DNA of 46,839 nt. It comes from Pseudomonadota bacterium (lineage in GTDB: Bacteria > Pseudomonadota > Gammaproteobacteria > Burkholderiales > Burkholderiaceae_C). The stretch covers positions 1 to 46,839 of the forward strand of contig JAFEFZ010000315.1 of NCBI GenBank assembly GCA_018240325.1, written 5' to 3'. The notes under the pieces are model-generated. The model saw only the letters and a program-made list of their open reading frames with translations, had not been told where the DNA came from and did no database searches. Shown here in pieces: positions 1 through 46,839 of the stretch; positions within the stretch are counted from its first letter, which is position 1, and each line of letters starts with the position of its first letter. Made by a program: the position numbers and the translations under genes.

Positions 1-1
1 C

Positions 2-58
2 GCCTGGGAAGAGGAGACCGAACGCCTCATCGATCTGGAAGCACCGCGCGAACCCTGA
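2..58 (+). CDS. C-terminal end of an unidentified protein (partial)
   Basis: Frame 2 is open from the window edge and ends at a TGA at 56-58. It encodes 18 residues, acidic and ending ...LIDLEAPREP. The reading frame looks protein-like (several acidic residues, GC-rich third positions), but it is too short to identify a family. The gene begins outside the window. Confidence 0.55.
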   Translation, partial: AWEEETERLIDLEAPREP

Positions 59-121
59 TCCGACCCCCGCACAGCTCGGGGAAATTGCGCGCAAACGCGT
101 TCAGCGACCTGCGGAAAGTAA

Positions 122-349
122 GACCCGAAGATCGATGCGCTGGTCGACGCGATGAAGACCGAGACCGACGTCGCCAAGCGCAACGCACAGATCCGCGAGG
201 CGCTGATCCTGACGCGCGACGAGGTGCACAGCATCCCGCTGCACCACCAGCTGCGGCCCTGGGCGATGAAGAAGGGCGTGACCACGCTGCACCGCGCCGA
301 CGACCGGCCGGAGGCGCGCTTCACCAGCGTGAACCCAGGCGGGATGTAG
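122..349 (+). pseudogene. Remnant of an ABC-transporter substrate-binding protein (family 5, peptide/opine type), C-terminal part only
   Basis: The frame after a TAA at 119-121 reads DPKIDALVDAMKTETD and continues through RDEVHSIPLHHQLRPWAMKK to a TAG at 347-349. The order (paired helix with KTETD, then IPLHHQ and RPWAMKKGV) is typical of the last ~70 residues of periplasmic substrate-binding proteins of the SBP_bac_5 family, which are normally 500 residues or more. Upstream of the stop no substrate-binding-protein-like frame is visible, and the nearest ATG (152) lies inside the conserved helix. I infer a truncated leftover of a transporter operon. No permease or ATPase genes lie nearby. A short functional ORF from 152 (65 aa) cannot be excluded but is unlikely. 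Confidence 0.7.
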
Positions 350-460
350 CCGCCCGAGGGCCTCGGTCGCGATGCGGCACTTCGGCCGCAGCCTGCCGCC
401 GGCACGGTCGAAGGCCGGCGGCACGCTCGGGCGGGCAGCCGCCGGCCCGCGGGGCAACGC

Positions 461-1420
461 TCAGGCGGTGCAGATGCGCCGGCGCGCCTGGTCGTATTCG
501 CGCTTCAGCCGTGCCACCAGTTCGGCCACCGGCACGACCTTCTTGACCGCGCCGATGCCCTGGCCGCAGCCCCAGATGTCCTTCCACGCCTTCTTCGCGC
601 CGTAGTCGCTGCCGAAGCTCATCTTGCTCGGGTCGCTGTGCCCGAGGTTGTCGGGGTCCAGCCCGGCATTGCGGATCGACGGCGCCAGGTAGTTGCCGTG
701 CACGCCGGTGAACAGGTTCGAGTAGACGATGTCGTCGCTGGTGGAATCGACGATGCACTGCTTGTAGGCGTCAGAGGCGCGCGCCTCCTCGGTGGCGATG
801 AAGGCCGAGCCGATGTAGGCGAAGTCGGCACCGCAGGCCAGCGCCGCGAGCACGCCGGCGCCGGTGCCGATCGCGCCGGACAGCGCGATCGGCCCGTCGA
901 ACCACTCGCGGATCTCGGCCACCAGCGCGAACGGGCTCTTGACCCCGGCATGGCCGCCGGCGCCGGCCGCCACCGGGATCAGCCCGTCGGCGCCCTTGTC
1001 GATCGCCTTGTGCGCATGCGTGTTGTTGATGATGTCGTGCAGCACCACGCCGCCCCAGGCGTGCACCGCCTGGTTGACCTCGACGCGCGCGCCGAGCGAG
1101 CTGATGACGATCGGCACCTTGTACTTGGCGCACATCTGCATGTCGTGGTCGAGGCGGTCGTTGCTCTTGTGCACGATCTGGTTGATCGCGAAGGGCGCGG
1201 CCGGCTTGCCGGGGTTGGCGCGGTCGTAGGCCGCCAGCGTCTCGGTGATCTCGGCCAGCCATTCGTCCAGCTGCGAGGCCGGGCGTGCGTTGAGCGCCGG
1301 CATCGCGCCGATCACACCGGCCTTGCACTGCTCGATCACGAGCTTGGGGTTGCTGATGATGAACAGCGGCGAGCCGATGATCGGCAGCGGCGCGCTTTCG
1401 AGGACAGGAGGCAGCGGCAC
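461..1420 (-). CDS. Nitronate monooxygenase (2-nitropropane dioxygenase family flavoprotein)
   Basis: This is a 319-residue FMN-dependent TIM-barrel enzyme. Family members oxidise alkyl nitronates, such as propionate 3-nitronate, to carbonyl compounds and nitrite. Visible features are the N-terminal IGSPLFIIS phosphate/flavin segment, AGAGGHAG near residues 152-159 with the conserved active-site histidine, GAIGTG near 182-187 and CGADFAYIGSAFIATEEA, which form the FMN phosphate site. I chose the GTG at 1420 because GGAG sits 6 nt upstream and the protein then begins at the usual MPLPPVLE; an in-frame TTG at 1435 gives five more residues. The gene lies downstream of the acyl-CoA dehydrogenase on the same strand, separated by a 164-nt gap with tandem repeats. 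The physiological substrate is not visible from sequence; many family members are annotated this way without proof. Confidence 0.88.
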   Translation of the reverse strand: MPLPPVLESAPLPIIGSPLFIISNPKLVIEQCKAGVIGAMPALNARPASQLDEWLAEITETLAAYDRANPGKPAAPFAINQIVHKSNDRLDHDMQMCAKYKVPIVISSLGARVEVNQAVHAWGGVVLHDIINNTHAHKAIDKGADGLIPVAAGAGGHAGVKSPFALVAEIREWFDGPIALSGAIGTGAGVLAALACGADFAYIGSAFIATEEARASDAYKQCIVDSTSDDIVYSNLFTGVHGNYLAPSIRNAGLDPDNLGHSDPSKMSFGSDYGAKKAWKDIWGCGQGIGAVKKVVPVAELVARLKREYDQARRRICTA

Positions 1421-1486
1421 AGGGGTCTCCGGCAAGGGGTGGAATCGAACGAGTGTGCGAAGCGCATGCGCCCGGCGCTGTCACGC

Positions 1487-1530
1487 GCGGGACAAGCCCA
1501 CGACAAGCGCGGGACAAGCGCGGGACAAGC
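1487..1530. repeat. Four tandem copies of an 11-bp unit GCGGGACAAGC
   Basis: GACAAGC recurs at 1491, 1502, 1513 and 1524, exactly 11 bp apart. Copies 1, 3 and 4 are preceded by GCGG and copy 2 by CCAC. The array lies in the gap between the nitronate monooxygenase start and the acyl-CoA dehydrogenase stop. One helical turn per unit could allow protein binding on one DNA face, but simple slippage expansion is equally possible. Confidence 0.85.
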
Positions 1531-1551
1531 GCGGGCAGCCTCGGCGTAGCG

Positions 1552-1571
1552 CGGGCCCTGCGGCGGGCCCG
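1552..1571 (-). terminator. Hairpin just after the acyl-CoA dehydrogenase stop codon
   Basis: CGGGCCC (1552-1558) pairs with GGGCCCG (1565-1571) around a 6-nt loop, 13 nt past the acyl-CoA dehydrogenase stop on the minus strand. No T-run follows, so it is at best a weak terminator or an mRNA 3'-end stabiliser. Confidence 0.35.
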
Positions 1572-1584
1572 GCCGGGCAGGCGA

Positions 1585-3375
1585 TCAGAACGCGTCGGCC
1601 GCCATCTCGGTGACGCCGGGCGCACCGTCGACGATCGCCTGGCGCAGCCCCGGCACGCGGCTGAGCACGTGGTCGGCGTAGAAGCGCGCGGTCGTCACCT
1701 TGGCCTGCATGAAGGCGGCATCCTCGCCGGCAGCCATCCGGTCTTCGGCGATCAGCAGCGCGCGCGCCATCTGCCAGCCGGCGACCAGGTTGCCGGCGAG
1801 CATCAGGTAAGGCACGCTGCCGGCGTAGGCGGCATTCGGGTCGCCCTTGGAGCCGGCGGCGATGAAATCGACCACCTCGACGAAAGCCTGCCGCGCCGTG
1901 CGCAGGCTGCGGTGCATCGCCTTCGCCGCGCCGCTGCCGCGCCCGGCCAGTTCGGCCTCGGTGGCCTCGATGCGCGCGGCGATCGCCTTGGCGGTGCTGC
2001 CGCCGTCGCGCGCCGTCTTGCGGCCCACCAGGTCGTTGGCCTGGATCGCGGTCGTGCCTTCGTAGATCGTCAGGATGCGCGAATCGCGGTAGTACTGCGC
2101 CGCGCCGGTCTCCTCGATGAAGCCCATGCCGCCGTGCACCTGCACGCCCAGGCTGGTGGCCTCCAGGCTCATCTCGGTGCTGTAGCCCTTGACCAGCGGC
2201 ACCATGAATTCGTAGAAGGCCTGGTTCTGCTTGCGCGCCTGCGCATCGGGATGCGCATGCGCGGCGTCGTAGGCTGCGGCGGCCACCATCGCCATCGCCC
2301 TGCAGCCCTCGGTGAGGGCGCGCATCGTCATCAGCATGCGCCTGACGTCCGGGTGGTGGACGATCGTCGCCGCGCCCGGGGTCGAGCCGTCGACCGGCCG
2401 GCTCTGCACGCGCTCGCGCGCATAGGCCACCGCCTTCTGATAGGCGCGCTCGGCCACCGCAATGCCCTGCATGCCCACCGCATAGCGCGCGGCGTTCATC
2501 ATCACGAACATGTAGGCCAGGCCCTGGTTTTCCTGGCCGACCAGATAGCCCACGGCACCGCCGTGGTCGCCGAACTGCAGGACCGCGGTCGGGCTCGCCT
2601 TGATGCCCAGCTTGTGCTCGATGCTGACGCAATACGCGTCGTTGCGCGCGCCCAGGGACCCGTCGGCGTTGACCATGAACTTCGGCACCACGAACAGGCT
2701 GATGCCCTTCACGCCTTCGGGCGCGCCGGCCACGCGCGCCAGCACCAGGTGCACGATGTTCTCGGCCATGTCGTGCTCGCCGTAGGTGATGAAGATCTTG
2801 GTGCCGAAGATCTTGTAGGTGCCGTCGGGCTGCGGCTCGGCGCGGCTGCGCACCGCCGCCAGATCGCTGCCGGCCTGCGGCTCGGTCAGGTTCATCGTGC
2901 CGGTCCAGCGGCCTTCGATCATCGGCGGGATGAAGCGCGCCTTCTGCTCGTCGGAGCCGGCGGTCAGCAGCGCCTCGATCGCGCCGTCGGTCAGCAGCGG
3001 ACACAGCGCAAAGCTCAGGTTGGCGCTGTTCAGGATCTCGGTGCAGCCGGCGCCGATCGTCTTGGGCAGGCCCTGCCCGCCGAAGGAAACCGGGTGCTGC
3101 AAACCCTGCCAGCCGCCCTCGCCGAACTGGCGGAAGGCCTCCTTGAAGCCCGGCGTGGTCGTGACCGCGCCGTCCTTCCACGAGGACGGGTTCTGGTCGC
3201 CGTCCCAGTTCAGCGGCGCGACCACGCCTTCGTTGAACTTCGCGCATTCCTCGAGCACCGCCTGCGCCGTGTCGAAGCCGGCTTCCTCGAAACCGGGCAG
3301 CGCAGCGACGGCGTCGATGCCGGCCAGCTCCTTGATCGTGAACAGCATGTCCTTCAGCGGGGCGCGGTAGCTCAT
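1585..3375 (-). CDS. Acyl-CoA dehydrogenase, large (about 600-residue) type with C-terminal extension
   Basis: This is a 596-residue FAD enzyme that introduces the 2,3-double bond into an acyl-CoA and passes electrons to ETF, whose genes lie immediately upstream (etfBA). Residues about 80-450 carry the classical fold: MNLTEPQAGSDLAAVRSR near 162-180 (flavin/substrate contact), GGMGFIEETGAAQYYRD and IYEGTTAIQANDLVGRK, where the Glu of YEGT is at the catalytic-base position of the MCAD type. The extra N-terminal region (SYRAPLKDMLFTI) and C-terminal domain match the DmdC/3-methylmercaptopropionyl-CoA dehydrogenase-like group, usually about 590-600 residues. The ATG at 3375 is preferred because GGAG lies 6 nt upstream; an ATG at 3393 in the same frame lacks a site. 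Exact chain-length specificity cannot be read from the sequence. Confidence 0.92.
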   Translation of the reverse strand: MSYRAPLKDMLFTIKELAGIDAVAALPGFEEAGFDTAQAVLEECAKFNEGVVAPLNWDGDQNPSSWKDGAVTTTPGFKEAFRQFGEGGWQGLQHPVSFGGQGLPKTIGAGCTEILNSANLSFALCPLLTDGAIEALLTAGSDEQKARFIPPMIEGRWTGTMNLTEPQAGSDLAAVRSRAEPQPDGTYKIFGTKIFITYGEHDMAENIVHLVLARVAGAPEGVKGISLFVVPKFMVNADGSLGARNDAYCVSIEHKLGIKASPTAVLQFGDHGGAVGYLVGQENQGLAYMFVMMNAARYAVGMQGIAVAERAYQKAVAYARERVQSRPVDGSTPGAATIVHHPDVRRMLMTMRALTEGCRAMAMVAAAAYDAAHAHPDAQARKQNQAFYEFMVPLVKGYSTEMSLEATSLGVQVHGGMGFIEETGAAQYYRDSRILTIYEGTTAIQANDLVGRKTARDGGSTAKAIAARIEATEAELAGRGSGAAKAMHRSLRTARQAFVEVVDFIAAGSKGDPNAAYAGSVPYLMLAGNLVAGWQMARALLIAEDRMAAGEDAAFMQAKVTTARFYADHVLSRVPGLRQAIVDGAPGVTEMAADAF

Positions 3376-3394
3376 GGCGGTCTCCGATGGCATG

Positions 3395-3414
3395 CGGGCC
3401 CCTCGCGGGGCCCG
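3395..3414 (-). terminator. Intergenic hairpin between etfA and the acyl-CoA dehydrogenase
   Basis: An 8-bp perfect GC stem (CGGGCCCC with GGGGCCCG) closes a tetraloop that reads GCGA on the minus strand, 25 nt after the etfA stop. There is no T-run, so it may act as a partial terminator or a processing/stability hairpin that lowers dehydrogenase expression relative to ETF. Confidence 0.4.
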
Positions 3415-3438
3415 GTGTGGGCGTGGGCGGCGTTGCGG

Positions 3439-4371
3439 CTACAGGGCCTTGACCAGCTCGGGCACCGCCGCGAACAGATCGGCCTCGAGGCCGTAGTCGG
3501 CCACCGAGAAGATCGGCGCTTCCGGATCCTTGTTGATCGCGACGATCACCTTGCTGTCCTTCATGCCGGCCAGGTGCTGGATCGCGCCGCTGATGCCGCA
3601 GGCGATGTACAGCTGCGGCGCGACGATCTTGCCGGTCTGGCCGACCTGCCAGTCGTTGGGTGCATAGCCGGCATCGACCGCCGCGCGGCTGGCGCCCAGC
3701 GCCGCGCCGAGCTTGTCGGCCAGCGGGGTCAGCACTTCGTTGAACTTCTCCGGGCTGCCCATCGCGCGGCCGCCGCTGACGATGATCTTGGCCGCGGTCA
3801 GCTCGGGCCGGTCGTTCTTGGCGATCTCGCTGCCCACGTAGGACGACAAGCCGCTGTCGGCCGCCGCGGCGACCGATTCGACCGCGGCCGCGCCGCCGCC
3901 GGCCGCCGCCGCATCGAAGCCGGTGGTGCGCACGGTGACGACCTTGACGGCGTCGGCGCTCTGCACCGTGGCGATCGCGTTGCCGGCGTAGATCGGGCGC
4001 TCGAAGGTGTCGGCGGACACGACCTTGGTGATGTCGCTGAGCTGCGCCACGTCGAGCTTGGCCGCCACCCGCGGCGCCACGTTCTTGCCGTGTGCGGTGG
4101 CGGGGAACAGGATGTGGCTGTAGTTTGCGGCGATCGCCAGCACCTGCGCGGCGACGTTCTCGGCCAGCTGCTCGGCCAGGCTCGCGCCGTCGGCGTGCAG
4201 CACCTTGGCCACGCCCTGGATCTGCGCGGCCGCCTGTGCCGCACCGGCGGCGTTGTGGCCGGCGATCAGCACGTGCACGTCGCCGCCGCAGGCCGCAGCC
4301 GCGGTGACGGTGTTCAGCGTGGCGCCCTTCAGGGTGCCGTGGTCGTGTTCGGCAATGACGAGTACGCTCAT
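3439..4371 (-). CDS. etfA: Electron transfer flavoprotein alpha subunit
   Basis: This is a 310-residue FAD-binding subunit of the soluble ETF heterodimer, which collects electrons from acyl-CoA dehydrogenases and delivers them to ETF:ubiquinone oxidoreductase. The N-terminal half is the adenine-nucleotide-like domain (begins [10 protein letters not shown]). The C-terminal half has the diagnostic FAD domain, with [28 protein letters not shown] followed by AIQHLAGM, and the final [11 protein letters not shown]. Length matches the family (about 310). The start is 1 nt after the etfB stop, with AAGGTGA upstream, so the two subunits are translationally linked. Downstream lies the large acyl-CoA dehydrogenase, a likely electron donor. 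Confidence 0.97.
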
Positions 4372-4372
4372 G

Positions 4373-5122
4373 TCAGATCACCTTGGCTTCGTTCTTGAGC
4401 TTGTCCACCAGCGTGGCGACGTCGGGCACCTTGATGCCGGCGCCGCGCTTGGGCGGCTCGGCGACCTTCAGCGTCTTCAGCCTGGGCGCCACGTCCACGC
4501 CCAGGTCGGCCGGCTTGACGACCTCGAGCGGCTTCTTCTTGGCCTTCATGATGTTGGGCAGCGTGACGTAGCGCGGCTCGTTCAGCCGCAGGTCGGTGGT
4601 GACCACCGCCGGCAGCTTGATGCTGATCGTCTCGAGGCCGCCGTCGATCTCGCGCGTGACCCGGGCCGCGTCGCCTTCGACCTCGACCTTGCTGGCGAAG
4701 GTGGCCTGCGGCCGGTCCAGCAGCGCGGCCAGCATCTGGCCGGTCTGGTTGCAGTCGTCGTCGATCGCCTGCTTGCCCAGGATCACCAGGCCGGGCGATT
4801 CCTTCTTCACCAGCGCCGCCAGCAGCTTGGCCACCGCCAGCGGCTGCAGTTCGTCGGTGCTCTCGACCAGGATCGCGCGGTCGGCGCCGATCGCCATCGC
4901 GGTGCGCAGGGTTTCCTGGCACTGGGTGACGCCGCAGGACACGGCGATCACCTCGGTGGCGGCGCCCTTCTCCTTCAGGCGCACCGCCTCCTCGACCGCG
5001 ATCTCGTCGAAGGGGTTCATGCTCATCTTGACGTTGGCGATGTCCACGCCGGTGCCGTCGCTCTTGACGCGCACCTTGACGTTGTAGTCGACCACCCGCT
5101 TCACGGGCACCAGCACTTTCAT
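4373..5122 (-). CDS. etfB: Electron transfer flavoprotein beta subunit
   Basis: This is a 249-residue AMP-binding partner of EtfA. It starts [20 protein letters not shown] and carries the subunit signature around [19 protein letters not shown] (near residue 123). It ends with a basic/amphipathic tail. The ATG at 5122 has an ideal GGAGG 7 nt upstream. Earlier in-frame codons lack such a site. A -10-like TAGAAT lies at 5167-5172 (minus strand), but no good -35 is seen. It is the first gene of the etfB-etfA-acyl-CoA dehydrogenase run. Confidence 0.97.
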
Positions 5123-5233
5123 CGGCAAGCCTCCTGTGTCGAAACCGATCGAAGCCCAAGCGGCGCATTCTAGGCACACGCCGATCCGCGAGCGAGAGTT
5201 GGCGGACGCAGGCCAGGCCCGCACCGGCACGGC

Positions 5234-6541
5234 TCAACCGGTGCCGGCCGCTCGCGCTGCGGCGACGCCGCGCCCCACGTCCACCGGAGCCAGCAACGCC
5301 AGTCCGGCGACGAAGAACAGGCCGGTGGACAGGATCGCGGCGCGGTGGTTGCCGCCGGTCGCGAGCGTCACCAGCCCGTAGGTCATCGGCCCGACGATCG
5401 CCGCCAGCCGCACCGCGAAGGTCCACAGCCCGAAGAACTCCGCCAGTCGCGCTTCGGGCGCGAAGGCACCGGCCATTGCGCGGCCGGCCGACTGGCTCGA
5501 GCCCATGCACAACCCGGCCAGCAGGGCGGCCAGCCAGAACAGCATCGCCTCGGTTGCCGCGGCGGCCAGCAGCGTCATCGCGATCCAGCCCGCCAGCGTG
5601 AAGCCCAGTGCGCGCTTGTGGCCGACGCGGTCCTGCCAGTAGCCGAACACGAATGCGCCCACGGCCGATGCGATGTTCACGATGAAGATCAGGAGCATCG
5701 TCTGCGTCTGCCGGAAGCCCAGCACCTGCTCGGCATAGACCGCCGCGAGCGCGATCACCACGGCGATGCCGGCCTGGTAGGCGACCGAGCAGGCCATCAG
5801 CCAGACGAAATCGCGATAGTCGCGGGCGTGGCGCCAAGTCTGCGCCAGCCGCTGCAGCGATGCGCGCACGCCGCCGCCGCGCAGCGCATCGGGCTGCGGC
5901 CGCGCACGCTCGCGCAACAGCCCGAAGGTGGCAAGCGACGCGAGGCCGTACACCGCCGCCGTGATCAGCATCGTCACCGGAACGAAGTGCGTGGCCGGCT
6001 GCCCCTGCGCCTGCGCCTGCAGCACGTAGGCGAGCGACAGCCCCAGCGTCAGCATGCCGCCGAAATAGCCGAAGCTCCAGCCCCAGCCCGACACGCGGCC
6101 GAGCGCGTCGCGCCGCGCCAGCTCGGGCAGGAAGGCGGCGATCAGCGATTCGCCGTACGTGTAGAAGACGTTCGACAGCACCACCGCGGCCACCGCGAGC
6201 CACAGATCGCCTGGGCCGGTGCGCGCGAGCAGCGCGGTGGCCAGCACGCAGCCGGCGGTGCTCAGCGCGAGCAGGCGCTTCTTCCCGGCACGCAGGTCGG
6301 CATAGGCGCCCAGCGACGGCATCGTCAGCATCACGATCGCGCTCGACGCCGCCAGCGCGCTGGTCCAGGCGAAGGTGGCCCATGCAGCGTCGCCGGCGAC
6401 GACCCCGACGAAGTAGGCGTTGAACACCGCCGTGAGCACGACGGTCGTGTAGCCGGAGTTGGCGAAGTCGTACATCGCCCAGCCGAACACTTCGCGCTTG
6501 CGCACGCCCCCGTTGAGCGCAGCGGAATCGAAGATCGGCAT
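5234..6541 (-). CDS. MFS transporter, UMF1/Atg22-like family
   Basis: This is a 435-residue integral membrane protein with about 12 hydrophobic segments, in the inner membrane. The N-terminus KREVFGWAMYDFANSGYTTV is the hallmark of the UMF1 branch of the major facilitator superfamily (related to yeast vacuole effluxer Atg22). YTYGESLIAAFLPELARRD, then GRVSGWGWSFGYFGGM are also typical. Substrate is unknown for most bacterial members. The ATG at 6541 has AGGTG 6 nt upstream; an in-frame GTG at 6550 is less well placed. It lies 17 nt downstream of tRNA-Leu on the same strand and may be read through from it. Confidence 0.88.
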   Translation of the reverse strand: MPIFDSAALNGGVRKREVFGWAMYDFANSGYTTVVLTAVFNAYFVGVVAGDAAWATFAWTSALAASSAIVMLTMPSLGAYADLRAGKKRLLALSTAGCVLATALLARTGPGDLWLAVAAVVLSNVFYTYGESLIAAFLPELARRDALGRVSGWGWSFGYFGGMLTLGLSLAYVLQAQAQGQPATHFVPVTMLITAAVYGLASLATFGLLRERARPQPDALRGGGVRASLQRLAQTWRHARDYRDFVWLMACSVAYQAGIAVVIALAAVYAEQVLGFRQTQTMLLIFIVNIASAVGAFVFGYWQDRVGHKRALGFTLAGWIAMTLLAAAATEAMLFWLAALLAGLCMGSSQSAGRAMAGAFAPEARLAEFFGLWTFAVRLAAIVGPMTYGLVTLATGGNHRAAILSTGLFFVAGLALLAPVDVGRGVAAARAAGTG

Positions 6542-6558
6542 GAGCGGCACCTGTAGCG

Positions 6559-6647
6559 TGGTGCCCGGGACGGGGCTCGAACCCGTATGCCCCGCGAGGG
6601 GCCGCGGATTTTAAGTCCGCTGCGTCTGCCGATTTCGCCACCCGGGC
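6559..6647 (-). tRNA. tRNA-Leu (anticodon TAA)
   Basis: The minus strand folds as a class II tRNA: acceptor GCCCGGG/CCCGGGC, D-arm, anticodon stem GCGGA/TCCGC with loop CTTAAAA (anticodon TAA), a long variable arm (GGCCCCTCGCGGGGC) and T-arm GGTTCGAGCC. CCA is encoded (6559-6561). It reads UUA/UUG leucine codons, which are rare in this genome. Confidence 0.97.
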
Positions 6648-6686
6648 GGGCGCCGGGATTATGCGAGGCGGCCGGATGCTGCAAGC

Positions 6687-6715
6687 GCAGCGGCCCGCCA
6701 TCGGCGGGCCGCTGC
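6687..6715 (-). terminator. Strong GC hairpin between tRNA-Cys and tRNA-Leu
   Basis: GCAGCGGCCCGCC (6687-6699) and GGCGGGCCGCTGC (6703-6715) form a perfect 13-bp stem with a 3-nt loop. No T-run follows on either strand. It lies between tRNA-Cys and tRNA-Leu(TAA), where it could be a terminator lacking a U-tract or a processing signal. Confidence 0.45.
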
Positions 6716-6726
6716 GGCACAGAGTT

Positions 6727-6800
6727 TGGAGGCGCGAGCCGGAGTCGAACCGGCCTCTACGGATTTGCAATCCGGTGCATAACCGCTTTGCTATCGCGCC
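6727..6800 (-). tRNA. tRNA-Cys (anticodon GCA)
   Basis: The 74-nt minus-strand cloverleaf includes encoded CCA (6727-6729). The acceptor is GGCGCGA/TCGCGCC, the anticodon loop TTGCAAA gives GCA, the T-arm contains GGTTCGACTCC, and the discriminator is U as expected for tRNA-Cys. Confidence 0.97.
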
Positions 6801-6830
6801 CTGGCACCGCCCGGTTCGGGCGGACCGATG

Positions 6831-6855
6831 AAAAAGGGAAGCCCGCGGGCTTCCC
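6831..6855 (-). terminator. Rho-independent terminator after tRNA-Gly
   Basis: On the minus strand GGGAAGCC-CGCG-GGCTTCCC is followed directly by TTTTT (6835-6831): an 8-bp stem, tetraloop and U-tract, the classical form. It lies 14 nt past the tRNA-Gly 3' end and would end that transcript before tRNA-Cys. Confidence 0.85.
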
Positions 6856-6869
6856 GATTTCGCAAGACC

Positions 6870-6945
6870 TGGAGCGGGAGACGAGTCTCGAACTCGCGAC
6901 CTCAACCTTGGCAAGGTTGCGCTCTACCAACTGAGCTACTCCCGC
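6870..6945 (-). tRNA. tRNA-Gly (anticodon GCC)
   Basis: The 76-nt minus-strand cloverleaf includes encoded CCA (6870-6872). The acceptor is GCGGGAG/CTCCCGC, the D-arm AGCTCAGTTGGTAGAGC, the anticodon loop centred on GCC, and the T-arm GAGTTCGAGACTC. It is the first of the Gly-Cys-Leu tRNA series downstream of lon. Confidence 0.98.
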
Positions 6946-7048
6946 GCAAGCTCGCATTATAGCCACAGCCCAGCCGGCATCCGGCAGCTGCGACTGCCGC
7001 CGAACCGTGCACCATGCAGCACATGGCGCAGGCACGGCAGCGGTGCGG

Positions 7049-9469
<2,421 letters not shown>

Positions 9470-9494
9470 CGGGAAACCTCACTTTCTCAGGCCG

Positions 9495-9522
9495 ATGTGG
9501 GGCCCGCGCCTGCCATTGCAAG
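9495..9522 (-). promoter_or_regulatory. Heat-shock (sigma-32/RpoH-type) promoter of lon
   Basis: On the minus strand CTTGCA (9522-9517) is followed after 14 nt by CCCCACAT (9502-9495). This matches the sigma-32 consensus CTTGAA-N13/14-CCCCATnT in 5 of 6 and 7 of 8 positions (one of the latter being the n). It lies 25 nt before the lon start codon. RpoH control of lon is well established in proteobacteria. Confidence 0.7.
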
Positions 9523-9573
9523 CCGCCGGCCGCACCGGACCGAGTCCGTCGGTGCGTGCGCGGCGGGCGCTGC

Positions 9574-10848
9574 TCAGGCGCTGGCCTTCGCCTTCGGCGG
9601 CTCGCGGTACACGAGCAGCGGCTTGGAGCCTTCGTCGACGATGTGCTCGTCGATCACCACCTTGGCCACGCCTTCCAGGTTCGGCAGGTCGAACATGGTG
9701 TCGATCAGCGCCAGCTCCAGGATCGAGCGCAGGCCGCGCGCACCCGTCTTGCGCGCCAGCGCCTTGCGCGCAATGGCGCTCAGCGCCGAAGCCCGGATCT
9801 CCAGCTCCACCCCGTCCATCGCGAACAGCTTCTGGTACTGCTTGACCAGCGCGTTCTTCGGTTCGGTCAGGATCTGGATCATCGCCTCCTCGGTCAGCTC
9901 GCCGAGCGTGGCCACCACCGGCAGGCGGCCCACCAGCTCGGGGATCAGGCCGAACTTGATCAGGTCCTCGGGCTCCACGTCGCGGAACAGCTCGGCCGCC
10001 TTCTTCTCGCTCTTGCCGTGCACCGTGGCGGAAAAGCCGATGCCCGACTTCTCGGTGCGGCCCTGGATCACCTTCTCCAGCCCGTCGAAGGCGCCGCCGC
10101 AGATGAACAGGATGTTGGTGGTGTCGATCTGCAGGAAGTCCTGGTTCGGGTGCTTGCGCCCGCCCTGCGGCGGCACGCTGGCCATCGTGCCCTCGATCAG
10201 CTTGAGCAGCGCCTGCTGAACGCCCTCGCCCGACACGTCGCGGGTGATCGAGGGGTTGTCGCTCTTGCGGCTGATCTTGTCGATCTCGTCGATGTAGACG
10301 ATGCCGCGCTGCGCGCGTTCAGCCTCGTAGTTGCAGTTCTGCAACAGCTTCTGGATGATGTTCTCGACATCCTCGCCGACGTAGCCGGCCTCGGTCAGCG
10401 TGGTCGCGTCGGCGATCACGAAGGGCACGTTCAGCAGCCGCGCCAGCGTCTGCGCCAGCAGCGTCTTGCCCGAGCCGGTGGGCCCGATCAGCAGGATGTT
10501 GCTCTTGGTCAGCTCGACGTCGTCCTTCGCCCCGCCGTGCTTCAGCCGCTTGTAGTGGTTGTACACCGCCACCGACAGCGTGCGCTTGGCGACCTCCTGG
10601 CCGATCACGTACTGGTCCAGGCTCGCCTTGATCTCGCTCGGAATCGGCAGGTCCGACTTCGCTGCCTTGGCTGCGGCAGCGCTGTCGGCCGGCGCCTCGT
10701 CGCGGATGATGTCGTTGCACAGCTCGATGCACTCGTCGCAGATGAACACCGACGGCCCGGCGATCAGCTTCTTGACCTCGTGCTGGCTCTTGCCGCAGAA
10801 CGAGCAGTACAGAACCTTCTCGCTCGAGGAGCCTTTCTTGTCGGCCAT
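9574..10848 (-). CDS. clpX: ATP-dependent Clp protease ATP-binding subunit ClpX
   Basis: This is a 424-residue AAA+ unfoldase that recognises tagged substrates and feeds them to ClpP. The N-terminal zinc-binding domain shows CSFCGK and the later CDEC (four cysteines, residues about 15-45). The AAA+ module has Walker A GPTGSGKT, Walker [10 protein letters not shown], the [20 protein letters not shown] region and the IGF-type ClpP-contact loop (KSGIGFSA). Length is typical. I chose the ATG at 10848 ([11 protein letters not shown]...); 18 in-frame codons upstream do not resemble ClpX. No clear Shine-Dalgarno is seen. It follows clpP by 108 nt, with a hairpin and a possible promoter between. Confidence 0.98.
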
Positions 10849-10870
10849 GACGGTGCGTGTGCGGTTGGCG

Positions 10871-10898
10871 GCGATAGTGCCGAACGATGATAGTCCAA
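10871..10898 (-). promoter_or_regulatory. Possible clpX promoter
   Basis: On the minus strand TTGGAC (10898-10893), a 16-nt spacer and TATCGC (10876-10871) give an acceptable sigma-70 match 22 nt before the clpX ATG. This would allow clpX transcription independent of tig-clpP. Confidence 0.35.
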
Positions 10899-10935
10899 GC
10901 ACGCGCGCAGGCTCGGCACCCGCAAAGGCCGGGTC

Positions 10936-10958
10936 GAGCCGGCCCGCGCTGCCGGCTC
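10936..10958 (-). terminator. Hairpin at the clpP stop codon
   Basis: GAGCCGGC (10936-10943) pairs with GCCGGCTC (10951-10958), overlapping the clpP stop codon. No real T-run follows, so it is a candidate partial terminator between clpP and clpX. Confidence 0.4.
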
Positions 10959-11562
10959 AGCGGCGCTCGATCACCCGGTCGATCAGGCCGTAGCCCTGGG
11001 CCTCGGCGGCCGACATGAAGTAGTCGCGCTCGCTGTCGGCGCGGATCTTGTCCAGCGTCTGGCCGGTGCGCTCGGCCAGGATCGCGTTCAGGTTCTCGCG
11101 CAGCTTCAGGATCTCGCGCGCCTGGATCTCGATGTCGCTGGCCTGCCCCTGCGCGCCGCCCGAGGGCTGGTGGATCATGATGCGCGAGTTGGGCAGCGCC
11201 AGGCGTTTGCCCTTCGCGCCCGCCGCCAGCAAGAAGGCGCCCATGCTCGCCGCCAGGCCCATGCACAGCGTGGACACGTCGGGCTTGATGAACTGCATCG
11301 TGTCGTAGATCGACAACCCGGCGCTGACGCTGCCGCCCGGCGAATTGATGTACAGCGAGATCTCCTTGTCGGGGTTCTCGCTCTCCAGGAACAGCAGCTG
11401 CGCGACCACCAGGTTGGCGGTGGCGTCGTTGACCGGGCCGACCAGGAACACGATGCGCTCGCGCAGCAACCTCGAGTAGATGTCGTAGGCGCGCTCGCCG
11501 CGGCCGGACTGTTCGATGACGATGGGCACCATGCCCAGGTTCTGGGTGTCGAGAGCGCTCAT
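10957..11562 (-). CDS. clpP: ATP-dependent Clp protease proteolytic subunit ClpP
   Basis: This is a 201-residue serine peptidase that forms the tetradecameric barrel used by ClpX and ClpA. The triad is Ser106 (GLAASMGAF), His131 (MIHQPSGG) and Asp180 (SERDYF), with spacings of 25 and 49 residues, identical to the E. coli enzyme. The [12 protein letters not shown] oxyanion/substrate strand is intact. A short N-terminal propeptide is expected. The start has AAGGAAG a few nt upstream. It lies 52 nt downstream of tig and upstream of clpX, the standard order. Confidence 0.98.
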
Positions 11563-11614
11563 GGCTTCCTTGGAGTGCGCGGGGGGCGGAGCTGGCGGGC
11601 AGCGGCGGCAGCGC

Positions 11615-12922
11615 TCAGGCGTTCATCAGCTCGTCGAAGGCCAGGGCCTTGTGCGCCACCCGGGCCTTGCCGAGCACGAAGTCGGTGACGTTCTTCTCCA
11701 CGACCATCGCCTCCACGTCGGCCATGCGCTGGCGGTCGCTCAGGTACCAGCGCACCACCTCGGCCGGCTTCTCGTAGCTCTGGCTCATCTCGTCCAGATG
11801 CGCCTGCAGCTGTTCGGGCTTGGCCTGCAGCGCGTTGGCCTTGACCAGCTCGGCCACCACCAGCCCCAGGCGCACGCGGCGCTCGGCCTGCGGCTCGAAC
11901 AGCTCCTTGGGCAGCGGTGCGCTGTCGGCGTCCTTGATGCCGCGCTGCTTCAGGTCGGCACGTGCCGCGGCCATCATCCGCTCGAGTTCGGCGCCGACCA
12001 GCGACTTCGGCAGATCCAGCTGCGACACGCCGATCAGCGCGTCCATCACCGCCGCCTTGTTGCGCGCGAGCACGCGCTGGCGCAACTCGCGCTCGAGGTT
12101 GGCACGCACGCTGGCGCGCAGCGCCTCGACGGTGGGCTCGGCGATGCCCAGGGTCTTCACGAAGGCCTCGTCCACCGCCGGCAGGTGCTGCGCCTCGATC
12201 TTGTTGACGGTGACGCGGAAATCGGCTTCCTTGCCGGCGACGTCGCTGCCGTGGTAGTCGGCCGGGAACTGCAGCGGGAAAGTCTTCGACTGGCCGGCCT
12301 TCATGCCGCGCACGGCCCGGTCGAACTGCTCGAGCATCTGGCCTTCGCCGATGACGAACTGGAAGCCTTCGGCCTTGCCGCCGGCGAAGGTCTCGCCGTC
12401 GATCTTGCCTTCGAAATCGATCGTCACGCGGTCGCCCTCGGCCGCGCCCTCGCCGGCCGGGCGCTGGGCGAAACTGCGGCGCTGCTTGCGCAGGATCTCG
12501 ATCGTGCGGTCGATCGCCGCGTCGTCGACATCGGCGCTGACCGATTCGACCTGCACCGCGCCCAGATCGCCGATGCTGACCTCCGGGTAGACCTCGAAGG
12601 TCGCGTCGAATGCCATCTGGCCCTCGGGCGCTTCGTCCTTCGCGGCGATGTGCGGCGGCCCGGCCACGCGCAGGCCGGCCTCGCCGGCGGCCTCGCCGAA
12701 GGCGCGGCCGACCTCTTCGTTCATCACCTCGTACTGCACCGACTGGCCGTAGCGCTGCGCGACCACCGACATCGGCACCTTGCCGGGGCGGAAGCCGGCG
12801 GCCTTGACGGTGCGCGCCAGCCTGCGCAGGCGCGCCTGCACCTCGCTGCTGATCCTGTCGGCCGGCAGCGTCAGCGTGATGCGGCGCTCGAGCTTGTCCA
12901 GGGTTTCGACGTTCACGGGCAT
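11615..12922 (-). CDS. tig: Trigger factor (ribosome-associated chaperone and peptidyl-prolyl isomerase)
   Basis: This is a 435-residue chaperone that binds ribosomal protein L23 at the exit tunnel. The ribosome-binding signature GFRPGKVP lies at residues 43-50. A central FKBP-type PPIase domain (about 155-240, including [20 protein letters not shown]) and the helical C-terminal cradle follow. Length is typical. It begins 28 nt after the 3' end of tRNA-Leu(TAG) on the same strand, so tRNA and tig may share a transcript, and heads the tig-clpP-clpX series. Confidence 0.97.
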
Positions 12923-12950
12923 GGGAAGCTCACTGTTTCGATCGGAATGC

Positions 12951-13037
12951 TGGTGCGCGGGGCCGGACTCGAACCGGCACGCCGGTGAAGGCGTCAGGAC
13001 CTAAACCTGGTGCGTCTACCAATTTCGCCACCCGCGC
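12951..13037 (-). tRNA. tRNA-Leu (anticodon TAG)
   Basis: The minus strand folds as a class II tRNA: acceptor GCGCGGG/CCCGCGC, D-arm with AAATTGGTAGACGC, anticodon stem CCAGG/CCTGA-like with loop TTTAGGT (anticodon TAG), a long variable arm and T-arm GGTTCGAGTCC. CCA is encoded (12951-12953). It reads CUA/CUG-type codons. Confidence 0.96.
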
Positions 13038-13149
13038 GGGTGTCCCCGCTGCGCCAGCGCGGTGTCGCGGCCTGGCGCCCGCCGCAGCGGCAGCGCGGCA
13101 AAGCGCGGATTCTACCGGGGCGCCGGCGCTGCCCGCCTGCACGGCCGCG

Positions 13150-13155
13150 CACAAT
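13150..13155 (+). promoter_or_regulatory. Candidate -10 element for a leaderless hpnC transcript
   Basis: CACAAT ends 6 nt before the hpnC GTG (13162), which has no Shine-Dalgarno. Transcription from it would start at or next to the start codon. No good -35 is seen. Confidence 0.3.
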
Positions 13156-13161
13156 TGCCCG

Positions 13162-13992
13162 GTGGCATCGATCGAGCACTACGAGAACTTCCCGGTTGCC
13201 TCCTGGGCCTGCCCACCGGCGCTGCGGCCGGCGGTGCTGGCGATCTACCGCTTCGCGCGCACCGCCGACGACCTGGCCGACGAAGGCCCGCAGCCGCCCG
13301 CCGCGCGGCTCGATGCGCTCGCGGCGTACCGCCGCGCGCTCGAAGCCGCGGTCGCCGGCCGGCCGCCGCGCGAAGCCTGGCCCGAGGTCTTCGGCCCGCT
13401 CGCCGCCGCGCTGCGCGCCGAGGCCCTGCCGCCGCCGCTGCTGCACGCGCTGCTCGACGCCTTCGTGCAGGACGTGCACAACCCACCGTATCCGGATCGC
13501 GCCGCATTGCTGGCCTACTGCGCGCGTTCGGCCGACCCGATCGGCCGGCTGCTGCTGCATCTGGCCCGCGTCGGCGACCCGCTGTCGCTGCAGCAGTCGG
13601 ACGCGATCTGCAGCGCGCTGCAGCTGATCAACTTCTGGCAGGACCTGAGCGTGGACCTGGCGCGCCACCGGCTGTACGTGCCTGCGGCCGACCTGGCGCG
13701 CCACGGCCTGGATGCGGCGGCCTTGCAGCCCGGCCGCGACAGCCCGGCCAGCCGCGCCCTGGTGGCCGAGTTGTGCAGTTGGGCCGGCGCGCTGATGGCA
13801 TCGGGCGCGCCGCTGGCATTGCGGCTGCCCGGGCGCTTCGGCTGGGAGTTGCGGCTGGTCGTGCAGGGGGGCCTGCGGATTCTTGAGAAAATCCGCGCGA
13901 TGGACCATGCCAGCCTGAGCCGGCGGCCGACCTTGAAGCGCAGCGACACCCCCGTTCTGCTGTGGCGCGCGCTGCGCATGGGGCCACGGTGA
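13162..13992 (+). CDS. hpnC: Squalene-synthase-like HpnC (presqualene diphosphate to hydroxysqualene step)
   Basis: This is a 276-residue trans-isoprenyl diphosphate synthase fold protein. In the three-enzyme bacterial squalene route, HpnD makes presqualene diphosphate, HpnC converts it to hydroxysqualene and HpnE reduces that to squalene. The first aspartate motif is TADDLADE (Asp36/37/40). The second motif region is NFWQDLSVD (residues 157-165). The start is the GTG at 13162, giving VASIEHYENFPVASW, a usual HpnC N-terminus; upstream in-frame sequence runs into the tRNA. It overlaps hpnD by four bases (GTGA). Confidence 0.93.
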   Translation: MASIEHYENFPVASWACPPALRPAVLAIYRFARTADDLADEGPQPPAARLDALAAYRRALEAAVAGRPPREAWPEVFGPLAAALRAEALPPPLLHALLDAFVQDVHNPPYPDRAALLAYCARSADPIGRLLLHLARVGDPLSLQQSDAICSALQLINFWQDLSVDLARHRLYVPAADLARHGLDAAALQPGRDSPASRALVAELCSWAGALMASGAPLALRLPGRFGWELRLVVQGGLRILEKIRAMDHASLSRRPTLKRSDTPVLLWRALRMGPR

Positions 13993-14864
13993 GCCCGCCC
14001 GCGCCGCCCGCTGCGGCCGACCCGCAGCAGTACGTGCAGCACAAGGCAGCGGCCAGCGGCTCGTCGTTCTACTACGCGTTCCTGTTCCTGCCGCCGCGGC
14101 GGCGCGCAGCCATCACCGCGTACTACGCGTTCTGCCGCGAGGTGGACGACGTCGTCGACGAGATGCACGACGCGGGCGTCGCCGCCGCCAAGCTCGCCTG
14201 GTGGCGCCAGGAAGTGCACGCGGCTTTCGCCGGCCGGCCCAGCCACCCGGTGATGCGCGCGCTGGTGCCGCTTGCCGCCGAGTTCAGCATCGAGCCTGCG
14301 CACCTGACGGCGGTGATCGACGGCTGCCAGATCGACCTGCAGCAGTCGCGCTTCCTCGACTTCGCGGCGCTCGCGCACTACTGCGACCTGGTGGCCGGCG
14401 TGGTCGGCGAGGTCGCCGCCAACATCTTCGGCCGCACCGAGGCGGCGACGCTGCAGTACGCGCATCGGCTCGGCCTGGCGATGCAGCTGACCAACATCAT
14501 CCGCGACGTCGGCGACGATGCGCGCCGCGGGCGCATCTACCTGCCGCTGAGCGAGCTGCAGCGCTTCGACGTCAAGGCCGCCGAACTGCTGAAGCGCGAC
14601 TCGCCCTGGGGCTACAGCGAGCGCTTCGACGCGCTGATGCGCTTCCAGGCCGAGCGCGCGCACCGCAGCTACGACCAAGCCTTCGCGCTGCTGCCCGAAG
14701 CCGACCGCAGCGCGCAGCGCCCGGGGTTGATGATGGCCAACATCTACCGCACGCTGCTGCGCGAGATCGAAGCCGACGGTTTCCGCGTGCTGCACCAGCG
14801 CACCTCGCTGACCCCGCTGCGCAAGCTGTGGATCGCGATGCGCACGCACTGGCGCGGGCGTTGA
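13989..14864 (+). CDS. hpnD: Presqualene diphosphate synthase HpnD
   Basis: This is a 291-residue enzyme that condenses two farnesyl diphosphates to presqualene diphosphate. The motifs are CREVDDVVDEMHD (Asp53/54/57) and LTNIIRDVGDDARRGRIYLP (Asp173 and Asp177), both Mg-diphosphate-binding and both intact. I chose the GTG at 13989 because it overlaps the hpnC stop (GTGA) and has GGGG 6 nt upstream; an in-frame GTG at 13962 would add nine residues inside hpnC. Translation is probably coupled. The next gene, hpnE, overlaps the stop codon in the same way. Confidence 0.94.
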   Translation: MSPPAPPAAADPQQYVQHKAAASGSSFYYAFLFLPPRRRAAITAYYAFCREVDDVVDEMHDAGVAAAKLAWWRQEVHAAFAGRPSHPVMRALVPLAAEFSIEPAHLTAVIDGCQIDLQQSRFLDFAALAHYCDLVAGVVGEVAANIFGRTEAATLQYAHRLGLAMQLTNIIRDVGDDARRGRIYLPLSELQRFDVKAAELLKRDSPWGYSERFDALMRFQAERAHRSYDQAFALLPEADRSAQRPGLMMANIYRTLLREIEADGFRVLHQRTSLTPLRKLWIAMRTHWRGR

Positions 14865-16210
14865 GCACGCCCGCGCCGGCCGGCGCCAGTGCGCACCCGC
14901 CGCGGGTTGCAGGCGCCGGCGGGCCGGGCGGCAGCGCCGGCGGCTTGCGCGTCGCGGTGGTCGGGGCCGGCTGGGCCGGCCTGGCGGCGGCGGTGCATGC
15001 GCGCGCCGCCGGCCACGCGGTGCGCGTGTTCGAGATGGCGCCGCAGCCGGGCGGCCGCGCGCGCTCGGTCGCGGTGGACGGGCTGGAGCTGGACAACGGC
15101 CAGCACATCCTGATCGGCGCCTACACCGCCACGCTCGCGCTGATGCGCAGGGTCGGCGCCGACCCGGACGCCTTGCTGCTGCGCCTGCCGCTGCTGCTGC
15201 GCACGCCCGACGGCCGCGGGCTGGCGCTGCGGCCGGGTGCGCCGATCCCGGCCTTCGCGCGCGCGGTGCTGGCAGCCGACGGCTGGACGGTCGGCGAGCG
15301 GCTGCGCCTGCTGGCGGCGGCCTCGGGGTGGGCGCTGCGCGGCTTTCGCTGCGCGCCGGCGCTCGACGTGGCGAGCCTGTGCCGCCGCATGCCGGCGGCC
15401 GTGCGACGCGAGCTGATCGAGCCGCTGTGCGTGGCGGCGCTCAACACGCCGGCCGCCGAGGCCAGCGCACAGGTGTTCCTGCGGGTGCTGCACGACGCGC
15501 TGTTCAGCGGCCCCGGCGCCTCGGACCTGCTGCTGCCCAGGCACGGGCTGGATGCGTTGCTGCCGCGCCCGGCCGCGCGCTGGCTCGAGGCGCACGGCGC
15601 CGAGCTGCTGCCGCGCCGGCGGGTCATGCGCGTGGAGCCCGCGGGCGGCGGCTGGATGGTCGACGGCGAACGCCATGACCGCGTGGTGCTGGCCTGCAGC
15701 GCCGCCGAGTCGGCACGGCTCGCCGAGCACATCGCGCCGCAATGGGCGCAGACGGCCGCGGCGCTGCGCTACGAGCCGATCGTCACCGTCTATCTGCACT
15801 CGGCGGCCGGGGGGCTGGCCCATCCGATCACGGCCCTGCCCGCCGGCGCCGATGCGCCGGCCCAGTTCGCCTTCGATCTCGGTGCGCTGGCGGGCAGGAT
15901 GGGGATATCCGCCTGGGTCGTCAGCGGCGCCGCCGAGTGGCTGGCGCAGGGGCTGCCGGTGCTGGCCGAACAGGTGCGCCGGCAGGCGGCAGCCGTGCTC
16001 GGCACCGCACCCGCGCTGCCCGCCACGGTGCACCTGGCGGCCGAGCGGCGCGCGACCTTCCGCTGCACGCCGCAGCTGCGGCGCCCGTCGATGGCGCTGG
16101 CGCGCGGCCTGCTGGCTGCGGGCGACTACGTGGCCGGGCCCTATCCCGCCACGCTGGAAGGCGCGGTGCAGTCCGGCCGCGACGCTGCCGCCGCGCTGGC
16201 CGCCGGCTGA
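14861..16210 (+). CDS. hpnE: Hydroxysqualene dehydroxylase HpnE
   Basis: This is a 449-residue FAD-dependent amine-oxidase-fold enzyme that reduces hydroxysqualene to squalene. The dinucleotide-binding fingerprint VAVVGAGWAGLAAAVHA is at residues 31-47, followed by MAPQPGGRARSV, the second FAD contact. The C-terminal FAD motif AAGDYVAGPYPATLEGAVQS is present. The TTG at 14861 overlaps the hpnD stop (TTGA), consistent with the coupling seen at the previous junction. A TTG at 14945, right before the FAD motif, is an alternative start that would remove a Pro/Ala/Gly-rich 28-residue lead. No squalene-hopene cyclase gene lies in the window. Confidence 0.92.
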   Translation: MSTPAPAGASAHPPRVAGAGGPGGSAGGLRVAVVGAGWAGLAAAVHARAAGHAVRVFEMAPQPGGRARSVAVDGLELDNGQHILIGAYTATLALMRRVGADPDALLLRLPLLLRTPDGRGLALRPGAPIPAFARAVLAADGWTVGERLRLLAAASGWALRGFRCAPALDVASLCRRMPAAVRRELIEPLCVAALNTPAAEASAQVFLRVLHDALFSGPGASDLLLPRHGLDALLPRPAARWLEAHGAELLPRRRVMRVEPAGGGWMVDGERHDRVVLACSAAESARLAEHIAPQWAQTAAALRYEPIVTVYLHSAAGGLAHPITALPAGADAPAQFAFDLGALAGRMGISAWVVSGAAEWLAQGLPVLAEQVRRQAAAVLGTAPALPATVHLAAERRATFRCTPQLRRPSMALARGLLAAGDYVAGPYPATLEGAVQSGRDAAAALAAG

Positions 16211-16313
16211 AGCCGCTGTCCCGGCCGGCGGCCGGGCGCGTCGCAGCCGCTGCCGTCATGCAGATCCGTTTTTTGTAATGCAAGAATCGACGTTCCCGGC
16301 CAGAATCACACCC

Positions 16314-17081
16314 ATGAAGGATCCGCTGTCGGCCAAGCCGGCGATCCAGGTGCTCGAGCGCAGCTTCGCGCTGTTCGACGTGCTCGCCGCGCACCAGCAG
16401 CCTGTGGCGCTGAAGCAGCTCAGCGCCGAGACCGGCCTGCACCCGTCCACCGCCCACCGCATCCTCAACGACCTGGTGACCGGCGGCTTCGTCGACCGCC
16501 CGCAGGCCGGCAACTATCGGCTGGGCATGCGCCTGCTGGAACTGGGCAACCTGGTGAAGGCGCGGCTGGACGTGCGCGAGGCGGCGCTCGGCCCGATGCG
16601 CGAACTGCACCGCCTGACCCACCAACCGGTGAACCTGTCGATGCGCCAGGGCGACGAGATCGTCTACGTCGAGCGCACCGTCAGCGAGCAGTCGGGCATG
16701 CAGGTGGTGCGCGCCGTCGGCGGGCACGCACCGCTGCACCTGACTTCCGTGGGCAAGCTGTTCCTGGCGGCCGACGACCCGCAGCGCGTGCGCGCCTACG
16801 CCACCCGCACCGGCCTGGCCGGCCACACCCGCAACAGCATCACCGACCTGGCGCGGCTGGAGCGCGAGCTCGCCGCGGTGCGGCGCCTGGGCGTCGCCCG
16901 CGACGACGAAGAACTGGAGCTCGGCGTGCGCTGCGTCGCAGCCGGCATCTGCGACGACGAGGGCAAGCTGGTCGCGGGGCTCTCGGTGTCGGCACCGGCC
17001 GACCGGCTGGAGGACAGCTGGGCCGAACGCGTCAGGGCCACGGCCCAGCAGATCTCGAAGGCGCTGGGCTACGGCGGCTGA
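16314..17081 (+). CDS. IclR-family transcriptional regulator
   Basis: This is a 255-residue regulator with an N-terminal winged helix-turn-helix (residues about 10-65, LKQLSAETGLHPSTAHRIL) and a C-terminal IclR effector domain of about 180 residues (HLTSVGKLFLA, then RDDEELELGVRCVAAGI). IclR proteins bind small metabolites and repress or activate adjacent catabolic genes, but the target is not evident because the neighbours are hpnE and, convergently, a peptidoglycan enzyme. The ATG at 16314 puts the HTH at the usual distance; an in-frame ATG at 16278 is possible. Neither has a clear Shine-Dalgarno. An AT-rich TTTTTTGTAATG precedes it. Confidence 0.9.
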   Translation: MKDPLSAKPAIQVLERSFALFDVLAAHQQPVALKQLSAETGLHPSTAHRILNDLVTGGFVDRPQAGNYRLGMRLLELGNLVKARLDVREAALGPMRELHRLTHQPVNLSMRQGDEIVYVERTVSEQSGMQVVRAVGGHAPLHLTSVGKLFLAADDPQRVRAYATRTGLAGHTRNSITDLARLERELAAVRRLGVARDDEELELGVRCVAAGICDDEGKLVAGLSVSAPADRLEDSWAERVRATAQQISKALGYGG

Positions 17082-17089
17082 CGCCGCCG
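17072..17089 (+). terminator. Hairpin at the IclR stop codon between convergent genes
   Basis: CGGCGGC (17072-17078), TGAC loop and GCCGCCG (17083-17089) form a 7-bp stem overlapping the stop codon, 9 nt before the convergent gene's stop. There is no T-run; it could act in both directions. Confidence 0.4.
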
Positions 17090-17097
17090 CGCGCGGT

Positions 17098-18162
17098 TCA
17101 GTGCGGCCGCCGCACGGCCGCCTCGACGATGCCGTGCATGTCCCCGTCGAGCCACTTGCGGATGCGCTCGGCGTCGCCGATGCGCGAATAGCGGCCAGCG
17201 GAATCGAGCAGCACCATGATCAGCTTGCGTCCGGCGAGTTGTGCCTGCATCACCAGGCAGCGTCCGGCCTCGGAGATATAGCCGGTCTTCTGCAGGCCGA
17301 TGTCCCATGCCGGGTTGTGGACCAGGCCGTTGGTGTTGCGGAACTGCAGGTGGCGGTTGCCGACCGCGACCTGCGCCTGCGGCATCGTCGACAACTGGCG
17401 GATGATCTGGTGTTCGTAGGCGGCATCGACCAGGCGCGCCAGATCGCTCGCACTCGACTGGTTCTGGCTCGACAGGCCGGTGGGCTCCACGTAGCGGGTG
17501 CCGCTCATGCCGAGCAGGCGGGCCTTCGCGTTCATCGCGGCGATGAAGGCCGGCAGCCCGCCCGGATAGGTGCGGCCGAGCGCGTGCGCGGCCCGGTTCT
17601 CGGACGACATCAGCGCCAGATGCAGCATCTCGCCACGCGACAGGACCGTGCCCACGTTCAGGCGCGAACGGCTGCCCTTCTCGGTATCGACGTCGTCCTG
17701 GGTGATCGTCAGCGCCTCGTCCAGGGGCAGGCCCGCCTCGGTCACGATCAGCGCGGTCATCAGCTTGGTGATCGACGCGATCGGCAGCACCGCTTCGGGG
17801 TTCTTGCTGAACAGCACCTGGCGCGTGTCCTGGTCGATCACCAGCGCAACGCTGGATTTCAGGTCCAGCGGGTCGTCGGTCGCGTGTAGCCCGTTCAGTT
17901 GCCCGAACGACGGCCGCGCCGGCGCGACGCGCACGACCGACGCATGCAACGGCGCGCGCGCGCGCGGCCCGGCGGCCGCAGCCTTCACGGTCTTCATCGG
18001 TGCTTTCGCCCGGGTCTTCGCCGACACATGCGCCTTTGCCGACACGACCGCACTACGCCCATCGCGCTTGGGCGCCGCCTGCACCGGTACGGCGAGCGAC
18101 AGCGCCAGCAGGCCGGCACCGACCAAGCCGGGATTGAACAACTCGAGGAAATAGCGAATCAC
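17098..18162 (-). CDS. pbpG: D-alanyl-D-alanine endopeptidase (penicillin-binding protein 7 type, serine hydrolase S11)
   Basis: This is a 354-residue periplasmic peptidoglycan hydrolase. It has a signal peptide (hydrophobic stretch about 12-29, cleavage likely after VQA) and a basic, Ala/Lys-rich linker to about residue 95. The S11 catalytic domain carries Ser130-x-x-Lys133 (SITK), Ser187-Glu-Asn189 (SEN) and Lys292-Thr-Gly294 (KTG). It lacks the long C-terminal beta domain of PBP5-type carboxypeptidases, which favours the PBP7/endopeptidase group. The start is a GTG at 18162. A good sigma-70 promoter lies 37 nt upstream. It converges with the IclR gene. Confidence 0.9.
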   Translation of the reverse strand: MIRYFLELFNPGLVGAGLLALSLAVPVQAAPKRDGRSAVVSAKAHVSAKTRAKAPMKTVKAAAAGPRARAPLHASVVRVAPARPSFGQLNGLHATDDPLDLKSSVALVIDQDTRQVLFSKNPEAVLPIASITKLMTALIVTEAGLPLDEALTITQDDVDTEKGSRSRLNVGTVLSRGEMLHLALMSSENRAAHALGRTYPGGLPAFIAAMNAKARLLGMSGTRYVEPTGLSSQNQSSASDLARLVDAAYEHQIIRQLSTMPQAQVAVGNRHLQFRNTNGLVHNPAWDIGLQKTGYISEAGRCLVMQAQLAGRKLIMVLLDSAGRYSRIGDAERIRKWLDGDMHGIVEAAVRRPH

Positions 18163-18198
18163 CGGCTCAGCCCATCCATGCGAAAGCGTACGGCGCCA

Positions 18199-18227
18199 AG
18201 TCTATTGCAGCTGAAAAAGACATGCAA
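18199..18227 (-). promoter_or_regulatory. Sigma-70 promoter of pbpG with AT-rich upstream DNA
   Basis: On the minus strand TTGCAT (18227-18222), a 17-nt spacer and TAGACT (18204-18199) are close to consensus. The surrounding 50 bp (18200-18255) is strikingly AT-rich for this genome and includes an inverted pair GAAAAAGAC/GTCTTTTTC (18213-18221 and 18242-18250) that overlaps the -35. The pair could be a protein-binding site. Confidence 0.65.
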
Positions 18228-18275
18228 GATCAAAAACTTGGGTCTTTTTCCTCAAGTTCCGGTTTGCGAGCGGAT

Positions 18276-18292
18276 GCCGGCCTGTTGCCGGC
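18276..18292 (-). terminator. Small hairpin after leuA
   Basis: GCCGGC-CTGTT-GCCGGC, a 6-bp stem 7 nt past the leuA stop on the minus strand. It is short and lacks a T-run, so it is a weak candidate for the 3' end of the ilv-leu transcript. Confidence 0.3.
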
Positions 18293-18298
18293 TTCGCC

Positions 18299-19840
18299 TC
18301 AGCCTTGCGCGGCGACCCGCTCGGCTTTGCTGTGCAGCTTGGTCAGCGCCGCCAGATAGGCCTTGGCCGACGCCACCACGATGTCCGGGTCGGAGCCCAC
18401 GCCGTTGACTACCCGGCCGCCGTGCTGCAGCCGCACCGTGACTTCGCCCTGCGACTCGGTGCTGCCCGAGGTGATCGCGTTGACCGAGTACAGCAGCATC
18501 TCGGCGCCGCTGCCGACTGCCGACTCGATCGCCTTCAGGCTGGCGTCCACCGGGCCGTTGCCGTCGCTCTCGACGCGGTGCTCGACGTCGCCGGCGGCGA
18601 AGACCACGCGCGCATGCGGCCGTTCGCCGGTCTCGGAATGCTGCGCCAGCGCGAGCAGCCGGTAGTGCTCCTGTTCGCTGGTCACGCTCTCGTCGGCCAT
18701 CAGCGCGATGATGTCCTCGTCGAAGATGTCGCTCTTGCGGTCGGCCAGATCCTTGAAGCGCGCGAAGCCGGCATTGATCTCGGCCTCGGAATCGGTCTCG
18801 ATGCCCAGCTCCTGCAGGCGTTGCTTGAAGGCGTTGCGGCCCGACAGCTTGCCCAGCACGATGCGGTTGGTGCTCCAGCCCACGTCCTCGGCACGCATGA
18901 TCTCGTAGGTGTCGCGCGCCTTGAGCACGCCGTCCTGGTGGATGCCCGAGGCGTGCGCGAAGGCGTTGGCGCCGACCACCGCCTTGTTCGGCTGCACGAC
19001 GAAGCCGGTGGTCTGCGCGACCATGCGCGAGGCCGGCACGATCTGCGTGGTGTCGATGCCGACCTCGAGGCCGAAGTAGTCGCGGCGCGTCTTCACCGCC
19101 ATCACCACTTCTTCGAGCGAGCAGTTGCCGGCGCGTTCGCCCAGGCCGTTGATCGTGCACTCCACCTGGCGCGCGCCGCCGATCGTCACGCCGGCGAGCG
19201 AGTTGGCCACCGCCAGCCCCAGGTCGTTGTGGCAGTGCACCGACCACACCGCCTTGTCGGAGTTGGGGATGCGCTCGCGCAGCTTGCGGATGAACTGGCC
19301 GTACAGCTCGGGGATCGCGTAGCCGACGGTGTCGGGGATGTTCAGCGTGGTCGCGCCTTCGTCGATCGCCGCCTCGAGCACGCGGCACAGGAAGTCGGGG
19401 TCCGAGCGGTAGCCGTCCTCGGGCGAGAACTCCACGTCGCCGCACAGCTTGCGCGCGAAGCGCACCGAGAGGCGCGCCTGCTCGAGCACCTGCTCGCGCG
19501 TCATGCGCAGCTTCTTGTCCATGTGCAGGTCGCTGGTGGCGATGAAGGTGTGGATGCGCGCGCGCGCCGCCGGCTGCAGCGCCTCGGCGGCGCGCGCGAT
19601 GTCGCGGTCGTTGGCGCGCGCCAGCGAGCACACGATCGAGTCCTTGACGTGCGCCGCGATCGCGCGCACGCACTCGAAGTCGCCGTTGCTGCTGGCGGCG
19701 AAGCCGGCTTCGATGACGTCGACGCGCAGCCGCTCGAGCTGGCGCGCGATGCGCAGCTTCTCGTCCTTGGTCATCGAAGCGCCGGGCGATTGCTCGCCGT
19801 CGCGCAAGGTGGTGTCGAAGATGATCAGGCGGTCGGTCAT
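18299..19840 (-). CDS. leuA: 2-isopropylmalate synthase
   Basis: This is a 513-residue enzyme for the first committed step of leucine synthesis: acetyl-CoA plus 2-ketoisovalerate gives 2-isopropylmalate. The catalytic DRE-TIM barrel carries [12 protein letters not shown] (residues 9-20) and [14 protein letters not shown], the HxH metal site. The C-terminal LeuA dimerisation/allosteric domain (about 360-513) is full length, so leucine feedback inhibition is expected. The ATG at 19840 has GAGG upstream, and a small hairpin (19852-19865) sits in front of it. A Leu-rich leader peptide and a 12-bp hairpin precede the gene, indicating attenuation control. Confidence 0.98.
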
Positions 19841-19881
19841 GGTCGAGCCTCGGATTAGACAATCCACGCAGCTTGAAACGG

Positions 19882-19914
19882 CGACGGCCCGCTGCGTGAG
19901 CAAGCGGGCCGTCG
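19882..19914 (-). promoter_or_regulatory. leuA attenuator hairpin
   Basis: CGACGGCCCGCT (minus 19914-19903) and AGCGGGCCGTCG (19893-19882) form a perfect 12-bp stem with a 9-nt loop, between the leader peptide and leuA. GCGGGC in the last leader codons (19953-19948) can pair with GCCCGC of the first arm, giving a competing antiterminator. The following U-tract is weak (CCGTTTC), so termination efficiency is uncertain. Confidence 0.65.
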
Positions 19915-19940
19915 ATTCTGTGCGTCTGGATGCGTTTCGA

Positions 19941-20003
19941 TCAGCAAGCCCGCGGCCCTGCTCCTAGAAGCAGCAGCGCGAGGGCGGCGGAACGCAACGA
20001 CAT
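19941..20003 (-). CDS. leuL: leuA leader peptide (20 residues, leucine-rich)
   Basis: This short ORF, ATG at 20003 to TGA at 19941, has six leucines in 20 residues including four in a row (ALALLLLG). Their codons include TTG, CTC, CTT and CTA as well as CTG, unusual in a genome that strongly prefers CTG/CTC. It ends 26 nt before an attenuator hairpin and 100 nt before leuA. This is the layout of amino-acid attenuation leaders: ribosome stalling at the Leu run when leucyl-tRNA is scarce would block the terminator. It lies between pssA and leuA. No Shine-Dalgarno is seen; a -10 box 7 nt upstream suggests a leaderless start. The peptide itself likely has no function. Confidence 0.75.
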
Positions 20004-20010
20004 GCGGCGC

Positions 20011-20038
20011 ACTATAGCACGGCGGCCGCTCAGTGCAG
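20011..20038 (-). promoter_or_regulatory. Promoter for the leuA leader
   Basis: On the minus strand CTGCAC (20038-20033), a 16-nt spacer and TATAGT (20016-20011). The predicted start point falls at the leader peptide's ATG (20003). The -35 overlaps the end of pssA, so leuA would have its own promoter despite sitting at the end of the ilv-pssA run. Confidence 0.55.
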
Positions 20039-20883
20039 CCCGCGCTCGTCGGGCTCGTCCTTGGAGATCGCGATCACGCTGACCGGCTTGCCCTTGGTCT
20101 TGCGCCAGGCATAGACGGCATAGCCGGATACGCCGTACACGCAGAACGCGCCGAACAGCACCAGCGGCGGATGCAGGTTGACCGCGGCAATGCCCAGCGC
20201 GATCAGCACCAGCACGACGAAGGGCACCGAGCGGCGCTGCCCCAGATCCTTGAAGCTGTAGAAGGGCACGTTGGTCACCATCGTCAGCCCCGCATAGAGC
20301 GTCACCGCCATGGCGGTCCAGGCCAGCCAGTCGATCCGGCCGGCGCCCTTGATGCCGGCATCGTCCATCACCCAGATGAAGCCGGTCACCAGCGCTGCCG
20401 CGGCCGGGCTGGGCAGGCCCTGGAACCAGCGCCGGTCGACGACGCCGACATTGGTGTTGAAGCGTGCCAGCCGCAGCGCGGCCGACGCGCAGTAGACGAA
20501 GGCGACGACCCAACCGGCCTTGCCCAGGCCCTTGAGCGCCCACTCGTAGACGATCAGCGCCGGCGCGGCGCCGAAGCTGACCATGTCGGCCAGGCTGTCC
20601 ATCTGCTCGCCGAACGCGCTCTGGGTGTGGGTCATGCGCGCGATCCGGCCGTCCAGGCCGTCGAGCACCATCGCGCAGAACACGCCGATGACCGCGTTCT
20701 CGAAGCGGCCGTTCATCGCCATCACGATCGCGTAGAAGCCGCCGAACAGCGCCGCCAGCGTGACCAGGTTGGGCAGCACGTAGATGCCGCGCCGGCGCGG
20801 ACGCGGCACGCCGAGCGGCGCGGCCGCCGGGTCGAAACCCGAGCCGGCGTCGTCCGCCGCCGGGCCGATGCGCGGCACCGGCA

Positions 20884-20884
<1 letters not shown>
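20030..20884 (-). CDS. pssA: CDP-diacylglycerol-serine O-phosphatidyltransferase (phosphatidylserine synthase)
   Basis: This is a 284-residue inner-membrane enzyme that makes phosphatidylserine from CDP-diacylglycerol and serine, the precursor of phosphatidylethanolamine. The CDP-alcohol phosphatidyltransferase signature is complete: Asp75, Asp78-Gly79, Ala82-Arg83, Gly92, Asp96 and Asp100 with the canonical spacings. About eight hydrophobic segments follow the GIYVLPNLVTLAALFGGFYA start of the membrane domain. The ATG shares one base with the ilvC stop (TGATG), so translation is coupled to ilvC. Its place between ilvC and leuA is a known betaproteobacterial arrangement. No psd gene is present here. 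Confidence 0.95.
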
Positions 20885-21939
<1,055 letters not shown>

Positions 21940-22431
21940 CTACACCCGCAGGATGCGCTCGCCGCGGCCGATGCCGCTGGTGCCGGTGCGCACCGTCTCC
22001 AGGATCGCGGCGCGGTCGATCGCCTGCAAGAAGGCGTCGAGCTTGGCGGCGTCGCCGGTGATCTCGAGCGTGTAGCTCTTTTCGGTCACGTCGACGATGC
22101 GGCCGCGGAAGATGTCGGCCATGCGCTTCATCTCGTCGCGCTCCTTGCCCACCGCGCGCACCTTGACCAGCATCAGCTCGCGCTCGGTGTAGCTGCCCTC
22201 GGTCAGGTCGACCACCTTGACCACCTCGATCAGCCGATTCAGGTGCTTGGTGATCTGCTCGATCACCTCGTCGCTGCCGGTGGTGACGATCGTCATGCGC
22301 GACAGCGACGCGTCCTCGGTGGGCGCCACCGTCAGGCTTTCGATGTTGTAGCCGCGCGCCGAGAACAGCGCGACGACACGCGACAGGGCGCCGGGCTCGT
22401 TCTCGAGCAGCACCGCGATGATGTGTTTCAT
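21940..22431 (-). CDS. ilvN: Acetolactate synthase small (regulatory) subunit
   Basis: This is a 163-residue regulatory partner of the catalytic subunit encoded just upstream. An N-terminal ACT domain (residues 3-75; HIIAVLLENEPGALSRVVAL, with SLTVAPTEDASLSRMTI) binds valine, and a C-terminal ALS_ss_C domain (about 85-158) activates the large subunit. Length and sequence fit the IlvH/IlvN family. The ATG at 22431 with AGGA upstream is preferred over an in-frame codon at 22449. The gap to ilvB is 165 nt, and ilvC follows after 39 nt. Confidence 0.96.
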   Translation of the reverse strand: MKHIIAVLLENEPGALSRVVALFSARGYNIESLTVAPTEDASLSRMTIVTTGSDEVIEQITKHLNRLIEVVKVVDLTEGSYTERELMLVKVRAVGKERDEMKRMADIFRGRIVDVTEKSYTLEITGDAAKLDAFLQAIDRAAILETVRTGTSGIGRGERILRV

Positions 22432-22596
22432 GTTTGCGTCGTCCTGCACGGCTCTTCCGGCTTCGGGGCGGTAACCCCGGGCCCTTGGCCGCGCGTTTCG
22501 AGGTTGGGAAAACGGCTCGCGAGACCGCGGCCCGCCGTGGCCGGCAGCGCGGGCAGCAGCGCGATAGCGCGGCCGTGCGCACCGGATCGGGCGGGG

Positions 22597-24381
22597 CTAC
22601 AGATCCTCGCTGCCCAGCAGCATCTCGGTGATGCCCTTGCCGGCCTGCACCATCGGCCACACGTTCTCGGTGGGGTCGGTGCGGATGTCCAGGAACACGG
22701 TGCGGTCGCGCAGCGCGATCGCCTCGCGCAATGCCGGCTCCACGTCCGCAGGCTTCTCGACGAGCAGGCCGACGTGGCCGTAGGCCTCGGCCAGCTTGAC
22801 GAAGTCGGGCAGCGCGTCGACGTAGCTGTGCGAATAGCGCCCGCCGTACATCAGCTCCTGCCACTGCCGCACCATGCCGAGGTAGCGGTTGTTCAGCGAC
22901 ACGATCTTCACCGGCGTGTCGTACTGCTTGCAGGTCGACAGCTCCTGGATGCACATCTGGATCGAGCCCTCGCCGGTGATGCAGAACACGTCGGACTCGG
23001 GCTTCGCGAGCTTGATGCCCATCGCGTACGGCAGCCCCACGCCCATCGTGCCCAGGCCGCCGGAGTTGATCCAGCGCCGCGGCTGCTCGAAGCGGAAGTA
23101 CTGCGCCGCCCACATCTGGTGCTGGCCGACGTCGGAGGTGATGTAGACGTCGCGCTCGCGCGTCAGATCGCAGAGCTTGCGCACCACCGCCTGCGGCTTG
23201 ATCACCTCGGTGCTGTCCTTGAAGGCCAGGCAGTTGCGCTGGCGCCACTCGTTGACCTGCCCCCACCAGGCCGACAACGCCGCCGCGTCGGGCCGTGCGG
23301 GCGCCGCGCTGAGCTGCGCGATCAGCTCCTGCAGCACGTCCTTCACGTCGCCGACGATCGGCACGTCGACGCGCACGCGCTTGCTGATGCTCGACGGGTC
23401 GATGTCGACGTGGATGATCTTGCGCTGCACCTGCGCGAAGTGGGCCGGATCGCCGATCACGCGGTCGTCGAAGCGCGCGCCCACCGCGAGCAGCACGTCG
23501 CAGTGCTGCATCGTCATGTTCGCCTCGTAGGTGCCGTGCATGCCGAGCATGCCGAGAAAGCGCGGGTCGCTCGCCGGCACCGCGCCCAGCCCCATCAACG
23601 TGTGGGTGCAGGGGAAGCCGAGCAGGTCGACCAGCTGGCGCAGTTCGGCCGACGCTTCGCCCAGGATCACGCCGCCGCCGGTGTAGATGTACGGCCGCTT
23701 CGCGCCCAGCAGCAGCTGCACCGCCTTGCGGATCTGGCCGCCGTGGCCCTTCTTCACCGGGTTGTACGAGCGCATCTCGATGCGCTCGGGGTAGTGGAAC
23801 GCGCAGGTCTTCACCGACACGTCCTTCGGGATGTCCACCACCACCGGCCCGGGCCGGCCCGAGCGCGCGATGTGGAAGGCCTTCTTGAGCGTCAGCGCCA
23901 GATCGCGCACGTCCTTGACCAGGAAGTTGTGCTTGACCACCGGGCGCGTGATGCCGACCGTGTCGCATTCCTGGAATGCGTCCAGCCCGATCGCCGGCGT
24001 CGGCACCTGGCCGGTGATGATCACCATCGGGATCGAGTCCATGTACGCCGTGGCGATGCCGGTCACGGCATTGGTCACGCCCGGGCCGGACGTGACCAGC
24101 GCGACCCCGACATCGCCGGTGGCACGCGCATAGCCGTCGGCCGCGTGTACCGCGGCCTGCTCGTGGCGCACCAGGATGTGCTGGATCGCGTCCTGCTTGT
24201 ACAGCTCGTCGTAGATGTACAGCACTGCGCCGCCCGGGTAGCCCCACAGGTACTTGACCTGTTCGGCCTGCAGGCAGCGCACCAGGATCTCGGAGCCGTT
24301 CAGCTCCTCGGGGTGCAGGGCGGAGGGGGCGGGGGGTTGCGCCGACGCGGCGCGCTTGACTTCCGCGGGGGAGATGTCCAT
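22597..24381 (-). CDS. ilvB: Acetolactate synthase large (catalytic) subunit
   Basis: This is a 594-residue thiamine-diphosphate and FAD enzyme that condenses pyruvate with pyruvate or 2-ketobutyrate. The N-terminal TPP domain has the catalytic glutamate in RHEQAAVHAADGYARATG. The central FAD/transhydrogenase-like domain includes GARFDDRVIGDPAHF. The C-terminal TPP/Mg site is GEGSIQMCIQELSTC through NNRYLGMVRQWQELMY. A 25-residue Pro/Ala-rich lead precedes the conserved core. AAAGGG lies 7 nt before the ATG at 24381. It is the first gene of the minus-strand ilv block and is divergent from the sigma factor gene. Confidence 0.97.
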   Translation of the reverse strand: MDISPAEVKRAASAQPPAPSALHPEELNGSEILVRCLQAEQVKYLWGYPGGAVLYIYDELYKQDAIQHILVRHEQAAVHAADGYARATGDVGVALVTSGPGVTNAVTGIATAYMDSIPMVIITGQVPTPAIGLDAFQECDTVGITRPVVKHNFLVKDVRDLALTLKKAFHIARSGRPGPVVVDIPKDVSVKTCAFHYPERIEMRSYNPVKKGHGGQIRKAVQLLLGAKRPYIYTGGGVILGEASAELRQLVDLLGFPCTHTLMGLGAVPASDPRFLGMLGMHGTYEANMTMQHCDVLLAVGARFDDRVIGDPAHFAQVQRKIIHVDIDPSSISKRVRVDVPIVGDVKDVLQELIAQLSAAPARPDAAALSAWWGQVNEWRQRNCLAFKDSTEVIKPQAVVRKLCDLTRERDVYITSDVGQHQMWAAQYFRFEQPRRWINSGGLGTMGVGLPYAMGIKLAKPESDVFCITGEGSIQMCIQELSTCKQYDTPVKIVSLNNRYLGMVRQWQELMYGGRYSHSYVDALPDFVKLAEAYGHVGLLVEKPADVEPALREAIALRDRTVFLDIRTDPTENVWPMVQAGKGITEMLLGSEDL

Positions 24382-24628
24382 TGAATGACCCTTTGCGAAT
24401 TTCTCTGACGAAAAACCATCGGTGCCCCTCCTCGCGCCCTCGTGAGGCGGATTCGGAAAAGCAGCGCGGCACGCGTGCGGACCCCGGGTGCGGGCGTCCG
24501 GGCGATGCCCCGGGAGCTCTTTGTGCGAAGCAGCATTATGCAGCAAGCCCGCCGCCGCGGCGGCGCAGCCGCGCCGAGGGCCGATGCCATAATCGCCGCG
24601 GCCCAGCACGGGGCGCAACAGCCAGCCC
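24382..24628. other. Divergent intergenic region between ilvB and the sigma factor gene
   Basis: These 247 bp separate ilvB (minus) from the sigma factor operon (plus). Two -10-like CATAAT hexamers are visible, one on the minus strand at 24540-24535 and one on the plus strand at 24588-24593, neither with a convincing -35. I found no leader peptide or strong attenuator in front of ilvB, in contrast to leuA. Confidence 0.5.
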
Positions 24629-25192
24629 GTGGCGACCGAGCAAGAACTGTCCGACTTCCTCGAGAGCGCCGAGCGGCGCGCCTTCAAGCGCACCGCCTAC
24701 GCCGTTCGCGACGACGACTCGGCGCTCGACATCGTTCAGGACGCGATGATCCGCCTGGCCGAGCACTATGCCGACCGCCCGGCAGCCGAATTGCCGCTCA
24801 TCTTCGCGCGCATCCTGTCGAACGCCACGATGGACTGGTTCCGGCGCCAGAAGGTCCGGCAAGCGGTCGTGCAGAATTTCTCCGACCTCGAGTCCGCCGC
24901 CGACGACGGCTTCGACCTGCTGGAGGTTCTGGAAGCCTCGCGCGACGGCGCCGAAGCACCGGGCCCGGCCGAGCTGCTGTCGCGCGAACAGACCTTGAGC
25001 CAGATCGAATTCGAAGTGGCAGCGCTGCCGGCGCGTCAACGCGAGGCCTTCCTGCTGCGTTACTGCGAGGACTTGGATGTGGCCGAGACCGCGGCGGTGA
25101 TGGGCTGTTCGGAGGGCAGCGTGAAGACGCATTGCTCCCGGGCCGTGCATGCGTTGGCAAAGGCGCTGGCTGCGAAGGGCCTGAAACCGTGA
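24629..25192 (+). CDS. RNA polymerase sigma factor, ECF type
   Basis: This is a 187-residue sigma-70-family regulator with region 2 (about 15-80; DDDSALDIVQDAMIRLAEHY, then MDWFRRQK) and region 4 (about 128-180; LPARQREAFLLRYCEDLDVA, then GCSEGSVKTHCSRAVHAL). There is no region 1.1 or 3, so it is of the extracytoplasmic-function kind. It starts with GTG at 24629; the start region has GC-rich, weak Shine-Dalgarno sequence. The stop overlaps the next gene's start (GTGA). Its three partners are a single-pass membrane protein, an exported protein and an RDD protein, which suggests an envelope-linked function and a possible anti-sigma role for the second gene. Confidence 0.92.
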   Translation: MATEQELSDFLESAERRAFKRTAYAVRDDDSALDIVQDAMIRLAEHYADRPAAELPLIFARILSNATMDWFRRQKVRQAVVQNFSDLESAADDGFDLLEVLEASRDGAEAPGPAELLSREQTLSQIEFEVAALPARQREAFLLRYCEDLDVAETAAVMGCSEGSVKTHCSRAVHALAKALAAKGLKP

Positions 25193-25632
25193 ATGCCGTC
25201 CCTATCATCGATCCCCGCCTCGACGCGCTGCGGGACCAGCTGGCCCGTCGCGTCGCCCTGCAACTCGACAGCCAGGCGCAGCGGCTGCCGCACGACATCG
25301 GCGAGCGGCTGCGCGTGGCACGCGAGCAAGCGGTGCGCCGGGCGCGCGAGTCGCGTCTGGTCGAGGCTGCGGCGCCGCACGCGGTTGCCGTCCGCACCGG
25401 GGCGGACGGCAGCGTGGCGCTGGGCGGCACACCGTCGTGGTGGGTGCGGATCGGGTCGGCATTGCCGCTGCTGGTGCTCGTCGTCGGGCTGCTGCTGATC
25501 CAGCACCTGCAGGAGAACGCCGAGATCAGCGCCGCCGCCGAGGTCGACTCGGCGTTGCTCGCCGACGACCTGCCGCCGGACGCCTATGGCGACCCCGGTT
25601 TCGTGGAGTTCCTGAAGCACGGCCAGCCGTGA
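25189..25632 (+). CDS. DUF3619 family single-pass membrane protein (candidate anti-sigma factor)
   Basis: This 147-residue protein has a charged N-terminal region (residues 1-83, Arg/Glu-rich, largely helical by composition), one hydrophobic segment (about 84-103, VRIGSALPLLVLVVGLLLIQ) and a short acidic tail of about 40 residues. The layout (cytoplasmic domain, one membrane helix, short periplasmic end) and its position directly after a sigma factor gene resemble anti-sigma factors, but no known anti-sigma domain is recognised. The family is DUF3619, of unknown function. The GTG at 25189 overlaps the sigma factor stop, and the stop overlaps the next start (GTGA). An ATG at 25193 is in another frame and gives no plausible protein. 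Confidence 0.85.
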   Translation: MNAVPIIDPRLDALRDQLARRVALQLDSQAQRLPHDIGERLRVAREQAVRRARESRLVEAAAPHAVAVRTGADGSVALGGTPSWWVRIGSALPLLVLVVGLLLIQHLQENAEISAAAEVDSALLADDLPPDAYGDPGFVEFLKHGQP

Positions 25633-26513
25633 GCAGCGCATCGATCGGGCGGTTGCGCCTGCTCCGGGTGGTCTGCGTTGCCGCGGCAGCCGCCGCCGCC
25701 GGGCTGGTGCCGCCATCGGCATCGGCCCAGCAGGCCCCGGGATCGGTGCCGGCCGCAGCGGCCGGCCCCGATTGGCAGGCGCTGAGCCCGGCGCAACAGC
25801 AGGCACTGCAGCCGCTGAAGCGCGACTGGGCCGGCATCGATGCGCCGCGCAAGCAGAAATGGCTGGAGATCGTGGCCCGGTTCCCGGCCATGCCGCCCGA
25901 GGAGCGCGAGCGGGTCCAAGCGCGCATGGCGGAATGGGCGCGCCTGTCGCCTGCCGAACGCGGCCAGGCCCGGTTGCAGTTCCAGGAAGTGCGGCAGATG
26001 AATCCGCAGGATCGTGCGGCTGCCTGGGACGCATACCTGGCGTTGCCGGCCGAGCAGCGGCGCGCCCTCGCCCAGCGTGCCAAGACCGTGCCGCGCGCCA
26101 CGCCCGAGGCCCGCGCCGGCACCGCTGCGGCGCCGCCGAACCAGAAGGCCAACCCGACGGTCCCACCGGGGAAGCCGGTCACGGCAACCGCGGTTGCGTC
26201 GACGCTCGTGCACGCCAGTCCGGGCGCGACCACCACCCTGATCTCGAAGGCGCCGAAGCCGCCGGCGCAAGAGCAGCCGGGCGCGCCGAAGATCGCGGCG
26301 CCTTCGGACCGGCTCGACCGCAAGACGCTGTTGCCGCGCACGGCCGCGCTCGCCGCACCCGCGAGCGCGGCGCCGTCCGCGGCTGCTCCGGCCGCAGCGC
26401 AGCAGCAGCCGGCAGCCGCCAGCAGCACGGCGGCACCGCCCGCCGGCTCCCCCGCGGCAGCCGCCGAAGCCGCGCCCGGCGCGTCGGCCGAACCCTCCGG
26501 CACGAGCCAATGA
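25629..26513 (+). CDS. DUF3106 domain-containing exported protein
   Basis: This is a 294-residue protein with an N-terminal signal peptide (hydrophobic 11-29, cleavage likely after ASA near 34). The conserved DUF3106 part (about 44-155) consists of repeated helical units with Trp and Pro-x-Glu-Arg motifs (ALSPAQQQAL, WLEIVARFPAMPPEERERVQ, EWARLSPAERGQARLQF, YLALPAEQRRALAQ). A long Pro/Ala-rich, low-complexity C-terminal half follows. It is probably periplasmic, of unknown function. The GTG at 25629 overlaps the DUF3619 stop, and its own stop overlaps the RDD start (ATGA). The repeats faintly recall periplasmic stress sensors such as CpxP/Spy-like proteins, but that is only an impression. Confidence 0.85.
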   Translation: MSSASIGRLRLLRVVCVAAAAAAAGLVPPSASAQQAPGSVPAAAAGPDWQALSPAQQQALQPLKRDWAGIDAPRKQKWLEIVARFPAMPPEERERVQARMAEWARLSPAERGQARLQFQEVRQMNPQDRAAAWDAYLALPAEQRRALAQRAKTVPRATPEARAGTAAAPPNQKANPTVPPGKPVTATAVASTLVHASPGATTTLISKAPKPPAQEQPGAPKIAAPSDRLDRKTLLPRTAALAAPASAAPSAAAPAAAQQQPAAASSTAAPPAGSPAAAAEAAPGASAEPSGTSQ

Positions 26514-27040
26514 CGTCCGCGGCGCCGCCGGGCACAGCGTCCGAGTGGCAGGCGCCGTCGCTGCGGCGGCGGGTGGCCTGCTTCGTCTACGAGGGCGTGC
26601 TGCTGTTCGGCGTGGTCATGGCGACCGGCCTGGTGTACGGCATCGTGACTCAGCAGCGCCATGCGCTCCAGGGCCAGCGCGGCCTGCAGGCGGTGGTGTT
26701 CCTTGTGCTCGGGCTGTATTTCGTCTGGTTCTGGTCGCATGGCGGCCAGACGCTGGCCATGAAGACCTGGCAGATCCGCGTGGTCGGCCGCGACGGCCGG
26801 CCGCCCTCGCCCGCGCGCGCCGCGCTGCGCTACCTGGGCAGCTGGCTGTGGTTCCTGCCGGCGCTGCTGTGGGCCGGCGCGACCGGGCAGCACCACGGCG
26901 GCGCGATCGCTGCCGCCTTGACGGTGGGCGTGCTCGGCTACGCCGCGCTGACCCTGCTGAACCCGCAGCGCCAGTACTGGCACGACCTGCTGGCCGGCAC
27001 CCGGCTGGTGCGAAGCCGCCAGCCGGACAAGCCGCGCTGA
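26510..27040 (+). CDS. RDD family membrane protein
   Basis: This is a 176-residue inner-membrane protein with the RDD layout: RRRVACFVYEGVLLFGVVMA as first helix, a second helix around VVFLVLGLYFVWFW, the conserved GGQTLAMKTWQIRVV stretch, and a third hydrophobic region near 110-150, ending NPQRQYWHDLLAGTRLV, a typical RDD terminus. The role is unknown; some RDD proteins have been linked to ion transport. The ATG overlaps the DUF3106 stop (ATGA). It is the last gene of the coupled four-gene unit. Confidence 0.9.
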   Translation: MTSAAPPGTASEWQAPSLRRRVACFVYEGVLLFGVVMATGLVYGIVTQQRHALQGQRGLQAVVFLVLGLYFVWFWSHGGQTLAMKTWQIRVVGRDGRPPSPARAALRYLGSWLWFLPALLWAGATGQHHGGAIAAALTVGVLGYAALTLLNPQRQYWHDLLAGTRLVRSRQPDKPR

Positions 27041-27073
27041 TCGGCGCGAGCGGCCCCTGGCGCGGGCTGCGGG

Positions 27074-27079
27074 CACAAT
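27074..27079 (+). promoter_or_regulatory. Candidate -10 element for a leaderless LOG-family transcript
   Basis: CACAAT ends 8 nt before the ATG at 27088; no Shine-Dalgarno and no good -35 are present. Confidence 0.3.
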
Positions 27080-27087
27080 GCCCGCGC

Positions 27088-27684
27088 ATGACACCCGACC
27101 CCGCCGCATTGTCGATTTGCGTGTTCTGCGGCTCGCGCACCGGCGCGTCGCCGGCCGACGCCGACGCCGCGCGCGAAGTCGGCCGCCTGATCGGCGAGCG
27201 CGGCTGGCGCCTGGTGTATGGCGGCGGGCACGCCGGCATGATGGGGCTGGTGGCCGATGCGGCGCTGGCCGCCGGCGCGCCGGTAGTCGGCGTGATCCCA
27301 CAGTCGCTGATGGCGCGCGAGCACGGCCATACCGGCCTGACCGAACTGCACGTGGTGCAGACGATGCACGAGCGCAAGCGCCTGATGGCCGAGCGCAGCG
27401 ACGCCTTCCTCGCGCTGCCCGGCGGCCTGGGCACGCTGGAGGAGCTGTTCGAGGTCTGGACCTGGCGCCAGCTCGGCTATCACGACAAGCCGGTGGGCCT
27501 GCTCAACACCGGCGGGCACTACGACGCGCTGCTGGCCTTCATCGGCCACGCGGCCGCAGCCGGCTACATCAGCGCAGCGCAGCGCGCGTTGCTGCAAGTC
27601 GACACATGTGCGGGCCCGCTGCTGCAGCGGCTGGCCGGGCTGGCGGCCGCCGCGACCGAGCCGGACGACTACGCGCTGACCTGA
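27088..27684 (+). CDS. LOG family protein (TIGR00730; cytokinin riboside 5'-monophosphate phosphoribohydrolase-like)
   Basis: This is a 198-residue Rossmann-like nucleotide phosphoribohydrolase. Members hydrolyse nucleoside monophosphates such as AMP or cytokinin nucleotides, releasing the free base. It shows CVFCGSR near residues 11-17, YGGGHAGMMG at 44-53, ERKRLMA at 95-101 and the signature PGGLGTLEE at 111-119, all intact. In many bacteria the physiological role is simply nucleotide salvage rather than hormone production. It follows the RDD gene by 47 nt on the same strand, with a possible own promoter, and is followed by a stem-loop. Confidence 0.92.
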   Translation: MTPDPAALSICVFCGSRTGASPADADAAREVGRLIGERGWRLVYGGGHAGMMGLVADAALAAGAPVVGVIPQSLMAREHGHTGLTELHVVQTMHERKRLMAERSDAFLALPGGLGTLEELFEVWTWRQLGYHDKPVGLLNTGGHYDALLAFIGHAAAAGYISAAQRALLQVDTCAGPLLQRLAGLAAAATEPDDYALT

Positions 27685-27716
27685 GAGCCTGTGAACACAT
27701 TCCATTCACGGGCTCT
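27684..27716. terminator. Stem-loop between convergent LOG and PII genes
   Basis: AGAGCCTGTGAA (27684-27695) pairs with TTCACGGGCTCT (27705-27716) over 12 bp, the single mismatch being a G-U wobble, with a 9-nt AT-rich loop. It begins in the LOG stop codon and lies before the convergent PII gene's stop. It is probably a bidirectional terminator, although no T-run follows. Composition is unlike the flanks. Confidence 0.55.
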
Positions 27717-27743
27717 GAGCCGCGCCGGCCGCAGGCCCTGGCG

Positions 27744-28118
<375 letters not shown>

Positions 28119-28152
28119 TTAATCACGGAACGCGCAGCCTCCGGCACCCGCC

Positions 28153-28158
28153 TAGACT
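28153..28158 (+). promoter_or_regulatory. Candidate -10 element for a leaderless acyltransferase transcript
   Basis: TAGACT ends 8 nt before the ATG at 28167; the same hexamer serves as -10 in the pbpG promoter. No Shine-Dalgarno is seen and the -35 is poor. Confidence 0.35.
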
Positions 28159-28166
28159 GCGCCGCC

Positions 28167-29342
28167 ATGCACGCGGCGCCTGCCCCCGAGACCCTGGCGG
28201 TCCACGCCGACCCGGCCGCGGTCGACGCCGCACAGTGGAACGCGCTGCTCGCGCGCCAGGCGCAGCCGACGCCCTTCATGCGCCACGAGTACCTGCGCGC
28301 GCTGCACGACTCCGGCAGCGCAACGCCGCGCACCGGCTGGGCCTTGCAGTGGCTCACGCTGCACCGCGGCAGCACGCTGGTTGCCGGCTGCGCCGCCTGG
28401 CGCAAGGCGCATTCGTACGGCGAGTACGTGTTCGACTGGGCCTGGGCCGACGCCTACCGGCGCCACGGCCTGCGCTACTACCCGAAGCTGGTCGTGGCGG
28501 TGCCGTTCACGCCGGTCGCCGGCAGCCGGCTGATCGCCGCCGACCCGGCGGCGCAGCAGCGCCTGCTGCCGGCGCTGCAGGCATTGGCCGAGGCCGACAG
28601 CCTGTCGTCGATCCACCTGCTGTTCGGCGACGATGCCGACCTCGCGGCCGCGCAGGCTGCAGGCTGGCTGCAGCGCCGCAGCGTGCAGTTCCACTGGCAC
28701 AACCGGCCCGGCACGCCCTACGCGGATTTCGACGATTTCCTGCGCGGCCTGCAACGCGACAAGCGCCGCAAGATCGCACAGGAGCGCCGCCGCGTCGCCG
28801 ATGCCGGCATCCGCTTCACGGTGCTCGAAGGCGCGCAGATCGAGTCGGCGCACTGGGACTTCTTCCACCGCTGCTATACCAACACCTACGCCGCGCACGG
28901 CTCGACGCCGTACCTGACGCGCGCGTTCTTCGCAGCCATGCAGCGCGATCTGGCGGCGCACTGGGTGCTGTTCATCGCCAGCGGCGGCGGCACGCCCGTC
29001 GCGGCGTCGCTGCTGGCGGTGGACGCGGTGCGCGGCCACGCATGGGGGCGCTACTGGGGCTGCACGCGGCACGTGCCGTGCCTGCACTTCGAGGCCTGCT
29101 ACTACCAGCCGCTGGCCTGGTGCATCGCGCGCGGCTTCCGGTGCTTCGAGGGCGGCGCGCAGGGCGAGCACAAGATGGCGCGCGGTCTGCTGCCGGCCGT
29201 CACGCCTTCGGCCCACTGGCTCGCGCATCCGGCCTTCGCCGATGCGGTGGCGCGGTATCTCGATCGCGAAGGTGCCGGCATCGGTGCCTACGTGGACGAG
29301 TTGCGCGAGCGCACGCCGTTTCGCGCGCCGGCAGCAGGCTGA
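28167..29342 (+). CDS. FemAB/GNAT-like acyltransferase (peptidogalycan biosynthesis protein family, DUF482/COG3146)
   Basis: This is a 391-residue soluble protein of the COG3146 family. Recognisable blocks are PFMRHEYLRALHDSG near the N-terminus, YGEYVFDWAWADAYRRHGLR, YYPKLVVAVPFTPVAGSRL, RDKRRKIAQERRRVADAGI, and the C-terminal FEACYYQPLAWCIARGF followed by FEGGAQGEHKMARGLLP. The fold is a double GNAT domain related to FemAB aminoacyltransferases. No substrate is established for these bacterial proteins; links to envelope or peptide modification are only inferred. It is divergent from the PII gene. Confidence 0.88.
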   Translation: MHAAPAPETLAVHADPAAVDAAQWNALLARQAQPTPFMRHEYLRALHDSGSATPRTGWALQWLTLHRGSTLVAGCAAWRKAHSYGEYVFDWAWADAYRRHGLRYYPKLVVAVPFTPVAGSRLIAADPAAQQRLLPALQALAEADSLSSIHLLFGDDADLAAAQAAGWLQRRSVQFHWHNRPGTPYADFDDFLRGLQRDKRRKIAQERRRVADAGIRFTVLEGAQIESAHWDFFHRCYTNTYAAHGSTPYLTRAFFAAMQRDLAAHWVLFIASGGGTPVAASLLAVDAVRGHAWGRYWGCTRHVPCLHFEACYYQPLAWCIARGFRCFEGGAQGEHKMARGLLPAVTPSAHWLAHPAFADAVARYLDREGAGIGAYVDELRERTPFRAPAAG

Positions 29343-29625
29343 CGCGCGCCGGCCGAGGCGCCGCGGGTCCCGCTGCGCGGCGGCCCGGGCGCCTTCTTCC
29401 GGCGCGCGCCAGGCCCGAGCGGACTCATGCCGCCCGGCCGCCACCGGGCGCAAGGCCTTGACGTATCGCAGGAAAGCCCCGGGCCGGGGGGGCCGCGTTT
29501 TCCCGTAGCATTCGCGCCGCGTTTAGCGGCCCACGTCCGGCCAGCCTCGGCCGGCGCCCGCACGACAACAACTTCGGAACGCCCTCCCCTCACCGGTGTC
29601 CCTTCAGCGAAAAGGAACGATTCAA
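29343..29625. other. Intergenic region upstream of the pyrophosphatase gene
   Basis: These 283 bp separate the acyltransferase stop from hppA. I see GC-rich inverted segments and one TTGACG (29458-29463) without a matching -10 at normal spacing. A TAGCAT lies near 29503. No ORF or RNA gene is recognisable. The promoter of hppA is presumably here but I cannot place it. Confidence 0.45.
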
Positions 29626-32085
<2,460 letters not shown>

Positions 32086-32110
32086 GGCTGCGGATCGGCT
32101 TCGCCCAAAG

Positions 32111-32140
32111 AGGGCCCGGCACCGCGAGGTGCCGGGCCCT
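32111..32140. terminator. Bidirectional terminator between hppA and the metallophosphoesterase gene
   Basis: AGGGCCCGGCACC, GCGA loop and GGTGCCGGGCCCT form a perfect 13-bp stem. TTCTT follows on the plus strand and CTTT on the minus strand. It lies between two convergent genes. Confidence 0.85.
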
Positions 32141-32163
32141 TCTTGCGCTTGCTAGGCTCCGGC

Positions 32164-33306
32164 TCAGACTGCGGCCGTCAGCCGCACCCGCGTGATCTCC
32201 GAAGGCGCACCCAGCCGCATCGGCGGCCCCCAGCAGCCGGTGCCCCGGCTGACGTAGACCCACAGCCCCTGCACCCGGTGCAGCCCGGCGGTGATCGGCT
32301 GCTGCAGCCGCACGAACCAGTTCCACGGCAGGAACTGGCCGCCGTGGGTGTGGCCCGACAACTGCAGCTGATAACCGGCACCGGCTGCCGCCAGCGCGCT
32401 GCGCGGCTGGTGCGCGAGCAGCACGCGCACCGCAGCCTGCGCGCTGGCCCCGGCGATCGCTGCGTTCGGGTCGCTGCGGTGGCGGTGGTCGAAGTGATGC
32501 GCGCCGTAGTCGGTCACGCCGGCCAGCGCCAGCACCGCGCCGTCGTGGCCCAGCAGCACATGCTCGTTCAGCAGCACGCGCAGGCCCAGGCGCCGCAGCT
32601 CCGCCACCCAGGCGTCGGCGCCGCTGTAGTACTCATGGTTGCCGGTCACGAAGAAGCTGCCGTGGCGCGACGCCAGCCCGGCCAGCGGCGCGACCTGCGC
32701 CGCCAGGTCGCGCACGCTGCCGTCGACCAGGTCGCCGGTGATCGCGACCACGTCGGCCTGCAGCGCATTGACCCGCTCGACCACTGCCCGCAGCCAGCCG
32801 GCGCGGATCGTCGGGCCCACGTGCACATCGCTGAGCTGCACGATCGTGAAGCCCTGCAAGGCCGGCGGCAGGCCCGCGATCGGCACCTCGACATCGCGCA
32901 CGGCCGGGATCCTGCGGGCGTTGCGCATGCCCTTGAAGGTCAGCAGCAGCGCGCCCAGCGGCACCGCGACGGCGCTGCCCAGCGCGATCGCCGGCCGCCA
33001 GCCCGCGGCCGCGGGCAGCACCGCCCCGGCTGCCCAGGCGCCGGCCAGCAGCAGGCCGCGCAGCAGCGTCAGCACGAACACGGTCGAGAACAGGCCCATG
33101 AACCAGGCGCCGGCCGCCGACAGCCGATCGGCCAGCGGGCGCGGCCGGATGCGCGACGCCAGCAGCGGCATCGGCATCAGCAGCGCCGACGCCAGCAGCC
33201 CGGCGGCGACGGCCAGCTGCAGCGCGGGCCAGCGCGCCAGCGCCGGCAGCAGCGCCCAGCCGACCGCGGCGTGCACCGTGTACAGGGCGATCAGCAGCAG
33301 CGTCAT
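32164..33306 (-). CDS. Membrane-anchored metallophosphoesterase (calcineurin-like, YaeI/YkuE type)
   Basis: This is a 380-residue protein with about four hydrophobic segments in the first 125 residues and a C-terminal dinuclear metallophosphoesterase domain. Metal ligands are visible: LSDVHVG, ITGDLVDG, TGNHEYYSG and the terminal SGHTHGGQF. Relatives hydrolyse phosphoesters at or near the membrane, such as UDP-diacylglucosamine-type or other lipid-linked substrates, but the substrate here is unknown. The ATG is at 33306. It is divergent from the helicase gene, with 116 nt between starts, and converges on hppA across a terminator. Confidence 0.92.
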   Translation of the reverse strand: MTLLLIALYTVHAAVGWALLPALARWPALQLAVAAGLLASALLMPMPLLASRIRPRPLADRLSAAGAWFMGLFSTVFVLTLLRGLLLAGAWAAGAVLPAAAGWRPAIALGSAVAVPLGALLLTFKGMRNARRIPAVRDVEVPIAGLPPALQGFTIVQLSDVHVGPTIRAGWLRAVVERVNALQADVVAITGDLVDGSVRDLAAQVAPLAGLASRHGSFFVTGNHEYYSGADAWVAELRRLGLRVLLNEHVLLGHDGAVLALAGVTDYGAHHFDHRHRSDPNAAIAGASAQAAVRVLLAHQPRSALAAAGAGYQLQLSGHTHGGQFLPWNWFVRLQQPITAGLHRVQGLWVYVSRGTGCWGPPMRLGAPSEITRVRLTAAV

Positions 33307-33410
33307 GGATGCGTTGGGGCCTTGTGCAAGGGTTGCAGATGGGTGCGCAGCAGGCGTTGTGCAAGCCGCAACCGCGCGCCGCCCAGCTCAGGCTGTATGG
33401 GCATCCAGCC

Positions 33411-33416
33411 TACACT
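33411..33416 (+). promoter_or_regulatory. Candidate -10 element for a leaderless helicase transcript
   Basis: TACACT ends 6 nt before the ATG at 33423; no Shine-Dalgarno and no good -35 are present. Confidence 0.3.
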
Positions 33417-33422
33417 GTGCGC

Positions 33423-35507
33423 ATGGTTGCTGCTGCCTTCGCCCCGGTCCGCCGCCGGCCCGCCGGCGCCGATCCCTTCGCGGCGCTGAACGAGGAGCAG
33501 CGCACCGCCGTCTTCCACGGGCCGGCCGAAGCGCCGCCGCCGCTGCTGATCGTCGCCGGCGCCGGCTCGGGCAAGACGTTGACGCTGGCCGCGCGCGTGG
33601 CGCGGCTGCTGCTCGAAGGTGCCGACCCGCAGCGGCTGATGCTGCTGAGCTTCTCGCGCCGTGCGGCGCAGGCGCTGCAGCAGCGCGCCGGGCGGATGCT
33701 GCACCAGGCGCTGGGGCTGGGCGCGGCGCAGCCGCCGCCCGAGCTGCCCTGGGCCGGCACTTTCCACTCGGTGGCGGCGCGGCTGCTGCGCGAGCACGCG
33801 GCGCCGATCGGCCTGGCCGAAGACTTCGTGATCGCCGACCGCGCCGACAGCGAAGACCTGCTCGGCTGGGTGCGCGACGAACAGGGCCTGGCGCGCACGC
33901 GGCGCCGCTTCCCGCTCAAGGGCAGCTGCCTGGCGATCCACTCGCGCGCGGTGAACGCGCGCGAGCCGCTGGCGCAGGTGCTGCACGCGCAGTTCCCGTG
34001 GTGCGCCCAATGGGAGCCCGAGCTGCGGGCGCTGTTTCGCGCCTACACCGCCGAGAAGCAGCGCCAGCACCTGCTCGACTACGACGACCTGCTGCTGTGG
34101 TGGCAGGCGATGCTCGACGACGACGCGCTCGCGCACGCGCTCGGGGCGCGCTTCGCGCACGTGCTGGTCGACGAGTACCAGGACACCAACCGGCTGCAGG
34201 CGGCGATCCTGCAGCGCCTGAAGCCCGACGGCCGCGGGCTGGCGGTGGTGGGCGACGACGCGCAGTCGATCTACGCGTTCCGCGCCGCCGAAGTGCGCAA
34301 CCTGCTTGGCTTCGCGCAGCAGTTCGAACCGCCGGCGGCGCTGCTGCGTCTGCAGCGCAACTACCGCTCCAGCGACGCGATCCTGCGCGCCTGCAACGCG
34401 CTGATGGCCGACGCGCCCGAGGGCATCGCCAAGACGCTGTGGAGCGACCGCCGCGACGGCGCGTTGCCGCAGTGGGTGGCCCTGGCCGACGAGGCCGAGC
34501 AGGCCGGCTGGGTGGCCGACCAGGTGCTGCAGCAGCGCGAGGCCGGCACGCTGCTGCGGCGCCAGGCGGTGCTGTTCCGCACCGGGCACCACAGCGCCGC
34601 GCTCGAGCTCGAGCTGCTGCGCCGCGACATCCCGTACGTGAAGTACGGCGGGCTGAAGTTCCTCGAGGCCGCGCACGTGAAGGATCTGCTGGCGCTGCTG
34701 CGCTGGGTGCAGAACCCGCGCGCGCGGCTGGCCGGCTTCCGGGTGCTGCAACTGGCCGACGGCATCGGCGCGGCCGGTGCGCGCCGGCTGCTCGACGCGA
34801 TCGCCGCCGCGGCCGACCCGGCGCAGGCGATGCAGGCCTACGCGCCGCCGCGCGCCGCCGCGGCCGGCTGGCGCGCGCTGCACGCGGCCTGCGGCGCGAT
34901 CGCCGCCGCACCCTGGCCGCAGGCGATCGAGCAGGCGCTGGCCTGGTACCGGCCGCAGCTGCCCCGGCTGTACGCCGACGCTGCGGCGCGCGCCGCCGAC
35001 CTCGATCTGCTCGAGCACCTGGCCGCGCGCCACCGCTGCCGCGAGGATTTCCTCGCCGATCTGACGCTCGACCCGCCCGAGGCGAGCAGCGACGTCGTGC
35101 CGCCGCAGCGCGACGACGACTACCTGATCCTGTCGACGATCCACTCGGCCAAGGGCCAGGAATGGGCGGCGGTGTACGTGCTCAACGTCGTCGACGGCTG
35201 CATCCCGTCGGACATGGCGGCCGGCAGCAGCGCGGAACTGGAAGAAGAGCGGCGCCTGCTGTACGTGGCGATGACGCGCGCGCAGCACCGGCTGCAGTTG
35301 CTGGTGCCGCAGCGCTTCCACGTGACCCAGCAGCGCGCGCTCGGCGACCGCCACGTGTGGGGCGCGCCGAGCCGCTTCCTCACGCCGGCGGTGCTCGCCT
35401 GTCTGGATGCGGTGGTACCGCAGCCGCCGGCTCGCGCTGCGCCGCCGCAGCCGCAGCCATTCGCCGGCGGCGGCATCGCGGCGCGGCTGCGTGCGCAGTG
35501 GGACTGA
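33423..35507 (+). CDS. UvrD/Rep-family superfamily 1 DNA helicase
   Basis: This is a 694-residue 3'-5' DNA helicase. Motifs in order: Q-motif region LNEEQRTAV, Walker A AGAGSGKT (45-52), Walker B VLVDEYQDTN, motif III GDDAQSIYAFRAA, motif IV RLQRNYRSSDAIL, motif V TIHSAKGQEWAAVYVLN and motif VI RLLYVAMTRAQHRL. It is shorter than UvrD (720) and lacks a recognisable nuclease domain. It belongs to the group usually annotated simply as ATP-dependent helicase. I chose the ATG at 33423; in-frame codons back to 33309 run into the divergent gene's upstream region and are not helicase-like. Confidence 0.93.
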   Translation: MVAAAFAPVRRRPAGADPFAALNEEQRTAVFHGPAEAPPPLLIVAGAGSGKTLTLAARVARLLLEGADPQRLMLLSFSRRAAQALQQRAGRMLHQALGLGAAQPPPELPWAGTFHSVAARLLREHAAPIGLAEDFVIADRADSEDLLGWVRDEQGLARTRRRFPLKGSCLAIHSRAVNAREPLAQVLHAQFPWCAQWEPELRALFRAYTAEKQRQHLLDYDDLLLWWQAMLDDDALAHALGARFAHVLVDEYQDTNRLQAAILQRLKPDGRGLAVVGDDAQSIYAFRAAEVRNLLGFAQQFEPPAALLRLQRNYRSSDAILRACNALMADAPEGIAKTLWSDRRDGALPQWVALADEAEQAGWVADQVLQQREAGTLLRRQAVLFRTGHHSAALELELLRRDIPYVKYGGLKFLEAAHVKDLLALLRWVQNPRARLAGFRVLQLADGIGAAGARRLLDAIAAAADPAQAMQAYAPPRAAAAGWRALHAACGAIAAAPWPQAIEQALAWYRPQLPRLYADAAARAADLDLLEHLAARHRCREDFLADLTLDPPEASSDVVPPQRDDDYLILSTIHSAKGQEWAAVYVLNVVDGCIPSDMAAGSSAELEEERRLLYVAMTRAQHRLQLLVPQRFHVTQQRALGDRHVWGAPSRFLTPAVLACLDAVVPQPPARAAPPQPQPFAGGGIAARLRAQWD

Positions 35508-35608
35508 AGGGCTGAAGCTCGGAAGGGGCCGGGCGCCGCCGGCGCTGCGGGTGCCTCCCGTATCATCGATCGGCGCACACCCGACAGAACAAGACGACGC
35601 AGGCATCC

Positions 35609-37069
35609 ATGGTCAAGTGGCTCAAGCGGGCGGCAGCGCTGCTCGCAACCCTATTCGTGCTGGTGCTGGCGTGGCGCGTGTACGACGCGCTGCGCGCACC
35701 GCACCTGGAACTCTGGCACACCGTCGTGCCGCACGAAGCCACGGCCAAGCAGATCGCCAAGCTCGACTGGGCCGGCTACGTCGCGCTCGAGAACAAGCTG
35801 TTCGACGAGGTGCGCACCGAGGTCACCGACAAGCTCGCCCCCGAAGACCAGGTCGAGGCCAACCGCTACTTCAGCGGCAGCCCGCTGTACCCGGGCCGCT
35901 TCGAGCACGACTGGAACCGCTCGTACATCATGAAGCCGGCGGGCACGCCGGTCGGCGCGGTGGTGCTGCTGCACGGCCTGACCGATTCGCCCTACAGCCT
36001 GCGCCACGTCGCGCGCCACTACGTGCGCAACGGCTATGCCGCGGTGGCGATCCGCCTGCCCGGCCACGGCACCGTGCCCGCCGGGCTGAGCACGGTCGAA
36101 TGGGAGCAATGGATGGCCGCCACCCATCTGGCGGTGCGCGAGGCGCGGCGCCTGGCGCCGGCACCGGCGCCGCTGCACCTGGTGGGCTTCTCCAACGGCG
36201 GCGCGCTCGCGATGAAGTACGCGCTCGAGGCGCTCGACGACCCGGCGCTCGCGCAGCCCGAGCGCATCGTGCTGTTCACGCCGATGATCGGCATCACCAG
36301 CATGGCGCGCTTCGCCGGCGTGCTCGGCTGGCCGGCACTGCTGCCGCGCTTCGACAAGGCCGCGTGGCTGGGCATCGTGCCCGAGTTCAACCCCTTCAAG
36401 TTCAACAGCTTCCCGGTCAACGGCGCGCGCCAGTCGTCGCTGGTGGCGCGCCGGCTGCAGGCGCAGATCGACCGGCGCGCGGCCGACGGCAGCCTGCAGC
36501 GCCTGCCGCCGGTGCTGACCTTCCAGTCGGTGGTGGACTTCACCGTGAGCACGCGCGCGATCGTCAACGCGCTGTACGGGCAGCTACCGGCCAACGGCAG
36601 CGAGCTGGTGCTGTTCGACCTGAACCGCAGCGCGCAATTCCGGGTGCTGATGCGCCCGAGCACCGAAACCATCCTGACGCGGCTGCTGCCCGACCCGCCG
36701 CGCAGCTTCCGCACGACGCTGATCACCAACCGCAACACCGGCACCGACCAGGTGGTGGCGCGCACCATCGAGGCCGGCAGCACCACCGAGACGGTGCGCG
36801 AGCTCGACATGGCCTTCCCGCCGGGCGTGTTCTCGCTGTCGCACCTGGCGATCCCGTTCCCGCTGAGCGATTCGCTGTACGGCATGCGGCCCGACGCCAG
36901 CGACGAGTACTTCGGCGCCCACCTGGGCGAGATGGCCACGCGCGGCGAGCGCGGCACGCTGATCGTCAGCATCGATACGCTGGCGCGCATGTCGTCCAAC
37001 CCCTTCTTCGATTACCTGATGGAGCGCATCGATGCCGGCATCGGCGTGCGCGCGCAACCCAAGCCCTGA
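35609..37069 (+). CDS. Alpha/beta hydrolase with N-terminal membrane anchor
   Basis: This is a 486-residue protein with an N-terminal hydrophobic anchor (residues 7-24) after a basic MVKWLKR. An alpha/beta hydrolase fold follows, with the oxyanion region VVLLHGLTDSPYSLRHVA and the nucleophile elbow GFSNG (Ser195). A long C-terminal part (residues 220-486) is less familiar and includes PMIGITSMARFAGVLGW. It is likely a carboxylesterase or lipase-like enzyme facing the periplasm; substrate is unknown. The catalytic Asp and His cannot be assigned with certainty. It begins 101 nt after the helicase, same strand. Confidence 0.8.
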   Translation: MVKWLKRAAALLATLFVLVLAWRVYDALRAPHLELWHTVVPHEATAKQIAKLDWAGYVALENKLFDEVRTEVTDKLAPEDQVEANRYFSGSPLYPGRFEHDWNRSYIMKPAGTPVGAVVLLHGLTDSPYSLRHVARHYVRNGYAAVAIRLPGHGTVPAGLSTVEWEQWMAATHLAVREARRLAPAPAPLHLVGFSNGGALAMKYALEALDDPALAQPERIVLFTPMIGITSMARFAGVLGWPALLPRFDKAAWLGIVPEFNPFKFNSFPVNGARQSSLVARRLQAQIDRRAADGSLQRLPPVLTFQSVVDFTVSTRAIVNALYGQLPANGSELVLFDLNRSAQFRVLMRPSTETILTRLLPDPPRSFRTTLITNRNTGTDQVVARTIEAGSTTETVRELDMAFPPGVFSLSHLAIPFPLSDSLYGMRPDASDEYFGAHLGEMATRGERGTLIVSIDTLARMSSNPFFDYLMERIDAGIGVRAQPKP

Positions 37070-37095
37070 ACCGCGGCGTGCCGCCGCAGCCGCAC

Positions 37096-37113
37096 GCCGG
37101 GCCGCCGCCCGGC
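37096..37113 (+). terminator. GC hairpin after the alpha/beta hydrolase gene
   Basis: GCCGGGC, CGCC loop and GCCCGGC form a 7-bp stem 27 nt past the hydrolase stop codon. No T-run is present. Confidence 0.35.
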
Positions 37114-37142
37114 CGGCAGCGGCCTGACCGGCAACCCAGCCG

Positions 37143-38111
37143 ATGCCCGGGCAAGCCCGCGAGACCTCGGCCGAGCATGTGGTCGCGCCGGCGCTGGTCG
37201 CGCGCGCCGACGACACCGCCGGGGCGCTGCGTGCGCGCCTGCAGCGCGAGGCGCGGCACGACTGGTCGCTGGTGTGCGTGACCGACGCCGCGCAGCGGCT
37301 GCTCGGCACGCTCGGCGCGGCCGAACTGCTCGCGCTGCCCGACGATGCCCGCCTGGGCAGCGCCGCCCACCCGCGGCCGCCGAGCGTGCCGCCCGGCGCC
37401 GACCAGGAGCGCATGGCTTCGGTGGCGCTGCACCACGGCGCCACCGCAATGCCGGTGGTCGATGACGCCGGGCGGCTGGTCGGCGTGGTCGGCCCCGAGC
37501 GGCTGATGCAGATCCTGCGCCGCGAACACGTGGAAGACCTGCACCGCCTGGCCGGCATCCGCCGCGAGACCGCGAGTGCCCGCCAGGCGCTGGAAGAGCC
37601 GCCGCTGCGGCGTGCGCGCCACCGGCTGCCGTGGCTGCTGGTGGGCCTGCTCGGCAGCATCGTCGCGACCGCCGTGGTCGCCGGCTTCGAATCGGCGCTG
37701 GCGGCCAAGCCGGCGCTGGCCTTCTTCGTGCCCGGGCTGGTCTACCTGGCCGACGCGATCGGCACGCAGACCGAGGCGACGGCCGTGCGCGGGCTGTCGC
37801 TGAGCCACGCCGGCCTGGGCCGGCTGATCGGCGGCGAGCTGCGCACCGGCGCGCTGATCGGCGGCGTGCTGGCGTTGCTGGCGCTGCCGATGATGTGGAT
37901 CGCCTTCGGCGAGCTGCGCTTGGCGCTGGCGGTGGCGCTGGCGCTGGCCGGCGCCAGCCTGGTGGCGTCGCTGCTCGGGCTGATGCTGCCGTGGCTGCTG
38001 AGCCGCCTGGGCACCGACCCGGCCTACGGCAGCGGGCCGGTGGCGACGATCATCCAGGACGTGCTCAGCCTGCTGATCTACTTCGGCTGCGTCAGCTGGA
38101 TCGTGCTCTGA
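37143..38111 (+). CDS. MgtE-like magnesium transporter, short form lacking the N-terminal MgtE_N domain
   Basis: This 322-residue protein has a CBS-domain pair (about 10-140; ATAMPVVDDAGRLVGVVGPE is the second repeat) and a five-helix MgtE membrane domain (about 163-322). Membrane-domain hallmarks are VPGLVYLADAIGTQTEATAV and the terminal GPVATIIQDVLSLLIYF, with an aspartate in the last helix as in MgtE ion sites. Classical MgtE is about 450 residues with a cytosolic superhelical N domain ahead of CBS, absent here. It likely moves divalent cations, Mg2+ by family. The ATG at 37143 has weak Shine-Dalgarno sequence. NudC follows 32 nt later. Confidence 0.85.
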   Translation: MPGQARETSAEHVVAPALVARADDTAGALRARLQREARHDWSLVCVTDAAQRLLGTLGAAELLALPDDARLGSAAHPRPPSVPPGADQERMASVALHHGATAMPVVDDAGRLVGVVGPERLMQILRREHVEDLHRLAGIRRETASARQALEEPPLRRARHRLPWLLVGLLGSIVATAVVAGFESALAAKPALAFFVPGLVYLADAIGTQTEATAVRGLSLSHAGLGRLIGGELRTGALIGGVLALLALPMMWIAFGELRLALAVALALAGASLVASLLGLMLPWLLSRLGTDPAYGSGPVATIIQDVLSLLIYFGCVSWIVL

Positions 38112-38143
38112 ACCGGCGAGCGCCCGGCCCCACCCCGCACGCG

Positions 38144-38971
38144 ATGGACTTCGTCCCCGCCTTCCGCCCGCCCGAACACGGGACCCCGCAGGCCTGGTGC
38201 CTGGGCTTCGTCGGCGGCCGGCTGCTGCTGCCGGGCGGCGACGCGCAGCGCCTGCAGCCGACCGACGCCGCGGCGATGGCCGCATGCGCGCAAGCGCGCC
38301 ACTACCTCGGCCGGCTGGACGGGGCCGACTGCTGGGCGCTGACGCTGCCGGCGCCGCCGCCGGGCTGGCTGGCGGTGGGCTTGCGCGACGCGATGATGCG
38401 GCTGCCCGAGCCGCTGATGGCGCTGGCCGGCCGCGCTGCGCAGGTGGTCGAATGGGACCGCACGCACCGCTTCTGCGGCGTGTGCGGCCGCGCCACCGAG
38501 CCGCTGGCGCACGAGCGCGCGCGCCGGTGCTCGGGCTGCGGCCACACCGCCTACCCGCGCATCAACCCGGCGATGATGGCGCTGGTCTGGCGCCGCCGCG
38601 GCGGCACCGCCGAGCTGCTGCTGGCGCGCTCGCCGCACCACCCGCCGGGGCTGTACAGCGCGCTGGCCGGATTCGTCGAACCGGGCGAATCGCTCGAGGA
38701 CTGCGTGCACCGCGAGATCGCCGAGGAGGTGGGCGTGCGCGTGCACGCGCTGCGCTGGTACGGCAGCCAGAGCTGGCCCTTCCCGCACAACCTGATGCTC
38801 GCGTTCAGCGCCGAGTGGCTGGCCGGCGAGATCGTGATCCAGCAGGACGAGCTCGAAGCCGCAGCCTGGTTCGCGCTCGACGCGCTGCCGCCGGTGCCGC
38901 CGCTGTTCTCGATCTCGGGCCACCTGATCCGCGACACCGTGGCGGCGCTGCGCCGCGGCGGCCTGGGCTGA
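38144..38971 (+). CDS. nudC: NAD+ diphosphatase NudC (NADH pyrophosphatase / RNA deNADding enzyme)
   Basis: This is a 275-residue Nudix hydrolase that cleaves NAD(H) and removes 5'-NAD caps from RNA. A zinc ribbon is formed by Cys111, Cys114, Cys129 and Cys132. The Nudix box from Gly176 (GFVEPGESLEDCVHREIAEE, then VGV) is complete with the catalytic glutamates. The diagnostic NudC motif SQPWPFPxS reads SQSWPFPHN at about 208, so Pro is replaced by Ser and the last Ser by Asn. That slight divergence may tune specificity. It follows the MgtE-like gene and probably shares its transcript. Confidence 0.9.
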   Translation: MDFVPAFRPPEHGTPQAWCLGFVGGRLLLPGGDAQRLQPTDAAAMAACAQARHYLGRLDGADCWALTLPAPPPGWLAVGLRDAMMRLPEPLMALAGRAAQVVEWDRTHRFCGVCGRATEPLAHERARRCSGCGHTAYPRINPAMMALVWRRRGGTAELLLARSPHHPPGLYSALAGFVEPGESLEDCVHREIAEEVGVRVHALRWYGSQSWPFPHNLMLAFSAEWLAGEIVIQQDELEAAAWFALDALPPVPPLFSISGHLIRDTVAALRRGGLG

Positions 38972-38994
38972 AGGCCTGCGGCGCGCGGCGGCGC

Positions 38995-39681
38995 TCAGCG
39001 CACGACCCAGCCGCCGCTGACGGGGAAGACCTGGCCGACGAAGCAGCCGGCAGCGTCGCCGCACAGGTGCGCGGCGAACTCGGCCACTTCGCGCGCCTGC
39101 ACCAGCCGGCCCAGCGGCACCTCGCGCCGCAGCCGCTCCTGGAAGCGCGGATTGGCCTGGACCTCGCTCGGGAAGTAGGTCGGCGTGTCGACGAAGTTGC
39201 ACGCCAGCGCATTGACCTGCACGCCGTGGCGCGCCACTTCCACGCCCACCGCCTGCGCCCACGCGATCTGCGCGCCGCGCGCGGCGCTGTAGGTCGAGCT
39301 GCGGTTCTGCCCGCGCAGCGCGGCCGCGCTGCCCAGCACCAGGATGCGGCCCGAGCGCCGCTCGATCATCGCCGGCAGCAGCACGCGCGCCAGCCGCGGC
39401 AGCGGATCGACCATCGCGGCGAAGGCGTCGCGCCATTCGGCATCGCCGACCTCGGCCGCCGGCGTGGCGGCGGCCGGGATGCCGAGGTTGGCCATCAGCA
39501 CGTCGACCCGGCCGGCCGCGCGCGCGACCCGCTCGGCCGCGCCCGGCTCGGCCAGCAGTTCGGCACTGGCGACCACCTCGGCGCCGCGCCCGGCCAGCAC
39601 TTCGCACAGCGCGCGGCCGATGAAGGTGTCGGCCTGGGTGACCAGCACGCGCTGGCCCTGCAATGGCTTCGGTTGCGTCAT
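38995..39681 (-). CDS. Halohydrin dehalogenase candidate (SDR-derived, Ser-Tyr-Arg triad)
   Basis: This 228-residue protein has the short-chain dehydrogenase fold but not its chemistry. In place of the glycine-rich NAD(P) motif it has Thr15-x4-Phe20-x-Gly22 (TQADTFIG), and in place of YxxxK it has Tyr131-x3-Arg135 (YSAAR), with Ser118 twelve residues before the Tyr. T-x4-F-x-G and S-x12-Y-x3-R are the two motifs that define halohydrin (haloalcohol) dehalogenases, which turn vicinal halohydrins into epoxides and open epoxides with small anions. The C-terminal NFVDTPTYFPSEVQANP and GQVFPVSGGW also resemble that family. It is last in an acyl-CoA operon; its ATG overlaps the threonine aldolase stop (ATGA). 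Activity and natural substrate are not known. Confidence 0.82.
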   Translation of the reverse strand: MTQPKPLQGQRVLVTQADTFIGRALCEVLAGRGAEVVASAELLAEPGAAERVARAAGRVDVLMANLGIPAAATPAAEVGDAEWRDAFAAMVDPLPRLARVLLPAMIERRSGRILVLGSAAALRGQNRSSTYSAARGAQIAWAQAVGVEVARHGVQVNALACNFVDTPTYFPSEVQANPRFQERLRREVPLGRLVQAREVAEFAAHLCGDAAGCFVGQVFPVSGGWVVR

Positions 39682-40736
39682 CGGGCTTCTGCGGCGCCGT
39701 CGAGCAGCCGGCACAGCCGCTCGGCGGCGGCGTCGCACTGTGCCGCCGACACGTCCAGGTGCGTGACGGCGCGCACCGTGCGCGGCCCGAAAGCCGCGAC
39801 CAGCACGCCCTGCGCGCGCGCGCGCGCGACCAGCGCCGCCGCGTCGGGCGCGCCCGGCCGCAGGTGAAAGACGACGATGTTGGTCTGCACCGTCGCCAGG
39901 TCGAGCGCCACCGCCGCGCTGCGCGCCAGCCGCTCGGCCAGCCGGCGGGCGTTCGCATGGTCTTCGCCCAGGCGCGCGCGGTGGTGCTCGACGCCGTGCA
40001 GCGCCGCCGCAGCCAGGATGCCCACCTGCCGCATCGCGCCGCCCAGGCGCCGGCGGTTGCGGTTGGCACGCGCGATCACCTCGGGCGTGCCCGCGAGCAG
40101 CGAACCGGCGGGCGCGCCCAGGCCCTTGCTGAAGGCCACCGACACCAGGTCGAAGGGCGCGGCCAGCTCGGCTTCGCTGCGGCCCGACGCGACCGCCGCG
40201 TTCCACAGCCGCGCACCGTCGAGGAAGCTGGCGATGCCGCGCGCGCGCGCCAGCGCGCAGATGCGCACCGCCTCGTCCTGCGGGAACACGACGCCGCCGG
40301 CGCGGTTGTGCGTGTTCTCGATCTCGACCACCGTCGTCGCGGGGAACACCGGCAGGCCTGCGGGCTTGATCGCCGCCTCGAACTGTTCGGCGCTGAACAC
40401 GCCGCCGCTGCCGGCCTCGACGATCTGCACGCCCGCATTGGCCGCCGTGGCGCCGATCTCGTGCCAGCCGGCGTGCGCCTCGCGCGCGGTCACGATCTCG
40501 TCGCCGGGGCGCGCCAGCGTCATCGCCGCCACCTGGTTGGCCATCGTGCCGCTGGGCAGCCACAGCGCCGCCGGCTTGCCGAGCAGCGCGGCCATCTGCT
40601 CCTGCAGCCGATTGGTGGTGGGGTCTTCGCCGTACTGGTCGTCGCCGACAGGGGCAGCAGCCATCGCCTCGCGCATGGCCGGCGTCGGCCGGGTGACGGT
40701 GTCGCTGCGCAGGTCGATCGGGAACGCGACGGTCAT
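39678..40736 (-). CDS. ltaE: Low-specificity threonine aldolase (PLP enzyme)
   Basis: This is a 352-residue fold-type I PLP enzyme that cleaves threonine or other beta-hydroxy-alpha-amino acids to glycine plus an aldehyde. N-terminal DLRSDTVTRPTPAMREAM is the family hallmark. GDDQYGEDPTTNRLQ, the PLP-phosphate segment PSGTMANQ, Asp173 in FLDGARLWNA and the Schiff-base Lys204 in SVAFSKGLGAPAG are all present. AAGGAG precedes the ATG, inside the end of the acyl-CoA synthetase gene. Its stop overlaps the start of the halohydrin dehalogenase candidate, so the two are translated together. Confidence 0.95.
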   Translation of the reverse strand: MTVAFPIDLRSDTVTRPTPAMREAMAAAPVGDDQYGEDPTTNRLQEQMAALLGKPAALWLPSGTMANQVAAMTLARPGDEIVTAREAHAGWHEIGATAANAGVQIVEAGSGGVFSAEQFEAAIKPAGLPVFPATTVVEIENTHNRAGGVVFPQDEAVRICALARARGIASFLDGARLWNAAVASGRSEAELAAPFDLVSVAFSKGLGAPAGSLLAGTPEVIARANRNRRRLGGAMRQVGILAAAALHGVEHHRARLGEDHANARRLAERLARSAAVALDLATVQTNIVVFHLRPGAPDAAALVARARAQGVLVAAFGPRTVRAVTHLDVSAAQCDAAAERLCRLLDGAAEAR

Positions 40737-40746
40737 GACCGCTCCT

Positions 40747-42300
40747 TCAGACGATGCGCGACTGGTGCCCGGCCCAGTACTTGTCGCGCAGCGGCTTCTT
40801 GTACAGCTTGCCGGTGGGCAGCCGCGGCAGCGCGTCGGTGAAATCCACGGTCCTCGGGCACTTGAGCTTGGCCAGGTGCTGGCGGCAGAAGGCGATCAAC
40901 TCGGCCTCGAGCTCGGGCCCGGGATGCACGCCCGCCATCGGCTGCACCACCGCCTTGACCGCTTCGCCCATCTCCTCGTCGGGCACGCCGAACACGGCTG
41001 CGTCGGCGATCTTGGGGTGCGTGATCAGGAGGTTCTCGCATTCCTGCGGGTAGATGTTGACGCCGCCGCTGATGATCATGAACGACGAGCGGTCGGTCAG
41101 GTACAGGTAGCCGTCGTCGTCGACGTAGCCGATGTCGCCGACCGTGCTCATCGTGCCGTCGGCCGAGCGGGTCTGCTGCGTGCGCACCGGGTCGTTGAAG
41201 TACTCGAAGGGCGACGCGGTCTTGAACCAGATCTCGCCGGGCGTGCCCTTGGGTGCCGGCTGCATGTGCTCGTCGAGGATGTGCAGGTCGCCGATCATCA
41301 CCTTGCCGACCGAGCCCTTGTGCGCCAGCCACTGCGGGCTGTCGCAGGCGGTGAAGCCCAGGCCCTCGGTGGCGCCGTAGTACTCGTGGATGATCGGGCC
41401 CCACCAGTCGATCATCTGCTCCTTGACCTGCACCGGGCACGGCGCGGCCGCGTGCACCGCGATCTCGAGCGTCGACAGGTCGTACTTGCGCCGCACCTCC
41501 TCGGGCAGCTTGAGCATGCGGCTGAACATCGTCGGCACCAGCTGGCTGTGCGTGACCTTGTACTTCGGGATCAGGCTCAGGTAGTGCTCGGGGTCGAAGT
41601 GCTCCATGACGATCACGGTGCCGCCCACGCCCAGCGCGAGCGACACCGCGGCGTTGGGCGCCGAGTGATACAGCGGCGCCGGCGACAGGTAGATCATGTC
41701 CTCGCGGTAGCGCCACAACTGGTGCAGGAAGTGGAACAAGGGCAGCGGCTGCGACGGCGGCTGCTCGGGCAGCGGCCGCACGATGCCCTTGGGCCGGCCG
41801 GTGGTGCCCGATGAATACAGCATCGACGTGCCCAGGCTTTCGTCGGCGATCGGCTCGGCCGGGTATTGCGCGACGGTCGCCGCGTAGTCGCGGCAGCCTG
41901 CGGGCAGATCGGCGCCGCCGTCGACCACCAGGCACAGCGCCACCTTCGGGCAGCTCTTCAGCGCTTCGGCCGCGACCGCCAGCTTCGCGCGCGACGTGAT
42001 CAGCAGCCGCGACTCGCTGTTGTTGACGATGTAGGCCAGTTCCTCGGGCGTCAGGAAGCTGTTGATGCAGGTGAAGTACAGCCCCGCGCGGTAGCCCGCG
42101 GAGCAGGCCTCGAGGTAGCGGTTGTTGTTCTCCATGAAGACCGAGTAATGGTCCAGCCGCTTCAGCCCCTGCGCACGCAGCAGGTGTGCGAGGCGGTTGC
42201 TGCGCGCTTCGAACTCGCGCCAGCTGACCGCTTCGCCGGTGGCCGCCATGATGAAGGCGGCGCGGTCGGGGTGCATCGTTGCGTACTTGCCGGGGTACAT
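40747..42300 (-). CDS. Acyl-CoA synthetase (AMP-forming; ANL superfamily)
   Basis: This is a 517-residue enzyme that activates a carboxylic acid to its CoA thioester via an acyl-adenylate. The adenylate-binding P-loop YSSGTTGRPKG is at residues 162-172. YYGATEGLGF is the A5 motif. The hinge region includes YLTDRSSFMIISGGVNIYP, and the C-terminal catalytic lysine is in LPRLPTGKLYKKPL. AGGAG lies upstream of the ATG at 42300. It is third in a thiolase-dehydrogenase-synthetase operon, so the substrate is probably a medium or long-chain, branched or cyclic acid that is then beta-oxidised; the chain length cannot be read here. Confidence 0.92.
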   Translation of the reverse strand: MYPGKYATMHPDRAAFIMAATGEAVSWREFEARSNRLAHLLRAQGLKRLDHYSVFMENNNRYLEACSAGYRAGLYFTCINSFLTPEELAYIVNNSESRLLITSRAKLAVAAEALKSCPKVALCLVVDGGADLPAGCRDYAATVAQYPAEPIADESLGTSMLYSSGTTGRPKGIVRPLPEQPPSQPLPLFHFLHQLWRYREDMIYLSPAPLYHSAPNAAVSLALGVGGTVIVMEHFDPEHYLSLIPKYKVTHSQLVPTMFSRMLKLPEEVRRKYDLSTLEIAVHAAAPCPVQVKEQMIDWWGPIIHEYYGATEGLGFTACDSPQWLAHKGSVGKVMIGDLHILDEHMQPAPKGTPGEIWFKTASPFEYFNDPVRTQQTRSADGTMSTVGDIGYVDDDGYLYLTDRSSFMIISGGVNIYPQECENLLITHPKIADAAVFGVPDEEMGEAVKAVVQPMAGVHPGPELEAELIAFCRQHLAKLKCPRTVDFTDALPRLPTGKLYKKPLRDKYWAGHQSRIV

Positions 42301-42361
42301 CGCGGGTCTCCTGGTTGGGGTCGATCAGGCTGGGCTGCAAGGGTCGCGGGCGCCACGGCAT

Positions 42362-43519
42362 TCAGCCGCTCTTGCCCAGCCCCATCGAGCGCGCGATCAC
42401 CTCTTTCATGATCTCGCTGGTGCCGCCATAGATGCGCGACACGCGCGTGTCGGCGTAGGCGCGGGCGATTCCGTATTCCCACATGAAGCCGTAGCCGCCG
42501 TGCAGCTGCAGGCACTCGTCGATCACGCGGCCGGCAGTCTCGGTGCAGGTGAGCTTGGCCATCGCCGCCGTCGGCGCATCGAGCTCGCCCGCCAGCAGCA
42601 GCTCCATGCAGCGGTCGACGAACACGCGCGCCATCTGCACCTGCGCCTGCAGCTCGGCCAGCTTGAAGCGCGTGTTCTGGAAGTTCGCCACCGGGTTGCC
42701 GAAGACCTTGCGTTCGCGCACGTAGGCCATGGTGTCGTCGATCGCCTGCTGTGCCGACGCGGTGGTGCCGATCGCGATCTGCATGCGCTCCCAGGGCAGC
42801 TCCTGCATCAGGTAGACGAAGCCCTGCCCTTCGGCGCCGAGCAGGTTGGCCGCCGGCACGCGCACGTCGGCGAAGAACAGCTCGGAGGTGTCCTGTGCCT
42901 TCAGGCCGAGCTTCTTCAGCCGCTTGCCCTTGTCGAAGCCGGCCATGCCGCGCTCGACCAGCAGCAGGCTCGTGCCCTTGGCGCCGAGCGCCGGGTTGGT
43001 CTTGGCGACCACGATCACCAGGTCGGCGTTCCAGCCGTTGGTGATGAAGGTCTTGGCGCCGTTGAGGATGTAGTCGCCCGCGGCGTCCTTCACGGCGCTC
43101 GTCTTCACCGCCTGCAGGTCGGAGCCGACGCCGGGCTCGCTCATCGCGATCGCGCCGATGACCTCGCCGCGCGCCATGCGCGGCAGCAGCCGCTGCTTCT
43201 GCTCGTCGCTGCCGTACCTCAGGATGTACGGCGCGACGATCTCGGAGTGCAGCGAGAAGCCCAGCCCCGAGGTGCGCGCCTTGGCCGTCTCTTCCATCAT
43301 CACCAGGCTGTACAGCCGGTCGGCGCCGGCGCCGCCGTACTGCTCGGGCATGCTCGGGCACAGGAAGCCGTTGGCGCCGGCCTTGGCCCAGACCTCGCGG
43401 TCCACGTAGCCGCGCTCCTCCCAGGCCTCGTGCTGCGGGATCACCTCCTTCTCGAGGAAGCGGCGGAACGAGGCGCGGAACTCCTCGTGTTCAGGCGCGA
43501 ACAGGCGGCGCGGAATCAT
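42362..43519 (-). CDS. Acyl-CoA dehydrogenase, long-chain/isovaleryl type
   Basis: This is a 385-residue FAD enzyme. EPGVGSDLQAVKTSA (flavin contact) and LQLHGGYGFMWEYGIARAYAD are standard. The segment IYGGTSEIMKEVI has Gly at the place of the MCAD catalytic Glu, while LMQELPWERMQIA supplies a Glu (244) on helix G, as in long-chain and isovaleryl-CoA dehydrogenases. It is thus a different mechanistic subtype from the 596-residue dehydrogenase at 1.6-3.4 kb. AGGGG lies 8 nt before the ATG. The thiolase is 14 nt upstream and the acyl-CoA synthetase 61 nt downstream. Electrons presumably go to ETF. Confidence 0.95.
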   Translation of the reverse strand: MIPRRLFAPEHEEFRASFRRFLEKEVIPQHEAWEERGYVDREVWAKAGANGFLCPSMPEQYGGAGADRLYSLVMMEETAKARTSGLGFSLHSEIVAPYILRYGSDEQKQRLLPRMARGEVIGAIAMSEPGVGSDLQAVKTSAVKDAAGDYILNGAKTFITNGWNADLVIVVAKTNPALGAKGTSLLLVERGMAGFDKGKRLKKLGLKAQDTSELFFADVRVPAANLLGAEGQGFVYLMQELPWERMQIAIGTTASAQQAIDDTMAYVRERKVFGNPVANFQNTRFKLAELQAQVQMARVFVDRCMELLLAGELDAPTAAMAKLTCTETAGRVIDECLQLHGGYGFMWEYGIARAYADTRVSRIYGGTSEIMKEVIARSMGLGKSG

Positions 43520-43533
43520 GGCGGCGCCCCTGC

Positions 43534-44712
43534 TCAGAGCCGCTCGATGATCGTCACGTTCGCCTGGCCGCCGCCTTCGCACATCGTCTGCAGCCCCCAG
43601 CGCTTGCCGCGCGCGTGCAGCGCGTGCACCAGCGTGGCCATCAGCTTGGTGCCCGATGCGCCCAGCGGGTGCCCGAGCGCGATCGCGCCGCCGTTGACGT
43701 TGAGCCGCTCCGGATCGGCCCGGGTGTGCTGCAGCCAGGCCAGCGGCACCGACGCGAAGGCCTCGTTGACCTCGAACAGGTCGATGTCGTCGATCTTCAT
43801 GCCGGCCTTGGCGAGCGCGTGGTCCGTCGTCTGCAGCGGCGCCTCGAGCATGATCACCGGGTCGCCGCCGCGCACCGTCATGTGGTGCACGCGCGCCAGC
43901 GGCTTCGCGCCGATCGCCTTCAGGCCCTTGTCGTTGACCACCATCACGCCGGAGGCGCCGTCGCAGATCTGGCTGGCGTTGGCCGCCGATACGAAGCCGC
44001 CCTCGCGCAGCGTCTTGACGCTGGCGATGCCTTCGAGCGTGGCGTTGCTGCGCAGGCCCTCGTCGGCGACGTGCATCTCGCCGAGCTCGCCGCCTTCGGC
44101 CGCCTTCGCGGCCAGCGGCACGATCTCGGCCTTGAACGCGCCGGCCTGCGTGGCCGCCGCGCCGCGCTGGTGGCTTTGCAGCGCGAAGCGGTCGAGCGCG
44201 TCCTTGCTCAGCTTGTACTTCGCCGCCAGCATCTCGGCGCCCATGAACTGGCTGAACTCGGGGCCGGGGAAGCGCCGGCGGATCGTCGGGCTCATGTAGT
44301 GGCCCAGGCCCGCCTCCTTGTAGACCTTGCCCAGGCTGCCCATCGGGATGCGGCTCATGCTCTCGACGCCGGCGGCGATCACGCAGTCCATCGTGCCCGA
44401 CATCACCGCCTGCGCGGCGAAGTGCAGCGCCTGCTGCGACGAGCCGCACTGGCGGTCGATGGTCACGCCGGGCACGTCCAGCGGCAGCTTCGACGCCAGC
44501 CCCGCCATGCGGCCGATGCAGCCGCTCTGCTCGCCGGCCTGCAGCACGCAGCCCATGATCACGTCCTCGACCAGCGCCGGGTCGGCGCCGCTGCGCTCGA
44601 CGAGCGCGTCGATCACCTGCGCCGCCAGGTCCACCGGGTGCCAGCCCGACAGGCGGCCCCCACGCTTGCCGCCGGCGGTGCGGGCGGCGGCGACGATATA
44701 AGCTTCGGCCAT
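43534..44712 (-). CDS. Thiolase (acetyl-CoA acyltransferase)
   Basis: This is a 392-residue enzyme for thiolytic cleavage of 3-ketoacyl-CoA. The active-site nucleophile is Cys89 in DRQCGSSQQAL. The second site has NGGAIALGHPLGASG (His) and CEGGGQANV (Cys) near the C-terminus. All are intact and the length is standard. The ATG at 44712 has AAGGAAG upstream; 27 in-frame upstream codons are not thiolase-like. It is the first gene of the five-gene minus-strand operon and is divergent from the SDR gene at 44829. Sequence does not decide between degradative and biosynthetic thiolase, but the operon favours degradation. Confidence 0.95.
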   Translation of the reverse strand: MAEAYIVAAARTAGGKRGGRLSGWHPVDLAAQVIDALVERSGADPALVEDVIMGCVLQAGEQSGCIGRMAGLASKLPLDVPGVTIDRQCGSSQQALHFAAQAVMSGTMDCVIAAGVESMSRIPMGSLGKVYKEAGLGHYMSPTIRRRFPGPEFSQFMGAEMLAAKYKLSKDALDRFALQSHQRGAAATQAGAFKAEIVPLAAKAAEGGELGEMHVADEGLRSNATLEGIASVKTLREGGFVSAANASQICDGASGVMVVNDKGLKAIGAKPLARVHHMTVRGGDPVIMLEAPLQTTDHALAKAGMKIDDIDLFEVNEAFASVPLAWLQHTRADPERLNVNGGAIALGHPLGASGTKLMATLVHALHARGKRWGLQTMCEGGGQANVTIIERL

Positions 44713-44828
44713 GATGCGCTTCCTTTGCTGCGGGCCCGGCACGGCCGGGCGGTAGAGGGGACGGCGCAGCATAGCGCGGCGCACGCGTCGCATGGGCGAC
44801 AGACCACCATCCCTTCAGGACGATCCCG

Positions 44829-45611
44829 ATGAAGCTTTCTTCCGACATCAGCGCCGTGATCACCGGCGGCGCCTCCGGCCTGGGCGCGGCCACCGCGCGG
44901 CGGCTGGCCGCGCACGGCGTCAAGGTCGCGCTGTTCGACCTCAACGAAGCCGCCGGCGAGGCGCTCGCCCAGGAACTCGGCGGCGTGTTCTGCAAGGCCG
45001 ACGTCACCAACGAGGCGCAGGTCGACGCCGCCTTCGCCAAGGCGCGCGCGGCCGTGGGCCAGGAGCGCATCCTCGTCAACTGCGCCGGCACCGGCAACGC
45101 GATCAAGACCGCCAGCCGCGACAAGGCCACCGGCGAGATCAAGTCTTTCCCGACGGCCAACTTCGACCGCATCATCCAGATCAACCTGGTCGGCACCTTC
45201 CGCTGCATCGCCAAGAGCGCGGCCGGCATGCTGACGCTGCCGGTGCTGGCCGAAGGCGACCGCGGCGTGATCGTCAACACCGCATCGGTGGCCGCGCAGG
45301 ACGGCCAGATCGGCCAGGCCTCGTACTCGGCGTCGAAGGCGGCGATCGTCGGCATGACGCTGCCGATCGCGCGCGACCTGATGGGCGAGGCGATCCGCAT
45401 CAACACGATCCTGCCGGGCATCTTCAAGACGCCGCTGCTCGCCGGCCTGCCCGACAACGTGAAGGACGCGCTCGCGGCCTCGGTGCCCTACCCCAAGCGC
45501 CTGGGCGAGCCCGACGAGTACGCGCAACTCGCCGAATTCATGATCACCTGCGGCTACATGAACGGCGAATCGGTGCGCCTGGACGGCGCGATCCGGATGG
45601 CGCCGCGCTGA
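44829..45611 (+). CDS. Short-chain dehydrogenase, 3-hydroxyacyl-CoA dehydrogenase (HSD17B10-like)
   Basis: This is a 260-residue classical SDR: NAD motif TGGASGLG (residues 12-19), NCAGTG at about 84-89, and the catalytic set Ser153, Tyr166 and Lys170 (YSASK). The insert RDKATGEIKSFPTANFDRII and the end of the protein resemble type 10 17-beta-hydroxysteroid dehydrogenase / 2-methyl-3-hydroxybutyryl-CoA dehydrogenase. Next to thiolase and acyl-CoA dehydrogenase it would supply the 3-hydroxyacyl-CoA oxidation step. CAGGA lies 8-10 nt before the ATG. It contrasts with the divergent operon's SDR-like protein, which has lost the NAD and Lys motifs. Confidence 0.92.
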   Translation: MKLSSDISAVITGGASGLGAATARRLAAHGVKVALFDLNEAAGEALAQELGGVFCKADVTNEAQVDAAFAKARAAVGQERILVNCAGTGNAIKTASRDKATGEIKSFPTANFDRIIQINLVGTFRCIAKSAAGMLTLPVLAEGDRGVIVNTASVAAQDGQIGQASYSASKAAIVGMTLPIARDLMGEAIRINTILPGIFKTPLLAGLPDNVKDALAASVPYPKRLGEPDEYAQLAEFMITCGYMNGESVRLDGAIRMAPR

Positions 45612-45640
45612 CCCGGCACCACGGCTTGCCGGCCGGGCAG

Positions 45641-45682
45641 GTGCTTCGGCCCGCTCCGGGTGCCCCCGCCGGGCCGAAGCAC
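45641..45682 (+). terminator. Long stem-loop after the SDR gene
   Basis: GTGCTTCGGCCCG (45641-45653) and CGGGCCGAAGCAC (45670-45682) form a perfect 13-bp stem with a 16-nt loop between the SDR and hydrolase genes. No T-run follows; it is a probable transcript end or stability element. Confidence 0.6.
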
Positions 45683-45713
45683 GCGAAGGCCCGGCGCCAT
45701 AACGATTCCACCG

Positions 45714-46793
45714 ATGACCAAGACCTCCAACGCAGTTCCGCGCGAGCGGCTGGACAAGCCCGTGCTCGTGTACCCCTTCGAGGCGCCGCCGCCGCCGGGT
45801 GCGTCGCTCGAAGTCGCGCCCGGCGTGCTGTGGCTGCGCATGCCGCTGCCGCTGCAGCTGGACCACATCAACCTGTGGGCGATCGACGACGGCGCCGACG
45901 GCTGGGCGCTGGTCGACACCGGCATGCGCACCGAGGAGACGGTCGCCGCGTGGCGCCGGCTCTTCACCCAGGCCACCGACGGCCGCCGCCTGAGCCGCGT
46001 GTTCGTCACGCACATGCACCCCGACCACGTGGGCATGGCCGGCTGGCTGGTGCGCAAGTTCGGCTGCCGCTTGTGGATGACGCGGCTCGAGTACCTGAAC
46101 TGCCGCGTGCTCACCGCCGACACCGGCCGCGAGGCGCCCGAAGATGCCACCCACTTCTACCACCGCGCCGGCTGGAGCGACGGCGCGATCGAGAACTACC
46201 GCGCGCGCTTCGGCAACTTCGGCAAGCGCATCCACGCGCTGCCCGACAGCTACCGCCGGTTGCGCGACGGCGAGACGATCACCATCGGCGGCCACGACTG
46301 GCGCGTGATCGTCGGCACCGGCCACTCGCCCGAGCACGCGTGCCTGTACTGCCCGGCGCGCAAGCTGCTGATCAGCGGCGACCAGGTGCTGCCGCGGATC
46401 TCGTCGAACGTGTCGGTGCACCCGACCGAGCCCGACGAAGACCCGATGAGCGACTGGCTCGCGTCGCTCGCCAAGCTCAAGGCGCAGGTGCCCGACGACG
46501 TGCTCGTGCTGCCGGCGCACAACGAGCCCTTCCGCGGCCTGCACGCGCGCCTGGACTACCTGGCGCAGGGGCAGGAGCGCACGCTGGCGCGGCTGCGCAA
46601 GACGCTGGCCGAGCCCAGGCGCGTGGTCGACGTGTTCGCCGCGCTGTTCGGCCGCGCGATCGGCGAGGCCGACCCGGGCCTGCTGAACCTGGCCAGCGGC
46701 GAAAGCCTGGCCTGCCTGAACCACCTGATGCAGCGCGGCCAGGTCAGCCGGCGCTTCGACGACGACGGCGTCGCCTGGTACCAGGCGGCCTGA
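45714..46793 (+). CDS. Metallo-beta-lactamase-fold hydrolase
   Basis: This is a 359-residue MBL-superfamily protein. The metal motif is THMHPDHVG (His100, His102, Asp104, His105), followed by GTGHSPEHACLYC, SGDQVLP and VLPAHNEPF, giving the remaining His/Asp ligands. A C-terminal winged-helix-like segment (about 270-359) is common in the RNase Z/LACTB2-like hydrolases. It may hydrolyse a thioester or another small ester, but nothing in the sequence fixes the substrate. It starts at the ATG at 45714 (MTKTSN), without a strong Shine-Dalgarno. It lies downstream of the SDR and upstream of a further plus-strand gene. Confidence 0.88.
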   Translation: MTKTSNAVPRERLDKPVLVYPFEAPPPPGASLEVAPGVLWLRMPLPLQLDHINLWAIDDGADGWALVDTGMRTEETVAAWRRLFTQATDGRRLSRVFVTHMHPDHVGMAGWLVRKFGCRLWMTRLEYLNCRVLTADTGREAPEDATHFYHRAGWSDGAIENYRARFGNFGKRIHALPDSYRRLRDGETITIGGHDWRVIVGTGHSPEHACLYCPARKLLISGDQVLPRISSNVSVHPTEPDEDPMSDWLASLAKLKAQVPDDVLVLPAHNEPFRGLHARLDYLAQGQERTLARLRKTLAEPRRVVDVFAALFGRAIGEADPGLLNLASGESLACLNHLMQRGQVSRRFDDDGVAWYQAA

Positions 46794-46818
46794 ACAGCGG
46801 CCCCTCGGAGAACCCGCG

Positions 46819-46839
46819 ATGGAACCCGTTCAAAGCGCC
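46819..46839 (+). CDS. Start of an unidentified protein (partial)
   Basis: ATG at 46819 with GGAG 8 nt upstream (46807-46810), opening MEPVQSA before the window ends. It lies 25 nt after the MBL-fold gene on the same strand, so it probably continues that operon. Too little is present to name it. Confidence 0.55.

Follow-up and report, generated by a model that had tools for sequence, protein, structure and literature searches.

A probable D-type halohydrin dehalogenase with an altered residue pair beside its predicted pocket, encoded at the end of an acyl-CoA catabolism gene run

Halohydrin dehalogenases (HHDHs) are defined by two sequence motifs, T-x4-F/Y-x-G and S-x12-Y-x3-R, and the homotetramer is the stated family state (PMC4989007). 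The mechanism described for the family involves proton removal by the Tyr/Arg pair and a halide pocket located at the nicotinamide site (PMC4989007, PMC11976700). Within the D subtype, the enzymes HheD19 to HheD38 display 57–95% identity to verified D enzymes (PMC4989007). The gene for HheC of Agrobacterium radiobacter AD1 shares its operon with a gene for an epoxide hydrolase (PMC11976700), an arrangement that the 2016 review text reports for only two of the HHDH genes then known, while not excluding other roles (PMC4989007).

The gene considered here occupies positions 38995–39681 on the minus strand of the window, that is, the whole 46,839-nucleotide stretch of DNA that was analysed, and is an intact open reading frame of 228 codons plus a stop. 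The initial annotation had read it as an HHDH from both diagnostic motifs, and the translation indeed contains them at the same positions: T15-x4-F20-x-G22 (codons at 39616–39639, minus strand), the predicted nucleophile pocket, and S118-x12-Y131-x3-R135 (39277–39330, minus strand), the catalytic triad by family analogy. The C-terminal NP...VPLGRL...GQVF..SGGW blocks, also part of that reading, are present as well. The rarity by chance that had been claimed for the motif pair holds up. Among 1613 called proteins from the window and related loci, a set that is not SDR-rich and serves as a general control, motif 1 occurs anywhere in 213 and motif 2 in 172, the two stand in register in 126, and all 126 are homologues of the window HHDH; shuffling of the protein reproduced both motifs in register in 2 of 100000 copies. 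The pair is therefore real rather than a chance coincidence. Across 128 distinct relatives, gathered from 138 loci, the S, Y and R of the triad and G22 are each invariant, and T15 and F20 are each found in 127. The changed forms of motif 1 are confined to L073 (Leu for Thr15) and L110 (Leu for Phe20), both of which retain the S-Y-R triad despite this alteration.

The classical SDR patterns, TGxxxGxG and Y-x3-K, are absent from the protein: TQADTFIG stands where SDRs have TGxxxGxG, so that the nicotinamide-binding glycine motif is missing, and Arg replaces the catalytic Lys. As an SDR comparison, six of the 11 other matches in the same genome were aligned to the window HHDH, at 27–35% identity; by eye, all six carry Y-x3-K, and TGxxxGIG is seen in the three for which the alignment extends to the N terminus. 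No alignment to the window HHDH was obtained for a seventh locus of this genome, L084.

Comparison with solved structures points in the same direction. In the PDB, the closest sequences are those of 7b73 (E = 7e-90), 8xxb (5e-81), HheB (4zd6; 9e-47) and the dehalogenase 6a41 (3e-32), with the first dehydrogenase, FabG, well behind the HHDHs (6e-26). Foldseek titles identify 7b73 as HheD2 and 8xxb as an engineered triple mutant of HheD8 with chloride, and the corresponding identities are 61% and 60%, against 40% to HheB; both D-type values, the second being to the mutant chain, fall inside the 57–95% range given for HheD19 to HheD38 (PMC4989007). Ten HHDH or dehalogenase chains rank ahead of the first FabG in Foldseek, and the TM-scores to FabG chains (0.74–0.81) lie near those to HheB (0.81–0.82), so fold similarity by itself does not discriminate. 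The AlphaFold monomer model has a mean pLDDT of 82.6 and falls under 50 at residues 120–126 and 165–169, and because of this weakness its pocket details were left unused.

A tree of 52 rows, comprising the window protein, 40 relatives, five PDB chains and six SDRs of the same genome, places HHDHs and SDRs on opposite sides of a branch with support 100/99. The window protein groups with 42 other D-like rows, including 7b73 and 8xxb, beside HheB; support is 84/84 for the D-like fork and 100/97 for the fork adding HheB, and the long branches of HheC, HheB and the SDRs make the deep joins unsure. The tree proposed in the initial annotation, with HheA to HheG and classical SDRs, is thus borne out as regards separation from the six SDRs and placement among D-type enzymes, but not for classical HheA enzymes and subtypes E, F and G, which are absent from the rows. 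The forecast that automatic pipelines would call a plain SDR also proved apt: Pfam reports adh_short and adh_short_C2 only, and the best 25 of 173 NCBIfam matches are all SDR-type models below their cut-offs, so that an automatic name drawn from these matches would hide the function. Both motifs, the nearest structures (HheD2, HheD8 and HheB) and the position in the tree relative to SDRs uphold the HHDH reading. Sequence and tree show family membership and fold similarity agrees, with the chemistry expected from that of the family; we conclude with high confidence that the gene encodes a cofactor-free HHDH of subtype D, very probably a further member of the already described HheD subtype.

In HHDHs the serine of the triad holds the substrate oxygen, the part that Ser118 would play here. 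Tyr131, activated by Arg135, would deprotonate the hydroxyl group of a vicinal haloalcohol, and the substrate oxygen would displace the halide to yield an epoxide. The halide is predicted to rest in a pocket formed by T15, F20 and G22 together with the 161–164 backbone, at the site of nicotinamide in SDRs; in the reverse reaction, the epoxide would be opened with halide, azide, cyanide or nitrite.

Next to this predicted nucleophile pocket lies what appears to be the one oddity of the protein, the loss of Gln161/Asn166 in the loop CNFVDTPTYFP (codons 161–171; 39169–39201, minus strand). Position 161 is Gln, and position 166 Asn, in 127 of the 128 distinct relatives, whereas the window HHDH has Cys and Thr, respectively. 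The sole exception is a sister protein from genome G070 (L099/L114) with Phe161/Thr166, which is 77% identical to the window HHDH and joined to it with 100/100 support. HheD2, the best match in both sequence and fold, and HheD8 share both motifs with the window HHDH, as does HheB, a member of another subtype whose motif 1 has Tyr, yet all three have Gln/Asn at these positions. HheC (1pwx) has the same motif pattern and triad order but sits on a distant branch of the tree and has Pro in place of C161; with Ser in 6a41, position 161 thus varies between subtypes. Counted from the alignment, C161 corresponds to HheC P175 and V164 to HheC L178, and in models of HheC azide is held by the L178 backbone, while the carbonyl of P175 is next to the carbon of the epoxide (PMC11976700). 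Given the location of the replaced pair beside the predicted pocket, activity may be altered. In addition, R23, directly after motif 1, replaces a Pro found in 126 of 128 distinct relatives.

The HHDH gene is the last in a minus-strand run that starts with a thiolase (acetyl-CoA acyltransferase; 43534–44772, NF005077 above cut-off and gene call; the start codon is uncertain, as an open reading frame to 44793 exists), followed by an acyl-CoA dehydrogenase (42362–43519; Pfam domains above cut-off and gene call), a FadD4-like acyl-CoA ligase (40747–42300; best NCBIfam match, below cut-off) and a PLP-dependent aldolase of the threonine aldolase/GntG family (39678–40736; NF041359 above cut-off). 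The ATG of the HHDH gene overlaps the stop of the aldolase gene by four bases (ATGA). Beyond the HHDH gene, the opposite strand encodes proteins of the NUDIX and MgtE families, an alpha/beta hydrolase and a UvrD-like helicase, and a search for promoters and terminators gave no signal above shuffles.

The adjacent aldolase was considered as a partner of the HHDH and rejected, since it is found in none of 80 related loci within the flank covered and occurs separately in the genus. An aldolase relative is present in 53 of 60 genus genomes (E up to 1e-60); among 30 aldolase loci listed, with 1.5 kb flanks, the window is the only one with an HHDH nearby, and in G070 and G055 the two genes are on different contigs. 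In the genus member G016 (L141), acyl-CoA ligase and aldolase genes adjoin (87% and 90% identity), the contig ending inside the aldolase, and no HHDH was found in that genome. Unlike in the case of HheC, no epoxide hydrolase gene was seen at the window HHDH, and an epoxide hydrolase partner found no backing from the one model used, PF06441, which matches nothing in the genome; this absence also counts against the HHDH reading. Elsewhere the genome has an above-cut-off match to the model for type II haloacid dehalogenases (G000:C220:5190-5777, L178), for which no link to the HHDH emerged.

Among the genome contigs scanned, 161 stretches encode a relative, and the best 80 of these, at 62–73% identity, are mostly betaproteobacterial by title; the relatives suggest an origin of the DNA in Burkholderiales. 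A weak homologue (28–39%) of some window neighbour occurs, in the flank covered, in nine of the 80 loci (L011, L012, L015, L019, L020, L032, L064, L069 and L080), and clustering of the 1081 neighbour ORFs from the window and the 80 loci gave groups of six loci at most. The idea of a conserved operon that would reveal what the subtype does was accordingly dropped, the aldolase occurring in 0 of 80 loci and clusters spanning at most six. Thus, most of the sampled D subtype behaves as a loose single gene. Four loci (L006, L011, L015 and L019) share a leucine-degradation-like run around the HHDH (names by eye), with a biotin carboxylase-like gene upstream and an HMG-CoA lyase-like gene 71–91 bases downstream; at 4 of 80 loci, this setting was set aside as a subtype-wide context.

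The alternative that survives best holds that the protein derives from HHDHs but has a changed pocket and now serves acyl-CoA catabolism with another nucleophile or another substrate, acting on ordinary haloalcohols weakly or not at all. In its favour, C161/T166 here and F161/T166 in the G070 sister depart from the Gln/Asn of 127 of 128 relatives, and both genes have an acyl-CoA setting: the window HHDH follows the thiolase, acyl-CoA dehydrogenase and acyl-CoA ligase, and the genes around the sister encode thiolases (Pfam confirms two; a third was named by eye), ChsH2-like OB-fold proteins (one confirmed, the other two named by eye), an enoyl-CoA hydratase, a nitronate monooxygenase (NMO)-family protein and a MaoC protein, a cluster that may be a catabolic island. 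The sister cluster (L114:2671-12266) is near an Arm-DNA-bind_3 (integrase N-terminal) fragment. Against this, motifs 1 and 2 are intact, position 161 differs between subtypes in any case, and the setting is shared with loci elsewhere: L012 and L020, among 80 other loci, have at least two probe classes on the same strand at a distance of up to 5 kb, which with the four leucine-like loci brings the acyl-CoA setting to six of 80, besides the window and its sister. The leucine-like loci retain Gln/Asn, which argues against a link between setting and residue change. Moreover, the probes were drawn from the window and sister loci, the test was devised afterwards, and 5 kb on both sides is present in only 51 of the 80 loci, so the acyl-CoA setting is a lead only. 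We consider this alternative unlikely. Even more doubtful appears the proposal that the window HHDH and its 77% sister constitute an HheD sub-lineage whose pocket loop was remodelled when the gene was recruited to operons for acyl-CoA catabolism, so that it would have a dedicated natural role on a CoA-bound or acid substrate rather than in the general haloalcohol detoxification that is assumed for the family.

The distribution of relatives bears on whether the gene is functional at all. The view in the initial annotation that known members are few does not stand: 128 distinct relatives were collected here, and D-type enzymes up to HheD38 already appeared in the 2016 review (PMC4989007). With an established subtype and common relatives, the window HHDH is new only as a member of its family. 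Matches at 1e-40 or better, counting its own genome each time, are present in 31 of 81 genus genomes, 39 of 299 genomes drawn from the family and 11 of 41 relative genomes, with one match per positive genome among the best candidates scored for each (9 each in the 299-genome survey); in its own genome, the next matches after the window HHDH have 34% identity or less. Spread by plasmids was rejected, as tblastn at 1e-30 returned no HHDH match among 72,556 plasmid records. In Hydrogenophaga intermedia MER 62, the relative at L050:8001-8666 has one internal stop, which reflects either decay of this copy or a mistake in its sequencing. This relative and the patchy presence in the genus (31 of 81 genomes) would suit a decaying gene without function, a very improbable reading given that the open reading frame is intact, that its start overlaps the upstream gene and that, in comparison with the sister, dN (0.151) is well below dS (0.416), which fits purifying selection. 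Least credible is a classical NAD(P)-dependent SDR bearing both motifs by coincidence: the common fold, the SDR families of Pfam and NCBIfam and the position of FabG close behind the HHDHs in Foldseek are outweighed by the absence of TGxxxGxG, the replacement of the catalytic Lys by Arg, the confinement of the in-register pair to homologues in the 1613-protein set and the 100/99 separation from the six SDRs of the same genome.

Returning to the D-type HHDH reading, the position of the gene at the end of a same-strand acyl-CoA catabolism run leads us to a best guess, weakly grounded, that the natural substrate might be an acid with a halogen or epoxide group encountered in this pathway. The patchiness of the gene, the single match per positive genome and the scarcity of common neighbourhood argue against one fixed operon across the subtype. 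This survey of D-type loci thereby bears on the natural role of HHDHs. The C161/T166 variant represents a natural test of the role of the Gln/Asn pair, and the window HHDH is a modest new candidate for biocatalysis.
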